Of a DNA stretch of 64,000 nt, positions 1 to 64,000 are shown piece after piece. Below the pieces are notes generated by a model. It did not search any database and had not been told where the DNA came from. It was given only the letters and a program-made list of their open reading frames with translations. The stretch spans positions 496,001 to 560,000 of the forward strand of contig NZ_JADGIK010000001.1 of assembly GCF_015234135.1 (NCBI RefSeq). Direction: 5' to 3'. The DNA is from Faecalibacter rhinopitheci. GTDB taxonomy: Bacteria; Bacteroidota; Bacteroidia; Flavobacteriales; Weeksellaceae. Position 1 is the stretch's first letter, and each line of letters begins with the position of its first letter. A program made the translations under genes and the position numbers.

Positions 1-306
1 CTTGATTTAGTCGAGTTTGACCGTGACATTAATAAATATGCTGATTTATCTGTAAATGACTTTAGTGATTTAAATAAATATAAATTAATTGAGACAAAAA
101 AGTTTAAAACCAAGTCTGGAAAAGAGACTGTTCAGAAACAGATATCATATTACAACGATGAACTAGATGCAACAATCCAATTACAAATAAATATTTTTAT
201 GACTAAAAATTTTATTTATAAAATGATTAGTTTTGGAGAAAAAGAAATCTTAAAAAAATCAGACAAAGATCTTGATTACATTGTAAATAATATTCAATTA
301 CCATAA
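1..306 (+). CDS. C-terminal part of an unknown protein (cut by window edge)
   Basis: Frame 1 is open from the first base to a TAA at 304-306, giving 101 codons with no start inside the window. The visible part is rich in Lys, Asp, Asn and Ile, has no membrane segment and no motif I recognise. It ends just before the hairpin at 313-350. Being open from the edge and followed at once by a terminator makes it a believable gene tail. The function is unknown. Confidence 0.6.
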   Translation, partial: LDLVEFDRDINKYADLSVNDFSDLNKYKLIETKKFKTKSGKETVQKQISYYNDELDATIQLQINIFMTKNFIYKMISFGEKEILKKSDKDLDYIVNNIQLP

Positions 307-312
307 TCTGAA

Positions 313-350
313 AAAACAAAAACCTTACGAAATCGTAAGGTTTTTGTTTT
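313..350. terminator. Bidirectional terminator
   Basis: An 18-bp perfect inverted repeat (313-330 and 333-350) with a 2-nt AA spacer, A-rich on the left and T-rich on the right. It sits between two convergent genes, and the stop codon of the leftward glycosyltransferase (325-327) lies inside its left arm. Confidence 0.85.
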
Positions 351-1569
351 TCTGCTCAATCCAAAGTGACATGTATTTTGTACTTTGGTTGGTATGGTGC
401 TGCAATATTTGTCCGTAAAAATTTTGTTGTCTGTGTAAATCCAAATATTTTTTAATTGCCTCTAAAAATTCAATAAAATCACGTGTAAAATTGACTTTTC
501 CGTAATTTTTATTCAATAGTTCGACTCCATTGTGTTGGCAAAATTCCCAAACAGATTGATTTTTATATAAAGTAATCGCTTTGGCAACAAAATCTTCGTC
601 AGAATCTGAAATTAATCCATTCCAATCTAATCCATTTTGCATCGCTTCTGCTCCTACTTTTGTGGTTACATTCGGTGTGCCTGTAAGCATTGCGTCTACA
701 AACTTACCTTTTACTCCTGCTCCGAACTGTATTGGAGCCAACAATACACGATAATTTGCCATTGTTTCTTGTGCATCTTCTGCGCGACCTTTAATGTAAA
801 ATCGTTCTTTCGGATTATTTAATTGCATTACTTTTTGTGTTGGATAAGCGCCATAAATATGCAATTCTGCTTTTGGGAGTTCTTTTCTAATTAGAGGCCA
901 AATTCTTGTTTTCAAAACTTGTACACAATTCCAATTTGGTTCATGAATAAAATTTCCAATGAACATAAAATGAGCTCTTTCTTCAAACGGTTTCCAAGTT
1001 TCTATTTGTTGTAGATCAATTTCTTTTTCTAAAAAAGGTAAGTAATACAATAAACTCGGATTGATATTAAATTGTTGAATTAAAAGATCTTTTTCTTCTT
1101 TTGAAATTAATAAGGTAATATCTGATCGTAAAATAGATGCAATTTCACGCTTTGCATAATCAGAGAACAACATTTGTTGGTTAAATTCTACGCCTTTTTT
1201 AATGGCTTCTTGTCTAGCGTAACGTAAAAAGTGTAAATCTTCGGTATCTAAAATTTTTAATGCATAAGGACATTCCATTGATACCCGCCATCCGTATTGT
1301 TCCTCGATCATATAACGGTCAAACATCACCACTTCAGGGTTTAATTCTTGGATGAAGGTATTAAAGCTTTCATCATTTAATTGTATATGAACCTCATTAA
1401 TTCCTATATCCAATAAAGGAAAACTAAATTCTGATTTAGTCGCTGCACACGCAAATGTAATGGCATAATCTTGCTCTTTGAACAAATTAATTAATTGTAT
1501 CATTCGTGTACCCGCCGCAGACGATGATGGTTCTGGCCAGACTAAACCTATAATTAGCATTTTCTTCAT
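325..1569 (-). CDS. Glycosyltransferase (GT-B, Glyco_trans_1_4 type)
   Basis: A 414-residue cytoplasmic protein. The N-terminal half begins MKKMLIIGLVWPEP, typical of the first Rossmann strand of GT-B enzymes. The C-terminal half carries the nucleotide-sugar domain: FMFIGNFIHEPNW, LHIYGAYP, FYIKGRAED and the GAGVKGKFVDAMLTGTP segment, which matches the loop near the donor phosphates. The family moves a sugar from an activated donor to polysaccharides, lipids or proteins; the acceptor cannot be deduced. It stands alone, with no other cell-envelope genes adjacent. A TAATTTTG element (1574-1581, minus) lies only a few bases before the ATG. Confidence 0.85.
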   Translation of the reverse strand: MKKMLIIGLVWPEPSSSAAGTRMIQLINLFKEQDYAITFACAATKSEFSFPLLDIGINEVHIQLNDESFNTFIQELNPEVVMFDRYMIEEQYGWRVSMECPYALKILDTEDLHFLRYARQEAIKKGVEFNQQMLFSDYAKREIASILRSDITLLISKEEKDLLIQQFNINPSLLYYLPFLEKEIDLQQIETWKPFEERAHFMFIGNFIHEPNWNCVQVLKTRIWPLIRKELPKAELHIYGAYPTQKVMQLNNPKERFYIKGRAEDAQETMANYRVLLAPIQFGAGVKGKFVDAMLTGTPNVTTKVGAEAMQNGLDWNGLISDSDEDFVAKAITLYKNQSVWEFCQHNGVELLNKNYGKVNFTRDFIEFLEAIKKYLDLHRQQNFYGQILQHHTNQSTKYMSLWIEQKNKNLTIS

Positions 1570-1573
1570 GCCG

Positions 1574-1581
1574 CAAAATTA
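1574..1581 (-). promoter_or_regulatory. -7 promoter element (TAATTTTG)
   Basis: Matches the Bacteroidota -7 consensus TAnnTTTG on the minus strand, ending 4 bp before the glycosyltransferase ATG, so the transcript would be nearly leaderless. No clear -33 TTTG is visible. Confidence 0.45.
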
Positions 1582-1643
1582 CGATTTATGTTGCTTTATT
1601 TTTAATAATCCTGATCGAAGATAACTTATCGTGGATTTTAATT

Positions 1644-1651
1644 TAACTTTG
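1644..1651 (+). promoter_or_regulatory. -7 promoter element (TAACTTTG)
   Basis: A perfect TAnnTTTG match 24 bp upstream of the ATG at 1676. No convincing -33 box is seen. Confidence 0.5.
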
Positions 1652-1675
1652 TGCTTTAATTTTTATATCAAGTAA

Positions 1676-2077
1676 ATGTCATATCAAACAGAATTTGAAG
1701 AATTCTACGAAGAAGTAAAATCAAGTATACAAAAAGGAACTTTTGCCAAACTTACAATGGCTAAAACTATTGGAGATACTGATTTAAAAAATATTTTTGT
1801 TCGCTTAAGACTTTTAGAAGACAATACGTACGATTTTGCTTTCAATTTTCGTTACAAAACTGAAGAAGTAGAACGCTTTCATAGCATCGAACAAACTTTT
1901 TTGATATTGAGTTCATACATCAAAAATCCTTTTCAAACTGCTTTATTATTCACAACTGAAAAAGATTTAATATTTAAAGTCAATAAAAAGAATGTGGCTA
2001 GTTTAACTGAGCAATTACCAACTTTTAAACATGCTTCTGATGTAATGTTAGAGATGGTTGAGAAAAAAATTGTTTAA
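1676..2077 (+). CDS. Small conserved-looking protein, function unknown
   Basis: A 133-residue soluble acidic protein without signal peptide or membrane segment. The pattern resembles, from memory, the N-terminal domain found ahead of SAM-dependent methyltransferase domains in some flavobacterial proteins (an acidic start, KLTMAK..., LKNIFVRL..., ALLFTTEKD...). No methyltransferase motif follows in any frame of the next 90 bp, so if that relation is right this is a stand-alone copy of the domain. It has its own -7 element upstream (1644-1651). I would not assign a function. Confidence 0.7.
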   Translation: MSYQTEFEEFYEEVKSSIQKGTFAKLTMAKTIGDTDLKNIFVRLRLLEDNTYDFAFNFRYKTEEVERFHSIEQTFLILSSYIKNPFQTALLFTTEKDLIFKVNKKNVASLTEQLPTFKHASDVMLEMVEKKIV

Positions 2078-2166
2078 ATCAATTATAACTTCTTCATCAA
2101 ATATGCGATATAATATTTCGTGAAGCTTACTATTTTAAAGTTTTAAGAATTGGATTATCTTTAAAT

Positions 2167-3018
2167 ATGAAAAAATTATATACGCTATTAGCCATTACAT
2201 TATTTACCACTCATACTATTGCACAGATAAGCAAATCAGGAGATAATATTATGGTTTCGCCCAAATTTACAACTGATCAAACATATCATTACGAGATGGT
2301 ATTAAAAAAAATTGTACAAGATGGTGAACAAACTAATATTGTTGTTGAAAATACATTTCCTGTTGAACTTACATTATACGGGGAAGGGGAAGGATTTAAT
2401 TTATTTGAATGGAAAAGTGCTCCTATGTTATTTTTTAGAAATAACGAAGATGGAAGTAATTATACATTCCCCAATCAACCAATCAGTATAAAATACCGTA
2501 CAGATGAAAATTATATTTTGGGCGAGGTAAGTAATTATGATGAAGTGATACAGGATTATTCTACAGCTTATCAACAATTATATAATGATTCTGTAACTAA
2601 TTATGAAGATCTAGCATCAAAATCAGCATTATATTTTGTACAAATGTTTCACATGTTCTTTGGACAAGAATTTAATTCAAAAAATAAAGAACAAATGATG
2701 AATTTATTCTTTAATCCGATGCGTAATACTTTTACAGCTGCTGAAGATGAAATTATTTACACTGAAATAGACAAAAAAGCTGGTTTTAGTTTTGTACAAA
2801 AATATTCTACTGAAATGGAAGATAATTCTGCTAAGATGATGAATCATAAAACTGTAGACTCTTACAGAAGCCAGCAAAATGGTACAGATTATAGTATGAA
2901 AGCTTGGGGAAATCAAACATTTTTGTCTGATGGATTAATTGACGAAATTGTACGTATTGTGGAAGTAAAACAAAACGGAAAAGTGATTCAATTTATATCT
3001 ACTTTACAAAAAAAGTAA
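2167..3018 (+). CDS. Secreted protein of unknown function
   Basis: A 283-residue protein with a clear Sec signal peptide (MKKLYTLLAITLFTTHTIAQ, cleavage after the AQ region). The mature part is rich in Tyr, Asn, Phe and Asp with alternating hydrophobic residues, suggesting a beta-rich periplasmic or surface protein. No lipobox, no T9SS C-terminal domain and no catalytic motif is visible. The short upstream gap (about 90 bp) holds no terminator, so it may be co-transcribed with the gene at 1676. Confidence 0.7.
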   Translation: MKKLYTLLAITLFTTHTIAQISKSGDNIMVSPKFTTDQTYHYEMVLKKIVQDGEQTNIVVENTFPVELTLYGEGEGFNLFEWKSAPMLFFRNNEDGSNYTFPNQPISIKYRTDENYILGEVSNYDEVIQDYSTAYQQLYNDSVTNYEDLASKSALYFVQMFHMFFGQEFNSKNKEQMMNLFFNPMRNTFTAAEDEIIYTEIDKKAGFSFVQKYSTEMEDNSAKMMNHKTVDSYRSQQNGTDYSMKAWGNQTFLSDGLIDEIVRIVEVKQNGKVIQFISTLQKK

Positions 3019-3070
3019 TTTAAACTGATTAAACATTCGGTTAGCTTTATATAAAGTCTGTATAAAGTTT

Positions 3071-3078
3071 TATTTTTG
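3071..3078 (+). promoter_or_regulatory. -7 promoter element (TATTTTTG) of miaE
   Basis: A TAnnTTTG match 22 bp before the miaE ATG. The -33 region is not obvious. Confidence 0.5.
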
Positions 3079-3100
3079 CATTTCATTAAGAGTATAGAGC

Positions 3101-3682
3101 ATGTTAGGATTAAAATTATTGACGGATCCTCGTTGGGCCGATATCGCTGAAAGAAATTTAGAAGAAATATTAACAGATCATGCATGGTGTGAGCAGAAAG
3201 CTGCGACTAATGCCATTACGATGATTGCTTATAATTCTGAACACGACGAATTTATTCAAGAAATGTCCGACATTGCCATTGAGGAAATGCAACATTTTAA
3301 GATGGTCGTTGAAATCATTCAGAAACGTGGGTATACTTTAGGACGCGAACGTAAAGATGATTATGTAGGACAATTGATGAAATTCTGTCGTAAAGACGGA
3401 TCTCGAAATATGGCTTTTATAGATCGTTTATTATTCGCGGCAATGATTGAAGCAAGAAGCTGCGAACGTTTTCGTGTGTTATCTTTAAATATTAATGATG
3501 AAGAATTATCAAAATTCTATCATGATTTAATGGTTTCTGAAGCAAATCACTACACAACTTTTTTAAACTTTGCACGTAAGTTATCGACAGATGTAGATGT
3601 GGATAAACGTTGGAAAGAATGGTTAGATTTTGAAGGAAATTTAATCCAATCGTACGGAAATAAAGAAGCAATTCACGGATAG
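3101..3682 (+). CDS. miaE: tRNA-(ms2io6A) hydroxylase MiaE
   Basis: A 193-residue diiron ferritin-like enzyme that hydroxylates the isopentenyl group of ms2i6A at position 37 of tRNAs reading codons that start with U. The two halves of the diiron site are visible: E31 with E62-M-Q-H65 in the first half, and E117 with E147-A-N-H150 in the second. The length fits the short bacterial MiaE family. It is a single-gene unit with its own -7 element and a strong terminator at 3704-3738. The start at 3101 gives the canonical LLTDPRW N-terminus. Confidence 0.93.
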   Translation: MLGLKLLTDPRWADIAERNLEEILTDHAWCEQKAATNAITMIAYNSEHDEFIQEMSDIAIEEMQHFKMVVEIIQKRGYTLGRERKDDYVGQLMKFCRKDGSRNMAFIDRLLFAAMIEARSCERFRVLSLNINDEELSKFYHDLMVSEANHYTTFLNFARKLSTDVDVDKRWKEWLDFEGNLIQSYGNKEAIHG

Positions 3683-3703
3683 AAATATCTTATTCAATAC
3701 ACA

Positions 3704-3738
3704 AAATGAGTTCAATTTAGGTTGAGCTCATTTTTTTT
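3704..3738 (+). terminator. Terminator of miaE
   Basis: A 12-bp stem with one G-T pair (3704-3715 with 3722-3733), 6-nt loop, then T8. Confidence 0.85.
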
Positions 3739-3760
3739 ATAATATAGCATTACAAAATCA

Positions 3761-3905
3761 GTCATTCTAAGCTTGTTGAAATTAAGAGGAGAAGCTTTAG
3801 AAGCTTCGGTATAATATTCACCTTGAACTTGTTTCTACATACGAAATGAGAAACTGAAACGAGTTCAGCTTGACAGAAATTGTCATTCTAAATTTTTCGA
3901 AGAAA
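3761..3905 (+). repeat. Degenerate dispersed intergenic repeat
   Basis: Two copies of a GTCATTCTAA... motif (3761-3780 and 3882-3905, the second reading on into a TTTTTCGAAGAAAC-type end). Between them lie inverted segments CTTGAACTTGTTTC (3821-3835) and GAAACGAGTTCAGCTTGACA (3856-3875). Segments of the type GTCATTCTGA...GAA and CTGAAACGAGTTCAGCATGACA are a familiar dispersed repeat in flavobacterial intergenic regions. This copy looks decayed. The rest of this 307-bp gap holds the miaE terminator and the promoter of the next gene. Confidence 0.5.
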
Positions 3906-3958
3906 CTACAATTAAACAATCAATATCTTACATCAATTAATTTAAGGCATAAGGATTG

Positions 3959-3966
3959 TAACTTTG
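3959..3966 (+). promoter_or_regulatory. -7 promoter element (TAACTTTG)
   Basis: A perfect TAnnTTTG element 23 bp before the ATG of the monooxygenase gene at 3990. Confidence 0.5.
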
Positions 3967-3989
3967 TGTAACAAAAAAATATAGCAACT

Positions 3990-5021
3990 ATGGAATTAGG
4001 AATCGGAATGTTTGGAGATGTTCGCATCAACGAAAAAACAGGATATATACAAACTGCTCAACAACGTCTTTCTGAAATTATTGAAGAAGTAAAATTAATG
4101 GATGAGGTTGGTTTAGATTTCTTCGGAATTGGAGAACATCACCGTCCGGACTATGCCGTTTCTTCTCCAGAAATTATATTAGCTGCAGCAGCAAGTGTAA
4201 CTAAAAACATCAAATTAGGAAGCGCAGTTTCTGTCATCAGTTCTGCTGATCCTGTGAAATTATTTCAAGATTTTTCGAGTGTAGATAATTTATCAAATGG
4301 ACGTGCGGAGATTATGGCCGGACGTGGTTCTTTTATCGAATCGTTTCCATTATACGGTTATGATCTAGCCGATTATGAAGCTTTATTTGATGAGAAATTA
4401 AAATTATTATTGACTTTAAATAAAAATGAAGTTGTGAATTGGAGAGGAAATTTTAGAATGCCTATCCAAAAACAAACAATTTATCCTCGACCAGTACAAC
4501 CAGAAATCCCAATTTGGGTAGCTGTTGGTGGAACAACATCTTCTGTAATTCGTGCCGGAAAATTAGGTTTACCAATTATGTTTGCGATTATTGGTGGAGA
4601 TCCTGCGAATTTTGTTCCTCTGTTCGAAGTGTACAAACAAGCGTACGAAGACAACGGGCACGATTTGGCTAAAATACAAGTTGGTGTACACATGCATTCA
4701 TTTTTTGGAGAAGACAATCAGCAAGTCGCAGACGAATATTTCCCAATCTATGGTGCGCAAATGGATCGTATCGGTAAATCAAGAAATTGGCCTCCATTTA
4801 CACGTCCACAGTTTGATCATGGCCGAGGAACAAATGGACATTTGATTGTTGGAGATGCCGAATTAGCCGTAGATCGTATTTTAAAATTTCATGAATTATT
4901 TGGGTTAACACGATTCTCAGCACACATGGATGTTGGTGCGCCAAGCCATAAAGATATGATGAAGTCGATTGAAATTTTTGGAACTAAAATCGCGCCAAAT
5001 GTTAAGAAATCATTAAGCTAA
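3990..5021 (+). CDS. Luciferase-like (LLM class) flavin-dependent monooxygenase
   Basis: A 343-residue TIM-barrel oxidoreductase of the bacterial luciferase superfamily, which uses reduced flavin and O2 on a small organic substrate. Family signatures include FFGIGEHHRPDYAVSSPE near residues 43-62, IKLGSAVSVISSADP, the NGRAEIMAGRG block, and IPIWVAVGG followed by AGKLGLPIMFAIIGG. The substrate is unknown; members near this branch are annotated only as LLM-class oxidoreductases. It is monocistronic, with its own -7 box and a terminator at 5030. Confidence 0.88.
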   Translation: MELGIGMFGDVRINEKTGYIQTAQQRLSEIIEEVKLMDEVGLDFFGIGEHHRPDYAVSSPEIILAAAASVTKNIKLGSAVSVISSADPVKLFQDFSSVDNLSNGRAEIMAGRGSFIESFPLYGYDLADYEALFDEKLKLLLTLNKNEVVNWRGNFRMPIQKQTIYPRPVQPEIPIWVAVGGTTSSVIRAGKLGLPIMFAIIGGDPANFVPLFEVYKQAYEDNGHDLAKIQVGVHMHSFFGEDNQQVADEYFPIYGAQMDRIGKSRNWPPFTRPQFDHGRGTNGHLIVGDAELAVDRILKFHELFGLTRFSAHMDVGAPSHKDMMKSIEIFGTKIAPNVKKSLS

Positions 5022-5029
5022 AGGTATTC

Positions 5030-5066
5030 AAAGTTTTCCATTTCACTGAGATGGAAAACTTTTCTA
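5030..5066 (+). terminator. Terminator
   Basis: A 12-bp perfect stem (5030-5041 and 5051-5062), 9-nt loop, followed by a T-rich run. Confidence 0.75.
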
Positions 5067-5088
5067 TTTTGGCAGTCAATTTAATTTT

Positions 5089-5772
5089 ATGAAAAAATTT
5101 ATTTGTACACTTACTGCCATCCTTTGTCTAACACCGCTCTTAAAAGCTCAAAATTCTGATTTAAGAAATTGGGGCGTTTTAAATTTAAATCAAAAAATAT
5201 CGGATCGTTTTAGCTTATCTTCTGATTACCAATACCGTACATTTGAAGATATTGATCAACTGAATCAGTTGTTGTTGCGTGGTGGGATTGGTTATCACTT
5301 AACCGAAAATAACAATACTATTTTATTGGGATATGCTTATGTGTTAACTCGTGTGCCCGCAGGTGAAGACGATTATCGATCTTTTGGAGAAAATCGTTTA
5401 TACCAGCAATTTAATACTAAACATGCTATTCAACGCGTAGGATTAAATCATCGTTTTCGTTTTGAAGAACGCTTAATGAACGACGATATTTTCTTTCGTT
5501 TTCGTTATCAATTAACGGCTACTATACCGCTAAACAAACTTACATTGCAACAAGATGCTTGGTATTTAAAAGCTTCTAACGAATTGTTTTTAAACGCCAT
5601 CAAACAAAATAATTTTGATCGTAACCGATTGCATTTGATGGTTGGCTATGTAATTTCGCCAAAATTGACAATAGAAACTGGTTACATGAAACAACATATA
5701 CAACATGCACAGACGCATCATTTCCAATTGGGCATTACGGTTAGTAATCCAATTGCAAAAAAGCCAAGTTAA
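5089..5772 (+). CDS. DUF2490 outer-membrane beta-barrel protein
   Basis: A 227-residue protein with a signal peptide (MKKFICTLTAILCLTPLLKAQ). The mature part shows the DUF2490 pattern: LRNWGVLNLNQKIS at the N-terminus, then alternating amphipathic strands such as FSLSSDYQYRTFE, HRVGLNHRFRFEERL-like segments and FRYQLTATIPL, ending in a strand closed by HFQLGITV. The family is predicted to be a small outer-membrane barrel of unknown role. The stop codon lies inside the terminator hairpin at 5757-5788. Confidence 0.85.
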   Translation: MKKFICTLTAILCLTPLLKAQNSDLRNWGVLNLNQKISDRFSLSSDYQYRTFEDIDQLNQLLLRGGIGYHLTENNNTILLGYAYVLTRVPAGEDDYRSFGENRLYQQFNTKHAIQRVGLNHRFRFEERLMNDDIFFRFRYQLTATIPLNKLTLQQDAWYLKASNELFLNAIKQNNFDRNRLHLMVGYVISPKLTIETGYMKQHIQHAQTHHFQLGITVSNPIAKKPS

Positions 5773-5788
5773 TCACTTGGCTTTTTTT
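5757..5788. terminator. Bidirectional terminator between convergent genes
   Basis: A 12-13-bp stem (5757-5769 with 5775-5787), 5-nt loop, A-run left and T-run right. It overlaps the end of the DUF2490 gene and serves the leftward exporter gene too. Confidence 0.85.
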
Positions 5789-5808
5789 ATGGTTAATTCT
5801 TTGATTTT

Positions 5809-6138
5809 TTAGTGAGCTGAAACGGCTTTTAACCCTGCAATAGATCCAATTAACGTGAATAAAAAGAAGATGCGCCAAAACGTTACAGGTTCTTTAAAGA
5901 TAAATATTCCCATAATTACTGTTCCTACAGCTCCAATACCGGTCCACACTGCATAAGCTGTACCAATAGGTAATGTTTGCGTTGCTTTCATTAATAATGC
6001 CATACTTATGGCAAGAAATAATAAAAAACCTCCGTACCATCCGTACATTTCTGTTCCTGTAGTTTCTTTTGCTTTTCCTAAGCAAGAAGCAAATCCAACT
6101 TCGCACAATCCTGCTATTATCAATAAAATCCAGTTCAT
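5809..6138 (-). CDS. SMR-family exporter, Gdx/SugE (guanidinium) type
   Basis: A 109-residue four-helix membrane protein of the small multidrug resistance family. The diagnostic block LPIGTAYAVWTGIGAVGT matches the Gdx/SugE subgroup, whose E. coli member exports guanidinium in exchange for protons. The conserved membrane Glu of the first helix is present (AGLCEVGFA). The start is set at the ATG 6136-6138 (MNWILL): the frame is open to a TTG at 6157, but that TTG lies inside a TAACTTTG promoter box. There is no room for a guanidine riboswitch in the 58-bp gap. Quaternary-ammonium specificity is the alternative. Confidence 0.88.
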   Translation of the reverse strand: MNWILLIIAGLCEVGFASCLGKAKETTGTEMYGWYGGFLLFLAISMALLMKATQTLPIGTAYAVWTGIGAVGTVIMGIFIFKEPVTFWRIFFLFTLIGSIAGLKAVSAH

Positions 6139-6156
6139 TGTTTGTTTATTTTGGGT

Positions 6157-6164
6157 CAAAGTTA
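6157..6164 (-). promoter_or_regulatory. -7 promoter element (TAACTTTG) of the SMR gene
   Basis: A TAnnTTTG match on the minus strand 18 bp before the ATG at 6138. Its presence argues against the upstream TTG start. Confidence 0.5.
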
Positions 6165-6196
6165 ATGTACTGATTTGGGTAAAAATTTTACCTATG

Positions 6197-6763
6197 TTAA
6201 ATTTTTGCTCGAATTCTACTCAACGAAACCTGCGTAATACCTAAATAAGAAGCGATGTACTTTAAAGGAATTCGCTGAATGATTTCAGGATAATTTTCAA
6301 TCAATTTTAAATATCGTGCTGTAGCTGAAAGAGATAATCTATCAATAAAACGTTGTTCCGTATAATGAGCGAATTGATCAGACATGGTTCTTCCTAGATT
6401 TGCTAATTCTAAATCGTTTGCATATAATGCTTTTAACTCTTCTGTATTTAATTCAAATAAAACTGAATCTTCCAAAAGTTCTATATATTCATACGAAGGC
6501 TTCTTGTATAAATAGCTATCAAATGATAAAAGATAATCTTTTTCTAAAAACAAGATATAAGAAACTTCATTCCCCTCGTCGTCGATGATATAAACGCGCG
6601 CACTTCCCTTCGCAATAAAATAGAATTTCGGCTCATATTGTTTCGTATCAAACACAATGGTTTTCTTCGGCATTTCGACTTGGGTTGCCAATGCATTTAT
6701 TTTTTGAAATGCGGTTTCAGATAAAGGGTAATACTCTTGGATAATTTCGCGAAACGAATACAT
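6197..6763 (-). CDS. Crp/Fnr-family transcriptional regulator
   Basis: A 188-residue regulator. Residues of about 20-115 form the cyclic-nucleotide-binding-like beta roll (PKKTIVFDTKQYEPKFYFIAKGSARVYI...EVSYILF). The C-terminal 60 residues hold a short winged helix ending in IPLKYIASYLGITQVSLSRIRAKI, the typical helix-turn-helix of this family in Bacteroidota. No Cys cluster is present, so an FNR-type iron-sulfur sensor is unlikely. It lies directly upstream of the Gdx-type exporter (58-bp gap) and may control or be co-transcribed with it; this is inference. Confidence 0.88.
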   Translation of the reverse strand: MYSFREIIQEYYPLSETAFQKINALATQVEMPKKTIVFDTKQYEPKFYFIAKGSARVYIIDDEGNEVSYILFLEKDYLLSFDSYLYKKPSYEYIELLEDSVLFELNTEELKALYANDLELANLGRTMSDQFAHYTEQRFIDRLSLSATARYLKLIENYPEIIQRIPLKYIASYLGITQVSLSRIRAKI

Positions 6764-6800
6764 AAAAGACTTTAGATTTGATGCAGCAATTTACGATTTT

Positions 6801-6838
6801 ATGGAAAAAGAAAAACCCACTCGTTTGAGTGGGGTTTT
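6801..6838 (-). terminator. Terminator (leftward)
   Basis: An 11-bp stem formed by the CCCACTC/GAGTGGG core and its A/T flanks (6812-6838), with a T-rich tail on the minus strand. It terminates the gene at 6843-7748. Confidence 0.8.
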
Positions 6839-6842
6839 CGTT

Positions 6843-7748
6843 TTATGCAGCGTCATGCTTTTTTCTACAAACAATTTCTACTATTTCAGAATCTGATAAA
6901 CAATTTATATATGATGAAAAATAATTAGATTGAAAATCAATTAATAAAGTTGGATATTTAATATTCCATTTCATAATTAAATCTTTAGTTAAGGGAAATC
7001 TTTCTTTGATATCTTTAGCCAATATTTTTCCATCTTTACCAGTACCTTCTATTTCTTTATTAATATCTTCATCAAAAAGAACAAACATTTTGATAGCATA
7101 TCTATAAAAAATACTTAGATTTCGATTGGATTTACTCTCCGAATTTACAATTTGCTTTGGAATTAATACTATAGGTTTACCTTGATAATGAGGTAATAAA
7201 ACCCTTTTATTAATCCACTTAAAATTATTAAAATCGAAATACTCTTGTAAAGAATAAAACATTGTAATATTATATCTCACACATTGTTCTTGTGTAAATA
7301 ATATTAAATCTTCATAAACGATTTTAGTCGTCATATCTGAAAGCCTATCACTACTAATATCTTTAATGAAAAATTCAAGATCACTTAGAGATTTTGTTAA
7401 TCCATTGATGAAGTTTTCATTTGAGTTTATAGAATATATTAATTTATTTCTAAGTATTTCTGCGATAGACTTACCATTTCTCCCATTTCCATAACCTAAC
7501 ATCGTTTCTTTAGGTTCTTTTAATCCCTTAAGCAGATATTCGGATTTTTTGAAAGATTTTGATTTTCTTGTTTCCAATAGGGAACACCAAAACAAGGAAA
7601 TCGAATTTGAATAATTTTTAAACAAAGGATTAATGTCTATTAATCGTGGATCTACAAATAATTTATTGTCCGATTCTAAGTTAATATTTACAAAGTTCAA
7701 ATCATTTTGATCTTTATTAATTCCAAAGTATTCTGAAAATAATAACAT
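6843..7748 (-). CDS. Unknown accessory protein (possible defence-type orphan)
   Basis: A 301-residue soluble protein I cannot assign. Visible motifs: LLFSEYFGI at the start, KLFVDPRLID at about 29-38, LGYGNGRNGKSIAE at about 83-96, SSDRLSDMTTKIVYEDL at about 131-147, and LLPHYQGKPIVLIPKQIV at about 184-201. From memory, proteins sharing the sequence FGI...LFIDP...LGYG...DRISDMT occur as larger unnamed proteins in variable regions of bacterial genomes; if so this one is short and may lack a C-terminal part. It is more AT-rich than its neighbours, isolated, and followed by an empty region, which suggests acquisition. Confidence 0.75.
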   Translation of the reverse strand: MLLFSEYFGINKDQNDLNFVNINLESDNKLFVDPRLIDINPLFKNYSNSISLFWCSLLETRKSKSFKKSEYLLKGLKEPKETMLGYGNGRNGKSIAEILRNKLIYSINSNENFINGLTKSLSDLEFFIKDISSDRLSDMTTKIVYEDLILFTQEQCVRYNITMFYSLQEYFDFNNFKWINKRVLLPHYQGKPIVLIPKQIVNSESKSNRNLSIFYRYAIKMFVLFDEDINKEIEGTGKDGKILAKDIKERFPLTKDLIMKWNIKYPTLLIDFQSNYFSSYINCLSDSEIVEIVCRKKHDAA

Positions 7749-7899
7749 TATAATAAATTTAAAATTTAAAAAATAGCTCTAAAATGTATTTAAACAACAA
7801 TACAGAGCTCTAATATATCTGATGTGAAATTTGTATTTTATACTGCTTATATTTTTTATTTATTATTATAATTTATTAATGATTTATATATACTTTAGA
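7749..7899. other. AT-rich intergenic stretch, nothing recognised
   Basis: Left part of the 365-bp gap between the accessory gene and nrdA. It should contain the promoter of the leftward gene at 7748, but I see no clear -33/-7 pair and no open frame. Confidence 0.4.
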
Positions 7900-8041
7900 A
7901 ATAAATATTTGGGGAAATATTTTAAAAAGTATTTATCTATATTTCAATCAATAAGGTTGTAAGCCTGAGGGAGAAAACAAAAAGATAAATCATTAAACAT
8001 TATTAAAATGCTGCTAATACCATAGTAGCATTTTTTATTTT
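7900..8041 (+). ncRNA. Candidate small RNA ending in a terminator
   Basis: No gene on the plus strand ends here, yet 8005-8041 is a strong rightward intrinsic terminator. Upstream lie a small AAATATTT-GGGG-AAATATTT hairpin (7903-7922) and a relatively G-rich block (7954-7976) in otherwise AT-rich DNA. The simplest reading is a short untranslated transcript starting somewhere around 7880-7930. I cannot match it to a family; the flavobacterial Flavo-1 RNA is one candidate to test. The exact 5' end is not known. Confidence 0.4.
8005..8041 (+). terminator. Rightward terminator without an upstream gene
   Basis: A 12-bp stem with one G-T pair (8005-8016 and 8023-8034), 6-nt loop, then a T-rich tail. 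A smaller 8-bp hairpin without a T-run lies at 8059-8077. Confidence 0.75.
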
Positions 8042-8113
8042 TAGACATAGCAATCCCAAGCCAGTTATCAACTGGCTAAAAGATCACTTATAATTTTTTG
8101 AGATTTTTCTTAA

Positions 8114-9808
8114 TTAAGATTCACAAGAAGAACAAGAAACTAAATTTGTGATTAGTTCTTTAGATACTGATTGTGAACGTTGGTAGTATAAAGTTTTTAA
8201 GCCTAATTGCCATGCTTCGATCATTAAACGGTTTACTTCTTTTACGGGTAAATCCGAAGGAATATTTAAGTTTAACGATTGAGATTGATCAATAAATTTC
8301 TGACGAATTGCTGCTTGCTGAACGATTTCTAATTGCGAAAGTTCTTTGAATGTTTTGAATACATCTTTTTCTTCTTTTGACAATTCAGTCATATGTTGTA
8401 CTGACCCACCATTCAACATAATTCCACGCCAAACATCTTCATTATCTAAACCTTTCTCTTGCAATAACCTCGTTAGGTACTTATTCTTACGCATAAAGTT
8501 ACCTTTCGATAAACCAGCTTTGTAATAGTTAGAAGCAAACGGCTCAATTCCTGGTGATGTTTGCCCTAAGATAGCAGAAGAAGATGTTGTAGGCGCAATA
8601 GCTAATGTTGTTGTATTACGACGACCGTAACCTTTTAGTACTTCTGGCTCACCATAAATACGTGCTAATTCTTCTGTTGCACGATCAGCTTTATCTTGAA
8701 TGTATTTAAAAATTTCTGTTGTGCGTAATTTCGCTTCCATTCCTTCAAAAGGGATCATATAACGTTGTAAATATGAATGCCATCCTAATACACCTAATCC
8801 TAATGCTCGGTGACGTTTAGCGAAACGATTAGCGTTTGATAAATAGTAGTTTCCTTCTGTTTTTTCAATAAATTCTTGTAATACAGCGTCTAAAAAGAAA
8901 ATAGCTAACTTAACAGCTTCTGTATCTTTCCATTCGTCATATAGTTCTAAATTCATGGAAGAAAGACAACAAATAAATGATTCGTCTTCTGATGAAGGCA
9001 ACATAATCTCTGAACAAAGATTAGATGCATTGATACGCATGCCTAAATCTTTGTATACTTGTGGTTTGTTTTTATTTACGTTATCTGAGAAGAAAATATA
9101 TGGTAAACCTTTTTCTTGTCGAGATTCTAAAACTTTCGCCCAAATTTCACGTTTATCACGATCTCCATCTACCATTTCTTGCATCCAATAATCTGGTACA
9201 CAAACTCCATAGAATAAATTTTGGATTGAACTACCAATCGATTTAATCTTTAAGAATTCCTCAATATCTGGATGATCAATATCTAAATAAGCCGCAAAAG
9301 CACCTCGTCTTGTAGAACCTTGGCTTACTACATTCATAGCAGAATTAAATAATTCCATAAAAGAAACAGCACCACTACTCTTTCCGTTATCTGTAATTGC
9401 TGCACCACGCTCGCGTAATTCTCCGAAGTACCCAGAAGTACCTCCTCCAATTTTTGTTTGCATGATTACTTCACCTAGTTTCTGAGTAATACCCTCGATG
9501 CTATCCGGAATGTGTACATTAAAACAAGAAATAGGTAAACCTCTTTCTGTTCCCATGTTTGCCCAAATCGGTGAAGATAAACTCATCCAACCTCTTTCAA
9601 TCATTTCTTTAAAAGAATTCTGTAGTTCTGGTTTTCCTAATCTTTTAGAAGCTGCTGCTGTAATACGATCAATTGCTCCTTCAACTGTTTCACCTTTTAA
9701 AAGGTATCCACGATTAAGAATTTGTTCGGATTCAGAATTTTTCCACCAAAGTTTTGGCGCTTCTCCTTCAAAAAAAGTAAAATCTTCGTTGTGTGGTGTA
9801 TTTTCCAT
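8114..9808 (-). CDS. nrdA: Ribonucleoside-diphosphate reductase, large (alpha) subunit
   Basis: A 564-residue class I RNR catalytic subunit. It reduces NDPs to dNDPs using a radical from the small subunit. Catalytic residues are all visible: C95 and C280 (redox pair), N263-L-C265-S-E267 (thiyl radical site), tyrosine pair Y541-Y542 for radical transfer, and the C-terminal CxxC (C559, C562) that receives electrons. The protein starts right at the barrel (LNRGYLLKGETVEGAIDRI), so the N-terminal ATP cone of E. coli NrdA is absent and dATP overall-activity control through it is impossible. It lies 75 bp downstream of nrdB in the same direction. Confidence 0.95.
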   Translation of the reverse strand: MENTPHNEDFTFFEGEAPKLWWKNSESEQILNRGYLLKGETVEGAIDRITAAASKRLGKPELQNSFKEMIERGWMSLSSPIWANMGTERGLPISCFNVHIPDSIEGITQKLGEVIMQTKIGGGTSGYFGELRERGAAITDNGKSSGAVSFMELFNSAMNVVSQGSTRRGAFAAYLDIDHPDIEEFLKIKSIGSSIQNLFYGVCVPDYWMQEMVDGDRDKREIWAKVLESRQEKGLPYIFFSDNVNKNKPQVYKDLGMRINASNLCSEIMLPSSEDESFICCLSSMNLELYDEWKDTEAVKLAIFFLDAVLQEFIEKTEGNYYLSNANRFAKRHRALGLGVLGWHSYLQRYMIPFEGMEAKLRTTEIFKYIQDKADRATEELARIYGEPEVLKGYGRRNTTTLAIAPTTSSSAILGQTSPGIEPFASNYYKAGLSKGNFMRKNKYLTRLLQEKGLDNEDVWRGIMLNGGSVQHMTELSKEEKDVFKTFKELSQLEIVQQAAIRQKFIDQSQSLNLNIPSDLPVKEVNRLMIEAWQLGLKTLYYQRSQSVSKELITNLVSCSSCES

Positions 9809-9883
9809 GATTGTAGGATTAAAATAAGTTATATATTATAATTTTGGATTCGTTTAATTTTTCTTAAGCATTTTTTATAAAGC

Positions 9884-10843
9884 TTAAAATAAGTCATCTG
9901 CTGAAATACTTTTGTCGTGTTTTGTGTAGTCCACAGGTCTTTTGGCAAAGAAATCGTCTAATGTACTTGCAAATACTTCTTCCTCAAACCAAGCCATTGG
10001 TCTATATTGTTCTTGCGTAATATGAAAAACTTTTTTGTAACCAATCTTTTCAATTGCTTCGTCTAAGCGGTATTTCATGTAGTTTAATAAATCAATTTTT
10101 GAATAATGTTCTAATTCACCTTTTTCAAAAATCCAATCTAACATTAATTTCTCTTGTTCTATATAACCTGTTACTGCATTTTCTACCCAACTTTGGTCTA
10201 ATGATGGTGGTAATAAACCTTCTTCTTTAATCTTATTAATTAAATATATACCTGCATTAGCATGTATTTGCTCATCTACAGAAGTCCAAGCAATAATATT
10301 TGCAGTATTCTTCATCAATCCTTCGAAACGAGTAAATGATAAGATATTTGCAAATTTTGAGAATAATGAACTATCTTCAATAACCAACGCAAAAAATAAT
10401 AATTTTTCAACGATTGAAATTTCTGTATCTTTTAAAATTCCACTTACAAAGTTATTATAGCTTTTGAATACTGGATTTTCTAAAGCAATGCTAAACTCAT
10501 CAAGATATCCGTTCACTTCTAAGATTCGAGAATAAGCTTCACTATGTCTAAATTCGCTTTCTGCAAAAGTAGCTCCCAAACCATTTAATTCCGGCTTTGG
10601 GAAATAGTTATATAAATCTCCCCAAAAACCTTTTACACTTACTTCTATTTGTGCAATTGACAGAATTGATCTTTTATGAATTTCGCGTTTTACATCATCT
10701 AAATTAGCTCTGTAATCTTGTATATCTGAAGTAAAGTCAACTTCAGTATGCACCCAATAAGCTTTTTGGATAGCTTCCGTATAAGTTAAAACTTCAGGAT
10801 ATTCAAACGGTTTATAATTGATTCTCTTATCAAAAATAGACAT
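9884..10843 (-). CDS. nrdB: Ribonucleoside-diphosphate reductase, small (beta) subunit
   Basis: A 319-residue ferritin-like radical-generating subunit. Metal ligands read E67, E97 and H100, E156, E191 and H194; the radical tyrosine position is filled by Y104 (E-F-R-H-S-E-A-Y). The first ligand aligns with Asp84 of E. coli but is Glu here, so metal type (Fe or Mn) should not be assumed. The start is the ATG at 10841-10843 (MSIFDKRINYKPFEYPEV); the frame extends to a TTG at 10891, but that lies in a palindromic control region. It is the first gene of the nrdB-nrdA operon and has no ATP cone of its own. Confidence 0.94.
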   Translation of the reverse strand: MSIFDKRINYKPFEYPEVLTYTEAIQKAYWVHTEVDFTSDIQDYRANLDDVKREIHKRSILSIAQIEVSVKGFWGDLYNYFPKPELNGLGATFAESEFRHSEAYSRILEVNGYLDEFSIALENPVFKSYNNFVSGILKDTEISIVEKLLFFALVIEDSSLFSKFANILSFTRFEGLMKNTANIIAWTSVDEQIHANAGIYLINKIKEEGLLPPSLDQSWVENAVTGYIEQEKLMLDWIFEKGELEHYSKIDLLNYMKYRLDEAIEKIGYKKVFHITQEQYRPMAWFEEEVFASTLDDFFAKRPVDYTKHDKSISADDLF

Positions 10844-10883
10844 AATATAAAAGTATTTTTGGTTATTAGTATTAGATTTTTTT

Positions 10884-10901
10884 AAACTCAAATTTGAGTT
10901 T
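10884..10901. promoter_or_regulatory. 18-bp perfect palindrome upstream of nrdB
   Basis: AAACTCAAATTTGAGTTT reads identically on both strands and lies 40 bp before the nrdB start. A perfect 18-bp palindrome without a T-run is more like an operator than a terminator. It does not obviously match the NrdR box of other phyla. On the minus strand, TAAATTG preceded about 17 bp upstream by TTG (region 10920-10950) could be the promoter. Confidence 0.5.
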
Positions 10902-11174
10902 TTAATAGAATTCAGTCAATTTATAATATTGAATTTTATACAATCCTTTACTATAAAGGGTTTAACGATTTTGACTTTTTGAATCTCTATTTTCTCAAAT
11001 TTAGGATAACATTTTTCAAATAAAAATCCCAACGTATTAAAAAAACAAAAGGTTATCAACAAGTTGTTAATTAACTATAAAACAGTTATTTATATAAATA
11101 AAATCTCAATAACTTTTATTTAAATCTACATAATTTTTTATGTTAAAGTTTTAGAATTTATATATTTTATTCAT
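10902..11174. other. Intergenic control region of nrdB
   Basis: About 270 bp of AT-rich DNA between nrdB and the rny terminator. Apart from the possible promoter near 10920-10950 and a DnaA-box-like TTATCAACA at 11053-11061, I see no gene or RNA. Confidence 0.4.
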
Positions 11175-11206
11175 AAAAAAAGGATTAACAAACGTTAATC
11201 CTTTTC
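11175..11206 (-). terminator. Terminator of rny
   Basis: A 12-bp perfect stem (11178-11189 with 11194-11205), 4-nt loop, and a T-run on the minus strand. Confidence 0.85.
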
Positions 11207-11233
11207 TATAAATATATCCTAATAAATAGTTTT

Positions 11234-12805
11234 CTATCTTGCTATATTCACTGCTCTAGTCTCACGAATAACAGTTACACGAACTTGACCTGGATAAGTC
11301 ATTTCATTTTGAATTTTATCAGAAATCAAAAATGATAATTCAGCAGCTTTTGCATCATCAACTTTATCACTTTCTACAATTACACGTAATTCTCTTCCGG
11401 CTTGAATTGCATATGCTTTTTCTACACCATCAAAATTTAATGCCGTTGTTTCTAAATCTTTTAATCGTTGAATATAAGATTCTACAACTTGACGTCTAGC
11501 TCCTGGTCTAGCTCCCGAAATAGCATCGGCTACTTGGATAATAGGCGATAATAAAGATGTCATTTCAATTTCATCATGGTGAGCTCCGATGGCGTTAATT
11601 ACATCAGGATGTTCTCCATATTTTTCTGCCCATTGCATTCCTAGGATTGCGTGCGGTAATTCAGATTCTTCTTCTGGAACTTTTCCTATATCATGTAATA
11701 AACCTGCACGTTTTGCTAATTTAGGATTTAATCCTAATTCTGCAGCTAATGTACCTGCTAAATGAGCAACCTCACGAGAGTGTTGTAATAAGTTTTGTCC
11801 GTAAGAAGAACGGTATTTCATTCGTCCTACAATTTTTACTAAATCTTTGTGCAGTCCGTGAATTCCTAAATCTAAGATTGTTTTTTTACCAATCTCAATA
11901 ATTTCATCTTCAATTTGTTTTGTTGTTTTAGCAACTACTTCCTCTATACGAGCTGGATGAATACGTCCATCAGTTACTAAACGGTGTAATGATAAACGAG
12001 CAATTTCGCGTCGTACAGGATCAAAACAAGATAAGATAATAGCTTCTGGTGTATCATCAACAATAATTTCAACTCCAGTAGCAGCTTCAATTGCACGTAT
12101 GTTACGACCTTCTCGACCAATTATACGACCTTTAATCTCATCAGATTCAATGTTGAAAACTGAAACTGAATTTTCAATAGCTTGCTCAGTTCCGATACGC
12201 TGAATTGCAGAAACTACAATTTTACGCGCTTCATTCTTTGCATTTAATTCTGCATCTTCCATAATTTCTTGGATATGCGCTTGTGCTTTTGTTTTAGCTT
12301 CATCTTTTAAAACTTCAATCAACTCAGCACGAGCTTCTTCAGCAGAAAAATTAGAGATTTTTTCCAAGACCTCAACTTGTTTTTTATGCATCGTATCTAC
12401 ATCTTTTTGTTTGATATTTAATTTGTCGATACGTGATTGTAAATTTCCTCTTTCAGACTTAATATTGTCTTTTTGTTTTTGAATTTCGGCAAGATCGTGT
12501 TTTATTCGATCTTCTCTATCTTTCACTTTAAGTTCAGTATCTGAAACCTTTCTTTCACGTTGATTAATTAACTCTTCGTGCTTTGTTTTTAATTCAAGAA
12601 ATTTCTCTTTTGCTTGTAAGATTTTTTCTTTTTTAATGGCTTCACCTTCCTTTTCAGCTTCATTAATTAAGTTATTAGCTTTGCGAGTTGCTTCGTCTAT
12701 CAGCTCTTGATTTTGTTTATCAACTGATTTTTTAGACAGAAAATACCCCACTACCGCGCCTATAATTAATGTAACAAGTGCAAGAATAATAGTAATTGGA
12801 TCCAT
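11234..12805 (-). CDS. rny: Ribonuclease Y
   Basis: A 523-residue membrane-anchored endoribonuclease that initiates mRNA decay. Order of parts: one N-terminal transmembrane helix ([18 protein letters not shown]), a long charged coiled coil to about residue 190, a KH RNA-binding domain ([19 protein letters not shown]), and an HD phosphohydrolase domain with [10 protein letters not shown] and LLHDIGK. Length and order match the family. It follows zapA and the 6S RNA in the same direction, a neighbourhood that looks conserved in Flavobacteriia. Confidence 0.96.
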
Positions 12806-12829
12806 AGCGTTTTGTAATGTTATATATAT

Positions 12830-13017
12830 AAAAAACCTACACTAGTCAGTATAATTTGTGTTAACTCCTGTAAACAGGATTTGAGTTATCTTATTTGTCA
12901 AGTTTCCACTGTCATATATATATGTACCCGAAGGTTGTGGCCTGCTTTCAAAATAATGTTCACTCGGTAACAAAATAAGTGTTGAGTTAACCAAAATAGC
13001 TAGAACTAATGTAGGAA
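12830..13017 (-). ncRNA. ssrS: 6S RNA
   Basis: On the minus strand this 188-nt stretch folds into one long interrupted rod. The closing stem pairs CCTACATTAGT (13005-13015) with ACTAGTGTAGG (12836-12846). An inner 8-bp helix pairs GTTAACTC with GAGTTAAC. The central bubble carries a CACT/AGTG hairpin on the 5' side and a CCTG-TTTA-CAGG hairpin on the 3' side. The apical arm has CCAC/GTGG and an ACC-TTCG-GGT cap. A T6 run ends it. Size, fold and position directly downstream of zapA (as in E. coli zapA-ssrS) fit 6S RNA, which binds housekeeping RNA polymerase and acts as a promoter mimic. Confidence 0.88.
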
Positions 13018-13066
13018 TATTATTAAGTACACTTAGTGTATAACTAAATGTAAGAACTTCTCGATT

Positions 13067-13357
13067 TTATTTAGCGATTGACTGATCAATCAATTCTAAT
13101 AATTTAGAAATACGTTCAGCCGTAATTTCCTCATTATCTTTCATTTGTTTTTTTATTTTAGCTTCACGAATTGCTAACTGAATAGCAACCATTGCTAGGG
13201 CATCTTGCTTATCTGATACAGAGTATTTCTCTTCAAATTGGCGTAAGATTCCTGTAATTTCATTAGCACATTCCATTATCATCTCTTCCTCTTCGGGATT
13301 GATGTTAATTGGATAGACGCGCGAAGCAATTTTAATCTCAATTCTGTGAGTTGACAT
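13067..13357 (-). CDS. zapA: Cell division protein ZapA
   Basis: A 96-residue protein of the ZapA family that binds FtsZ and bundles its filaments. The N-terminal domain (HRIEIKIASRVYPININPEEEEMIMECANEI) and the following coiled coil (DALAMVAIQLAIREAKIKKQ) are typical. It lies 4 bp downstream of a small coiled-coil gene, so the two are co-translated, and directly upstream of 6S RNA. Confidence 0.93.
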   Translation of the reverse strand: MSTHRIEIKIASRVYPININPEEEEMIMECANEITGILRQFEEKYSVSDKQDALAMVAIQLAIREAKIKKQMKDNEEITAERISKLLELIDQSIAK

Positions 13358-13361
13358 TCTC

Positions 13362-13658
13362 CTAACTGTTTGTTTTAATTTGAGCGATACACGAGTCGAC
13401 CTCCTTTATCAATTTATTCATTTTGAGTTTCATCATTTTCTTATATTCTTGATTACCACTCATTGCATTCACTACTTTTAATCTTTTTACTTCTTCCAAA
13501 AGTGAAAGATTATGCACCTGTGAATCTCTCAATTTATTTTTAAGTCTCGCATTCTCTTCTTCAAGAACCGAAAACTCGTTTTTTATGTTTTGATAATTCT
13601 CTAATAGATCTAAAACTTTGTTTTCAAGCTCGTTAAAATTCCTTTTTTCTTCCATCAT
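13362..13658 (-). CDS. Small coiled-coil protein linked to zapA
   Basis: A 98-residue protein that is coiled coil over most of its length (ELENKVLDLLENYQNIKNEF, EEENARLKNKL, LLEEVKRLK). It has no enzymatic motif. Its size, charge and 4-bp spacing to zapA suggest a cell-division partner comparable to ZapB in role, although similarity to ZapB itself is not evident. It begins with two successive ATG codons (13656 and 13653). Confidence 0.8.
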   Translation of the reverse strand: MMEEKRNFNELENKVLDLLENYQNIKNEFSVLEEENARLKNKLRDSQVHNLSLLEEVKRLKVVNAMSGNQEYKKMMKLKMNKLIKEVDSCIAQIKTNS

Positions 13659-14158
13659 CAGAGAACTACTTTTTATTCTAGCTTCTATTGCAAAAATAAC
13701 ATTTTTTTAAATCTAATCAATATTAAAACCTAAATTTTGTCAGTTTTTTTTTATCTTTTTGACAAATAGATGATTACTTATTTATTTTATCTTTTTTCTA
13801 ATTTTAATTATCAAATTTTCAAGGATCTTAGAGATTTAAAAACTTTAACCACCATAAATTATCATCATAATAAGTTGATTTAAAGTTACTACTTTTTATA
13901 AAAAAAGATTAGATAAATTACACTTTTTTTAATTAGCTAAAAAGTTTAACACTAGCCCATATTTTTAAAAAATTTAAATTCTTAATTAGCATATATCATT
14001 TTACAGCTCCATTCTATTTTATAATTATCTAAATAACAAAGATATATCTTGTTTTTATTGACTTTTATTTGATTTAATTTTCAGGTTTTAAAAACTTTAA
14101 AGATGTTTGTAAAAGATTTATACTATTTTTAAGTCAATACAATATCAATAGAGAGAAA
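13659..14158. other. 500-bp AT-rich divergent intergenic region
   Basis: Lies between the leftward zapA operon and the rightward M23 peptidase gene, so it must hold two promoters. TTTG near 14104 followed by a TA-rich block near 14120 could drive the peptidase. I find no open frame, RNA fold or repeat. Confidence 0.4.
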
Positions 14159-15853
14159 ATGAAAGTGATAAAACCATTATACGTAAGTTTATTTTTAACA
14201 ACATTAGCTTTCGGTCAACGAGCTGAACAACCTAATGCCGATAAATATCCAAAAACAGATTTTATTAATCCTTTAGAAATTAAGAATTTTTTAGCAGGGA
14301 ATTTTGGTGAACTTAGATCAAATCATTTTCATAGTGGATTAGATATCAAAACACAACAAAAAGAAGGATTAAGAGTGCTTGCCGCAGGTGATGGTTATAT
14401 TTCTCGTATCAACATTTCTCCTACTGGCTATGGCAATGCAATTTACATTGACCACCCAAATGGTTACACAACTGTATATGGTCATTTACAAAAGTTTGAT
14501 GATGTAATAAAGGAATATGTTCGTAAGAAACAGTATGAACAAAAAACTTTTAAAATTGAGCTATACCCTGAAAAAGACGAATTAAAAGTTACTAAGGGAC
14601 AATTAATTGCTCTTTCTGGTAACTCTGGTGGATCTGGTGGACCACATCTACATTTTGAAATTAGAGATACTAAAACAGAGGAACCTATCAATCCATTTTA
14701 TTTTGGATTCGATATTCCTGACACAAGTAAACCAAGTATTTTAGGTACCTATATTTATCCTATAAAAGGAAAAGCAAATGGTGCTACAAGTAGAATAACG
14801 GTGGCAAATGGCGCTACTATAAATGCTGCTGGACAAATTGGTTTTGGAATAAAAACCTATGATAAACATAACGGAGCCGAGAATAACAATGGAGTTCATC
14901 AGATTGAGGTTTTTGTAAATGATGAGCCAATCTATACTTATACTGCAAGTCGTTTTTCGTTTGATGAGACCAGAGCTATAAATAGTGTATGCGATTACTC
15001 AGACTTGATGCGAAATAATAGCTGGGTTTACCAAGCTTTTGTAAAAGATGGTAATCCTCTACGTGTATTTTCAAATTTACAGAATAATGGAATCCTAAAT
15101 GTAGAGGCTGGACAAACTTATTCCGTAAAAATTGTTTCTTCCGATTATGCTAAAAATTCATCAACAGTTAATTTTAAGATTAATGGTATAACTAGTACAA
15201 GCGAGCATATAGAAACACCATTTAGCAATCCAATTTATTGGAACAAAGAAAATTCTTTTAAATCAGAAGGGGTAGAAATATTTTTTCCGAAAGGTATTTT
15301 CTATGAAGATTTTGATTTGTCGTATAAGAAAGTAGGAACTAAACATCATGTTGGTGATTGGAACTTCCCAGTGCATCAGAATTTCACGATAGCATTAGAT
15401 CCTTCGAGTGATATTCCAGCTGCCCATTTAGAAAAAGCAATTATAGTACGTCAGTTTCAGAAAAAGGGGGCTTGGAAAAAATCTTTTGAAAATACTGTGT
15501 TAAAGAATGGAAAGCTCATTGCTAAAGTGAGGGAATTTGGAATATTTTCTATTGAAATAGACTATACTAAACCAACAATAACTCCGTTAAACATAAAGGA
15601 AAATAGTCAATTTACTAAAACAAATGGCAAAATAAACTTCACCATTAGTGATTCACAATCAGGCATTAAAGAGTATAATGCATATATTGATGGAAAATGG
15701 ATTTTAGCAGAATATGACCATAAAATTAAACGATTATCGATAGATCTAAATGCTGAGAGCATCGAAATCGGTGAACACCAACTAGAACTAAACGTAAAAG
15801 ATGAAAAAAACAATACTTCTACCTTCACAACCACATTCAAAAAAGTATCTTAG
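14159..15853 (+). CDS. M23-family (LytM) peptidase, secreted
   Basis: A 564-residue protein with a short signal peptide (MKVIKPLYVSLFLTTLAFGQ). The LytM domain occupies about residues 45-180: HFHSGLDI holds the first zinc His and Asp, and GGPHLHFEIRD the HxH ligand pair. The remaining 380 residues are beta-rich and end in an Ig-like segment. Such enzymes cut peptidoglycan cross-bridges or, without activity, regulate amidases; here the metal ligands are intact. Its 3' end overlaps the next gene by 53 bp, so the two are translated together. Confidence 0.9.
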   Translation: MKVIKPLYVSLFLTTLAFGQRAEQPNADKYPKTDFINPLEIKNFLAGNFGELRSNHFHSGLDIKTQQKEGLRVLAAGDGYISRINISPTGYGNAIYIDHPNGYTTVYGHLQKFDDVIKEYVRKKQYEQKTFKIELYPEKDELKVTKGQLIALSGNSGGSGGPHLHFEIRDTKTEEPINPFYFGFDIPDTSKPSILGTYIYPIKGKANGATSRITVANGATINAAGQIGFGIKTYDKHNGAENNNGVHQIEVFVNDEPIYTYTASRFSFDETRAINSVCDYSDLMRNNSWVYQAFVKDGNPLRVFSNLQNNGILNVEAGQTYSVKIVSSDYAKNSSTVNFKINGITSTSEHIETPFSNPIYWNKENSFKSEGVEIFFPKGIFYEDFDLSYKKVGTKHHVGDWNFPVHQNFTIALDPSSDIPAAHLEKAIIVRQFQKKGAWKKSFENTVLKNGKLIAKVREFGIFSIEIDYTKPTITPLNIKENSQFTKTNGKINFTISDSQSGIKEYNAYIDGKWILAEYDHKIKRLSIDLNAESIEIGEHQLELNVKDEKNNTSTFTTTFKKVS

Positions 15854-18242
15854 TACTTTAGCATTTACTTTATTAGGAGGAGTTTTATTTGCACAAACCG
15901 CGCAGATTACGGGAAAAGTTGTCGATGAGTACAAACAACCTATCGCTAATACAGAAATTATCTGGAAAAATCAATCTGTTTTAACAGATAATAATGGTAA
16001 TTTCAAAATACAAATCCCGGCTAATGAAACAGTAACAATTTCTTTTCATTATGATGGAAAATTAGAATACGTAGAAACTTTTAATTTAAAAGATAATCAT
16101 AAGCGTGAATTATATGTCTTATTAGCTGATGATTCAAGAAATTCTATTGATTTAAAAACTGCTGAAATAACATTTCAGTCCAATAAAAATAAACCTTTTC
16201 AGAGCACCACATTAAGTGCTGCTCAAATGCAAGCTGGACCTAGTCTTACGGGTGGTGTTACAGATTTATTAAAGACCTTACCTTTTGTTAATTCAAATAC
16301 TGAATTAAGTTCTCAATATATGGTACGTGGTGGAAACTACGATGAAAACTTAATTTATGTAAATGGTATTGAAATTTACAAACCTCAATTAATCAGAAAT
16401 GGTGAACAAGAAGGTTTAGGCTTCGTCAATCCGCACATGACGCAATTAGTTAATTTTTCTGCCGGAGGTTGGGAAGCAAAATATGGTGATAAGATGTCTT
16501 CTGTTTTAGATATTTATTACAAGCGTCCAAAGAAATTCGAAGGTCAGTTTGAAGCAAGTCTAATGGGCGGAAGCCTTACATTAGGAACTGGTTCTAAAAA
16601 TGAAAAATTTAGCGCAATTGTTGGCGCGCGTTACCAAAACAGAAATTTCATTTTAAACACGTTAGAAGGTGATACAAACTTTAATCCTGAATATTACGAT
16701 GTTCAAGCAAATTTAAATTACCAATTAAATGAAAAATGGAATATTAACTTTTTAGGAACTATTTCTCGCTCTAAATTTGAAATGGTGCCAAATAATCGAA
16801 ATACTTATTTCGGAACATTAACTAATCCTCTATTGTTAACAGTGTATTACAATGGAAAAGAAGACGATCGTTTCGGAACTGAAACTGGAAGTTTATCTTT
16901 TAATTTTAAACCAAGTTCTAAAGTTGATTTAGGCTTAGATGTTTTTGCCTATCATTCTAAAGAAAGAGAATATTTTGATATACAAGGTGCCTATTTAATT
17001 TCGGAAGTTGACCAAGATGGAAATTCGATGCAAAGTTATGATGTTGGAGCTCAAATTGATCATGCAAGAAATAATTTTGATGCATTAGTCGCAGGTATTC
17101 AACACAAAGGGAAATACAAAATAAATTCTAACAATGATTTGGAATGGGGTTTAAAGTATCAACAAGAAGATATTCGTGATTTGTTAAACGAATGGCAAGT
17201 AATTGACTCTTTAGGGTACTCAGTTAACAATCCCTCATTAGGCGATGGAATGCAACTTAATTATTATGTAAATGCACGTAATAATGTAAAATCTAATCGT
17301 ATTTCTGGATATGCACAGTATTCTTCAAAAGTAATGTGGAATGATGCAAAAGTAATGTTTAATGTAGGTGTGCGTTCTTCTTATTGGGATTTTAATGAAG
17401 AAACTACATTTTCTCCAAGAGGACAAGTAGCTATAAAGCCAGACTGGGAAAAAGATATGTTATTCCGATTTGCTGCGGGAGTATATTATCAACCTCCTTT
17501 TTATCGTGAAATGCGTCGCTTAGATGGTACAATCAATCAAAATATTATATCACAGCAATCTATTCATTTTATATTAGGTCATGATTATGAATTTCAATGG
17601 ATGAATCGTCCGTTTAAATTAACTACTGAAGCTTATTATAAAATATTAAATGATTTAAATCCATACTTCGTAGATAATGTAAGAATTCGTTATCAAGCTG
17701 ATAATAACTCTAAAGGTTATGCTTACGGTGTAGACATGCGATTATTTGGACAGTTTGTGCCAGGAATAGATTCATGGTTTTCTGCATCTTATGCAAGAGC
17801 TTACCAAAATATTGATAACCGAGGTGATATTTCTTTACCAACTGATCCTAGATTTAAAGTTTCAGCATTTTTCCAAGATTATATGGATTTTTTACCATCT
17901 TTTAAAGTAAATGTGAATCTTATCTATGCATCAGGTTTACCAAATGGTTCGCCACAATATACAGATCCTTACAGTTATACTTCTTATCTTCAAGATTACA
18001 AACGTGTGGATATCGGTTTTGTGAAAGAATTTGTAAATCAAAAAGAATTAAAACCATCAGCAGGTTCTTTATTTAGCAAATTTAAAGAAGTTTCAGTCGG
18101 CTTAGATGTATTTAATATTTTCGATATCCGAAATGAGATTAGTAACACGTGGATTACAGATGTAAATACTTCTAATGTTTACGCTGTACCGAATCGGTTA
18201 ACGGGGCGATTCTTTAACGCAAAAATCAACTTTAAGTTTTAA
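15801..18242 (+). CDS. TonB-dependent outer-membrane receptor
   Basis: An 813-residue receptor. The signal peptide (ending LGGVLFAQ) is encoded largely in the 53-bp overlap with the upstream peptidase gene. A carboxypeptidase-regulatory-like domain follows (ITGKVVDEYKQPIANTEI...), then a plug (LLKTLPFVNSNTELSSQYMVRGGNYDENLIYVNG) and a 22-strand barrel ending in aromatic residues (NAKINFKF). Substrate unknown; no SusD partner is adjacent. The coupling to an M23 peptidase suggests a cell-envelope role rather than nutrient uptake, but that is inference. Confidence 0.92.
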   Translation: MKKTILLPSQPHSKKYLSTLAFTLLGGVLFAQTAQITGKVVDEYKQPIANTEIIWKNQSVLTDNNGNFKIQIPANETVTISFHYDGKLEYVETFNLKDNHKRELYVLLADDSRNSIDLKTAEITFQSNKNKPFQSTTLSAAQMQAGPSLTGGVTDLLKTLPFVNSNTELSSQYMVRGGNYDENLIYVNGIEIYKPQLIRNGEQEGLGFVNPHMTQLVNFSAGGWEAKYGDKMSSVLDIYYKRPKKFEGQFEASLMGGSLTLGTGSKNEKFSAIVGARYQNRNFILNTLEGDTNFNPEYYDVQANLNYQLNEKWNINFLGTISRSKFEMVPNNRNTYFGTLTNPLLLTVYYNGKEDDRFGTETGSLSFNFKPSSKVDLGLDVFAYHSKEREYFDIQGAYLISEVDQDGNSMQSYDVGAQIDHARNNFDALVAGIQHKGKYKINSNNDLEWGLKYQQEDIRDLLNEWQVIDSLGYSVNNPSLGDGMQLNYYVNARNNVKSNRISGYAQYSSKVMWNDAKVMFNVGVRSSYWDFNEETTFSPRGQVAIKPDWEKDMLFRFAAGVYYQPPFYREMRRLDGTINQNIISQQSIHFILGHDYEFQWMNRPFKLTTEAYYKILNDLNPYFVDNVRIRYQADNNSKGYAYGVDMRLFGQFVPGIDSWFSASYARAYQNIDNRGDISLPTDPRFKVSAFFQDYMDFLPSFKVNVNLIYASGLPNGSPQYTDPYSYTSYLQDYKRVDIGFVKEFVNQKELKPSAGSLFSKFKEVSVGLDVFNIFDIRNEISNTWITDVNTSNVYAVPNRLTGRFFNAKINFKF

Positions 18243-18250
18243 TAATATTC

Positions 18251-18284
18251 AAAAGACATCTTTTTAAGGTGTCTTTTTTTTTGT
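18251..18284 (+). terminator. Terminator of the M23-TonB receptor unit
   Basis: A 12-bp stem with one G-T pair around the GACATC/GGTGTC core and a T9 tail. Confidence 0.85.
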
Positions 18285-18318
18285 AAAATATTTCTTAAAT
18301 TCAATCAAACCACTTACT

Positions 18319-18906
18319 ATGAAAAAAATATTCATTCTTCTCTTTACAATCCTAATTCTCGTCTCGTGCCAATCTAGACAAAATATGTTCGGAAAAAATA
18401 AAGTAAAAAAGTTAATGGATACATTTATTGAATTAGGAGAATCTGAAAAAAAAATTAATCCAGAAGAATATTACCTTAGTTTAATTCTCGCTACTCTTAC
18501 TGAAGAACAGAAGAAAGATTTTAACGCAGATTTTGGGATTGGTTTAGGATTTATTAGTTATTCTTCTTCATGTCATGCTGATGAAAATTCTCTTCAATAC
18601 ATATATAAAGGATATACCATCAATGTAATTGATTCTGTAAAAATAGATTTCAATAAATATTCATTTTTACAAAAAGTAAATCAGAAAAAATTAAATCTTT
18701 CTATTTTTCCATGCGAACATCTCATTTATGACCCTACATATTATGGTGTGTATTTTGATAAAAAAGGAATAATCCAAACAATTGAACCTTGGGCTAAAAA
18801 AAGAAAACTAAGAAATCTGTTATTAAAAAATAAGTTTAAGATTAATTTAGACTCAGAATACGTTTTTTCTAATGATTCAATAGGTGTAGAAATTATATAT
18901 GAATAA
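18319..18906 (+). CDS. Predicted lipoprotein, function unknown
   Basis: A 195-residue protein with a lipoprotein signal peptide: MKKIFILLFTILILVSC, lipobox LVSC with C17 as the lipidated residue. The mature part is Lys-rich and contains two further Cys residues (SSSCHAD, FPCEHL) that could form a disulfide. No family is recognised. AT content is high and it stands alone between two terminator-like hairpins. Confidence 0.7.
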   Translation: MKKIFILLFTILILVSCQSRQNMFGKNKVKKLMDTFIELGESEKKINPEEYYLSLILATLTEEQKKDFNADFGIGLGFISYSSSCHADENSLQYIYKGYTINVIDSVKIDFNKYSFLQKVNQKKLNLSIFPCEHLIYDPTYYGVYFDKKGIIQTIEPWAKKRKLRNLLLKNKFKINLDSEYVFSNDSIGVEIIYE

Positions 18907-18969
18907 TTATATGTATAATATTTCAATTAATATTAATACCAATCTCAACAAATCATCATACATTTACGA

Positions 18970-18991
18970 GCACTTCATCGACACGAAGTGC
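18970..18991. promoter_or_regulatory. Inverted repeat upstream of grpE (operator or weak terminator)
   Basis: GCACTTC (18970-18976) and GAAGTGC (18985-18991) are separated by 8 bp. It loosely resembles the CIRCE heat-shock operator (TTAGCACTC-N9-GAGTGCTAA) in its AGCACT core. It could equally be a terminator of the lipoprotein gene, but only a poor T-run follows. Confidence 0.4.
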
Positions 18992-19077
18992 CTATTTTAG
19001 TACTAATTCTGTCAAAAAGTCACTCTATGCGCATTGGCAAACTATTTGATTCTTTCATGAACAAAAATAAGCGAAAT

Positions 19078-19644
19078 ATGTCTGAACAAAATATAAACGA
19101 AGAAATTCAAGATCAAAAAAATAATCCTGAAGTACAAAACGAAGAAATAAATTCTACAGAACAAAACACTACTGAAGAAGTAGTTGAAGAAAGATCTGAA
19201 GTTGAAGTTCTTAAGGAACAATTATCAAAAGAAAAAGAACAATATCTACGTTTATTTGCTGAATTTGACAATTTTAAAAAACGTACATCTCGTGAGCGTA
19301 TTGATATCTTTAAAACTGCAAACAAAGAAGTAATTACAGCTTTATTACCAGTTGTTGATGATTTTGATCGTGCAATGCCACAAATCAAAAAATCAGAAGA
19401 CGAAGCTTTAGTAACGGGTGTAGAATTAATTCAAAATAAATTAGTTGAGACGTTAAAAGGAAAAGGTTTAGTAGCCATGGATGTAAAAGCTGGTGACGAC
19501 TTTAATACTGACAATCACGAAGCTATTACGCAAATTCCTGCTCCAACAGAAGATCTAAAAGGTAAGATTATTGATTGCGTAGAAACAGGTTATATGCTAC
19601 AAGATGTAGTTATCCGTTACGCTAAGGTTGTTGTTGGAATGTAA
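19078..19644 (+). CDS. grpE: Nucleotide exchange factor GrpE
   Basis: A 188-residue protein from the ATG at 19078 (MSEQNIN). It releases ADP from DnaK. An acidic, Gln/Asn-rich N-terminus is followed by the long coiled coil (EVEVLKEQLSKEKEQYLRLFAEFDNFKKRTSRER) and the C-terminal beta domain (NHEAITQIPAPTEDLKGKI..., ending YAKVVVGM). The frame is open further upstream to a GTG at 18988 and ATGs at 19027 and 19057; the extra residues are not GrpE-like. It lies 17 bp before dnaJ, forming a two-gene operon. Confidence 0.93.
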   Translation: MSEQNINEEIQDQKNNPEVQNEEINSTEQNTTEEVVEERSEVEVLKEQLSKEKEQYLRLFAEFDNFKKRTSRERIDIFKTANKEVITALLPVVDDFDRAMPQIKKSEDEALVTGVELIQNKLVETLKGKGLVAMDVKAGDDFNTDNHEAITQIPAPTEDLKGKIIDCVETGYMLQDVVIRYAKVVVGM

Positions 19645-19661
19645 TCACTTGAACTTAAATC

Positions 19662-20795
19662 ATGTCAAATAAAAGAGATTATTACGAAATATTAGGTGTA
19701 GCTAAGTCTGCATCTGCTGCAGAAATAAAAAAAGCTTACCGTAAACAAGCTGTTAAATACCATCCTGACAAAAATCCAGGTGACAAAGAGGCAGAAGAAA
19801 AATTTAAAGAAGCTGCAGAAGCTTATGAAGTTTTAAGCGACGATAACAAACGTGCTCGCTATGACCAATATGGTCATGCTGGTATGGGAGGAGCTGCTGG
19901 AGGCGGAGGTTTCGGCGGAGGCGGAATGAACATGGAAGACATCTTCTCACAATTCGGTGACATCTTTGGTGGTGGCGGATTTGGTGGTTTCGGAGGTGGA
20001 TTTGGTGGTCAATCTCGTGGACCTCGCCGCATGAAAGGTTCTGATTTACGTATTCGCGTAAAGCTTAACTTAGAAGAAATGGTTAACGGTTGCGAAAAGA
20101 AAGTAAAAGTTAAACGTTTTAAACAAGCTCCAGGTGTTACTGCTAAGACTTGTCCTACTTGTAACGGATCTGGTCAACAAGTTCGCGTAACTAATACCAT
20201 CTTAGGACAAATGCAAACTGCTACTACTTGCGGTACATGTCAAGGTGTTGGTAAAGTTGCGGATAAAATTCCATCAGGAGCTAACAATCAAGGTTTAATC
20301 AAAGAAGAAGAAACTATTGATTTACAAATTCCAGCTGGTGCAAGAGAAGGAATTCAATTACAAGTAAGAGGAAAGGGAAATGATGCTCCATTTGATGGAA
20401 TTCCTGGTGATTTATTAGTTGTTATTGAAGAAGAAGAACACGATGCATTAAAGCGTGATGGGAATAATTTACATTACGATTTATATATTTCTATGCCAGA
20501 TGCAATTTTAGGAAGCTCGCAAGAGGTTCCAACTGTAAATGGTAAAGTAAAAATTAAGATCGATAAAGGAACACAATCAGGTAAAGTTCTACGTTTAAAA
20601 GGTCAAGGATTAGTAGATTTAAATGGATATGGAAAAGGAGATTTATTTGTCCATGTTAATATATGGACTCCTACTAATTTATCGAAAGAGCAAGAAGCTT
20701 TCTTTGAGAAAATGAGAGATGATTCACATTTTTCTCCAGAACCTTCAAAAAATGAAAAATCATTTTTTGAACGTGTGAAAGATATGTTTCAATAA
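19662..20795 (+). CDS. dnaJ: Chaperone DnaJ (with reduced zinc finger)
   Basis: A 377-residue DnaK co-chaperone. The J domain holds the HPD motif ([10 protein letters not shown]), followed by a Gly/Phe-rich linker (about 75-120). The zinc-binding region has only two of the usual four CxxCxGxG motifs (CPTCNGSG and CGTCQGVG), enough for one zinc site. The C-terminal substrate-binding domains follow. The reduced zinc region appears to be a lineage trait of Flavobacteriia rather than damage, because the sequence around it is intact. Confidence 0.95.
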
Positions 20796-20815
20796 TTTAT
20801 ATATATAATAGTATT

Positions 20816-20851
20816 AAAAGTTGCATTTCATTAGAAATGCAACTTTTTTTT
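20816..20851 (+). terminator. Terminator of grpE-dnaJ
   Basis: A 14-bp perfect stem (20816-20829 with 20834-20847), 4-nt loop, T8 tail. Confidence 0.9.
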
Positions 20852-20942
20852 ATTTATTTATAAATATTTATGCGTAATTATAATTTTTCTTCTATCTTTA
20901 ATTAACACTAATTAAAAGAATTAACAATTCTAAAAATTTAAT

Positions 20943-23558
20943 ATGAAGAAAAATTTTACGCTTATTCTATCTGCGTTCATATTGTCATGCTCTGCATATG
21001 CACAAGATGTAAACTCTATCGTAGGTACCCATTTATTAAAAACTAACCAAAACACTACAGATTTTCAAATTACTCAGAATGTTGTGAGCAGAAAATCAAA
21101 TGCTAATCAAATACACGTTCAAAGAGTTTATCAAGGTATTCCTGTTTACTCAAGCTATGCAAATTATTTGGTAAAAGATAACCAAGTTACTTGGTCTGCT
21201 AAAAGTGAAATTTTTGATTTTAATATTGGTAAAATTGAGACTACTCCAACTTTATCTTTTGAACAAGTAGCTGAACAATTTGCACAAAAAGAAGGTTTAA
21301 ATCTTTTCAAAGTAAATCTTAACGATACAAATACATCAAAAAAAGGAGTTTATATCTTTAAGGATGAAGCACCGCAATTAAATTATTATATAGAGGAATT
21401 AAAAGATACATATTTAGCATATGTTTTCACTGCGAAGATTAATGATGGTACATATAATGAAATTTATGATATCGTTATAGATTCTAAGACTGGAAAGATA
21501 TTAGAAAAACATAGCCAAACACTTAGCTGTGGATTTAATCATGATTCTTTCGCAAATGAAAATTTAGCTTCCTTCAACAAAGAGGAATGGAACTGGTTAT
21601 ATGAAAATAGCGCTGTAGGTACAGCTGCAAACGGTTCATATAATGTATTTCAGTTACCAATAGAAGCTCCAACATTTGGAGATAGAACTTTCTATACTCA
21701 AGGCGCTTTTAATCCTGAAGCTTCTCCTAATGGTTGGCATAATTATGATGGAACCGAATCTACGATCACTAGAGGTAATAATACAAGAACTGTACATGAT
21801 ACAGAGTCTGTAGGTTACACAACTTACACAGGTGCTAATGCAACTACAACAGGTTATGTAGATGGTGGTGAAAATCGTATTTTTGATTTTCCTATAAATA
21901 GAGAATTACACCCTTATAAATACAAAGAAGCTTCTGCAACAAATTTATTCTACATGAATAATATGATGCATGATATCTATTATCGTTATGGATTCACAGA
22001 AGAATATGGAAATTTCCAACAAAATAATTTTGAAAAAGGTGGATTAGGAAATGATCCTGTTATTGCACTTGCTCAGACAGGTTTATCTGCAGGAGAAAGT
22101 AATAATGCCACATTTTCTACTCCGATTGATGGTCGCCATCCTTTAATGTCGATGTACTTATGGAATCCACCTTCAAGTTTTTCTGCAAAGCCATTAATCA
22201 TCAATGCGCCATCAAGTATTTCAGGTGAATATGCAGCTTTAATTGGAAATTTTGGACCTGAAGTACCAGATAATGCACCTATTACAAAAGATCTTGCTTT
22301 AGTTAAAAAGACTGAAACTACAGGTACACCATATGATGGATGTGGAACAATATCTAATCCTCAAGAAATTAATGGTAAAATTGCTGTCGTTTTACGTGGT
22401 GATTGTAGCTTCGTAGATAAAGTACAAAAAGCACAAAATGCTGGAGCTGTTGGAGTTTTGGTTGTGAACAATGTTTCAGGAACAGCTTCTATGGGAGGTG
22501 AATCTAATACAATTACTATTCCTTCTTTCTCTGTAACTTCTACAGTTGGTAATCCTATTATCTCAAATTTAGAGAATAACGTTGTCGTAAATGCTACTTT
22601 AAAAAATGTTGAAACACCTTATACAGATGGAAGTTTAGATAACGGAATTATTGCTCACGAATATGGACACGGTATATCTATTAGACAAACAGGACCAACT
22701 AATAATTCATCTTGTCTAAGAAATCTTGAACAAATGGGTGAAGGATGGTCAGATTTCTTCGGTTTAATGATTACTCAATTACCATCTGATACTTCTACAA
22801 CAAGAAGAGGAATTGGAACATATGCTCAGAATCAATTACCTACAGGCTCAGGAATTAGACCAACGGTATATACTACAAACATGACTCAAAACCCTGCTAC
22901 GTATGCTAACTTAGCGAATTATGGAAATTCTGATTCTCCACACAGAACAGGATATGTTTGGGCAACTATGTTATGGGATTTAAACTGGAAAATGATTGAT
23001 AAATACGGATTTACTCCAGATTTAATCAATGGTAATGCGGGTAATACAAAAACTATTGATCTAGTAATGGAAGGGATTCGTTTACAACCATGTAGCCCAG
23101 GATTTGTAGACGGTAGAGATGCGATTTTAAAAGCTGATGAAGTTTTAAATGAAGGAGTTAACAAATGTGATATTTGGGAAGCTTTTGCACGTCGTGGATT
23201 AGGTTATTCTGCAAATCAAGGAAGTTCTAATAGTAGAGTTGACGGAACTGCAGCTTATGATATGCCTCCAACAGAAGTTTTAAATTGTACTCTTGCAACG
23301 TCAGATTTAACTTCAAACGAATCATTCAAATTATTCCCTAACCCAGCAAAAGATATCGTTCATTTCTATGACGAAACTTTAAAAGGTGATGTAAAAATTG
23401 AAATTATCGATATGGTTGGACGTGTTGTTTCTTCAGAAACTGTTAAATTACAAAACAACAGAAATTCTGTAGACACTTCTAGTTTACCTAAAGGAGTTTA
23501 CGTATTAAAATTCCATACAGATAACGGAACTGTAACTAAAAAATTAATCAAGAATTAA
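20943..23558 (+). CDS. M36-family (fungalysin-type) metalloprotease secreted by T9SS
   Basis: An 871-residue secreted protease. Parts in order: signal peptide (ending CSAYAQ), an FTP-like propeptide to about residue 190, the catalytic domain with a PA domain inserted at about 430-540 (GKIAVVLRGDCSFVDKVQKAQNAGAVGVLVVNN), the zinc motif HEYGH at 572-576 with the downstream Glu in EGWSDFFG near 600, and a C-terminal type IX sorting domain (FPNPAKDIVHF ... LPKGVYVLKF...KKLIKN). It should be exported by the type IX system and anchored or released at the cell surface as a broad-specificity protease. It is monocistronic. Confidence 0.94.
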   Translation: MKKNFTLILSAFILSCSAYAQDVNSIVGTHLLKTNQNTTDFQITQNVVSRKSNANQIHVQRVYQGIPVYSSYANYLVKDNQVTWSAKSEIFDFNIGKIETTPTLSFEQVAEQFAQKEGLNLFKVNLNDTNTSKKGVYIFKDEAPQLNYYIEELKDTYLAYVFTAKINDGTYNEIYDIVIDSKTGKILEKHSQTLSCGFNHDSFANENLASFNKEEWNWLYENSAVGTAANGSYNVFQLPIEAPTFGDRTFYTQGAFNPEASPNGWHNYDGTESTITRGNNTRTVHDTESVGYTTYTGANATTTGYVDGGENRIFDFPINRELHPYKYKEASATNLFYMNNMMHDIYYRYGFTEEYGNFQQNNFEKGGLGNDPVIALAQTGLSAGESNNATFSTPIDGRHPLMSMYLWNPPSSFSAKPLIINAPSSISGEYAALIGNFGPEVPDNAPITKDLALVKKTETTGTPYDGCGTISNPQEINGKIAVVLRGDCSFVDKVQKAQNAGAVGVLVVNNVSGTASMGGESNTITIPSFSVTSTVGNPIISNLENNVVVNATLKNVETPYTDGSLDNGIIAHEYGHGISIRQTGPTNNSSCLRNLEQMGEGWSDFFGLMITQLPSDTSTTRRGIGTYAQNQLPTGSGIRPTVYTTNMTQNPATYANLANYGNSDSPHRTGYVWATMLWDLNWKMIDKYGFTPDLINGNAGNTKTIDLVMEGIRLQPCSPGFVDGRDAILKADEVLNEGVNKCDIWEAFARRGLGYSANQGSSNSRVDGTAAYDMPPTEVLNCTLATSDLTSNESFKLFPNPAKDIVHFYDETLKGDVKIEIIDMVGRVVSSETVKLQNNRNSVDTSSLPKGVYVLKFHTDNGTVTKKLIKN

Positions 23559-23578
23559 TTTTAAAATATAAACTACAT

Positions 23579-23610
23579 AAAAAGGCGCTTTAAGTATAAA
23601 GCGCCTTTTG
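23579..23610. terminator. Bidirectional terminator
   Basis: A 13-bp perfect stem around GGCGCTTTA/TAAAGCGCC between the convergent M36 and HMA genes. Confidence 0.85.
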
Positions 23611-23623
23611 TATTTCTAGTTTT

Positions 23624-24031
23624 TTAATGTTGATGAGTTGAATGATCTTCTTGTTTCAACATTTGTTGTTTTTCTTCAGTAATATGTTCACCATTTTCTT
23701 CATCACGATCATATAAACAACATGTATGCAAAGATTCATATACTTTATCATCCGCTTTTTTGGTATTTGTATCGTGCCCAACTGCAACAATTGCATTTTC
23801 CACAGCTTCTACATTATTTTTCTTTTCATTTAAAATAACTCGTAAGGTATGAGAATCTGCATTCCAATCTGCTGTTTTTACACCAGCAACGCCATAAGCA
23901 GCTTTTTCTATACGTTCTTTACACATTCCACAATTTCCTTTGACATGCAATTCGTGTTTCGCATTCTTATTTTGTGCATTTGCACTTATTCCCATCACGG
24001 TTACTAGTGCTATTGTAACTAAAGTTTTCAT
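23624..24031 (-). CDS. Periplasmic heavy-metal-binding (HMA domain) protein
   Basis: A 135-residue protein with a signal peptide (MKTLVTIALVTVMGISANAQ). An HMA fold follows with the metal site GNCGMCKERIEKAA (CxxC) near residues 32-45. The tail has a CC pair (HTCCLYD) and a His-rich end (DHSTHQH). The family binds soft metals such as Cu or Hg. It lies 28 bp downstream of a TonB receptor in a three-gene leftward unit, so it probably receives or buffers the metal in the periplasm. Confidence 0.88.
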   Translation of the reverse strand: MKTLVTIALVTVMGISANAQNKNAKHELHVKGNCGMCKERIEKAAYGVAGVKTADWNADSHTLRVILNEKKNNVEAVENAIVAVGHDTNTKKADDKVYESLHTCCLYDRDEENGEHITEEKQQMLKQEDHSTHQH

Positions 24032-24059
24032 ATGTATATATTTGTTTTATTGTGTCTAA

Positions 24060-26300
24060 TTATTTTAATGTAAATCTTAATCCTGCATATATCATACGAC
24101 CAAATATTGGCGCATAAACCATTGTACTGTCAAAGTTAGAACCAAATGGATCATTTCCTCCTACAATCACACGATGCTGTTGATAATTGCTTAAATTCTC
24201 CCCTCCCACATAAATTTCAAAAGTATCTGAAAAAACTCTTGTAATTTGAGCATTTATTGTTCCAAAAGGATTGGAATATGAAGCTAATTGATTTTCTGGT
24301 AAATTGTCTGATGTATTTGGTATACGTTGTTTTCCCATCCAATTATATGTTGCGTCAAATCGCCAATATTTTCCATTTTTCTCATGCGTTTGATATTCAA
24401 TATTCGTAAAAAATCGGTGTTTAGCTTGTAAAGGTTTTTCTAATTGTCCTTTTTCATATGCAGTTTGTATATCATAATACTTATACGCTGCACGAATATT
24501 AAAATGAGTGAATGGATTATAATTAAAATCAAATTGGAATGAATTGGCAAACGATTTTCCATCCAAATTATAAAAGCGCACTTCTCGTGCCGAATAATCA
24601 ATATCTGTAACGATTTGATTCTTGAAATCTGTTCGATAAAAATCGGCTGTTACATCTGCATTACGACCAAATAATTTAAATTTCTGTGAAATACTCAATC
24701 CATAATTCCAAGCAATTTCTGGATCTAAACCATAAATACTTCCACCATTTCCAATAATATTAAATTGTCTTGATGAAGCAAATAAATTCTGGTTCTCTGC
24801 AAAAATATTATTGATACGTTTCCCACGTCCAACTGATGCTTTTATCGTTGTATTCTCCCAAGGCGTGTAACGTGTATGAATTCGAGGAGTAAAGAAAACA
24901 CCCATACGATTATGATAGTCTACACGCCCTCCAACAATAGCGTTAAAGTTTTTTAAATTATCATAAGTATATTCAAAAAAAGCACCTACTGAATTATCTA
25001 CACGGTTAAATTCTTGCATTTCTGGTAATGCTGTAAATTCTTGAAATTTGTCCCACGTAAAACTTGCTCCTGTAGAAAATTTATTCTTTGTATTATTAAT
25101 AATCGAATTAAAAATATAATTAGAATAAAAACTCTCATGAGTAACATCGTACACATTATTTCCAAAATAAGAATCTTGGTTATAATAACTAAATGCAGTT
25201 TGTAATCCCATACTTTGAAATGGCATTTCTGGAAAAACATATCCTAGTTTAGCGGAAAAATCTACTTTGTCAGTTTCAATATTTGAACCCCATTTCGATT
25301 TTGAGAAACGATCTGTTTTTTGATTATATCCAACTTGTCCACCTTGTTTTAAATCAGTTGCATAACGCCCTGAAATAAAAGCTACAATTCCTTTTTCCGC
25401 ATTTTGATATTGCCAACGATTCATCACATTTACTTGGTTTCCCATCGGATTATCCAAAAAACCATCTTTGTTCATATCATTTTCTTTGGTACGTGCATTT
25501 CCATGTAAGAATAATGAAGTTGCCCATTTATCTGAAATTTTTTTATTTAAATGCACATTGGCCTCAAAACGTGAATCTGTTGATCCAAATAAATTAACAA
25601 ATAAAGGCACATCATTCGCTGGTTTAATTAATTCTGTATTAATTTGTCCTGAAAAGCTTTCGTATCCATTAACAACAGTTCCGGCACCTTTTGTTACTTG
25701 AATACTCTCTACCCAAGTTCCTGGCGTAAAACTTAATCCAAAGGCTTGAGAAGCTCCCCGTACCGACGGAATATTTTCTTCTGCAATTAAAATATAAGGT
25801 GAATTTAACCCTAACATTTTAATCTGTTTATTTCCGGTTACGGCATCTGTGAAATTAACATCGATGGATGGATTAGTTTCAAAAGATTCAGCTAAATTAC
25901 AACAAGCTGCTTTCAACAATTCTTTATGTGACATAATTGTTGTATTTGTAGCTGCTGATGCTTTTCTAAGAGAATTTCTTGTATCTGTAATTTTAACCTC
26001 AGCTAAAGTATTTTCTTCTATTGGTTGAAAAGTAAATGTGATATTCTGGAATTCGTTATTCGATGGATTGAAGGTGATGGATTGATTTTCGTAATAAATT
26101 CCCAAATCTTTTCCTTCTTCTTTAGGAAGCTGAAATTCACCATTTTCATCTGTTAAAGTAGAAATTGTTGTAGATTTCCAGATTACTTCTGCTCCAATTA
26201 ACGGTACATTATATCGGTCTACTATTTTTCCTTTTGTAATTTCTTGCGCAAAAGTTAACGCAGCGCCTAAAAGTAATATTGGCGTAATTATTTTTTTCAT
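24060..26300 (-). CDS. TonB-dependent receptor, metal-associated
   Basis: A 746-residue outer-membrane receptor: signal peptide ending LTFAQ, regulatory-like domain (ITKGKIVDRYNVPLIGAEVIW), plug with a Cys pair (LLKAACCNLAESFETNPSIDV) and RGASQAFGLSF, then the barrel ending in AGLRFTLK. The AACCNLAESFETNPS segment is characteristic of receptors found beside HMA and HYC_CC_PP proteins in Bacteroidota, which points to copper or another soft metal. It sits between those two genes here (80-bp and 28-bp gaps). Confidence 0.93.
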   Translation of the reverse strand: MKKIITPILLLGAALTFAQEITKGKIVDRYNVPLIGAEVIWKSTTISTLTDENGEFQLPKEEGKDLGIYYENQSITFNPSNNEFQNITFTFQPIEENTLAEVKITDTRNSLRKASAATNTTIMSHKELLKAACCNLAESFETNPSIDVNFTDAVTGNKQIKMLGLNSPYILIAEENIPSVRGASQAFGLSFTPGTWVESIQVTKGAGTVVNGYESFSGQINTELIKPANDVPLFVNLFGSTDSRFEANVHLNKKISDKWATSLFLHGNARTKENDMNKDGFLDNPMGNQVNVMNRWQYQNAEKGIVAFISGRYATDLKQGGQVGYNQKTDRFSKSKWGSNIETDKVDFSAKLGYVFPEMPFQSMGLQTAFSYYNQDSYFGNNVYDVTHESFYSNYIFNSIINNTKNKFSTGASFTWDKFQEFTALPEMQEFNRVDNSVGAFFEYTYDNLKNFNAIVGGRVDYHNRMGVFFTPRIHTRYTPWENTTIKASVGRGKRINNIFAENQNLFASSRQFNIIGNGGSIYGLDPEIAWNYGLSISQKFKLFGRNADVTADFYRTDFKNQIVTDIDYSAREVRFYNLDGKSFANSFQFDFNYNPFTHFNIRAAYKYYDIQTAYEKGQLEKPLQAKHRFFTNIEYQTHEKNGKYWRFDATYNWMGKQRIPNTSDNLPENQLASYSNPFGTINAQITRVFSDTFEIYVGGENLSNYQQHRVIVGGNDPFGSNFDSTMVYAPIFGRMIYAGLRFTLK

Positions 26301-26380
26301 TTTTTAAAAAGCATAAAATTAATTGTTAGTCATAATTGTTTTAGTTATCTAAATCACTAAAAACATATTCAATACAATTA

Positions 26381-26830
26381 TTACGCTTCGTATAAAACCA
26401 GCTGTTTATGTAGTATATATATAGGTGGCGCATTAGATTCTATATAGAAATCTAACGGAGTAATACATCCTGTTTTATTTAAGTCTAAAGGAAAAACAAC
26501 TTTTACGATTGATGGAGCAACAAAAAAATCAATCGGTGAAATTTTAAATACTTTTATTGCAATTTGATCCTGAAAATCTTCAGCATAAGCTAAATCTTTG
26601 CAGCAATCTTCATCTAAATTATTTTCTTTTGAAGTCTTACAATGATTAGCAGTTTGCTTTGTTTCGCAACAAGAAGCAAGTTGTTGCATTTTACAAACCT
26701 TATTGTCCAAATGATTTAATTGAACCTTTTCGACCTGACCTTGACAAAAATGCATAGAAAATGCTACACTTAAATTTGAAATAATCAAAACAAGCGAAAG
26801 TAGAATACGTATGTATTTTTGCATTTTCAT
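26381..26830 (-). CDS. HYC_CC_PP family protein
   Basis: A 149-residue small exported protein. It has an N-terminal hydrophobic segment (ILLSLVLIISNLSVAF) followed by the family landmarks: SMHFCQGQ (the HxC box), LASCCE and DEDCCKD (the CC pairs) and APPIYILHKQLVLYE near the end (the PP box). The family accompanies metal-related TonB receptors, and the clustered Cys and His residues suggest metal binding. The start is an ATG at 26828-26830 (an ATG at 26822 is also possible); the open frame runs on to a TTG at 26837. Confidence 0.85.
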   Translation of the reverse strand: MKMQKYIRILLSLVLIISNLSVAFSMHFCQGQVEKVQLNHLDNKVCKMQQLASCCETKQTANHCKTSKENNLDEDCCKDLAYAEDFQDQIAIKVFKISPIDFFVAPSIVKVVFPLDLNKTGCITPLDFYIESNAPPIYILHKQLVLYEA

Positions 26831-27339
26831 TGGAATCAAAATTAGCTATTTAATATCAATTTTATATTATTATTTTGTTAAACATATTTCAACAATATTT
26901 ATTTCAGCAATAAAATATGCTTCCAATAACAAGCAGATTTTAAATGGAATTTTAAACTTATTTATAATAAATATTCATTATCAGAGAAGCTTCTATTTTA
27001 CTTATTATGCTTAATACTTATTAAATTTTAATTAGTTTTTTAAAATAAAAGCGAATCATATACCTCATGAAATATTATCGTTTATCAACGTATTATTATT
27101 TATTTAAAAAATATTATTCAATCAGATTCTTGGATCATATACTCCATATCGTTTTGTTTTTTTTTGGAATAAAATCTAATTTAGTCCTCCTACTTATCAT
27201 TTCAAATATTCAATTATTGGATTGTATTTGCTTTTATACATAAATACTCGCTTTTAAATCATAATATTATTGAGTTAATCCTTTTCATTAGTCATCAAAA
27301 ATTCTTAAAATTGCACTTTAAATAAGTATACACACAATT
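26831..27339. other. 509-bp AT-rich divergent intergenic region
   Basis: Lies between the leftward metal module and rightward glyS, so it must contain promoters for both. I find no terminator, repeat, T-box or convincing small gene in it. Very AT-rich throughout. Confidence 0.4.
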
Positions 27340-28875
27340 ATGTCAGAAGATATTTTCAAGAAGGTAATTTCTCATGCGAAAGAATATGGATTCATTTTCC
27401 AGTCGAGTGAGATTTATGATGGATTATCAGCCGTTTACGATTACGGTCAAAACGGAGCTGAGTTAAAAAATAACATCAAACAATATTGGTGGAAAGCAAT
27501 GGTACAAATGAACGAGAATATCGTTGGTATCGATTCTGCTATTTTTATGCACCCTACTACTTGGAAAGCTTCAGGCCACGTGGACGCTTTTAATGATCCG
27601 TTGATTGACAACAAAGACTCTAAAAAACGTTACCGTGCAGATGTTTTAATTGAAGATTATTGTGCGAAAATTGAGGCTAAGATTGATAAAGAAGTTGCCA
27701 AAGCTGCAAAACGTTTTGGTGATGCTTTTGATAAAAACGAATTCGTTTCTACAAACGGCCGTGTGGTAGAATATCAAAATCAAATCAATACAATTTTAGC
27801 TCGCATGGGGAAATCATTAGAAAATAATGATTTAGAAGATGTAAAAGCTTTAATTGAAGAATTAGAAATTGCTGATCCATTAACAGGGTCTAAGAACTGG
27901 ACAGAAGTTCGTCAATTCAACTTAATGTTTGGTACTAAATTAGGAGCCACTGCAGACCAAGCAATGGATTTATATTTACGTCCTGAAACAGCACAAGGTA
28001 TTTTCTTAAATTACTTAAACGTACAGAAAACTGGACGTATGAAGTTACCTTTCGGGATTGCGCAAATTGGTAAAGCTTTCCGTAATGAGATTGTTGCACG
28101 TCAATTCATTTTCCGTCAACGTGAGTTTGAACAAATGGAAATGCAATTTTTCGTAAAACCAGGAACTGAGTTGGAATGGTATGAAAAATGGAAAGAAACT
28201 CGTATTAAATGGCATAAAGCTTTAGGTTTAGGTGATGATAATTACCGTTTCCATGATCATGAAAAGTTAGCACATTATGCAAATGCTGCTGCAGATATTG
28301 AATTTAAATTCCCATTTGGATTTAAAGAATTAGAAGGAATTCACTCTCGTACAGATTTCGATTTAAAAGCACACGAACAATTTTCTGGTAAAAAGATTCA
28401 ATATTTTGATAACGAAACAAATGAATCTTATGTTCCTTATGTAGTTGAAACTTCTGTAGGATTAGACCGTATGTTTTTATCTATCTTCTCAAACTCATTA
28501 AAAGAAGAAAAATTAGAAGATGGTTCTGAGCGTGTTGTTTTAGCATTACCACCTGCATTAGCACCAATAAAAGCTGCTATTTTACCATTAGTTAAAAAAG
28601 ATGGTTTACCAGAATTTGCAGAAAAAATTGTAAAACAATTACGTTTAGATTACAATGTAACTTACGAGGAAAAAGATTCTATCGGTAAACGTTACCGTCG
28701 TATGGATGCAATTGGAACACCATTCTGTATTACAGTGGATCATGATTCATTAAACGATAATTCAGTTACACTACGTTACCGTGATACGATGGAACAAAAA
28801 CGTGTTTCTATTGATGAATTAGCGTCTATTATTGATGGAGTGGTTAATATGAAACATTTATTGAATCAAAACTAA
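27340..28875 (+). CDS. glyS: Glycyl-tRNA synthetase (single-chain alpha2 type)
   Basis: A 511-residue class II enzyme that charges tRNA-Gly. The class II motifs are visible: motif 2 in IGKAFRNEIVARQFIFRQREFEQMEMQFF, and motif 3 in VETSVGLDRMFLSIF. The N-terminus (SGHVDAFNDPLIDNKDSKKRYRADVLIED) and the C-terminal anticodon-binding domain match the homodimeric GlyQS-independent type. It is a single-gene unit ending at the terminator 28894-28927. Confidence 0.96.
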   Translation: MSEDIFKKVISHAKEYGFIFQSSEIYDGLSAVYDYGQNGAELKNNIKQYWWKAMVQMNENIVGIDSAIFMHPTTWKASGHVDAFNDPLIDNKDSKKRYRADVLIEDYCAKIEAKIDKEVAKAAKRFGDAFDKNEFVSTNGRVVEYQNQINTILARMGKSLENNDLEDVKALIEELEIADPLTGSKNWTEVRQFNLMFGTKLGATADQAMDLYLRPETAQGIFLNYLNVQKTGRMKLPFGIAQIGKAFRNEIVARQFIFRQREFEQMEMQFFVKPGTELEWYEKWKETRIKWHKALGLGDDNYRFHDHEKLAHYANAAADIEFKFPFGFKELEGIHSRTDFDLKAHEQFSGKKIQYFDNETNESYVPYVVETSVGLDRMFLSIFSNSLKEEKLEDGSERVVLALPPALAPIKAAILPLVKKDGLPEFAEKIVKQLRLDYNVTYEEKDSIGKRYRRMDAIGTPFCITVDHDSLNDNSVTLRYRDTMEQKRVSIDELASIIDGVVNMKHLLNQN

Positions 28876-28893
28876 TTGATTAAAATATATATT

Positions 28894-28927
28894 AAAGCCT
28901 TGAAATCACTTTCAAGGCTTTTTTTAT
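28894..28927 (+). terminator. Terminator of glyS
   Basis: A 12-bp perfect stem (28894-28905 with 28910-28921), TCAC loop and T-run. Confidence 0.9.
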
Positions 28928-28960
28928 TTTTTACTTTTACATTCTTTATTAAAAACACTT

Positions 28961-29311
28961 ATGAAAAGCTTAATTATTAAATTAATTGTTTCCGCTTCAA
29001 TCCTGTTAATTGGAGATTATTTATTTGAAAGTATTACTATTGATGGATTTCTTTATGCCTTAATTTTAGTAATACTTCTTGGGTTTTTAAATGCTACTGT
29101 AAAACCTATTATCAAACTATTTTCATTACCAATTACAATTCTTACATTAGGACTATTCAACTTTGTAATAACGGTTCTAATTTTAAAATTAGCGGATGTA
29201 TTAATGGGTACATATTTTGAAACAGATGGTTTTCTACCCACACTTGGTTTCGCCATTGTTATAACAGTATTAAACTCATTTGCTGATTTATTCATTAGCG
29301 ACAAAGATTAA
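28961..29311 (+). CDS. Small membrane protein, phage-holin-IV/YvlD-like
   Basis: A 116-residue protein with four predicted membrane helices. The central block FLNATVKPIIKLFSLPITILTLGLFNFVITVLIL matches the YvlD / holin family 4 signature. Despite the family name such proteins are chromosomal membrane proteins of unknown role, often stress-linked. A paralogue follows 65 bp downstream. Confidence 0.85.
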   Translation: MKSLIIKLIVSASILLIGDYLFESITIDGFLYALILVILLGFLNATVKPIIKLFSLPITILTLGLFNFVITVLILKLADVLMGTYFETDGFLPTLGFAIVITVLNSFADLFISDKD

Positions 29312-29376
29312 TAATTTTAATAATTCAATACACGTTTGGCAGATTGTTTGATTATTCAAATAAAAACCAAACTATT

Positions 29377-29721
29377 ATGAATTTTATTATCAACCTATTA
29401 ATTTCAGCATTAGTAGTATTTGCACTATCTAATGTTATGCCTGGAGTAGCTATATCTGGCTATGGAAGCGCTATTATCGTTGCGCTAGTTATTGGATTTT
29501 TAACAGCTTTTGTTCGTCCAATTCTAGGAATTTTAACTTTACCAATTAATATTTTAACGTTAGGATTATTTTCTTTTGTAATTACTGCAATAATTATACT
29601 ATTAGCAAGTGCGATTATGGGAGATAGTTTCCATGTTGACGGATTTTGGTATGCAATGCTTTTTGGTGTTGTACTCGGAATTGTAAATTCGATCGTTGGT
29701 GGATTATTCGGAGGAGATTAA
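29377..29721 (+). CDS. Small membrane protein, phage-holin-IV/YvlD-like (paralogue)
   Basis: A 114-residue four-helix membrane protein with the same core (AFVRPILGILTLPINILTLGLFSFVITAIIIL) as the preceding gene, so the pair probably arose by tandem duplication. The start is taken at ATG 29377 (MNFIINLLIS); the frame is open back to a TTG at 29344, which would add eleven polar residues in front of the first helix and is unlikely. Ends at the terminator 29737. Confidence 0.85.
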   Translation: MNFIINLLISALVVFALSNVMPGVAISGYGSAIIVALVIGFLTAFVRPILGILTLPINILTLGLFSFVITAIIILLASAIMGDSFHVDGFWYAMLFGVVLGIVNSIVGGLFGGD

Positions 29722-29736
29722 TCCTACAAAATAATT

Positions 29737-29766
29737 AAAAAAGCCAGCTTAATGCTGGCTTTTTTA
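29737..29766. terminator. Bidirectional terminator
   Basis: A 12-bp perfect stem (29737-29748 with 29754-29765) with A- and T-runs, between the rightward membrane protein gene and the leftward WYL regulator. Confidence 0.9.
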
Positions 29767-30789
29767 TTGTTCATATTTTTCGTGCGCTTTACACAGACGT
29801 GCTTTAATTACTTTTTTCAATAAGCGTGGCGCAATAATTTCAATTTGTTCTCCAAACCCCAGAATTTCTCTTTCTAATTCAAAATTATGAATCACTTCCA
29901 TCACAAATATTACTTCTGTTTCATCTTCAGCGATTACTTTTTGTGTAGCGTGAATAGGCTTGGTAATCACATAATCTGCGAATTTCTTATCCACTTTAAA
30001 AACGACACGTTGCTCGCGTTGATTGGGTGATTTTGTTACACCTAAAACATTATCGTAATAATGTTCTAAATCCAATTCGTGGGCTTCTATAAAAGGTTCA
30101 TTGGCCAATTCATAAAATTCCACTATTCGGTCCAGCGCCATGGTGACAAATTCTTTCTTCTTTCGCGATTTGCAAAACAAAAACCAACGGTTGCGGTATT
30201 CCTTCAACAGATACGGGTAATATACAGCTTGCTTGGGCGCTTGCGCTTTTCTTAAGTTATTGAACGATTGATAAGCAATCAATAAAGGTTGTTTTTTCAC
30301 GATGGCTTGGTACAACCGATTCAGATGCTCTAATCCTTTTAATAATGGGTTATCTTCAAATTGAATATAAGAAATCTGTTGTTGATTTTGTTTGGATAAA
30401 TTATTTTCTAAACGAATGATCATTTCATTCATATCCTCAAAATAATTGAAACCATTCAATTGCTTCATTACCGAAATCACTTCTTTCATTTTATCAAGAT
30501 CAGCTGCTGAAATAGGCGATTGATTGATGCTAAAATCTTCGGTTTCGTACGTGTAATATTTTTTATCCACCACAACTATTGGTGCATTATATCCCAATTT
30601 ATCACTGCGCATGACTTGGATATCACCTTGGATTGTTCGTTTCGAAACCCCCGACGTAATTCCTTCGTATTCGTATAAGGCTTCCGAAACTTTTTCGATT
30701 AAGTCTTCTAATGTCCATTTTCTATACCGATTTTGGAGGCATTTATCAATGGTTTGGTAACGGATTAATGCAATTTTATTGGTTGCCAT
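29764..30789 (-). CDS. WYL-domain transcriptional regulator of the RNA-repair locus
   Basis: A 341-residue regulator. Residues 1-80 form a winged HTH (LIRYQTIDKCLQ...LEDLIEKVSEALYEYEG...SKRTIQGDIQVMRSDK). Residues of about 155-235 are the WYL domain (LYQAIVKKQPLLIAYQSF...YYPYLLKEYRNRWFLFCKS), which binds nucleic acids or nucleotide-like ligands, and a WCX domain follows. It is divergent from the slipin-rtcB operon, the place taken by RtcR in E. coli, so it is the likely controller. Leucine codons are often TTG, unlike the flanks. Confidence 0.92.
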   Translation of the reverse strand: MATNKIALIRYQTIDKCLQNRYRKWTLEDLIEKVSEALYEYEGITSGVSKRTIQGDIQVMRSDKLGYNAPIVVVDKKYYTYETEDFSINQSPISAADLDKMKEVISVMKQLNGFNYFEDMNEMIIRLENNLSKQNQQQISYIQFEDNPLLKGLEHLNRLYQAIVKKQPLLIAYQSFNNLRKAQAPKQAVYYPYLLKEYRNRWFLFCKSRKKKEFVTMALDRIVEFYELANEPFIEAHELDLEHYYDNVLGVTKSPNQREQRVVFKVDKKFADYVITKPIHATQKVIAEDETEVIFVMEVIHNFELEREILGFGEQIEIIAPRLLKKVIKARLCKAHEKYEQ

Positions 30790-30829
30790 AGTTGATTTCT
30801 TGGTTTAATATTACAAAATTTAAATCCAA

Positions 30830-30850
30830 CTGCGCAACTTATCTGCGCAG
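30830..30850. promoter_or_regulatory. Inverted repeat, probable WYL operator
   Basis: CTGCGCA (30830-30836) and TGCGCAG (30844-30850) form a perfect 7-bp inverted repeat with a 7-bp spacer, 41 bp upstream of the WYL start. The TGCGCA core is itself palindromic and GC-rich within AT-rich DNA. The same core recurs as TTGCGCAA at 30942. Confidence 0.65.
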
Positions 30851-30941
30851 CATAAAAAATACTTCATTTATTTTTCAAACATTCCTCCCCTACACCCCAC
30901 TATTTAACAAGGATCTTAAAATAATTTCTAAAATTCTTCAA

Positions 30942-30949
30942 TTGCGCAA
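30942..30949. promoter_or_regulatory. TTGCGCAA palindrome, possible second operator site
   Basis: A third TGCGCA core in the same intergenic region, about 30 bp upstream of a CAACTTTG element (30971-30978) that resembles the -7 box (one mismatch to TAnnTTTG). It is placed to control the rightward RNA and operon promoter. Confidence 0.45.
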
Positions 30950-30978
30950 ATGTACCGCATCGTCTTGCTCCAACTTTG

Positions 30979-31046
30979 TATCAGGTTAAACGACCTACTG
31001 ATTTTAAGCCGTCCTTGTCTTGTGTTTCGGTATAGCACGGAAGTAG
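30979..31046 (+). other. Structured 5' segment ahead of the tRNA-like RNA
   Basis: Directly after the CAACTTTG element come two possible folds: a hairpin ATCAGGT...ACC...TGAT (30980-31002), or a longer arm pairing CTACT (30995-30999) with AGTAG (31042-31046) and CCGT (31009-31012) with ACGG (31037-31040). They exclude each other in part. It may be the 5' domain of the same transcript or a separate leader element. Confidence 0.4.
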
Positions 31047-31069
31047 AACATGTTTCATTTCTTCTATTC

Positions 31070-31200
31070 TGACGATTAAAATCACCTATTGATGTGTCGT
31101 AGGTTCGAATCCTACTTTCAGGAAACTGAAATAGCTCAGTGGGGTTAGAGCAATCAAGGAAGCAGATTTCCCATCTGTCATTCTCGCCCGCAAGGGCCCA
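31070..31200 (+). ncRNA. Permuted tRNA-like, Y-type RNA of the RtcB locus
   Basis: A complete tRNA core in circularly permuted order. T-arm: 5-bp stem 31099-31103/31111-31115 with loop TTCGAAT. Acceptor-like stem: TTTCAG (31116-31121) and CTGAAA (31126-31131) joined by a GAAA tetraloop. Then T8 and A9 equivalents (31132-31133), and a D-arm GCTC/GAGC (31134-31137/31148-31151) with loop AGTGGGGTTA containing the GG pair. One A (position 26) follows. The 5-nt GTGTC before the T-arm matches a variable loop with G46 and C48. In place of an anticodon arm, the two flanks pair (31070-31093 with 31153-31180), with bulges. A GCCC-GCAA-GGGC hairpin closes the 3' side. This is the expected architecture of YrlA-type bacterial Y RNAs, known tRNA mimics; transcript ends are estimates. 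Confidence 0.8.
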
Positions 31201-31445
31201 TTTTGAAAAAAGCTGAAACAAGTTTTCTTTATGTCTTTTGATTTTTCGATGAGGATTTAAAAAGGATATTCAAAAACGGGTAATCGACCTGGATGTATTT
31301 CTTGTTAAGGATGATTTGGAGGACATGATTTATTCTTCGATGGATAAACATCCCTCTAAAGAGAAGCCTTTACAACAATAGGTTCCGTCGAGTCGAAGGA
31401 TCACCTTTCAGCTTTTGATTATAACAACCTTAAAAAAAAAGAACG
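31201..31445 (+). other. Leader between the tRNA-like RNA and slipin gene
   Basis: 245 bp without a complete gene. One frame is open from 31253 to a TAG at 31379-31381 and reads like real protein (...VIDLDVFLVKDDLEDMIYSS...), but it is preceded by a TGA and has no early start codon, so it may be the remnant of a lost gene. Otherwise it acts as the 5' region of the slipin-rtcB operon. Confidence 0.4.
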
Positions 31446-32537
31446 ATGAAAAAAATTACGATTAACAACCAAGAAATTGGACTAGTCATTCAAGCAAACG
31501 AAGTACAAAACATTTATACAAAAGGAGCATATTGGAACTTCTTTGGACCATCGATTGAAAAATTTCAGTTGAATGAAATCATTGATCCTAAATATCATTC
31601 CTTATTTATCGCCGATGAAAAGATTCGTCCATTGGTGGAATGCATTGAAGTAGGACATCAACAAGTATTGATGCTCTATAAAAACAATCAGTATTACAAA
31701 TGTTTTTACAATACCAATGTCATGCTTTGGAAAGAGGCCACACAATTGAAAGCTCGACTTTATGATTTGAGTGATTCGAATCAAATCCAAGCATTATCGC
31801 TCCAAGAAATTGAACAATTGAAAAAAGTGGGTGCCATTAAAGTTATTTCGGTACAACCGTTTTACGAAGCATTATTATTTAAGGACAATCAATTCGAAAC
31901 CGTATTAACAGCTGGAGAATATCCCTACTTTCATAATACGACTAAAATTGCTGTGGTCAGTTTTGATCAACGTCCACAGACCCTTGAAATTTTAGGACAA
32001 GAAATCTTAACGAAAGACAAAGCCCAAATCCGCATCAATTTTATGGTGAACTATCGTATTACTGATGTCTTAAAAGCTTATCAATCGAACAAAGATTTTG
32101 AAAAAATGATTTATCAATCGATTCAATTGGGATTACGTGAGTTCATTGGTAATTTAACGTTGGATGAATTGATGACGGATAAAAATTCGGTCACAGATTA
32201 TATCCTCCACAAATATCAAAACCAATTTGAAGCCATCGGTTTACAATTGGTCGATGCTGGAATAAAAGATATTATTCTTCCAGGAGAAATTCGTGAGATC
32301 ATGAATCGTGTTTTAGTCGCAGAAAAAACCGCTCAAGCCAATTCGATTATGCGACGTGAAGAAACTGCTTCAACCAGAAGTTTACTGAACACCGCTAAAT
32401 TGATGGAAGAAAATGCGACACTTTGGAAATTGAAAGAGATGGAATACATCGAGAAAATAGCTGATAAAGTGGGCGAAATTAGTATTTCTGGAGGATCAAA
32501 TGTCTTAAATGAATTGAAAACCATGTTTACCAAATGA
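31446..32537 (+). CDS. Slipin-family (SPFH/Band 7) protein
   Basis: A 363-residue protein of the SPFH superfamily. The N-terminal half is a divergent, soluble extension (EIGLVIQANEVQNIYTKGAYWNFFG...); the SPFH domain lies at about 140-300 (AEYPYFH..., VSFDQRPQTLEILGQEILTKDKAQIRINFMVNYRITD), followed by an Ala/Glu coiled coil (RVLVAEKTAQANSIMRREETASTRSLLNTAKLMEEN). There is no N-terminal transmembrane helix, unlike ordinary slipins. This variant is known as a neighbour of rtcB. Its stop overlaps the next start (ATGA), so translation is coupled. Confidence 0.9.
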   Translation: MKKITINNQEIGLVIQANEVQNIYTKGAYWNFFGPSIEKFQLNEIIDPKYHSLFIADEKIRPLVECIEVGHQQVLMLYKNNQYYKCFYNTNVMLWKEATQLKARLYDLSDSNQIQALSLQEIEQLKKVGAIKVISVQPFYEALLFKDNQFETVLTAGEYPYFHNTTKIAVVSFDQRPQTLEILGQEILTKDKAQIRINFMVNYRITDVLKAYQSNKDFEKMIYQSIQLGLREFIGNLTLDELMTDKNSVTDYILHKYQNQFEAIGLQLVDAGIKDIILPGEIREIMNRVLVAEKTAQANSIMRREETASTRSLLNTAKLMEENATLWKLKEMEYIEKIADKVGEISISGGSNVLNELKTMFTK

Positions 32538-33340
32538 AAAAGCAAATCCTTGAAAAGCTAAGAGAAGCTGAATTCAACTATAAAATTTCAATCTTATTTG
32601 CGGTAGAATCTGGGAGCCGCGCTTGGGGCTTTCCTTCTCCCGATAGCGATTATGATGTGCGTTTTATCTATAAACGAAACTTGAAAGATTATCTCCGCAT
32701 TTCACATGTTTCCGATTTTATTGATGTCGAATGCAATGCGATTTATGATATCAAAGGTTGGGATATTGAGAAAGCATTATACTTGACACGTCAGTCCAAT
32801 GCGAGTCTGTATGAATATCTTCAATCTCCGATTCATTATATTCATCATCCTGATTTTGAAAATGAGTTGAAAGCCTTGATTTGGGCACAATTTCAACCCC
32901 AAAAATTAACGGCGCATTATCTGGGCATTACCAAAAAGCGTTTAATGGCTTTAGAAGGAAATGATACGATGCCTTTAAAAAGTTTATTCTATGCTTTGCG
33001 TTCTGTCTTAGCTGCGCTCTGGATTCAAACCAACCAAACGGTTCCAACTATGGCTTTCCAAGCACTTTCGGTATTGATTCCAAACGAAATAAATATACGC
33101 ATCGAGGAATTGATCACGCTTAAAGCAACGGTCGGTGAAAAATATTGCGTTGAATATGATGAGGTCATCATGCATTGGATAAAGACGACTTATGATACAT
33201 TAAAGTTAACCTATAAAAATCTTCACATCTCAACCGTAGATACGGATGCTTTGGACGATTTTTTCTATCAAACCATCACCCATGAAATTAACGATAAAAG
33301 ATTTAAAGGAGAAGCACCTCATCTTACTGGAATGCATTAG
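32534..33340 (+). CDS. Nucleotidyltransferase (Pol-beta fold) 1 of RNA-repair operon
   Basis: A 268-residue protein of the YcgL-like nucleotidyltransferase group. The active-site block is complete: GSRAWGFPSPDSDYDVRFIY, giving the GS motif and the two catalytic Asp residues (DSDYD), with a third acidic position in DFIDVECNAI. Such enzymes add nucleotides to RNA ends or nucleotidylate proteins. In this operon, end processing or tailing of broken RNA before ligation by RtcB is the plausible role (inference). It overlaps slipin by 4 bp and the next gene by about 59 bp. Confidence 0.9.
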   Translation: MKKQILEKLREAEFNYKISILFAVESGSRAWGFPSPDSDYDVRFIYKRNLKDYLRISHVSDFIDVECNAIYDIKGWDIEKALYLTRQSNASLYEYLQSPIHYIHHPDFENELKALIWAQFQPQKLTAHYLGITKKRLMALEGNDTMPLKSLFYALRSVLAALWIQTNQTVPTMAFQALSVLIPNEINIRIEELITLKATVGEKYCVEYDEVIMHWIKTTYDTLKLTYKNLHISTVDTDALDDFFYQTITHEINDKRFKGEAPHLTGMH

Positions 33341-34349
33341 CGGCAGTAAAGCCTATAATTTAGATACGGCGAATTCAGATACGGATATTCGTGGGGTTTA
33401 TTATCTCCCTAAAACTCATTTTTATGGATTTAATGATCAACCGCAGATTAGCAATGAAACCAATGATGTAGTCTACTATGAAATTGGTCGATTTATTGAA
33501 TTACTCTTGAAAAATAATCCCGCTTGTTTAGAATTGTTGGCGACTCCAGAAGAATTTGTACTGTATCGTTCCGATCTTTTAAAGAAACTCTCTTACCAAG
33601 ATTTTATGACCGAAGAAGTGAAAGATACATTTATCGGTTATGCCTTGAGTCAAATTAAAAAAGCCAAAGGGTTGAATAAAAAATTCCTACAACCGATGGA
33701 TTCCAAACGAAAAACAGTTTTAGATTTTTGTTGGATTGTGGAAGCGGAAAAATCAATTTCATTGCTAGATTGGTTGGTTCATCATCATTACGACCAAGCT
33801 TTATGTGGTTTAAGTAAAATGGCGCATTCCAAAGAATTATATGCGCTTTATTACCATCCGAAGCATGGCTATCGAGGCATCATCAGAAATGATTCGAATA
33901 ATGATATTCGATTAAGTACCATTCCAAAACATGAAAAACCCATAGCATATATGCTTTTTCAAAAAGAAGAATATTCTGTGTATTGCAAAAAATATAAAGC
34001 CTATTGGGATTGGATGAAAATTCGCAATGAAGAACGGTACACCACGAATATGAACCACGGGAAAAATTATGACAGTAAAAATATGATGCATACCATTCGC
34101 TTATTGAAAGTCGTCAAAGAATTATTGGAAACAGGACAATTCAATGTATACCGCTCAAATGATCGTGAAGAATTATTAGCCATTAAAAATGGAAAGTATT
34201 CTTACGAAGAAGTCTTACAACAAGCGGAGCACTTGGTCGAAGATATTCATCATTTAAAAGAGACTATTCATTATCAATTCAAAAGAAATGATGCTCAAAT
34301 TGAACAATTTTTGATTGAACTAAGAACAAAACTTTATGAAAAAAACTGA
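33282..34349 (+). CDS. Nucleotidyltransferase (Pol-beta fold) 2 of RNA-repair operon
   Basis: A 355-residue second nucleotidyltransferase, only distantly like the first. Its active site reads ISGSKAYNLDTANSDTDIRGVYY (GS motif plus DTD). A large helical C-terminal domain follows. The start is taken at ATG 33282 (MKLTIKDLKEKHLILLECISG); an in-frame ATG at 33246 would lengthen the overlap with gene 1. It overlaps rtcB by 14 bp. Two different nucleotidyltransferases in one operon suggest different RNA-end substrates or a heteromer. Confidence 0.88.
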   Translation: MKLTIKDLKEKHLILLECISGSKAYNLDTANSDTDIRGVYYLPKTHFYGFNDQPQISNETNDVVYYEIGRFIELLLKNNPACLELLATPEEFVLYRSDLLKKLSYQDFMTEEVKDTFIGYALSQIKKAKGLNKKFLQPMDSKRKTVLDFCWIVEAEKSISLLDWLVHHHYDQALCGLSKMAHSKELYALYYHPKHGYRGIIRNDSNNDIRLSTIPKHEKPIAYMLFQKEEYSVYCKKYKAYWDWMKIRNEERYTTNMNHGKNYDSKNMMHTIRLLKVVKELLETGQFNVYRSNDREELLAIKNGKYSYEEVLQQAEHLVEDIHHLKETIHYQFKRNDAQIEQFLIELRTKLYEKN

Positions 34350-35775
34350 AACACAACATACACCAATTAACGGAAACGATTTAATCGCTTTAGGTTATCC
34401 AGAAAACGAAATTTTAGGTATTGCTTTAAAAATCAATAGAAAACGAAATGGCTATACCAAAACGGAAATGCTTAAAAAATATGCTGAAGTATTGGCACAT
34501 CCCGAAAACTTCCTCCATGATAAAGTTTTTAAAACCTTAGCGGAAGGATTTAGAGATGGGTTGCATTTACCAAAACACAACGAAATTCCGTTGAATGAAC
34601 ATCCTAATGCTTACCCGATCTACGGAAAAGAACAAATCGAAGAAGGTGCATTGAAACAAATGAATCTTGCGATGCAATTGCCTGTTACAGTGGCCGGCGC
34701 CTTAATGCCGGATGCGCATCAAGGGTATGGATTACCAATTGGAGGCGTTTTGGCGACTAAAAATGCCATTATTCCTTACGGAGTAGGTGTCGATATTGGA
34801 TGTCGAATGGCTTTATCGGTGTATCAATTACCGGCATCGTATTATGAACAACATCACGATACTTTAAAAGAAATCATCGTGAAAAACACCCAATTTGGGG
34901 CTGGTCAAGGCTTCCATGGGCAATACAAAGCTGACCATGCTATTTTAGAAGATCCAAAATTTGAAACAAATGCTTTGATCAAAAACTTGAAAGACAAAGC
35001 CTGGTCACAATTGGGTACATCGGGTGGAGGAAATCATTTTGTTGAATTTGGATTAATCGATTTTCAACAAGATGATCAAGAACTGAATATTCCAAAAGGA
35101 ACCTATTTGGCTTTATTGACCCATTCAGGATCACGAGGATTAGGCGCAACCATTGCAGGGCATTATACCAAAGTGGCGAAGCAAGTATGTTCCTTGCCTT
35201 ATAAAGCGCAAAACCTGGCTTATTTGGACTTGAATTCGGAAGAAGGCATCGAATATTGGTTAGCAATGAATTTGGCGGGAGAATACGCTTCGGCTTGTCA
35301 CGAAATTATCCATCAAAAAATTACAAAAGCTTTGGGAGCTGAAGTATTAGCACAAGTGGAAAATCACCATAATTTTGCATGGAAAGAAATGTATCAAAAC
35401 GAGGAAGTCATTGTGCACCGAAAAGGCGCAACACCAGCAGCAAAAGGTGTTTTAGGAATTATTCCAGGTTCGATGACTGCTCCCGGATTTTTGGTTCGAG
35501 GAAAAGGAGAAGAAAAATCAATTCAATCTGCTTCGCATGGTGCGGGCCGCCAAATGAGCCGAACACAAGCCATAAAGTCGTTGAACCAATCGGATATTAA
35601 CTCGTATCTGAATGATTTTGGCATTACTTTAATTGGGGCAGGAAAAGATGAGGCACCCATGGCCTATAAAGATATTTATGAAGTGATGAATGCGCAACAC
35701 GATTTGGTAGATGTTATCGCAACCTTTACCCCAAAGATGGTGAGGATGGCCGATGATGGTTCACGAGAAGATTAA
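34336..35775 (+). CDS. rtcB: RNA-splicing/repair ligase RtcB
   Basis: A 479-residue GTP- and Mn-dependent ligase that joins 2',3'-cyclic phosphate (3'-P) and 5'-OH RNA ends, for example cleaved tRNA. Signature residues: DAHQGYG (D126, H128), GVDIGCRM (D153, C156 metal ligands), GGGNHFVE (H234), HSGSRG (H263), ENHHNF (H344-H345), HRKGATPA (H361) and SASHGAGR with H401, the residue expected to be guanylylated. All are intact. It is the last gene of the operon; no RtcA cyclase or archease gene is present in the window. Confidence 0.96.
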   Translation: MKKTETQHTPINGNDLIALGYPENEILGIALKINRKRNGYTKTEMLKKYAEVLAHPENFLHDKVFKTLAEGFRDGLHLPKHNEIPLNEHPNAYPIYGKEQIEEGALKQMNLAMQLPVTVAGALMPDAHQGYGLPIGGVLATKNAIIPYGVGVDIGCRMALSVYQLPASYYEQHHDTLKEIIVKNTQFGAGQGFHGQYKADHAILEDPKFETNALIKNLKDKAWSQLGTSGGGNHFVEFGLIDFQQDDQELNIPKGTYLALLTHSGSRGLGATIAGHYTKVAKQVCSLPYKAQNLAYLDLNSEEGIEYWLAMNLAGEYASACHEIIHQKITKALGAEVLAQVENHHNFAWKEMYQNEEVIVHRKGATPAAKGVLGIIPGSMTAPGFLVRGKGEEKSIQSASHGAGRQMSRTQAIKSLNQSDINSYLNDFGITLIGAGKDEAPMAYKDIYEVMNAQHDLVDVIATFTPKMVRMADDGSRED

Positions 35776-35790
35776 AATTATCATCAAATT

Positions 35791-35820
35791 AAAAGCCTGA
35801 AGAAATCTTCAGGCTTTTAA
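35791..35820. terminator. Terminator of the rtcB operon and hemF
   Basis: A 12-bp perfect stem (35791-35802 with 35807-35818) between convergent genes. Confidence 0.88.
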
Positions 35821-35829
35821 TATTATCGC

Positions 35830-36732
35830 TTAAATCCAATCTTTTGGATTTCTTAAAACTTCTACAATTTTATATTCTTCTGAACCTTCTACTGGATGAT
35901 GGTTATAATGCCACTGTACGTGTTTTGGTAAACTCATTAAAATTGATTCGATACGACCATTTGTTCTTAAACCGAATAATGTACCACGATCGTGAATCAA
36001 ATTAAACTCTACATAACGTCCTCTACGGATTTCTTGCCATTCTTTTTGTGCTGGCGTAAATCGTTCTTCTTTGTGTTTTTCTACAATCGGAACATAAGCT
36101 TCTAAGAACGAATTACCAACTTCTGTTACGAAAGCAAACCACTGCTCTACAGACATTACTTCAGTTGGTTTTAAATAATCAAAGAATAATCCTCCAATTC
36201 CGCGTGCTTCTTCACGATGAGTATTCCAAAAATATTTATCACATTCTTTCTTGTACTTCTCATAAAAAGCTGGATTATGTGCATCACACGATTTTTTACA
36301 AACCGTATGCCAATGGATTCCATCGTTTTCATCTAAATAATAAGGTGTTAAATCTTGTCCTCCACCAAACCATTGATCTACTACATTTCCATCTGCATCG
36401 TACATTTCAAAGTATCTCCAATTGGCGTGCGTCGTAGGGATATGTGGACTTTTTGGGTGAATCACTAAACTTAATCCACACGCAAAAAAGTTACCTGAAT
36501 TCACATTCAATGCTTTTTGCATCGCCACCGGTAATTCTCCGTAAACTTTAGAAATATTTACACCTGCTTTTTCAAATACAGCACCATCCGTTAAAACACA
36601 AGATAAACCTCCACCACCTTCTTCGCGTGTCCAGTTATCTCTTAAAAATGTTGCTTCACCATCAACTTCTTCAAGTTTAGCAATTATTCTGTTTTGTAAG
36701 TCCTGTATATAGTTAAAAAATTGATCTTTCAT
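35830..36732 (-). CDS. hemF: Oxygen-dependent coproporphyrinogen III oxidase
   Basis: A 300-residue enzyme that converts coproporphyrinogen III to protoporphyrinogen IX with O2 in haem synthesis. Strong family landmarks: FLRDNWTREEGGGGLSCVL, GNFFACGLSLVIHPKSPHIPTTHANWRYFE, WFGGGQDLTPYY, ARGIGGLFFDYL and FNLIHDRGTLFGLRTNGRIESILMSLP. Full length. A TATATTTG -7 element lies 14 bp upstream on the minus strand. Its presence indicates an aerobic or facultative life. Confidence 0.96.
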   Translation of the reverse strand: MKDQFFNYIQDLQNRIIAKLEEVDGEATFLRDNWTREEGGGGLSCVLTDGAVFEKAGVNISKVYGELPVAMQKALNVNSGNFFACGLSLVIHPKSPHIPTTHANWRYFEMYDADGNVVDQWFGGGQDLTPYYLDENDGIHWHTVCKKSCDAHNPAFYEKYKKECDKYFWNTHREEARGIGGLFFDYLKPTEVMSVEQWFAFVTEVGNSFLEAYVPIVEKHKEERFTPAQKEWQEIRRGRYVEFNLIHDRGTLFGLRTNGRIESILMSLPKHVQWHYNHHPVEGSEEYKIVEVLRNPKDWI

Positions 36733-36746
36733 CTCGAATATTTTTG

Positions 36747-36754
36747 CAAATATA
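36747..36754 (-). promoter_or_regulatory. -7 promoter element (TATATTTG) of hemF
   Basis: A perfect TAnnTTTG on the minus strand 14 bp upstream of the hemF ATG; -33 not clear. Confidence 0.5.
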
Positions 36755-36813
36755 GTGATGAAATCAACACCAGTTTAAATTGAATATAGATGATTTAATT
36801 ACTTACATCTATA

Positions 36814-37257
36814 TTAATTCAATATAAATAGATTGATAATTTTAAACGGAATATCAAATTTTAATAATGCAGGCTCACCAAGCTTAGATGTTGCAGGAAT
36901 AATTTTCATTCTCTCACGCTTTAATTTAATCACATAATTATAAAATGCTAGATTCAAAAGTGATTTTTCAGCCTCTGTACCTTCAATTTCTAAATTCTGA
37001 TATTCACCTTCTTTATTAATTTCATATTTTATTTTAGCGTTGACATTTACATTATCAAAAGATAAATTATTATCTCTAAGAACTTATTGCACTTCATTCG
37101 ATAATAATTTATTAAAATTAGAACTATAACAATCTATTAATTTTTTATTTCCTTTCCTTTCAAATTTCTTACAACCTGGGAATATTAAAAATTTAGATTC
37201 TTGTGCATTAATTGTAATACAAAATAACAATAACGCAAGTAGTAAAGATTTTTTCAT
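36814..37257 (-). pseudogene. Disrupted secreted TonB-C-terminal-like protein
   Basis: A leftward frame of 147 codons starts at ATG 37255-37257 with a good signal peptide (MKKSLLLALLLFCITINAQ), continues FLIFPGCKKFERKGNKKLIDCYSS, and is broken by a TAA at codon 58 (37084-37086). The same frame then runs on without further stops (VNVNAKIKYEINKEGEYQNLEIEG ... PALLKFDIPFKI) to a TAA at 36814-36816. The FPGC...KGN...C pattern and the following beta-strand pattern resemble periplasmic TonB C-terminal-like domains of Bacteroidota. A single nonsense change explains the break; a sequencing error is also possible. Confidence 0.75.
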
Positions 37258-37536
37258 ACAACTAATGTATAAAAATCAAACACATCTATATAATACCTAA
37301 ATACTATCAAAAACAACAACAATATAGTTTATATCTATTTATATGATTTTAACTTAAGGCCGAATAACAGAATACTAAAATATTGTATTTCAACTATATA
37401 ATTATTATATTTTATTTCATAATACGTTTTTATAACGTAATCAATAGATAGGATTAAAAGTTATCAACAATATTATTCACATTTCAAATCTTTACCTACC
37501 TTTGTAATAGAAATAATACAAATAGAACATAATATA
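37258..37536. other. Divergent intergenic region
   Basis: 279 bp of AT-rich DNA between the pseudogene and the oxygenase gene. Only the oxygenase -7 element at 37497 is recognisable. Confidence 0.4.
37497..37504 (+). promoter_or_regulatory. -7 promoter element (TACCTTTG)
   Basis: A perfect TAnnTTTG element 32 bp before the ATG at 37537. Confidence 0.55.
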
Positions 37537-38490
37537 ATGTCACAAACTGGAATACCATCAGTTAATCTTGCAGACTTCTTATCAGAAGATCCAGCTAGAA
37601 AACAAAAATTTGTCAACGAAATTGGAAAAGCATATGAAGAAATTGGATTTGTTGCTTTAAAAGGACATTTTTTATCAGAAGAATTAGTAGAAAATTTATA
37701 TTCTAACGTACGCGAATTCTACGCTTTACCTACAGAAACAAAAAACAATTACATTATTGAAGGTATTGGAGGTCAACGTGGATATACTGCTTTCGGAAAC
37801 GAGCATGCTAAAGGTCGCACAGTTGGTGATTTAAAAGAGTTTTGGCACTTCGGACAATATATATCTGCAGAAGATAATGCAAAATATAACTATCCAGCTA
37901 ACGTAGAGGTTAAAGAAGTTGAAGGATTTAACAAATATGGTGAGGAAGCATACAAACAATTAGAAAAAACAGGTATTTATGTTTTACGTGCTTTAGCTTT
38001 ATTTTTAGAGTTAGATGAATTCTACTTTGATAATAAAGTAATTAATGGTAACTCTATCTTAAGAGCTATTCATTATCCTCCAATTACAGAAGAACCTAAA
38101 GATGCTGTACGTGCAGGTGCTCATGGTGATATTAACTTAATCACTTTATTAATGGGAGCGCAAGGTCGTGGTTTACAAGTACAAAAACATGATGGAACTT
38201 GGGTTGATGCAATTGCTGAAGATGATGAATTAGTAATTAATGTAGGTGATATGTTATCTCGCCATACAAATAATCGTTTAAAATCTACAATTCACCAAGT
38301 AGTTAATCCAGAAAAAGAATTATGGGGAACTTCTCGTTACTCAATTCCATTCTTTATGCACCCAGTCTCTGATATGGATTTATCTGTTTTAGAAAACTGT
38401 ATAACTGAAGAAAATCCTAAACAATTTGAGGATATTACAGCGGGTGATTTCTTAACTCAACGTTTAAGAGAGATCGGTCTTATTAAATAA
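37537..38490 (+). CDS. Isopenicillin-N-synthase-like 2OG/Fe(II) oxygenase
   Basis: A 317-residue non-haem iron oxygenase. The N-terminal DIOX_N part (IPSVNLADFL...FVNEIGKAYEEIGFVALKGHFL) is followed by the 2OG-Fe(II) jelly roll with metal ligands in AHGDINLITLL (HxD) and STIHQVVNP (distal His), and the cosubstrate-binding R-x-S in SRYSIPFF. The presence of RxS suggests 2-oxoglutarate use rather than true isopenicillin synthesis. The substrate is unknown and no biosynthetic cluster surrounds it. Confidence 0.9.
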   Translation: MSQTGIPSVNLADFLSEDPARKQKFVNEIGKAYEEIGFVALKGHFLSEELVENLYSNVREFYALPTETKNNYIIEGIGGQRGYTAFGNEHAKGRTVGDLKEFWHFGQYISAEDNAKYNYPANVEVKEVEGFNKYGEEAYKQLEKTGIYVLRALALFLELDEFYFDNKVINGNSILRAIHYPPITEEPKDAVRAGAHGDINLITLLMGAQGRGLQVQKHDGTWVDAIAEDDELVINVGDMLSRHTNNRLKSTIHQVVNPEKELWGTSRYSIPFFMHPVSDMDLSVLENCITEENPKQFEDITAGDFLTQRLREIGLIK

Positions 38491-38512
38491 GATATTTAAT
38501 ATATCAATATAT

Positions 38513-38546
38513 AAAAGGGAATCAAATTAATTTGATTCCCTTTTAT
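38513..38546. terminator. Bidirectional terminator
   Basis: A 32-bp perfect palindrome around GGGAATCAAATT/AATTTGATTCCC with A- and T-ends, between convergent genes. Confidence 0.85.
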
Positions 38547-38560
38547 TTTAATTATAATTT

Positions 38561-39076
38561 TTAAAAACCTCTGACGTACATATTATAATTAAATATGTCT
38601 AAACAAAGTAGCGTATACTTATAATCATTTTTATTAATATTGACTTCTACAATAGGATCCGAATTAAAAAACCTAACCTTTAAATTTTCATTTTTATCTA
38701 ATGTTAAATATATATTTGAAATTGTAGGTCTTATTTCTTTCATCCAACTTATAATCATTTCTTTAGAATCTTTAATACTTTGAAATTTATTAAAACATTC
38801 CTCAAAAAAATTTTCCATACGTTGTATTTGCGTCAATCTATCTAATTCTCTATAAAGATCAATAAAAACACAAATATTATCACGATGTGGACACACGCAA
38901 GGATAAGGATGCTCTCCTTTATAAAACCATTTAGCCCATTTTTTACAAGTAGTTTGATCAATTGCCTCTTTAAATTCATTTTCATATTTCAGCAACCACC
39001 AATTCATTCGGCAGGTTCGAAGATTGTTCTTAGAAAGCTGTTTTAGCTCATCTATGTAATTTCGTATATCAAGCAT
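38561..39076 (-). CDS. Unknown cytoplasmic protein with a Cys/His cluster
   Basis: A 171-residue protein without signal peptide. It carries a cluster CVCPHRDNIC near residues 60-69 plus Cys at about 22 and 44, which could bind a metal, and is Trp-rich in the N-terminal half (MNWWLLKY, KKWAKWFYKG). I do not recognise a family. It lies 55 bp downstream of another unknown leftward gene in an AT-rich accessory segment. Confidence 0.65.
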   Translation of the reverse strand: MLDIRNYIDELKQLSKNNLRTCRMNWWLLKYENEFKEAIDQTTCKKWAKWFYKGEHPYPCVCPHRDNICVFIDLYRELDRLTQIQRMENFFEECFNKFQSIKDSKEMIISWMKEIRPTISNIYLTLDKNENLKVRFFNSDPIVEVNINKNDYKYTLLCLDIFNYNMYVRGF

Positions 39077-39131
39077 AACATTCTTATTATCGCATTACAA
39101 TTGATATAAATTTACATAAGTTTTTTATATT

Positions 39132-39695
39132 TTAAAACTTTATTCGTTGAAATGAATTGATTATAAAATCTTTATCCAAATTAATCTTATACAAAAAATG
39201 TTCTTCTATTTGAAAATTGTTATCAAAATAAACATGTTTTACAGGTATTAGCACTTTGGTGTTTTCTGGTTTATTTTCCATCAACATAGTTTCAAATGTA
39301 TGTTGTATAAGTTGAAACCAATGATCCAGGGGTGCATAAATTCCATAAAAATCAATATAAGCCTTATCATCATGAATTTGGAAAACTTTTTCATGTTTAA
39401 AGTGATCTATTTCTATTTTATCTACACAAAAGGTATTTTGCAAAATTTTACAGAATTCGTTATCTGCTTTATATTCCGGACTTTTTAAAATTACTCCAAA
39501 TGGTGACATTTCTACATCATCGAATTTAGGAACTGTAGCATCAACATAAATTTGTTTATTTATATAAGTTGAATTTATTGATTGTATATCACTTAAAATT
39601 GTATCATATATAATTTTTCTAATATCATTGGGATGTTTATTTTGTCCAAATAATACTGTGGAAATTAATAATGATATTATATATATTGACTTCAT
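39132..39695 (-). CDS. Secreted protein of unknown function
   Basis: A 187-residue protein with a signal peptide (MKSIYIISLLISTVLFGQ). The mature part is rich in Ile, Asp, His and Lys, with several HDDK/DHFKHE-like charged patches; no catalytic motif is recognised. It is probably transcribed with the leftward gene at 38561. Very AT-rich. Confidence 0.65.
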   Translation of the reverse strand: MKSIYIISLLISTVLFGQNKHPNDIRKIIYDTILSDIQSINSTYINKQIYVDATVPKFDDVEMSPFGVILKSPEYKADNEFCKILQNTFCVDKIEIDHFKHEKVFQIHDDKAYIDFYGIYAPLDHWFQLIQHTFETMLMENKPENTKVLIPVKHVYFDNNFQIEEHFLYKINLDKDFIINSFQRIKF

Positions 39696-40112
39696 TTATT
39701 AATTTTATTCTATTTATTACACAAAAATAAGGATTAAACTCCTCTAAATTTGAAATATCATGAAAATTAAAAGGCTTTAAATGATAAATAAAAGTTAAAT
39801 TTTTATATTTAAATTTATTCAGAAAATAACACAAGCCTTATTGTATATTAATACAATATCTTTATACATAAGTAATTCAAAATAATAAACCGTAAATATT
39901 ATAGATTAAATCTATGTCTATATAAGATTAATTAATACTATTTTATTGATTCGAGCCGCTTTTTATAAGACATTTGTCCTATCAAATAATTTATTCATAG
40001 ATAGTAATTTAAAGGTGTTCATTCAGAGTTTAATGAAGCTGATTAATGTAGAGGAATTAACTCGAACCCTTTTACTTTTTTAGAGTTTTTTATAGTAGTT
40101 TAGGTTGGTTAG
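39696..40112. other. AT-rich intergenic stretch with a possible hidden transcript
   Basis: About 420 bp without a believable open frame. The only strong signal is the rightward terminator at its right end (40113), which has no matching plus-strand gene. Short TCGAGCC and TCGAACCC segments (39954 and 40060) recall tRNA T-arms but no cloverleaf can be drawn. Confidence 0.35.
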
Positions 40113-40145
40113 TAATCCGTTCTTTTAGAACGGATTATTTTTTTA
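40113..40145 (+). terminator. Strong hairpin with rightward T-run
   Basis: An 11-bp perfect stem (40113-40123 with 40127-40137), TTT loop, then a long T-run on the plus strand. On the minus strand the hairpin directly follows the M28 peptidase stop but lacks a T-run, so its job there is doubtful. Confidence 0.6.
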
Positions 40146-41435
40146 TAACTGATTTACAAATTTAATCAATAGTTCTTTTATTGGTGCTACATGTGATAAA
40201 TCTAAGTTTTGGTAAGTATCGTATATGTTATGATAATTACCTTTCCCTCCTAGTGTATAGATGAAAAAAGACGGTACATTTTTCTGATAAAATGGACAAT
40301 GATCTGAATTGCATGACTCTCCCCTTACCTTTACATGTTTAAGTAAATTATTATCTGCATTTAGTTTTTCAAGTTTACTAAATTCTTTCTTAAATTTAGT
40401 TCCATTCACTACTTGTATACCTTCATCGCCACCTCCCATAATGTCTAAATTTACAAGAAATTTAATTTTTTGTAATGGAAAAATCGGTTCATTAACATAT
40501 TTAAAAGATCCAACAATACCAGCTTCTTCAGCTCCAAAAAGCATAAATACGGTTTTATATTTAGGTTTATTCTCAGTATAATATTTTGCTAATTCAAGAA
40601 CCATTGCCGTACCACTTGCATTATCACTAGCTCCTGGAAATATTGAATTACCCACCTGTCCTAAATGATCATAGTGAGCTGAAATAACTATAACTGAATC
40701 ATTGTTTTCACCTTCAATATAACCTATTACATTGTTAAATTCAAAATCTTTTTTAAAAGTTGATTTTAACGAAAAGTTATTAATTTTTAAATTATTAGTG
40801 TAATATTTTTCTTTAATAATAAATTCGGTCACATTGGCTTGTCGTTGACTTAGACTACTTAATAATGAGTCTTTAGTGAAACGAAAAATTGCTCGATTTT
40901 CATCACTATCTACTTCATAAATATTTGCCCATTGCTTATAATATTTCTGAATAGAATCTACATCTGTATCTAGAGGTGGTAAAATTATGTTCTTATCTAA
41001 TTGTTGCTTATGATCATTAAGTACAAAATCTTTTGTACTCTCTCTATTATCAAAAGATTTAATGTATTCTTCTACAGAAAAAGTATAAAATGATTTTTTC
41101 TTTTGGTTATCAATTGATTTAGAACTTGGCTTTACAATATAATCTTTTCCGTAAATTAATTTTTTACCATTAATTTTTAATGATGCATCTTCAATAATAT
41201 TTATAGGAAATTGATGAGGTTGAAGATAATCTGTCTCAAAACTTTTTAATCCTATCTTTTTGAATTCGTTACTTAGATAGAAAGAAGCATTTTTCATTCC
41301 ATCATGCGTATAACCTCTACCCGACATTTTTTTAGAAGTTAATACTTTAAGTACTTCATCAAAATACTTAGGCTGCGCTTTACTTATATTTCCTAAAAGG
41401 AAAATTCCAATTATAAAAATGTATTTTATTCTCAT
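40143..41435 (-). CDS. M28-family metallopeptidase, secreted
   Basis: A 430-residue protein with signal peptide (MRIKYIFIIGIFLLGNISKAQ). The C-terminal half is the M28 aminopeptidase domain with two-zinc site residues in SAHYDHLG, FPGASDNASGTAM, LFGAEEAGIVGS (catalytic Glu pair), LVNLDIMGG and the late His in KGNYHNIYDT. A long N-terminal region (about 30-220) is unlike common M28 enzymes and may be a propeptide or PA-like part. It should release N-terminal amino acids in the periplasm or outside. Confidence 0.9.
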   Translation of the reverse strand: MRIKYIFIIGIFLLGNISKAQPKYFDEVLKVLTSKKMSGRGYTHDGMKNASFYLSNEFKKIGLKSFETDYLQPHQFPINIIEDASLKINGKKLIYGKDYIVKPSSKSIDNQKKKSFYTFSVEEYIKSFDNRESTKDFVLNDHKQQLDKNIILPPLDTDVDSIQKYYKQWANIYEVDSDENRAIFRFTKDSLLSSLSQRQANVTEFIIKEKYYTNNLKINNFSLKSTFKKDFEFNNVIGYIEGENNDSVIVISAHYDHLGQVGNSIFPGASDNASGTAMVLELAKYYTENKPKYKTVFMLFGAEEAGIVGSFKYVNEPIFPLQKIKFLVNLDIMGGGDEGIQVVNGTKFKKEFSKLEKLNADNNLLKHVKVRGESCNSDHCPFYQKNVPSFFIYTLGGKGNYHNIYDTYQNLDLSHVAPIKELLIKFVNQL

Positions 41436-41611
41436 CTTATTCTTTTCTCAACCGTTGCATTTATAATTATTATCATTTATTCAAACATATCCACTTTAAT
41501 TTAAATAATATGTATCAAATCAGATTTAAATTTAATGATTCAATCTGAATAAATTTTTTAATTTTTTCTATATTGCAATAAGTAATAAAATCAAAATCAC
41601 ACAAAAATAAA

Positions 41612-42790
41612 ATGAAAGAAGTTGTTATTGTCTCGGCTGTTCGTACAGCTATGGGATCTTTTTTAGGAAGTTTATCAAATGTTCCTGCTACAGATTTAGG
41701 TGCTACAGCTATAAAAGGTGCTTTAAATAAAATTAATCTTGACCCTAAATTAGTTGATGAGGTTTACATGGGAAATGTTTTGCAAGCCAATGAAGGTCAA
41801 GCACCAGCAAAGCAAGCAATGATAAAAGCTGGAATTCCTAACACAGTTCCTGCAACAACCGTGAATAAAGTTTGTGCTTCAGGGATGAAAGCTGTAATGT
41901 TTGCAACACAAGCAATTCGCTTAGGAGATGCAGATGTTGTTGTAGCCGGAGGTATGGAAAATATGTCTATGGTACCTTTTTATTCTCCAAGCGCTCGTTC
42001 TGGAAACAAGTATGGAAATACTGTTTTATTAGACGGAATTGTTGCTGATGGTTTACAAGATGCTTATAGCAAAGAAATGATGGGTACTTGTGGAGACGCA
42101 ACTGCTAAAAAATACAATGTAACGCGCGAGCAACAAGACGAATTTGCTATCAATTCTTATAATAAATCTGCAGCAGCTTGGGAAACAGGTAAATTTGAAA
42201 ATGAAATTGTTCCTGTAGAAATTCCACAACGTAAAGGTGAACCTGTTATCTTTAAAGAAGATGAAGAATATAAAAATGTTAATTTTGATAAAGTTCCAGG
42301 ATTACGCGCAGTATTCTCTAAAGATGGAACTGTAACTGCAGCTAACGCCTCAACAATTAATGATGGTGCATCTGCGTTAGTACTTATGTCATTAGACAAA
42401 GCAAATGAACTAGGTTTGAAACCTTTAGCAAAAGTAACAGCCTATGCAGATGCCGCTCACGAACCAGAATGGTTTACTACAGCTCCTGCAAAAGCAGTAG
42501 AAAAAGTATTAACTAAAGCTAATTTAAATAAATCAGACGTTGATTTCTGGGAATTTAATGAAGCTTTTTCTGTTGTAGGAATTGTTAATACACAATTATT
42601 AGGATTGGATGCTGAGAAAGTTAATGTAAACGGAGGAGCTGTTTCATTAGGTCACCCGCTTGGAAATTCAGGATCTAGAATTTTAGTAACATTATTAAAT
42701 GTACTAGAACAAAACGGGGCAAAATACGGTGGTGCTGCGATCTGCAATGGTGGAGGTGGTGCATCTGCAATGATTATTGAAAAACTTTAA
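41612..42790 (+). CDS. Acetyl-CoA C-acyltransferase (thiolase)
   Basis: A 392-residue thiolase. The nucleophile C88 lies in KVCASGMKA; the other catalytic residues are in FNEAFSV, GHPLGNSGSR (His) and AICNGGGGAS (acid/base Cys). Length and motifs fit either a biosynthetic acetoacetyl-CoA thiolase or a beta-oxidation thiolase; no fad genes are adjacent, so the direction is not decided. Single-gene unit with a terminator at 42811. Confidence 0.93.
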   Translation: MKEVVIVSAVRTAMGSFLGSLSNVPATDLGATAIKGALNKINLDPKLVDEVYMGNVLQANEGQAPAKQAMIKAGIPNTVPATTVNKVCASGMKAVMFATQAIRLGDADVVVAGGMENMSMVPFYSPSARSGNKYGNTVLLDGIVADGLQDAYSKEMMGTCGDATAKKYNVTREQQDEFAINSYNKSAAAWETGKFENEIVPVEIPQRKGEPVIFKEDEEYKNVNFDKVPGLRAVFSKDGTVTAANASTINDGASALVLMSLDKANELGLKPLAKVTAYADAAHEPEWFTTAPAKAVEKVLTKANLNKSDVDFWEFNEAFSVVGIVNTQLLGLDAEKVNVNGGAVSLGHPLGNSGSRILVTLLNVLEQNGAKYGGAAICNGGGGASAMIIEKL

Positions 42791-42810
42791 GCTCAATATT
42801 TTTTAAAATT

Positions 42811-42842
42811 AAAAGACGCCTGTAAAAAGGCGTCTTTTAATT
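42811..42842 (+). terminator. Terminator of the thiolase gene
   Basis: An 11-bp perfect stem (42811-42821 with 42828-42838), 6-nt loop and T-rich tail. Confidence 0.85.
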
Positions 42843-42916
42843 TTAATGGGCATAATTTATCATTATAAAATAATAAAAACAAACATTTATACACTAAATG
42901 GTTTCAAAACCTTTTA

Positions 42917-42924
42917 TATATTTG
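42917..42924 (+). promoter_or_regulatory. -7 promoter element (TATATTTG) of accA
   Basis: A perfect TAnnTTTG 22 bp before the accA ATG. Confidence 0.5.
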
Positions 42925-42946
42925 TTGGTAAGAACAAAAACGCATT

Positions 42947-43900
42947 ATGGAATATTTAGATTTTGAACAACCTATTCAAGAGTTAGAAGAGCAATTAAAA
43001 AGCTGTCAGATTCTAGAAGATGGAGGCGCTGTAAATATCAAACAAGCGTGTGTTGAAATTGAAATTGCAATTGAAAATAAAAAGAAGGAAATTTACGGAA
43101 ACTTAACTCCTTGGCAACGTGTGCAATTATCTCGCCATCCTTCACGCCCATATACATTAGACTATGCTTATGCTATCACAGACAATACATTCGTGGAAAT
43201 CCACGGTGACCGTACGTTTGGTGATGACAAAGCTATGGTTGGTGGAATGGGAAAAATCAATGGGCAAACTTTTATGATCATTGGTCAACAAAAAGGAAAA
43301 AATACAAAAGAGCGTCAATATCGTCGTTTCGGAATGTCTAATCCTGAAGGTTACCGTAAAGCTTTACGCTTAATGAAATTAGCAGAGAAATTCAACATTC
43401 CTGTAATCACATTAGTAGATACTCCGGGTGCTTATCCTGGTTTAGAAGCAGAAGAACGTGGACAAGGTGAAGCGATTGCCAAAAACATCTATGAAATGTT
43501 AAAACTTGAAGTTCCAATCATTACAGTAGTAATTGGTGAAGGAGCTTCTGGAGGTGCATTAGGAATTGGTGTAGGAAACAAAGTATTTATGTTAGAGAAT
43601 ACTTGGTATTCGGTAATTTCCCCTGAAAACTGTTCTACAATTTTATGGAGAACATGGGAATATAAGCAACAAGCTGCCGCTCAAATGAAACTTACTGCTC
43701 CTGATATGTTAGAATTAGGTTTAATTGAGGATGTGATCAAAGAACCACTTGGTGGTGCTCATTATAAGCCAGAGTTAGCTTACACAAACTTAAAAAGCAA
43801 AATATTATCTACTTATGAAGAGTTGAAAAAATTAACTCCTACAGAATTAAAGAAACAACGTCAAGAACGTTTCATTAATTTTGGAGAATTTTCAGGATAA
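42947..43900 (+). CDS. accA: Acetyl-CoA carboxylase carboxyltransferase alpha subunit
   Basis: A 317-residue subunit that, with AccD, moves the carboxyl group from biotin to acetyl-CoA to make malonyl-CoA for fatty acids. Landmarks: [75 protein letters not shown] and [15 protein letters not shown]. Full length. It is transcribed alone here, with promoter and terminator on either side. Confidence 0.96.
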
Positions 43901-43921
43901 TTATTATTTATAATAACAAAT

Positions 43922-43960
43922 AAAACGAGATATTTATACTTTAAATATCTCGTTTTTTTT
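43922..43960 (+). terminator. Terminator of accA
   Basis: A 15-bp perfect stem (43922-43936 with 43942-43956), 5-nt loop and T-run. Confidence 0.9.
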
Positions 43961-43963
43961 ATG

Positions 43964-43971
43964 TAATTTTG
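43964..43971 (+). promoter_or_regulatory. -7 promoter element (TAATTTTG) of dnaB
   Basis: A perfect TAnnTTTG element that ends 7 bp before the dnaB ATG, directly after the accA terminator. The dnaB transcript would start at or next to its start codon. Confidence 0.5.
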
Positions 43972-43978
43972 CCTTCTT

Positions 43979-45589
43979 ATGGAACAAGCAAATAGTTATC
44001 AAAATACAAATGCATCGCCTAACAAAATGGTTGGATTGGAGCGTGGTAAATTACCTCCTCAAGCCATTGATTTAGAGCAGGCAATTCTTGGTGCTATGAT
44101 GATTGATAAGAAAGGGTTAGATGAAGTTATTGATATTCTTACACCCCAATTCTTCTATCGTCCAGAGCATCAAGCAATTTATGCTGTGATTCAAAGATTA
44201 TTCAATGAATCTCAACCGATTGATTTGTTAACCGTTGCCAATGAACTTAAGTCGGAGGGAAAGCTAGATATGATTGGAGGAGATTATTATCTTATCCAGT
44301 TAACTCAAAGAGTTTCTTCTGCTGCGCATATTGAATATTATGCACGTATTATTCAAGAAAAATTTATTTTAAGACGATTAATTGAAATTTCTTCTCAAGT
44401 AATTGAAAAATCTTACGATGATACTGCTGATGTTTTTGATCTTTTAGATTATTCTGAAAGTAAATTATTTGAGATTACTGAAGGTGGAATTAAAAGAAGT
44501 TATTCTGAGGCCAAATCATTAGTACAAGATGCGATTCAGAAAATCACAGAAATGTCTAAAAAAGAAGGGATGTCTGGATTATCTTCTGGTTTTACAGAAA
44601 TTGATAAAATAACTTCTGGTTGGCAAGAATCAGATCTTATTATTTTAGCTGCCCGCCCTGGTATGGGGAAAACTGCATTTATATTATCTATGGCAAAAAA
44701 TATGGCTGTAGACCAAAATATTCCTGTAGCCGTATTTTCATTAGAGATGTCATCTGTACAGTTAATTACCCGTATGATTTCGGGTGAAACTGGAATTTCG
44801 GGTGAAAAATTGCGTAAGGCTAAATTAGCTGATCACGAATGGAAGCAATTATATTCTAAGGTAAAAGGCCTAGAGGATGCTCCTCTTTATATTGATGATA
44901 CACCTGCTCTTTCAATTTTTGATTTACGTGCAAAAGCTCGTCGATTAGTTTCACAGCATGGAGTTAAAATGATTTTAATTGATTATTTACAATTAATGAC
45001 TGCTGGTGGAAAAACTAATGGAAATCGTGAACAAGAAATTTCTATGATTTCACGATCTTTAAAGGCCATCGCAAAGGAACTTAATATTCCTGTTATTGCA
45101 TTATCACAGTTATCTCGTTCAGTTGAAACTCGAGGAGGAAGTAAACGTCCATTGTTATCTGACTTACGTGAGTCTGGTGCAATCGAGCAAGATGCGGATA
45201 TCGTATCTTTTATTTATAGACCTGAATATTATAAATTAGAATTTTGGGATGATGATAATTTACCGTGTGCAGGACAAGCTGAATTTATAATTGCAAAACA
45301 CCGTAATGGAGCATTAGAAAATGTACGTTTACGATTTATCAACGAGCAAGCAAAATTCACCAATCTTGAACAATCGTATGGTAATAACGATTTTGAGATT
45401 CAAAGCTCTATGAACGCGAATGAAGCTGCAGCTCAACTAAGTTCAAGAATGAATTCTTCAAATTCAGCTGCTGGTGATTTTGTCTTTGATAGTTCATTAA
45501 ATTTACCAACTGGAGATCCGATGGATTCATTCAATGATTTGAGTAACTTTTCGAGTGCAATGAATAATGACGACTCCCTTCCATTTTAA
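43979..45589 (+). CDS. dnaB: Replicative DNA helicase DnaB
   Basis: A 536-residue ring helicase of the replication fork. The N-terminal primase-interacting domain (PPQAIDLEQAILGAMMIDKKGLDEV) is followed by a RecA-like motor: Walker A ARPGMGKTAFILS, FSLEMSSVQL, Walker B ILIDYLQLM and SQLSRSVETRGGSKRPLLSDLRESGAIEQDAD. The C-terminus extends as a Ser/Asn/Asp-rich tail of about 60 residues. No intein is present. Confidence 0.96.
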   Translation: MEQANSYQNTNASPNKMVGLERGKLPPQAIDLEQAILGAMMIDKKGLDEVIDILTPQFFYRPEHQAIYAVIQRLFNESQPIDLLTVANELKSEGKLDMIGGDYYLIQLTQRVSSAAHIEYYARIIQEKFILRRLIEISSQVIEKSYDDTADVFDLLDYSESKLFEITEGGIKRSYSEAKSLVQDAIQKITEMSKKEGMSGLSSGFTEIDKITSGWQESDLIILAARPGMGKTAFILSMAKNMAVDQNIPVAVFSLEMSSVQLITRMISGETGISGEKLRKAKLADHEWKQLYSKVKGLEDAPLYIDDTPALSIFDLRAKARRLVSQHGVKMILIDYLQLMTAGGKTNGNREQEISMISRSLKAIAKELNIPVIALSQLSRSVETRGGSKRPLLSDLRESGAIEQDADIVSFIYRPEYYKLEFWDDDNLPCAGQAEFIIAKHRNGALENVRLRFINEQAKFTNLEQSYGNNDFEIQSSMNANEAAAQLSSRMNSSNSAAGDFVFDSSLNLPTGDPMDSFNDLSNFSSAMNNDDSLPF

Positions 45590-45611
45590 AAAAAATTATT
45601 AAAATATATTC

Positions 45612-45646
45612 TAAAGGGATAAGCTTTTGCTTCATCCCTTTTTTAA
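45612..45646 (+). terminator. Terminator of dnaB
   Basis: AAAGGGAT pairs with ATCCCTTT, with an inner AAGC/GCTT helix and a bulged C, then T-run. Confidence 0.8.
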
Positions 45647-45775
45647 ACTAAAATGTTTAATACAATATTATATTAATCGATATTCTTATAGATTCCATCA
45701 TTAATATTTATGCGCATCACTTTTAGATAAGTAGAATAAATCTCACATTTGTAGAACAAATTAATTCATCGAATT

Positions 45776-47149
45776 ATGGCAAGTTCAATTAGAACACTTA
45801 ATCCTGCTACAGGTAAAATTGAAAAAGAATTTCAACCACATACATCTCAACAAATAGATCAATATATTCAACAAGCCGAGAATACATTTAAAATTTGGAG
45901 AAAAGAAACGTTCGAAAACCGTAAAAAGTTATTAAAATCCGTTGCTCAAAAAATGCGTCAGCAAAAAGAACATTTAGCAAACTTAATCACTACAGAAATG
46001 GGTAAGCCTTTACGCGAAAGCCGTATTGAAGTAGATTATAGTGCTAATATTTTTGACTATTATGCGGATAACGCAGAAGAATTCTTAAAACCAGAAACTC
46101 TAAATACTGAAAAAGGCGAAGCTGTAGTAATATCAGAACCTTTGGGTGTTATTTTAGGTGTAATGCCTTGGAATTTTCCTTTTTCACAAATTGCACGCTT
46201 TGCAGCACCAAATATAATGGCGGGTAATACTATTTTATTAAAAACTGCATCTAATATACCTCAGTGTGGAGAGGCTTTTGAAGAATTATTTAATACAAGT
46301 AATGCAATTGCTGGTATATATAAAAACTTATTGATTAGTGGAAAAGAAACTTCAGCATTAGTTGAAGACGCAAGAATACATGGAGTTTCTTTAACTGGTT
46401 CCGAAGCTGCAGGTGCTAGTATTGCGAAAATTGCAGGCGAAAATATAAAGAAATCTGTATTAGAGTTAGGCGGAACTGATCCTATGATTGTTCTAGAAGA
46501 TGCTAACTTAGATAAGGTAATGGCTGGAACTATTAATGGTCGTTTAAGAAATGCAGGACAAGCTTGTACATCATCTAAACGTATCATAGTACAAGAAAAT
46601 ATTTATGACCAATATCTTTCGTCATTAACTGATTATGTTAAAAACATGAAAGTAGGTAACCCAATGGAAGAAGATACAGATATGGGACCTGTAAGTTCTG
46701 AATCAGCTTTAAATACTTTATTGGAACAAGTTAATCAATCTGTAGAAAATGGTGCAAAACTTATTTTGGGTGGTCATCAAATCGGAACAGAAGGGTCTTT
46801 TATGGCACCTACTATTTTAACTGATTTAAAACCTGGAATGAAGGCTTATGATGAAGAAGTTTTTGGACCTGTTGTATGTATTATGAAAGTTAAAACCATC
46901 GAAGAAGCTATCCAAATCGCTAATGATACTAAATATGGATTAGGTGCTTCTATTTATACAGAGAATATTGAGCTTGCACAAAAATTAGCTTTAAATATTG
47001 ATTGTGGAATGGTATCTATTAATAAACAAGTTTCCTCAAGTCCAGAATTGCCTTTTGGTGGAACAAAAAGATCTGGCTATGGTAGAGAATTATCAAAAGC
47101 TGGTATTTTAGAATTTTTAAATAAAAAATTAATACTAGTTGCTAAATAA
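45776..47149 (+). CDS. Aldehyde dehydrogenase, succinate-semialdehyde type
   Basis: A 457-residue NAD(P)-dependent aldehyde dehydrogenase. Landmarks: cofactor-binding VMPWNFPFSQIARFAAPNIMAGNT, GVSLTGSEAAGASI, active-site Glu in LELGGTDPMIVLEDA, and nucleophile C264 in NAGQACTSSKR. The ending KRSGYGRELSKAGILEFLN and the LGGTDP sequence are typical of succinate-semialdehyde dehydrogenases (Sad/GabD-like), which make succinate. No gabT is adjacent, so the substrate is not proven. Confidence 0.9.
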   Translation: MASSIRTLNPATGKIEKEFQPHTSQQIDQYIQQAENTFKIWRKETFENRKKLLKSVAQKMRQQKEHLANLITTEMGKPLRESRIEVDYSANIFDYYADNAEEFLKPETLNTEKGEAVVISEPLGVILGVMPWNFPFSQIARFAAPNIMAGNTILLKTASNIPQCGEAFEELFNTSNAIAGIYKNLLISGKETSALVEDARIHGVSLTGSEAAGASIAKIAGENIKKSVLELGGTDPMIVLEDANLDKVMAGTINGRLRNAGQACTSSKRIIVQENIYDQYLSSLTDYVKNMKVGNPMEEDTDMGPVSSESALNTLLEQVNQSVENGAKLILGGHQIGTEGSFMAPTILTDLKPGMKAYDEEVFGPVVCIMKVKTIEEAIQIANDTKYGLGASIYTENIELAQKLALNIDCGMVSINKQVSSSPELPFGGTKRSGYGRELSKAGILEFLNKKLILVAK

Positions 47150-47156
47150 ATTCAAT

Positions 47157-47190
47157 AAAAAAAGCGACTTAAGAAAGTCGCTTTTTTTAT
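47157..47190. terminator. Bidirectional terminator
   Basis: A 13-14-bp stem around AGCGACTT/AAGTCGCT with A7 and T7 ends, between convergent genes. Confidence 0.88.
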
Positions 47191-47582
47191 TGAATTATAT
47201 TTCTATTTGCTTGCTGTTCAATTTTAAATAAAATTAAATCTCGCATTATTTTAGCTCTACTTTTTGCTTCAGTCGCAATTTCTCCTTCAAAATTTTCATC
47301 AATAATTCCATTCCATAATAAGATCCATCGATCAAAATGTTCTGGTTTCATTTTTGCTTTTTTATTAAGCATTAAATGTGTTCTCATAGGCCACCCTTCA
47401 AAACTAGCTTTACCTAATAATACCGTTTCCCAAAACTGAATCATATGAGGTAAATGGTCTACCCAATTTACGTCTGCAACAACCGTAAAAAAAGTTCCTA
47501 TTAAATCATCTTTAATTACTAAATCATAAAAATTATGAACTAATAAAGTAATATCTTCTGTATTTGATATATCTTTTTTCAT
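47187..47582 (-). CDS. Group III truncated hemoglobin
   Basis: A 131-residue 2-on-2 globin. The proximal haem His lies in MKPEHFDRWILLW; the distal region has the group III pattern NFYDLVIKDDLIGTFF and LPHMIQFWETVLLGKASFEG. The group lacks the Gly motifs of groups I and II. Members bind O2 or NO; the physiological role is uncertain. It is divergent from rbfA with an 80-bp shared promoter region. Confidence 0.9.
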   Translation of the reverse strand: MKKDISNTEDITLLVHNFYDLVIKDDLIGTFFTVVADVNWVDHLPHMIQFWETVLLGKASFEGWPMRTHLMLNKKAKMKPEHFDRWILLWNGIIDENFEGEIATEAKSRAKIMRDLILFKIEQQANRNIIQ

Positions 47583-47662
47583 GTTGTAAAAATACAGCTA
47601 TTTGAATATTTTTAATCACAAAAAAATGGCGTAATTTCGCTAATCATAAAAATCGATAAATT

Positions 47663-48022
47663 TTGGATAGCAATAGACAACAAAAAGTAGGAAAATTATT
47701 TCAAGAAGAATTAGCGGAAGGATTTAGAAAATGGACAAAAGAAGAGTTTCCAGGTAACCTAATTAGTGTTACTGAAGTAAAAGTTACTCCTGATTTAAGT
47801 GTTGCAAAAATCTATGTAAGTATTTTCCCAAGTAATCGTAAAGAAGAAATCATTAAAGTAATTAAACAAAATACTCCTTTATTTAGAGGAATTTTATCAA
47901 AAGGAGCTGGAAAAACAATGCGTATCACTCCAGAACTAATCTTTAAGCTTGATAATTCTTTAGATGAAATTGACAAAATTGACAAAGCATTAAGAGGTCA
48001 AGGAGAAAATCCTATATTATAA
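47663..48022 (+). CDS. rbfA: Ribosome-binding factor A
   Basis: A 119-residue 30S maturation factor with a single KH-like domain (LISVTEVKVTPDLSVAKIYVSIFPS...KGAGKTMRITPELIFKLDNSLDE). The start is a TTG at 47663 (encoding M-D-S-N-R-Q-Q-K): no ATG exists until deep inside the domain, and the DSNRQQKV start matches other Bacteroidota RbfA proteins. A TAATTTCG near-match to the -7 box lies about 20 bp upstream. It runs 9 bp ahead of the permease gene. Confidence 0.93.
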   Translation: MDSNRQQKVGKLFQEELAEGFRKWTKEEFPGNLISVTEVKVTPDLSVAKIYVSIFPSNRKEEIIKVIKQNTPLFRGILSKGAGKTMRITPELIFKLDNSLDEIDKIDKALRGQGENPIL

Positions 48023-48031
48023 TAAAAGTTA

Positions 48032-49216
48032 ATGCGTAATATTTCTTTTTACATTGCTAAGAGATACATTTTTTCTAGCTCTAACACGAATGCGGTAAAC
48101 ATTATTACCTCTATTGCAGTTGGTGCTATTTTAGTGGCTACAGCAGCTTTATTTGTTATTCTATCCGTTTTTTCGGGTTTAGAATCTATGAATTTAAAAT
48201 TTTATAGTAATGTAAATCCTGAAATTAAAATTTCACCTGTTAAAGGGAAAGTTTTAACTGATATTAATTCGCTTGAGAATAAATTGAAAGCAAATAATGA
48301 TATTGCGGCATATTCTAAGGTTATTGAAGAGAAAATTTATATTGATTACAACGGCATGCAGGATATTGCATACCTAAAAAGCGTTGATAAAAACTTCACT
48401 AAAGTAACTAGAATAGATACTGTAGTATATGGTGGAGATTATATTGATTTTGAATTCAATGATAATTTTATTGTGTCCAACGGTATTGCTCAGCGATTAC
48501 AATTATATATAGACCCTATCAACCCGGCAACTTTGATGATGCCTAAAGCTGGTACTGGAATTATAAAAAGCGAAAGTGATGCTTTTACTAAAGCTGAGGC
48601 ATATAGTACTGGAGTTTTTATCTTAAATGAGCAGTATGATAAACATATCTTTTCTACTTTAGGATTGGCTCAAGAATTATTACAATTAGATTCAATTTCT
48701 GCCTATTCTATAGAGGTAAAAACTAAAAAAGGCCAAGATTTTAATACAATTAAATCTAAACTAGAATATGAATTAGGAAGTAATTACAAAATTGAAACAA
48801 GACAAGACTTAGATTCAGCTTTTCTAAAAGTTATGAATATGGAAAATTTAATAATTTATTTAATTTTCACATTAGTTATCATAATTGCTTGCTTTAATTT
48901 AGCTGGGACAATTATCATCATCATACTAGATAAGACAAAAGAAATACAAACGATGTATAGCTTTGGTCTAAGTAGAACCGAAATCCGCAGAATATTTGCC
49001 TATACAGGTATAATAATTACTTTAATCGCAATGATTACAGGTTTATTAATTGCTTCTGTACTTGGTTTATTACAAATAAATTTTGGATTAGTTATGGCTT
49101 CCGCAACTATACCATTTCCATTTGAATTTACTTTACTTAATTATATTATAGTAATTTGTACAGTAATGGGGATTGGAGGATTAGTTTCCTATTTCTTATC
49201 AAAACAAGTTAAATAA
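48032..49216 (+). CDS. FtsX/LolC-like ABC transporter permease
   Basis: A 394-residue inner-membrane protein with four helices: one near the N-terminus (IITSIAVGAILVATAALFVILSVFSGLE), a large periplasmic MacB-PCD-like domain (about 50-265), and three C-terminal helices with the FtsX domain (LIIYLIFTLVIIIACFNLAGTIIIIILDKTKEI...MYSFGLSRTEIRRIF). This is the LolC/LolE layout, so a role in lipoprotein release is likely. It is co-transcribed with rbfA (9-bp gap), an arrangement I believe is common in Flavobacteriia. No ATPase gene is adjacent. Confidence 0.9.
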   Translation: MRNISFYIAKRYIFSSSNTNAVNIITSIAVGAILVATAALFVILSVFSGLESMNLKFYSNVNPEIKISPVKGKVLTDINSLENKLKANNDIAAYSKVIEEKIYIDYNGMQDIAYLKSVDKNFTKVTRIDTVVYGGDYIDFEFNDNFIVSNGIAQRLQLYIDPINPATLMMPKAGTGIIKSESDAFTKAEAYSTGVFILNEQYDKHIFSTLGLAQELLQLDSISAYSIEVKTKKGQDFNTIKSKLEYELGSNYKIETRQDLDSAFLKVMNMENLIIYLIFTLVIIIACFNLAGTIIIIILDKTKEIQTMYSFGLSRTEIRRIFAYTGIIITLIAMITGLLIASVLGLLQINFGLVMASATIPFPFEFTLLNYIIVICTVMGIGGLVSYFLSKQVK

Positions 49217-49247
49217 AAAAGGAAATCTTATAGATTTCCTTTTTTAT
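49215..49247. terminator. Bidirectional terminator
   Basis: A 14-bp perfect stem (49215-49228 with 49232-49245), 3-nt loop, A- and T-ends. Confidence 0.88.
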
Positions 49248-51092
49248 TTAATCCCAACGATTCCATCTGACATGGTTTGGTTTACTAAAATCAAAATCCA
49301 TTAACATAAAATCCCTATTATCAATAACGTTAGATTTTATAATATTAGAACCTTCTCCAGGTATTTTTGGATAAAAGGAGAATGAGAATTGGAAGTTGTT
49401 AAAAATAAAGTAATCATTGGTAAACATTATTCCTAACCCTAATCTTGCTATTACCTGGTCTTTTTCAAAAAAAGAACCTTTTGTATTTCCTATTACACCT
49501 AATGCAGCATTAAAAAATGGCGAGATTCGAAATCCTAAAAATTCGTAAGGAGAATAGGATTGTGTCTGAAGTTCTACCATCAACTTCTGATTACCTATTA
49601 AATTTCGTGCACCTCTAATTCCGTCCATTCCTTCAAAATCATGTTCATTAAGTGATAACTCATCTGCAATAATATTCCAACGGTCAAACCCTACTGTATA
49701 ATTTAATTTAGAAAATTGTCTTATTTTCCATTTACCCAAATTCATTAATTTAGAAAAATATAAAGTACTAATATCTAAAGTACCTTGGTCAGATTTTCCT
49801 TTATTAAAATATGAACCATATTCTATCTCTGCACCAAAATATCCGGTATTTATATATCCACCCATAGAAACTTTTCCACCAAAATATAAACGCTGCAAAT
49901 TTGGTCGATCTTGAAATCCACCTACTAAACTAGCAGTATGTCCTATAGCAACATCTTCATCTATACCATTATTATAAATATAATTTTCTTTCACATAATG
50001 TCTTGAAGATAGTCCTACTCCTACTAAATAGTTTTTTTGATCAGAGAAAAAATTGACCGGATCAGCTAAAAAGTTTGGAGATTCTTTATAATTACGTTCA
50101 TAGTAACGTGCAGATACAATAAGATTGGTAATATTAATATTACTCGCTTTACTTACTCTAAAAGCTTTAGCGACCCATAAATCTGTAAAATTATATTTAA
50201 AACTATGGATATCCATATCTTTTATTTCATAATCCAAAGAATCGCGAAAATAATTCTGACCTAATGTAATCCCTCCTGCCCATTTAGCTAATGGAGAATA
50301 AAAAGGACGCGTTAATGATACACTTTTATTGAAATATTCATCTTCATTCTTAAAATAATTTACATTACCTAAAATTCTTGTTTTAGCAATATTAGGAACA
50401 GTATAGTTAAATCGATAAAGATTTTTTCCAGTTTCATAATTATGACGGAAACGATTATCAAATACATGACCTAACCCCAGAAAATTTCGCTCTCTAATCC
50501 TAATCCCTATTTTAGAGGTAGAAACAGATCCTGTTGCTATCATACTCCAAGAATCTATCGTATTAATATAAACATCAACCGAATCATTGTTATCTGATAA
50601 TTTAGGTATAATTTCAACTCTACGTAAAATTCTTTGATTACGAAGTAAACGTTCAGATTCTTTTAATTTTACTGTGTCTAGATTTTCTTTTTTCTTGAAT
50701 AGAATTAACTCTTTTATAACAAATCTCTTTGTTTTTCCATGAATTGAATTTCCAGCTTTCTCTATCCACTTCTTCGGTCGTACAGTTGTATCTTGTAAGG
50801 AATATCCAAAAGGATCATTCGTTTGTATGTAAATATTTCTGATAGGTTTTCCCTGAATAACTTTATCAAATGGAGTTGTCTTAACGACAGAAGTAGTTTT
50901 CCTTTTCTTAAAAAGATATTTAGTATAAATCTTTCTGATTTTTGAAAATTCATGAGTTGAATCTTTGCTAATAGATTTATTATTAATCACACTATCTTCT
51001 TCAATTTTCTGAGCACAGGTATAGGTCTCAAAAAAATTGAAAATGATGATAAAAAATAAAAATCTATAGTTTGTAAGCTGGAGTAATTTCAC
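49248..51092 (-). CDS. Outer-membrane protein with POTRA-like N-terminus (Omp85/BamA-like)
   Basis: A 614-residue protein. A signal peptide (ending ETYTCAQ) follows a GTG start at 51090-51092; no ATG is available before the signal sequence. Residues of about 90-180 look like a POTRA-type domain (IRNIYIQTNDPFGYS...LRNQRILRRVEIIPKLSDNNDSVDVYINT), and the rest is a beta barrel with GIRIRERNFLGLGH and a DGIRGARNLIGN segment. It is probably a surface-assembly or lipid-related barrel; the substrate is unknown. It follows the NlpC/P60 gene by 9 bp. Confidence 0.82.
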   Translation of the reverse strand: MKLLQLTNYRFLFFIIIFNFFETYTCAQKIEEDSVINNKSISKDSTHEFSKIRKIYTKYLFKKRKTTSVVKTTPFDKVIQGKPIRNIYIQTNDPFGYSLQDTTVRPKKWIEKAGNSIHGKTKRFVIKELILFKKKENLDTVKLKESERLLRNQRILRRVEIIPKLSDNNDSVDVYINTIDSWSMIATGSVSTSKIGIRIRERNFLGLGHVFDNRFRHNYETGKNLYRFNYTVPNIAKTRILGNVNYFKNEDEYFNKSVSLTRPFYSPLAKWAGGITLGQNYFRDSLDYEIKDMDIHSFKYNFTDLWVAKAFRVSKASNINITNLIVSARYYERNYKESPNFLADPVNFFSDQKNYLVGVGLSSRHYVKENYIYNNGIDEDVAIGHTASLVGGFQDRPNLQRLYFGGKVSMGGYINTGYFGAEIEYGSYFNKGKSDQGTLDISTLYFSKLMNLGKWKIRQFSKLNYTVGFDRWNIIADELSLNEHDFEGMDGIRGARNLIGNQKLMVELQTQSYSPYEFLGFRISPFFNAALGVIGNTKGSFFEKDQVIARLGLGIMFTNDYFIFNNFQFSFSFYPKIPGEGSNIIKSNVIDNRDFMLMDFDFSKPNHVRWNRWD

Positions 51093-51101
51093 TTCATCAA
51101 T

Positions 51102-51698
51102 TTATAAAAGTCTTACGGCTTTTACAAATCTAGTTTTCCAATAATTTTCATCTAATGAAGAAATAATTACACCTTTTGAAGTAGAAGAATGTATAAATCG
51201 TATTTCTCCTGTATTTTCAATGTTTTCAATTATCCCAACATGTGAAATTGATGAACCTGAAGTATTAAAGAAAACTAAGTCTCCTTTTCTCACCTCAGAT
51301 ATTTTAATTTCTTGTCCATGTGTAGCTTGTTGAGAAGAATTACGAGGCAATTTTAACCCTAATTTATCAAAACTAACAAATACTAATCCTGAACAATCAA
51401 ATCCTGATTCATTAATTCCTCCATATTTATAAGGAACACCAAGAAATGACTTTGCAGTTTTTAGCACAGACGAAGCATCTTTAGATGAAAAAGATCCTTT
51501 GGATGACCGTAGAACTACGTTAGAATTTGAATTCGTATTTGTTTTATTATGACTTGTAGGCTTTCTATGTGTATTTACCTTAGAATAAGTATTGTGTGAC
51601 TTTTTGTTATAAGAAGTAATTTTATTTGAAGAACCACATGAACTTATAAAACTAACTGTAAATAAAGCAACAATATATATAATGTAATTTCCCTTCAT
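51102..51698 (-). CDS. NlpC/P60-family lipoprotein (peptidoglycan endopeptidase)
   Basis: A 198-residue predicted lipoprotein: lipobox ISSC at about residue 21, then a Ser/Asn/Lys-rich linker, then an NlpC/P60 domain with catalytic Cys in ESGFDCSGLVFVSF, His in SSISHVGII and third polar His in IRFIHSSTSKG. It should cleave D-Glu-diamino acid bonds in cell-wall peptides. It is the middle gene of a leftward unit: sigma factor, this gene, outer-membrane barrel. Confidence 0.92.
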   Translation of the reverse strand: MKGNYIIYIVALFTVSFISSCGSSNKITSYNKKSHNTYSKVNTHRKPTSHNKTNTNSNSNVVLRSSKGSFSSKDASSVLKTAKSFLGVPYKYGGINESGFDCSGLVFVSFDKLGLKLPRNSSQQATHGQEIKISEVRKGDLVFFNTSGSSISHVGIIENIENTGEIRFIHSSTSKGVIISSLDENYWKTRFVKAVRLL

Positions 51699-51753
51699 AA
51701 TAAATCTATCAATTACTGTAAAATTAACATAAGTTAATCAAAGTTTTAAATTT

Positions 51754-52296
51754 CTATGCTTCTTTTTCTAAAACTTCTGCTAACAATTGACGAGCTCTTA
51801 ATACGCGTACCTTTACATTAGGTAAACTTAGCGAAAGTTCGTAGGCAATTTCTTTATAGGTTTTATCTTCAAAAAATCTTAGCTCAATAATTCTTTTAAA
51901 CTTAGCAGGTAAAAGATCAATAGCTTTCATCACCTTATCATTATCTTGTTGCAAAATCAGATAGTCTTCAGGAGATTTTTCACTATCATTTATCAACAAA
52001 AAATTTAATCCATCGTCTATGGATATATTCAATTTTTGAGATTTACGAATATGATCTAACATGGTATTATGTGCAATAGAAATTACCCATGTTTTAAAAT
52101 CAAAGTCTTCATTGTATAATTTAAGCTTTGAAAGAACTTTAGTGAAAGTTTCGATTGTAATATCTTCCGCCTCCTCCTCGTTTCTGATTTTAAAATTCAC
52201 ATAATTGTATACCTGCTGCCATAATAACTCAATCAGTAAATTCTGAGCATTACGTTTTCCTTTTTTTGCATCTACAATTATCTCCTCTAAAGTCAT
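51754..52296 (-). CDS. RNA polymerase sigma factor, ECF type
   Basis: A 180-residue sigma-70-family factor. Region 2 (LLWQQVYNYVNFKIRNEEEAEDITIETFTKVLSKLKLYNEDFDFKTWVISIAHNTMLDHIRK) and region 4 (KRIIELRFFEDKTYKEIAYELSLSLPNVKVRVLRARQLL) are complete. No anti-sigma factor gene is adjacent, unlike many Bacteroidota ECF factors. It heads a leftward unit with an NlpC/P60 lipoprotein and an outer-membrane protein, so an envelope-related role is possible. Confidence 0.92.
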   Translation of the reverse strand: MTLEEIIVDAKKGKRNAQNLLIELLWQQVYNYVNFKIRNEEEAEDITIETFTKVLSKLKLYNEDFDFKTWVISIAHNTMLDHIRKSQKLNISIDDGLNFLLINDSEKSPEDYLILQQDNDKVMKAIDLLPAKFKRIIELRFFEDKTYKEIAYELSLSLPNVKVRVLRARQLLAEVLEKEA

Positions 52297-52343
52297 AAAT
52301 TACAACATGATATATTATTAAATCTAATGAAAAATATTGACAT

Positions 52344-52373
52344 AAAAAAAGTCTCAATAAAATATTGAGACTT
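52344..52373 (-). terminator. Terminator of the tRNA-Gln array
   Basis: AGTCTCAATA pairs with TATTGAGACT with a T7 run on the minus strand, 10 bp after the last tRNA. Confidence 0.85.
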
Positions 52374-52383
52374 ATAATTTTTG

Positions 52384-52455
52384 TAGACCCACAGGGATTC
52401 GAACCCCAACTAGCGGCACCAAAAACCGATGTGCTACCGTTACACCATGGGTCTA
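52384..52455 (-). tRNA. tRNA-Gln (TTG), copy 4 in transcription order
   Basis: A 72-nt cloverleaf on the minus strand: acceptor TAGACCC/GGGTCTA, D-arm GGTGTAACGGTAGCAC, anticodon arm CGGT-TTTTGGT-GCCG with anticodon TTG (reads CAA/CAG), T-arm GGGG-TTCGAAT-CCCT type. CCA is not encoded. Identical in sequence to three neighbouring copies. Confidence 0.95.
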
Positions 52456-52492
52456 ACTAAAAAAAGATTTATGAAAAATTAATAAAATTTTG

Positions 52493-52564
52493 TAGACCCA
52501 CAGGGATTCGAACCCCAACTAGCGGCACCAAAAACCGATGTGCTACCGTTACACCATGGGTCTA
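52493..52564 (-). tRNA. tRNA-Gln (TTG), copy 3 in transcription order
   Basis: Same 72-nt sequence as the other three copies, separated from the next by 37 bp of unrelated AT-rich spacer. Confidence 0.95.
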
Positions 52565-52601
52565 TATAATAATATTAATATTTCAACTGTTTAAAATTTT
52601 G

Positions 52602-52673
52602 TAGACCCACAGGGATTCGAACCCCAACTAGCGGCACCAAAAACCGATGTGCTACCGTTACACCATGGGTCTA
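52602..52673 (-). tRNA. tRNA-Gln (TTG), copy 2 in transcription order
   Basis: Same 72-nt sequence; 37-bp spacer to copy 3 and 31-bp spacer to copy 1. Confidence 0.95.
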
Positions 52674-52704
52674 TTATATATTTTAAACTCGCAAAAAAAA
52701 CTTG

Positions 52705-52776
52705 TAGACCCACAGGGATTCGAACCCCAACTAGCGGCACCAAAAACCGATGTGCTACCGTTACACCATGGGTCTA
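52705..52776 (-). tRNA. tRNA-Gln (TTG), copy 1 in transcription order
   Basis: First tRNA of the array, 16 bp after the -7 box of a perfect Bacteroidota promoter. Same 72-nt sequence as the other copies. Confidence 0.95.
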
Positions 52777-52792
52777 TGTCTTAATTGCTGTG

Positions 52793-52823
52793 CAAATATA
52801 GAAAGGTTTTTTAATTCACCAAA
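52793..52823 (-). promoter_or_regulatory. Consensus promoter of the tRNA-Gln array
   Basis: On the minus strand: -33 TTTG (52820-52823), exactly 19 bp, then -7 TATATTTG (52793-52800). This is a full match to the Bacteroidota housekeeping promoter. Confidence 0.85.
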
Positions 52824-53140
52824 ACTAAATTTATAAGTTTTTAGCTAACTCAGACGTTTTGATAGATAATCTACTGATAATGAATTTTAAAAAAATTAAA
52901 AAAAATTGATATTTTTTTTAAATGGAACATAATTATTATAATTAAAGTTCATTTTTTTTATAATCATGATTATATTCAATCAAAAATTGCACGATTTTGA
53001 AAGATAAATAAAACGTGTTTAATTAAAAAAAACATTCAATTTATCGCTCAAACCCTGCTAAACATTAAAAATTTTGCGAAATAATAGTTAGAATGTTTAG
53101 AGATATTGAAAAGAACTTTTTTACTTTTTTATGTATTAAT
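52824..53140. other. AT-rich intergenic stretch, nothing recognised
   Basis: About 320 bp between the tRNA promoter and the xpt terminator, both leftward units. It is extremely AT-rich with several A- and T-runs. I see no open frame, RNA fold or repeat. Confidence 0.4.
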
Positions 53141-53170
53141 AAAAAAAAGAGCCAATTTTTTGACTCTTTC
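53141..53170 (-). terminator. Terminator of xpt
   Basis: AAAGAGTCA pairs with TGGCTCTTT (one G-T pair), followed by a T8 run on the minus strand. Confidence 0.8.
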
Positions 53171-53182
53171 CTATTTATTTTT

Positions 53183-53752
53183 CTAATCTACAAATTCGAT
53201 AAGATCATCACCCAACCATTTTAATCGGACTAATGATTCTATTCTTATATTTTGATCTAACAAACGTTCTCTACCCTCTTGGAAAGATTTTTCGATAATG
53301 AAACCCATTCCTAATAAGTTTGCGCCCGATTGTTTTATTAAATCTTTTACACCTAAAGCTGCATTTCCATTTGCTAAAAAATCATCTATGAAAATTACAT
53401 TATCATTCTCATTTAGGAATTGGCTACTTACACAAACGTCATACGTTCTGTCTTTAGTATATGAATATACTTGAGAGGCATAAAAATCTGCCATTGTTTT
53501 AGGCTTAGCCTTTTTTACGAAAACAACTGGTAAATTTAATTCTAATCCTACCATAATTGCAGGCGCAATACCGCTTGCTTCTATTGTAATTATTTTATTA
53601 ATATTTAAATCAGAAAATCGTTTTACAAATTCTGCTGCGATGGCTTTCATTAATACAGGATCCATTTGGTGGTTGATAAAACTATCCACCTTAAGAATTC
53701 CACCATCGAAACTTTTACCATCTTTAAGGATTCGATCTTTTAAAAGTTTCAT
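53183..53752 (-). CDS. xpt: Xanthine phosphoribosyltransferase
   Basis: A 189-residue type I PRTase that makes XMP from xanthine and PRPP. The PRPP-binding motif is [30 protein letters not shown] and [30 protein letters not shown] are typical of Xpt. It lies downstream of guaA, which turns XMP into GMP, so salvage and synthesis of GMP are placed together. A hairpin (53782-53807) separates the two genes, so they may be partly uncoupled. No purine riboswitch is visible. Confidence 0.94.
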
Positions 53753-53781
53753 TTATTATTTAGTTTTTAAAGTTTACAATG

Positions 53782-53808
53782 AAAAAAGTCAGCACGAATG
53801 CTGACTTA
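53782..53808 (-). terminator. Terminator or attenuator between guaA and xpt
   Basis: A 9-bp perfect stem (53786-53794 with 53799-53807), CGAA loop, T6 on the minus strand. Confidence 0.75.
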
Positions 53809-53823
53809 GTTATATATCTATAT

Positions 53824-55356
53824 TTATTCCCACTCAATAGTTGCTGGTGGTTTAGAACTTATATCGTATGCTACACGGTTAATTCCTCTTACCTCATTAA
53901 TAATTCTGTTAGAAACTAATCCTAAAAATTCATAAGGAAGTTTAGACCATGTTGCTGTCATAAAATCTATCGTATTTGCAGAACGAACAACAGCTGTATA
54001 TTCATATGTACGCTCATCTCCCATAACACCAACAGATTTTACAGGCAATAATACTACAAAAGCTTGCGAAACTTCATCATATAAGTTATGAGCATATAAT
54101 TCGTCAATAAAAATTTGATCAGCCTCTTGTAGAATTCTTACTTTCTCTTCGTCAACTTCACCTAGAATACGAATTCCTAACCCTGGACCTGGAAAAGGAT
54201 GACGGTAAACTAATTCTCTTGGAATACCTAATTCTACACCCACTTTACGCACCTCATCTTTAAATAATTCGCGTAACGGTTCTAACAATTGAAGTTTCAT
54301 GTGTTCAGGTAAACCACCTACATTGTGATGCGATTTAATTGTTGCTGAAGGTCCTTTTACTGATTGAGATTCGATAACATCAGGATAAATTGTTCCTTGA
54401 GCTAAGAATGCTGCGTCATCAAATTTCTTCGATTCTTCATCAAATACAGCAACGAAATCTTTTCCTATAGATTTACGTTTAGCTTCTGGTTCATCGATAC
54501 CTTTTAAGTTTGTTAAGAAACGTTCTGATGCATCTACCATTTTGATATTCATCTTGAAGTGTTTTCCGTAATTTTCCATTACTTTTTTCCCTTCATCTTT
54601 TCTTAATAAACCAGTATCAACAAAAATACAAGTTAATTGATCTCCAATTGCACGATGAATTAAAACTGCAGCTACTGATGAATCTACCCCTCCAGAAAGA
54701 CCCAAAATAACTTTCTTGTCCCCTACTACTCTTTTAATACGAGCTATCTCAGTTTCAATAAAATCAGTTAAAACCCAATTCTTTTCTGCTTCACAAATGT
54801 TAAATACAAAATTTTCTAACATTTTAGAACCAAACTCTGTATGTGTAACTTCTGGATGAAATTGAACAGCAAATATTTTTTGCTCTTCGTTTGCTAATGC
54901 AGCAATATCAATAGTTGATTTTCCTGTTACTACAAAACCTTCTGGTGCTTTTACAACTTCGTCAAAGTGACTCATCCAAACTGTAGATAAATCTGGAACT
55001 TCGTTAAATAAAGAGTTCGGTGATAATACAGTTAATTCTGATTTACCATATTCTCCTTTTTCCCCTTTTTTAACCTCTCCACCTAACATATGAGAGATAA
55101 GTTGCATACCGTAACAAATTCCTAAAACAGGAATTCCTAACTCAAACAATTCCTTTTCTACCAAAGCAGCCTCGTCTCCAAATACTGAAGAAGGTCCACC
55201 TGATAAAATAATTCCTTTTGGATTGTGTTTTTTAATTTCTTCTACCGAAGTGTGGTAAGGGATGATTTCCGTATAAACTCCAAATTCTCGAATTCGACGA
55301 GCAATTAATTGATTATACTGCGAGCCAAAATCTAAAATGATAATTCCTTGCGTCAT
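53824..55356 (-). CDS. guaA: GMP synthase (glutamine-hydrolysing)
   Basis: A 510-residue two-domain enzyme that aminates XMP to GMP. The class I glutamine amidotransferase half has the nucleophile Cys in LGICYGMQL and the His-Glu pair in QFHPEVTH. The synthetase half has the PP-loop [14 protein letters not shown], and the C-terminal dimerisation domain ends in KPPATIEWE. Full length. A TAATTTTG -7 box lies 17 bp upstream (55373-55380, minus). Confidence 0.96.
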
Positions 55357-55372
55357 TGTGTTTGTCTTTGCG

Positions 55373-55380
55373 CAAAATTA
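55373..55380 (-). promoter_or_regulatory. -7 promoter element (TAATTTTG) of guaA
   Basis: A perfect TAnnTTTG on the minus strand 17 bp before the guaA ATG. Confidence 0.5.
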
Positions 55381-55469
55381 AGACTTTTACTGCTCTTAAT
55401 AAAATCAAATTGTAATTAAAAATTTATTGAAATTAAAAAAGCTTAAAAATGAAATGAATAAATAAGAAT

Positions 55470-55493
55470 AGAGTCTACAAAATTGCAGACTCT
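55470..55493 (-). terminator. Hairpin after mtgA (probable weak terminator)
   Basis: TAGAGTCT and AGACTCTA arms with an A/T-rich middle, 10 bp after the mtgA stop, but with only a mixed T-rich tail. Confidence 0.5.
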
Positions 55494-55503
55494 ATTCAAT
55501 ATA

Positions 55504-56178
55504 TTATTTTTCTCCTATTGCCTCAGCTAAACCTGTAGAACCTTGGATATTTCTCATCTGACGCTCAATATGTCTAGCTCTAGAACTTATATAAGACGAC
55601 GGAGGATTTACATTATATTTTCTTGGGTTTGGTAATGCCGCTGCAATACGAGCTGCTTCATTTTTTGTTAAATCTTTTGCTGGTTTATTAAAATAATATT
55701 GTGACGCAGCTTCTATTCCAAATACACCTATTCCCATTTCAGAAACGTTAAGATACATTTCTAAAATTCTTTTTTTACCCCAAATTTTTTCAATCATAAA
55801 AGTATAATATGCTTCAAAACCTTTTCTTACCCAAGATCTACCTTGCCATAAAAATACATTTTTTGCTACTTGTTGGGAAATTGTAGAACCACCACGTAGT
55901 TTATTTCCTTGTTGATTACTTTCAAATGCTTTTTGAATTCCATCTATATCAAAGCCATTATGTGTTGGAAATTTCTGATCTTCAGATCCTATAACTGCTA
56001 ATTTTATATTTCTGCCCATTTCATCTCCTGAAATGTAATCTCTTTTGAATTTTTTCTGAGTAATCATTTCATTAACTTGGGTAATCGTAACGATGGGATC
56101 AATCCACTTTAAAGCAACTATATACAATAAATGTCCTACAAAAAAGATTATAAAAATCTTACGGATAAATTTAAACAT
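55504..56178 (-). CDS. mtgA: Monofunctional peptidoglycan transglycosylase
   Basis: A 224-residue GT51 enzyme that polymerises lipid II into glycan strands. One N-terminal membrane anchor (FIRKIFIIFFVGHLLYIVALKW) precedes the GT51 domain with catalytic Glu in IGSEDQKFPTHNGFD and the block LRGGSTISQQVAKNVFLW, then KKRILEMYLNVSEMGIGVFGIEAASQYYFNKPA with the second catalytic Glu. No transpeptidase domain. It is transcribed alone. Confidence 0.94.
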   Translation of the reverse strand: MFKFIRKIFIIFFVGHLLYIVALKWIDPIVTITQVNEMITQKKFKRDYISGDEMGRNIKLAVIGSEDQKFPTHNGFDIDGIQKAFESNQQGNKLRGGSTISQQVAKNVFLWQGRSWVRKGFEAYYTFMIEKIWGKKRILEMYLNVSEMGIGVFGIEAASQYYFNKPAKDLTKNEAARIAAALPNPRKYNVNPPSSYISSRARHIERQMRNIQGSTGLAEAIGEK

Positions 56179-56388
56179 TTGTAATTTCTAATTTGAAATC
56201 AAATTTATATTAAAAACTCAATAAATGAAATATTGAACTTAAATAATTAGATTTCTAATCAACTTTGGACTTCTAAAGAGCTTATTTTTGATTGAGGAGG
56301 TTTAACATAAGAAAAAAATTAAAAAATAACAAGTTTATTATCAAGAATTTACACACTAAATTTAATCAACCAACCAAAACCTATTTTC

Positions 56389-57024
56389 TTGAGAACATTT
56401 TTACAATATTTTATTCGAGTTATTGTCGATTTTATTATTGCAAAAATTAGATTTAGTAACTTTATTATACTATTTCTTCTCCAAATTTGTTATGCTCAAA
56501 ATTCTCAAGTAGATTCTTTAGAAACTAATTTTGATACTATTAATATTAATCTAGTTGTTGTAAGTTTTTCAGATAGCACAAAGATTTTTATTGTAAAAGG
56601 AACTGTAACTAAAAATCTGATTAATGAAAAAGCTTTGGAAAATAATATTGTTTTTGTAGAACCAAAATCAATAATTCATGAATCGAAAGAAATTCCTAAG
56701 GCTAATAAAATACATCTCGTTAGCCATAAAGAAAAGGTAGAGAAACGTATTATAATAATAAATAAAAAAGACTCTACTGAAGTTAAAAAATTCAGTTCAT
56801 TACCTTATCATAATAAATCAATATACACTTCTTTTCAGAAGAATATAGTTACTTCTAATAACACTAATTATCATTATAAGTTATCTATACTAAAATCTAA
56901 TGAGATAGATGATAAAGTATTAACTAATCTTATTTATAAAAAATCTTATTATTCCTATATATGGAATAGTTATTCTATTTGCATCTCAACTTTAGAAATT
57001 CGTTCGCCCTCATTTAGTATTTAA
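56389..57024 (+). CDS. Exported protein of unknown function, first gene of a surface-protein locus
   Basis: A 211-residue frame starting at a TTG (56389); no in-frame ATG precedes the hydrophobic stretch (NFIILFLLQICYAQ), which looks like the end of a signal peptide with an unusually long n-region. The mature part is Lys/Ser/Ile-rich with no recognised motif. It is very AT-rich and lies 49 bp upstream of a large secreted repeat protein. The start is uncertain and the gene could be decaying. Confidence 0.5.
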   Translation: MRTFLQYFIRVIVDFIIAKIRFSNFIILFLLQICYAQNSQVDSLETNFDTININLVVVSFSDSTKIFIVKGTVTKNLINEKALENNIVFVEPKSIIHESKEIPKANKIHLVSHKEKVEKRIIIINKKDSTEVKKFSSLPYHNKSIYTSFQKNIVTSNNTNYHYKLSILKSNEIDDKVLTNLIYKKSYYSYIWNSYSICISTLEIRSPSFSI

Positions 57025-57073
57025 TTAATGTTTCTACTACCAACCAAAGAATTATTAATTAAATAAAAAACTT

Positions 57074-60000
57074 ATGAAAAATATTTTACAAAAAATGTTT
57101 CTCTTTTTAACTGTATTCCTATTTAGTTGGGGATATGGGCAGATATGTATACAAGAAAATATAGAACGTATAGTACATCAAGGAACATATCCTGGAGTTA
57201 GTACTACATTAAACTCATTAACTCCCACTGGAACTGGAAATAGTGCGGCTACTTCAGGTACAATTAGTAATTTAATTGACAATAATTTAAATACTTATTA
57301 TTCTTTACAAAGTAGTCTACCATACTCGGTAACAACACCTGGATTTCCTTTACCTTCAACAGATTATTTTTCTGGTGAATTAAATGCTAGTTTTACAATC
57401 TCTAATTTAGATATTAAAAATGGAGAAAAAGTACATTTAAATGTTGGTGAATTTAATCGTTTTGGTGGAACAACTGGAACCTCTCCTACTAATATATCAT
57501 ACACAATTAAGGCTTTTAAAAATGATACACCTTTTTCTATTTCATTCACAAATACTATAACTAGTTTATTAGATAATAGAAATGGAAGTTTATCTTTTAC
57601 AGCACCAAATGATATTGATAAAATAGAAATTCAAGTTATTGCATCCAAGCCTTATAATTCTGTCGCTATAACCGGACAGACAAGACTAGATATAAGATTT
57701 TACGGTTTATATGTAAATCCTTTATGCGAACAACAAGTAATAACAACATGTAACCAAGAAGTTAATTTAATCAATAGTAATTTTAATAATCAACTTACAA
57801 CATCTGGAACTATTTCAGGTGCTAATAATGTATTAAATGATAATTTAAATGATGCAGCTACATTTTTAATAAGTGGAAACTTAACAATCAGTAATTCCAA
57901 AGTTTTTAGTGGAGGTCAATATGTTGCGTTTGAATTACAAGAATCTAGTTTATTAGATCTTGGTTATACTTACACCATTGAAACACTAATAAATGGACAA
58001 ACCATTGAATCTAAATCGTTTTCAAATTTAGGTATTACTTTAGCTGCAACAGGAAAACGATCACTAGGATTTTCAACTACATTACCCTTTAATCAAGTCA
58101 GAATAAGTGGAACAGTTGTTGGGACAGCTACTGTGTCTATTTATAGGGCTTTTATTATAGAAAATTGTGCCGATGATTATGAATTAATTTGTAATACAAA
58201 CACTCCTGTTATTCAAAATAATTTTGCGGCAATAATTAATGCTGAAAGATCTGGAAATTCAGCAATATTAACAGCTGGTAATATTTATGAAAACCCTAAT
58301 AATGTTGTAGATAATAATCCTGATAATTATGCAACCATTTTTGCTGCTGCCGGAGCTGCTGCTACAAGTAGTATTGCTGTTAAATCTTTAGGACAAACTT
58401 TCCCTGGTGGATATTTTGCAGGGTTTTTAATCGAAAATTCGAGCTTGGTTAATCTAGATTTATTAAGTAATATCCGAATAAAAACGTATCGTAATGGAAC
58501 TTTAGCAGAAACAGCAGAAGGTAATGCTTTAGGGTTGAACCTACAACTTTTCCCTGGAACGAATAAACGTGTTATTGGATTCAATACTACTCTAGATTTT
58601 GATGAAGTAGTTTTTGAAACATTTTCTACAGCAGCTTTATCTCTTGGAGTAACCAATATATATCATGCAATCGTACGCAAAAATTGTGATGGACCTGAAC
58701 TAGAGTGTAATGTTGATACAAGAGTCTCTTCTCCAGCATATCCAGTTTCAATTTCACCACGTACTGGAATTAGGGGAGCTGGAGTTGTAGGTCAAATTAA
58801 TAATGCGGATAATGCATTAAATGATAATCCAAATTCTTATGCTGGAATCAATATAACTGTTGGTGCACTTGGAACTGCAAATTTTGCAATACAAACTGGA
58901 AATCAAGAATTTGACGCAGGAACATTTGCTGGATTCGAAGTTCAATCAACTAGTTTATTAGATATTGGTTTGTTAAATAGTATTACAATCAAAACTTATC
59001 TAAACGGTGTGTTACAAGAAACTTCTAATTCTGGTAACTTATTATTAGATGTTGGAGCTATTGGCTCAACACCTAAAGCTATTATTGGATTTGAAACTAC
59101 TTTACCATTCAACGAAGTTGAGTATAGCATGGCAATTACTGCTAGTCTAGATTTATTTGGTGAGACACGTATTTATAATCTTATCCTTAAAAAATTCTGT
59201 GAACCTACCGTTCCCTTAGTTTGTAATGAACTTAGAACTTTAAAAGAGCAAGAATTCCCAGTTACAGCTTATACAAAAGTTAGCTCAGTAGCTAATGCAA
59301 GTTTAATCGGTGATATAATTCAAAATATTGGAAATCTATTAGATAATGATACTAATAACTATGTTACTTTAAACCCAACAGTTTCAGCATTAACAGAGCT
59401 TACTATTGGAGTAAACAAAGCAGGAGTACCTTTTAAATCTGGTACATATGCAGAATTTGAAGTGCAATCTGCCAACCTAATAGATGCCTCATTATTAAAT
59501 AATTTCTCCGTAAGATTAATCAACAAAGAAGGGGTAGTGGTCGAAACAATAAGTAGTAGTTCTTTGTTATTAGGAGTAGGATTATTTCAATTTGGAAACG
59601 AAGAGACACAAAAAATAGGTTTTAAATCTACAGCTGAATTCAATAAAGCTGAATTAGTTTATAATATTCCTTTAAGTGCTACTCTAGGTACTACAAGAAT
59701 TTACAGATTTAATGTAATGGAAACTTGTCCTGTCGAATTAGTTTGTAATGATTCTGATCCTATTACAACTGTAGATCGCCCAGTTATTATTAATGCAATT
59801 AATACCGGTACAGCCGGATTAACGTGCGTGGGATGTAGTATAAATAATCCTGAAAATCTAATTGATGGTGATTTAACAAACTCTACACGATTAACTGTTC
59901 CTCTTGGTGTTGGTGTAAGAAATGCAGTAAGTGTGAAAGATTTAGCAAACATATATCCAGCGGGATCATCTGTTGGTTTTGCTACATCAGAAGCAAATCC

Positions 60001-60565
60001 AATTTTAAATGCTGATTTATTAAACACAATTAGAGTGACGACTTATTTAAATGGTGTAGAAGTTGAATCTGCAACAGGTTTAAGCTTAATTAATATTAAC
60101 GCTTTGTTTATCCAAATTTTCCCTCAAAATCAAGTTTATGGATTTAGAACCACTTCCAAATTTGATGAGGTACAAATTTCTGTAGGATCTTTAGCTAGTG
60201 CAATTAATATAATAGATCTAAGTTCATTGGTGATTAGTACACAAGGTGCAAATGATCCAACTTTAGATTTTGAATGTCCCCTAGATATCTGTGTAAAACC
60301 AGGTAATACACAAGGAATTGGATTACCAACACAAACAGGTATTTCTACACTTCAAAATCCTCGTACAACTTGGCCTAAAGATATTCCGAATGGATTTATA
60401 GCATTGGATTCTAAAAACAAAGGAATGGTAATTTCTAGAGTGGAGAATACAACAGGGATTTTACAACCTGTAGAAGGGATGCTTGTATATGATACATCCG
60501 CAAATTGTGTGAAAATGTATAATGGTAATGCATGGAATTGTATTAATCAATCTTGTAATGATTAA
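57074..60565 (+). CDS. Large secreted repeat protein, adhesin-like
   Basis: A 1163-residue protein with a signal peptide (ending SWGYGQ). It is built of six similar units of about 165 residues: the first begins near residue 25, the later ones at a recurring Cys-Asn near 225, 372, 543, 715 and 888. Each has a xLLDxDxxNxxT-type line, an AGFEVQSxSLLDxxLLxxIxIxTYLNG line and a GFxTTLxFxEV line. The beta-rich pattern recalls carbohydrate- or matrix-binding folds. The C-terminus (about 1080-1163) has GMLVYDTSANCVKMYNGNAWNCI, shared with the next protein. No classic T9SS end is visible. Probably a surface or biofilm protein. Confidence 0.85.
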   Translation: MKNILQKMFLFLTVFLFSWGYGQICIQENIERIVHQGTYPGVSTTLNSLTPTGTGNSAATSGTISNLIDNNLNTYYSLQSSLPYSVTTPGFPLPSTDYFSGELNASFTISNLDIKNGEKVHLNVGEFNRFGGTTGTSPTNISYTIKAFKNDTPFSISFTNTITSLLDNRNGSLSFTAPNDIDKIEIQVIASKPYNSVAITGQTRLDIRFYGLYVNPLCEQQVITTCNQEVNLINSNFNNQLTTSGTISGANNVLNDNLNDAATFLISGNLTISNSKVFSGGQYVAFELQESSLLDLGYTYTIETLINGQTIESKSFSNLGITLAATGKRSLGFSTTLPFNQVRISGTVVGTATVSIYRAFIIENCADDYELICNTNTPVIQNNFAAIINAERSGNSAILTAGNIYENPNNVVDNNPDNYATIFAAAGAAATSSIAVKSLGQTFPGGYFAGFLIENSSLVNLDLLSNIRIKTYRNGTLAETAEGNALGLNLQLFPGTNKRVIGFNTTLDFDEVVFETFSTAALSLGVTNIYHAIVRKNCDGPELECNVDTRVSSPAYPVSISPRTGIRGAGVVGQINNADNALNDNPNSYAGINITVGALGTANFAIQTGNQEFDAGTFAGFEVQSTSLLDIGLLNSITIKTYLNGVLQETSNSGNLLLDVGAIGSTPKAIIGFETTLPFNEVEYSMAITASLDLFGETRIYNLILKKFCEPTVPLVCNELRTLKEQEFPVTAYTKVSSVANASLIGDIIQNIGNLLDNDTNNYVTLNPTVSALTELTIGVNKAGVPFKSGTYAEFEVQSANLIDASLLNNFSVRLINKEGVVVETISSSSLLLGVGLFQFGNEETQKIGFKSTAEFNKAELVYNIPLSATLGTTRIYRFNVMETCPVELVCNDSDPITTVDRPVIINAINTGTAGLTCVGCSINNPENLIDGDLTNSTRLTVPLGVGVRNAVSVKDLANIYPAGSSVGFATSEANPILNADLLNTIRVTTYLNGVEVESATGLSLININALFIQIFPQNQVYGFRTTSKFDEVQISVGSLASAINIIDLSSLVISTQGANDPTLDFECPLDICVKPGNTQGIGLPTQTGISTLQNPRTTWPKDIPNGFIALDSKNKGMVISRVENTTGILQPVEGMLVYDTSANCVKMYNGNAWNCINQSCND

Positions 60566-60576
60566 AAAATAAAATT

Positions 60577-61086
60577 ATGAATAAATTTATTTATATAATA
60601 ATGTTTTTGGGTAGTTTAGTAAATGCCCAAGTATCTATCGGAAAAGAGCTTGTTGCAAACGAACATACATTATTAGATTTTAATGATGATGCAACTAATA
60701 CACTCGGAATCATATTACCAAGTGTAACAAATGCTACGGATGTACCGGTTCAAAACGGAACTTTTATTTACGATATAAATACACAAAAAGTTCGTATGTA
60801 TGAAAATGGCACTTGGAGAGATTTATCGGGTATTGGTAATGCTACAAACGTGATTATAGATCCTTCTAACGAAAATAATGCTTCTTTAGGAGTAATTATT
60901 GGTGCTGAAACTTCTTCAGCTCAAGGAGTTTTAGTATTAGAAGCGACAGATAAAGCGATGGTTTTACCTAAAATAGCAAATCCACATCTTACTGTTGAAG
61001 GTCCTTACCCAGGTATGATGTGTTATGATACAGTAAGCAAATCCCTTGCAGTATTTGATGGTACAAATTGGAATTATTGGAAATAG
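60577..61086 (+). CDS. Small secreted protein sharing the adhesin C-terminal module
   Basis: A 169-residue protein with a signal peptide (MNKFIYIIMFLGSLVNAQ). It contains two copies of a short module: GTFIYDINTQKVRMYENGTWRDL near 60-85 and GMMCYDTVSKSLAVFDGTNWNYW at the end. The same YDT...K.Y.NG.WN module closes the preceding 1163-residue protein. It lies 11 bp downstream, so both are one operon and probably act together at the surface. Confidence 0.8.
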   Translation: MNKFIYIIMFLGSLVNAQVSIGKELVANEHTLLDFNDDATNTLGIILPSVTNATDVPVQNGTFIYDINTQKVRMYENGTWRDLSGIGNATNVIIDPSNENNASLGVIIGAETSSAQGVLVLEATDKAMVLPKIANPHLTVEGPYPGMMCYDTVSKSLAVFDGTNWNYWK

Positions 61087-61105
61087 TTTTCAATAACACT
61101 AACTA

Positions 61106-61136
61106 TAAAAGCCACCCTTTCGGGTGGCTTTTTAAA
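61106..61136. terminator. Bidirectional terminator
   Basis: An 11-bp stem AAAGCCACCC/GGGTGGCTTT with a TTTC loop and A/T ends, between the convergent surface-protein operon and purD. Confidence 0.88.
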
Positions 61137-61156
61137 TAATATAAACTTTTTCTTTA

Positions 61157-62407
61157 TTAAATTACACCGATGTCAGTACGGTAATATTCGTAATCAAAAT
61201 TAATTTTTTTGATTTCTTCATATGCAATTGCACGTGCTTCATTTAAAGAATCACCTAATCCAACTACATTTAATACACGTCCACCACTAGTTAAAATTTG
61301 ATTATTTGATAGTTTTGCTCCTGCAATAAAGTTTGGACAATCTACTTTTTCTAATCCACGAATTTCAAATCCTTTATCATAATTACCTGGATATCCTCCA
61401 GAAACCATTACAACACAACAAGCTGATTGATTTTTAAACTTTAAATCAAAATCATCACCTGAGATTGCTTTCGTAACAGCTTCGTATAAATCCGACTCTA
61501 ATAATGCTAAAGTAGTTTGTGTTTCAGGATCACCCATACGAAGGTTATATTCTAATAAATAAACTCCTTTTGTTGTAATCATTAAACCAAAGAAAATTAC
61601 ACCTGCAAATTCTAATCCTTCTTTGATTAAACCACATTTCGTAGGTTCCATAATTTCTTCTACGAATAGGCGATTGTGTTCATCTGTAAATAATGGATTT
61701 GGTGCAATAACACCCATTCCTCCTGTATTTAATCCTGTTTCTCCTTCACCAATTTTTTTGTGGTCTTTTGCTGAGATAAAAGGAACAATTTTCTTACCGT
61801 TGAAGAATGATAAGATTGAAGCTTCAAATCCTTCTAAAAATTCTTCGATTACTACTTCGTTTCCAGCATCACCAAATGTTTTATCTTCCATAATTTCGTC
61901 GACTGCTTTTTCAGCTTCTTCTAAATTTTGGCAGATAATCACCCCTTTTCCAGCTGCTAAGCCTGATGCTTTTACAACAATTGGAAATTCTTGTGTTTGT
62001 AAATATTCCTTTGCTAATTGTGAACCTTTAAAGTTTTTATATGCAGCAGTTTTTACACCATATTTTGCCATAAAATCTTTTGCAAAGGCTTTTGAAGCTT
62101 CTAATTGAGCAGCAGCTTTATGTGGTCCAAAAACTGCTAATCCTTCCGCTTGAAAAATATCAACAATTCCTTCTGCTAATTCCGCTTCTGGCCCAACAAA
62201 TGTTAAGTCGATTTGGTTTTCTTTCGCAAAATTTTTCATTTCTTCAATTGATCCTAAAGAAACGTTTTTTCCAACTTTTGCTGTTCCAGCATTTCCAGGC
62301 GCAAAGAAAATTTCAACTTCTTCTTCCTTATTTTTAAAATCTTCGGCAAATTTCCATCCAATTGCATGTTCGCGACCTCCTGATCCTATGATTAATATTT
62401 TTGTCAT
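61157..62407 (-). CDS. purD: Phosphoribosylamine-glycine ligase
   Basis: A 416-residue ATP-grasp enzyme for the second step of purine synthesis. Landmarks: KILIIGSGGREHAIGWKF at the start, LTFVGPEAELAEGIVD, the ATP-grasp core VVKASGLAAGKGVIIC, EEFLEGFEASILSF and LEYNLRMGDPETQ. Full length. It lies 79 bp downstream of purH in the same direction, so the two form a purine operon. Confidence 0.96.
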   Translation of the reverse strand: MTKILIIGSGGREHAIGWKFAEDFKNKEEEVEIFFAPGNAGTAKVGKNVSLGSIEEMKNFAKENQIDLTFVGPEAELAEGIVDIFQAEGLAVFGPHKAAAQLEASKAFAKDFMAKYGVKTAAYKNFKGSQLAKEYLQTQEFPIVVKASGLAAGKGVIICQNLEEAEKAVDEIMEDKTFGDAGNEVVIEEFLEGFEASILSFFNGKKIVPFISAKDHKKIGEGETGLNTGGMGVIAPNPLFTDEHNRLFVEEIMEPTKCGLIKEGLEFAGVIFFGLMITTKGVYLLEYNLRMGDPETQTTLALLESDLYEAVTKAISGDDFDLKFKNQSACCVVMVSGGYPGNYDKGFEIRGLEKVDCPNFIAGAKLSNNQILTSGGRVLNVVGLGDSLNEARAIAYEEIKKINFDYEYYRTDIGVI

Positions 62408-62486
62408 TTGTTTTAGTTTAAAGTTTAATTTGAAATTTATATTCGCAATTTGTGTTTTTTAACACTCGTATTAATAAATTTTCAAA

Positions 62487-63998
62487 TTAGTGCATAAAAT
62501 GTCTCATTCCCGTAACAACCATTGGAATTCCTTGCTCGTTACATGCAGCGACAGACTCCTCATCTTTGATTGATCCTCCTGGTTGGATGATTGCTTTTAT
62601 TCCGTTTGCTGCTGCAAAATCTACCACATCACGGAATGGGAAAAAGGCATCAGATGCTAAAACTAAATCATCTTGTACTTTTTCTTTTGCTCTTTCAATC
62701 GCTTGTTGAGCAGCCCAAATACGGTTAGTTTGTCCACCACCAATTCCGTAAGCTTGCCCATTAGTTGCTACAACAATAGCATTAGATTTTACCCATTTCA
62801 CAATTTTTTGAGCAAAAACTAAATCTGTCATTTGTTTCTCAGTTGGCTGAACTTCAGTCACCACTTTTAAATCTGTTGAAAATTGGTTATCCGTTGATTG
62901 AACAATTAAACCTCCATCCACTTTAACATAAGTTACTTTATCAGATACTGGATTGTTTACTTTAATTATACGAACGTTTTTCTTCGCTTTAAAAATTTCT
63001 AACGCTTCTTCTGTAAAAGCAGGAGCAATCACGATTTCTAAAAATATTTTATTTAATTCCACTGCAGTTTTTCCATCAACTTCTTTATTGAAAGCAATGA
63101 TACCACCGAAAATTGACATTGGATCACATTCATATGCTTTTTGATAAGCTTCTGCAACAGTTTCACCAATTGCAACTCCGCAAGGTGTAGAATGCTTCAC
63201 TGCACAACATGTAGTTTCTTCAAATTCAGCAACTACTTTATAGGCTAAATCCATGTCACGAATATTGTTAAAAGAAAGTTCTTTTCCTTGTAAATATTCG
63301 AAATCTTTCATTGCTCCATTTTTTGTTTTATCAACATAATAAGCTGCTTTTTGGTGTGGATTTTCTCCGTAACGTAAGTCCATTACTTTTTCATAAGACG
63401 ATTCTAAGAATTGAGGAAAATCCTCTCCTAAAATATATGTTGAGATTGCCGCATCATAAGCTGAAGTCAAATTGAATACTTTACCAGCACATAATTTTCG
63501 TGTTTCGATAGATGTAGTTCCATTTTCACGGATTTCATCCATTACTTTTTGGTAATCATTTACATCAGTTACCACTGTTACATCATAGAAATTTTTTGCT
63601 GAAGAACGTAACATAGATGGACCACCTATATCAATAAATTCAATCATTTCTGCTTCAGAAAGACCAGTATTCATTTTCTCGAAGAAAGGATATAAATTTA
63701 CAATCACAATATCAATTGGATTAATACCATGTACAGCAATTGTGGCCATGTGCTTTTCGTCTGCTCGACGAGCCATAATACCACCATGAATTGCTGGATG
63801 TAAAGATTTTACACGCCCATCTAAAATTTCAGGAAAACCTGTTACATCTTTAACTTCTGTTACTTCAAGTCCATTGTCTTGTAAATGTTTGTAAGTTCCT
63901 CCTGTAGATAGGATGCTGTATCCTTGTTCTACTAAAAATTGAGCAAATTCTAATAAGTTTGATTTATCAGAAACACTAATTAGCGCTTGTTTTTGCAT
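62487..63998 (-). CDS. purH: Bifunctional AICAR transformylase / IMP cyclohydrolase
   Basis: A 503-residue enzyme for the last two steps to IMP. The N-terminal cyclohydrolase part has [27 protein letters not shown] and [19 protein letters not shown]; the C-terminal transformylase part has [39 protein letters not shown] and the ending TGMRHFMH. Complete; the ATG at 63996-63998 is 2 bp from the window edge, so its promoter lies outside. Confidence 0.95.
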
Positions 63999-64000
63999 TT

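What the first reader, a model, noticed from the sequence alone, without database searches (positions are those of the whole stretch)
31070..31200. Circularly permuted tRNA-like RNA in an RtcB operon
The sequence holds every core part of a tRNA in rotated order: variable loop GTGTC, T-arm with TTCGAAT loop, acceptor 3' strand, GAAA tetraloop, acceptor 5' strand, U8-A9, D-arm with GG loop, A26. The anticodon arm is replaced by an open helix formed by the RNA's own ends. Salmonella-type YrlA RNAs are known tRNA mimics linked to rsr-rtcBA. Here the RNA is linked to slipin and nucleotidyltransferases, with no Ro60 gene in the window. It may act as a sensor, decoy or scaffold for tRNA repair, or as a ligand of the WYL regulator.
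Basis: partly seen in the sequence, partly recalled or inferred. Interest (0 to 1): 0.92.

Follow-up and report, generated by a model that had tools for sequence, protein, structure and literature searches.

The report
Permuted tRNA-mimic RNA beside slipin
A roughly 440-base non-coding RNA containing a rearranged copy of a transfer RNA, in many relatives two copies plus an anticodon loop that changes from species to species, sits in front of a slipin gene throughout one bacterial phylum, often beside RNA-repair genes, and may act as bait or scaffold when enzymes cut tRNAs.

Summary
Window 31089-31157 holds every core part of a tRNA in permuted order. The fold is conserved upstream of slipin, same strand, in 72 of 80 Bacteroidota loci. 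The closing helix, which my scanner did not require, is fully paired in 55 of 69 distinct loci with 17 different pairings. Independently sampled genomes give the same RNA beside slipin, or beside Ro60 and usually RtcB.

Three corrections matter. The RNA is about 440 nt, not 130. It has an anticodon arm: a 7-nt-loop hairpin follows the D-arm, with U33 and a purine at 37 in most relatives, and many relatives carry two permuted cores in tandem. The anticodon loops vary widely and often copy real tRNA loops exactly. The window's own loop is degenerate.

It shares its core with YrlA but fails YrlA's tests on length, Ro60 partner and Rfam threshold. From memory, Burroughs and Aravind (2016) reported a Band-7-linked 'novel tRNA-like molecule', so existence is probably not new; the anatomy may be. 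Most likely it is the RNA of a slipin particle displaying a tRNA mimic to tRNA-cleaving or tRNA-repairing enzymes; that role is inferred.

The parts
30968..30978 (+). Conserved block CTCCAACTTTG; resembles a Bacteroidota -7 promoter element; candidate promoter of the RNA
   Evidence: Conserved in the genus loci printed; promoter role is inference (the sigma-70 scan does not cover this promoter type)
30980..31420 (+). Proposed whole non-coding RNA (about 440 nt; ends approximate)
   Evidence: Genus alignment A3 and consensus fold; upstream conservation; no transcript data
31043..31067 (+). 5' hairpin GTAGAA...TTCTAT before the tRNA-like core
   Evidence: RNAalifold on A3
31089..31093 (+). Closing helix P1, 5' strand (position of tRNA 39-43)
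   Evidence: 55/69 distinct loci fully paired in fixed register, 17 pairings; shuffled mean 14.8, max 24
31094..31098 (+). GTGTC, variable-loop equivalent
   Evidence: Alignment A2
31099..31115 (+). T-arm GTAGG-TTCGAAT-CCTAC
   Evidence: same T-arm used by Rfam YrlA and tRNA matches
31116..31131 (+). Acceptor-stem equivalent TTTCAG/CTGAAA closed by a GAAA loop
   Evidence: Covarying in alignment A2
31132..31152 (+). U8-A9, D-arm GCTC...GAGC with GG in the loop, A26
31153..31157 (+). Closing helix P1, 3' strand ATCAA (position of tRNA 27-31)
31162..31178 (+). Anticodon-arm-like hairpin GCAGA(TTTCCCA)TCTGT; 7-nt loop, U33, would-be anticodon UCC, but C at position 37
   Evidence: conserved hairpin in the genus; in two-core relatives the arm is supported at a fixed register
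31186..31197 (+). GNRA hairpin GCCC-GCAA-GGGC (an H-type pseudoknot follows the anticodon arm in many other lineages)
31208..31218 (+). Long-range helix closing the 3' domain, 5' strand AAAAGCTGAAA
31383..31400 (+). Conserved TTCCG...GGA motif of the 3' domain
   Evidence: TTCCG found between core and slipin in 56/72 loci against 15% by chance
31406..31416 (+). Long-range helix, 3' strand TTTCAGCTTTT; U-rich end, terminator-like in relatives
31446..32537 (+). Slipin (SPFH/Band_7) without a transmembrane stretch; beta-rich N-terminal region of about 130 residues
   Evidence: Pfam PF01145 E=1.9e-23; AlphaFold models; highest 19-residue hydropathy 1.04
32534..33340 (+). RlaP nucleotidyltransferase 1
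   Evidence: PF10127 E=8.7e-59
33288..34349 (+). RlaP nucleotidyltransferase 2
   Evidence: PF10127 E=2.2e-21
34336..35775 (+). RtcB RNA ligase
   Evidence: PF01139 E=1.8e-84
29764..30789 (-). Divergent WYL/WCX regulator
   Evidence: PF13280 and PF25583

Best explanation
The region encodes a non-coding RNA of about 440 nt, the RNA partner of a soluble slipin that probably assembles into a ring or cage. Its 5' half is a tRNA mimic: T-arm, acceptor stem closed by a loop so that it should not be chargeable, and D-arm, joined by a helix in the anticodon-stem position, plus an anticodon-arm hairpin. In many relatives two such cores are strung together and the anticodon arm directly follows the last D-arm, giving a complete tRNA shape opened at the variable loop. 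Proposed mechanism: after tRNA-damage stress the slipin-RNA particle displays this mimic to anticodon nucleases and to the repair enzymes encoded beside it (RtcB, RlaP), acting as bait and scaffold; a cut in its own anticodon loop could be resealed by RtcB. Shown: the fold, its compensatory evolution, linkage to slipin and RtcB, anticodon-loop character and diversity, shared core with Ro60-linked YrlA. Inferred: transcription, binding to slipin, bait or scaffold function, cleavage and repair.
For: Permuted core in 72 of 80 slipin loci, same strand, 356-750 nt upstream, none found on the opposite strand of those loci. P1 unselected and covarying; whole-core covariation 0.724 against 0.240 shuffled. 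A model searched over 297 Bacteroidota genomes without using slipin finds its best compact hits beside slipin, or beside Ro60, mostly with RtcB. At a fixed register after the last D-arm, 33 of 48 distinct two-core loci form an anticodon stem against 14.5 shuffled (max 23); unselected loop content is U33 in 32/33 and purine 37 in 30/33. 14 of 33 loops equal a real tRNA anticodon loop of the window's genome against 2.2 expected; among distinct loops 6 of 21 against 0.9. The same stem carries different loops: CTACA/TGTAG with Lys, Arg, Asp, Asn and Leu-type loops. The genome has 87 tRNA matches of its own, so the RNA is not needed as a tRNA. In Salmonella the rsr-yrlBA-rtcBA operon is induced when tRNAs are damaged (PMC7790460).
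Against: No transcript, binding or phenotype data. RtcB is detected at only 50 of 80 slipin loci, so repair is not an obligatory neighbour function. The window's own anticodon loop (TTTCCCA) has C at position 37 and does not equal the host Gly(UCC) loop CTTCCAA, so it may be decaying here. Salmonella YrlA was not cleaved by the nuclease that cut tRNAs (PMC7790460). Several relatives show no clear anticodon arm at the expected place (15 of 48).
Confidence: 0.5

Rival explanations
1. YrlA-like tether: slipin replaces Ro60 and the tRNA-like core recruits a tRNA-binding or RNA-degrading enzyme (PNPase or another), so the particle degrades or sorts damaged RNA; the anticodon arm only completes the tRNA shape.
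For: Same permuted core as Ro60-linked YrlA RNAs found by the same model; YrlA tethers PNPase through its tRNA-like domain (review PMC8394870); one slipin-only locus (L068) has an RNase_T exonuclease directly downstream.
Against: Does not explain why anticodon loops copy many different tRNAs, or the large 3' domain and pseudoknot.
Confidence: 0.25
2. Cis-acting leader: the element is the 5' untranslated region of the slipin(-rlaP-rtcB) mRNA; cleavage or occupancy of the tRNA mimic by tRNA-acting proteins switches operon expression.
For: Always on the same strand and just upstream of slipin; median 390 nt from last D-arm to the start codon.
Against: In many loci the 3' domain is closed by a long-range helix followed by a U-run before slipin, suggesting a transcript that can end before the gene. 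No canonical terminator was found at that place in the window.
Confidence: 0.15
3. The RNA or its cleavage product is a ligand of the WYL regulator.
For: Divergent WYL gene next to the RNA in the window.
Against: WYL detected at only 41 of 80 loci; the RNA persists without it.
Confidence: 0.05
4. Decayed or tandem tRNA genes that mimic a permuted fold by chance.
For: Adjacent real tRNA genes do give weak permuted hits, because acceptor strands of neighbours pair.
Against: No canonical tRNA at the locus reaches Rfam's threshold; strong covariation including P1; conserved 3' domain.
Confidence: 0.02

Closest known systems
YrlA, bacterial Y RNA-like RNA (Rfam RF02553), Ro60/Rsr-linked
   Same: Permuted T-arm, acceptor hairpin, D-arm core; linked to RtcB operons; the model built here finds both kinds in Bacteroidota; L130 appears to carry both
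   Different: About 440 nt instead of 90-150; partner gene slipin, no Ro60 in the genome; anticodon arm; often two or three cores; pseudoknot or hairpin plus a large 3' domain; 37.1 bits against a gathering score of 69
SPFH/Band-7-linked 'novel tRNA-like molecule' of RNA-repair systems (Burroughs and Aravind 2016, NAR; recalled from its abstract, paper not held)
   Same: Same gene linkage: Band-7 protein, RtcB-type ligase, nucleotidyltransferases and a tRNA-like RNA
   Different: Cannot be compared in detail here; whether permutation, tandem cores, variable anticodon loops and the 3' domain were described is unknown to me
Circularly permuted tRNA genes of algae and archaea
   Same: Permuted order of tRNA parts
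   Different: Those are processed into working tRNAs; here the genome has a tRNA set of its own and the permuted element belongs to a larger RNA
tmRNA
   Same: tRNA mimic inside a larger RNA with pseudoknots
   Different: tmRNA is aminoacylated and carries a tag reading frame; here the acceptor stem is closed by a loop and ARAGORN reports no tmRNA

Membership tests
YrlA (RF02553) | tRNA-like domain of T, acceptor and D arms in permuted order | tested here: met
YrlA (RF02553) | Score at or above Rfam gathering threshold (69 bits) | tested here: not met
   37.1 bits for the window; no slipin-linked locus reaches it, whereas Ro60-linked L218 does
YrlA (RF02553) | Length 90-150 nt with a long basal stem between the RNA's ends | tested here: not met
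   Conserved RNA about 440 nt; only a 5-bp closing helix at the core; ends not mapped experimentally
YrlA (RF02553) | Ro60/Rsr (TROVE) partner | tested here: not met
   No TROVE match in the whole genome, control genome positive
YrlA (RF02553) | Substrate of DusA and TruB; PNPase tethering | not testable with these tools
   Needs biochemistry
Band-7-linked tRNA-like RNA (Burroughs and Aravind 2016) | tRNA-like RNA beside an SPFH/Band-7 gene in an RtcB operon | tested here: met
Band-7-linked tRNA-like RNA (Burroughs and Aravind 2016) | Match to the RNA structure published there | not testable with these tools
   Paper not held
tRNA | Canonical order, gathering score | tested here: not met
   Rfam tRNA 17.2 bits against 29; the ARAGORN call at 31036-31123 borrows the T-arm

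The most novel reading that the evidence does not exclude
A family of slipin-bound bait RNAs built from one to three permuted tRNA cores with exchangeable anticodon loops, each species displaying the loop of a tRNA that its own anticodon-nuclease threats attack, so that the RNA senses or absorbs the cut and is resealed by RtcB.
Probability: 0.35. Interest if true: 0.92.

Novelty: new variant of a known kind. Interest (0 to 1): 0.74.

Why it matters
It joins two RNA-protein systems, Ro60-Y RNA and slipin-RtcB, through one shared permuted tRNA core, and gives slipins in RNA repair a candidate RNA partner. The anticodon loops that change by species while the rest of the fold is kept make a direct, testable prediction about which tRNAs are under attack in each host, and offer a handle on what bacterial Y-type RNAs are for.

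Tried and rejected
Single-sequence folding does not give the tRNA-like fold, because T-arm and D-arm strands mispair; only comparative evidence reveals it. The ARAGORN tRNA-Asn call (31036-31123) was rejected: it borrows the T-arm and Rfam's tRNA model scores the same stretch below threshold. Slipin homologues in viral contigs: none confirmed. PADLOC: slipin, RlaP and RtcB match no defence model. A vault-like slipin cage was considered: Foldseek of the whole model lists major vault protein among SPFH matches, but the N-terminal region alone has no significant PDB match, so it stays a speculation. Pseudoknot: supported in other lineages (30 of 77 against 4.4 expected), not found in the window, which has a GNRA hairpin there. 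An exact-loop test against ARAGORN loops from all loci was set aside because it may include the permuted RNAs themselves; the host-only set was used instead.

Full report
CHECK OF THE OBSERVATION. Rfam sees the region as a sub-threshold YrlA (37.1 bits, gathering score 69, E=1.7e-6 for 656 nt). The best single-strand fold is a different one, so the case rests on comparison.

CONSERVATION. Slipin from the operon was used to fetch relatives. A strict scanner for T-arm, acceptor hairpin, U8-R9 and D-arm found at least one permuted core upstream of slipin, on its strand, in 72 of 80 public loci, and none on the other strand of those loci. The scanner selects pairing in three helices, but not in the closing helix P1. 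P1 is therefore an unbiased test: 55 of 69 distinct loci pair at all five positions in one narrow register, with 17 different pairings; shuffling partners gives 14.8 on average and at most 24 in 1000 shuffles. On alignment A2 (63 distinct rows) 97.3% of cells pair, 17 of 19 pairs show changes on both sides, and the covariation score is 0.724 against 0.240 shuffled and at most 0.164 for slid controls. RNAalifold recovers the same 19 pairs unaided.

INDEPENDENT LINKAGE. A covariance model (R1) was run over 297 Bacteroidota genomes without reference to slipin. Its best compact hits lie beside slipin, or beside Ro60 with, mostly, RtcB (TROVE confirmed by Pfam). Weaker, longer hits are junctions of adjacent genuine tRNA genes, where the acceptor 3' strand of one gene pairs with the 5' strand of the next. 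This background must be kept apart, and it also suggests how a permuted core could arise from tandem tRNA genes. One genome (L130) holds both the slipin-linked RNA and a Ro60 gene followed by permuted cores. In 28 of 80 slipin loci no WYL, RlaP or RtcB was detected, so RNA plus slipin is the minimal cassette; RtcB was detected at 50, WYL at 41 and RlaP at 17 of 80.

First, most relatives outside the window's genus carry two cores in tandem, a few three; one near relative (L033) has two. Second, an anticodon arm follows. For 48 distinct two-core loci, a stem at the exact place of tRNA 27-31/39-43 forms in 33, against 14.5 after shuffling (maximum 23 in 1000); within these, without selection on the loop, U33 occurs in 32 of 33 and a purine at 37 in 30 of 33. 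In a wider set 57 of 65 have U33, and U at the second loop position is specific to 7-nt loops (102 of 148, against about 27-41% for other loop sizes). The loops read as anticodons of many tRNAs, and 14 of 33 equal a genuine anticodon loop of the window's genome, against 2.2 for column-shuffled loops; for distinct loops 6 of 21 against 0.9. The same stem can carry different loops. Third, the RNA is long: in the genus, conservation runs from about 30968 to 31420. A long-range helix AAAAGCTGAAA/TTTCAGCTTTT closes a 3' domain; in other genera a comparable helix ends in a U-run (mean score 15.4 against 9.1 shuffled). A TTCCG motif lies between core and slipin in 56 of 72 loci (15% by chance), and an H-type pseudoknot follows the anticodon arm in 30 of 77 loci (4.4 expected). 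The window itself has a GNRA hairpin in place of the pseudoknot, and its anticodon loop TTTCCCA is not canonical at position 37.

THE PROTEIN PARTNER. The slipin is a stomatin relative without a transmembrane stretch. Its N-terminal 130 residues are predicted as beta-rich with good confidence, and no solved structure matches them significantly. SPFH proteins assemble into rings or cages (established for stomatin and HflK/C); that this one does, and that it binds the RNA, is inference.

HOW IT MOST LIKELY WORKS. The acceptor stem is closed by a loop, so the RNA should not be charged. The core keeps what tRNA-binding proteins see (T- and D-arms), and the anticodon loop varies by species while copying real loops. 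In this setting - RtcB, RlaP, and a relation to the Ro60-YrlA-RtcB operons that respond to damaged tRNAs in Salmonella (PMC7790460) - the most economical reading is a slipin-RNA particle whose tRNA mimic attracts tRNA-cleaving or tRNA-repairing enzymes. A YrlA-like tethering role (PMC8394870) is the main rival; a cis-regulatory leader comes next.

KNOWN OR NEW. It is not a YrlA by the tests made here. I recall that Burroughs and Aravind (2016) reported a 'novel tRNA-like molecule' with SPFH/Band-7 modules in RNA repair; the paper is not held, so I file this as a new variant of a known kind and state the parts that may be new: permutation with tandem cores, exchangeable anticodon loops, and the large 3' domain.

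LIMITS. No expression data were available. E-values of the calibrated model are rough. Many loci are related, so counts overstate independent events; the shuffles keep base composition, not kinship. The RNA's ends are inferred from conservation.

Noticed in passing
L130 5364-5437 and 8176-12181: One Chryseobacterium genome carries both the slipin-linked tandem permuted RNA and a Ro60 (TROVE) gene followed by permuted cores within 7 kb.
   Followed up: partly
L126 997-1539, L116 4242-4319, G000:C34:57468-57565: Junctions of adjacent genuine tRNA genes score as permuted tRNA cores because neighbouring acceptor strands pair; a false-positive source and a possible evolutionary origin.
   Followed up: partly
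L082 5436-5501, L105 5629-5687, L074 5437-5497: Rfam's tRNA model reaches its threshold on parts of the permuted RNA, so these RNAs are probably mis-annotated as odd tRNAs in public genomes.
   Followed up: partly
L107 8542-9165, L068 7146-7688: Some Flavobacterium slipin-RNA cassettes lie beside a MoxR-vWA-beta-propeller (bpX4) gene or an RNase_T exonuclease.
   Followed up: no
L034 (reverse strand, about 4475-4645 of the reverse complement): Empedobacter brevis keeps acceptor hairpin, T-loop and a Lys-type anticodon arm while its D-arm looks lost; the core may be decaying in this lineage.
   Followed up: no
31446-32534: Foldseek of the slipin model lists major vault protein among its matches over unusually long alignments, but with low TM-scores; the N-terminal region alone gives no significant match.
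   Followed up: partly
52383-52775: Four tandem tRNA-Gln(TTG) genes on the minus strand.
   Followed up: no
literature, PMC10272220: In Anabaena a slipin gene (alr0740) and rtcB are both derepressed when TrcR is deleted, and TrcR also represses a tRNA operon: slipin and RtcB are co-regulated outside Bacteroidota too.
   Followed up: no
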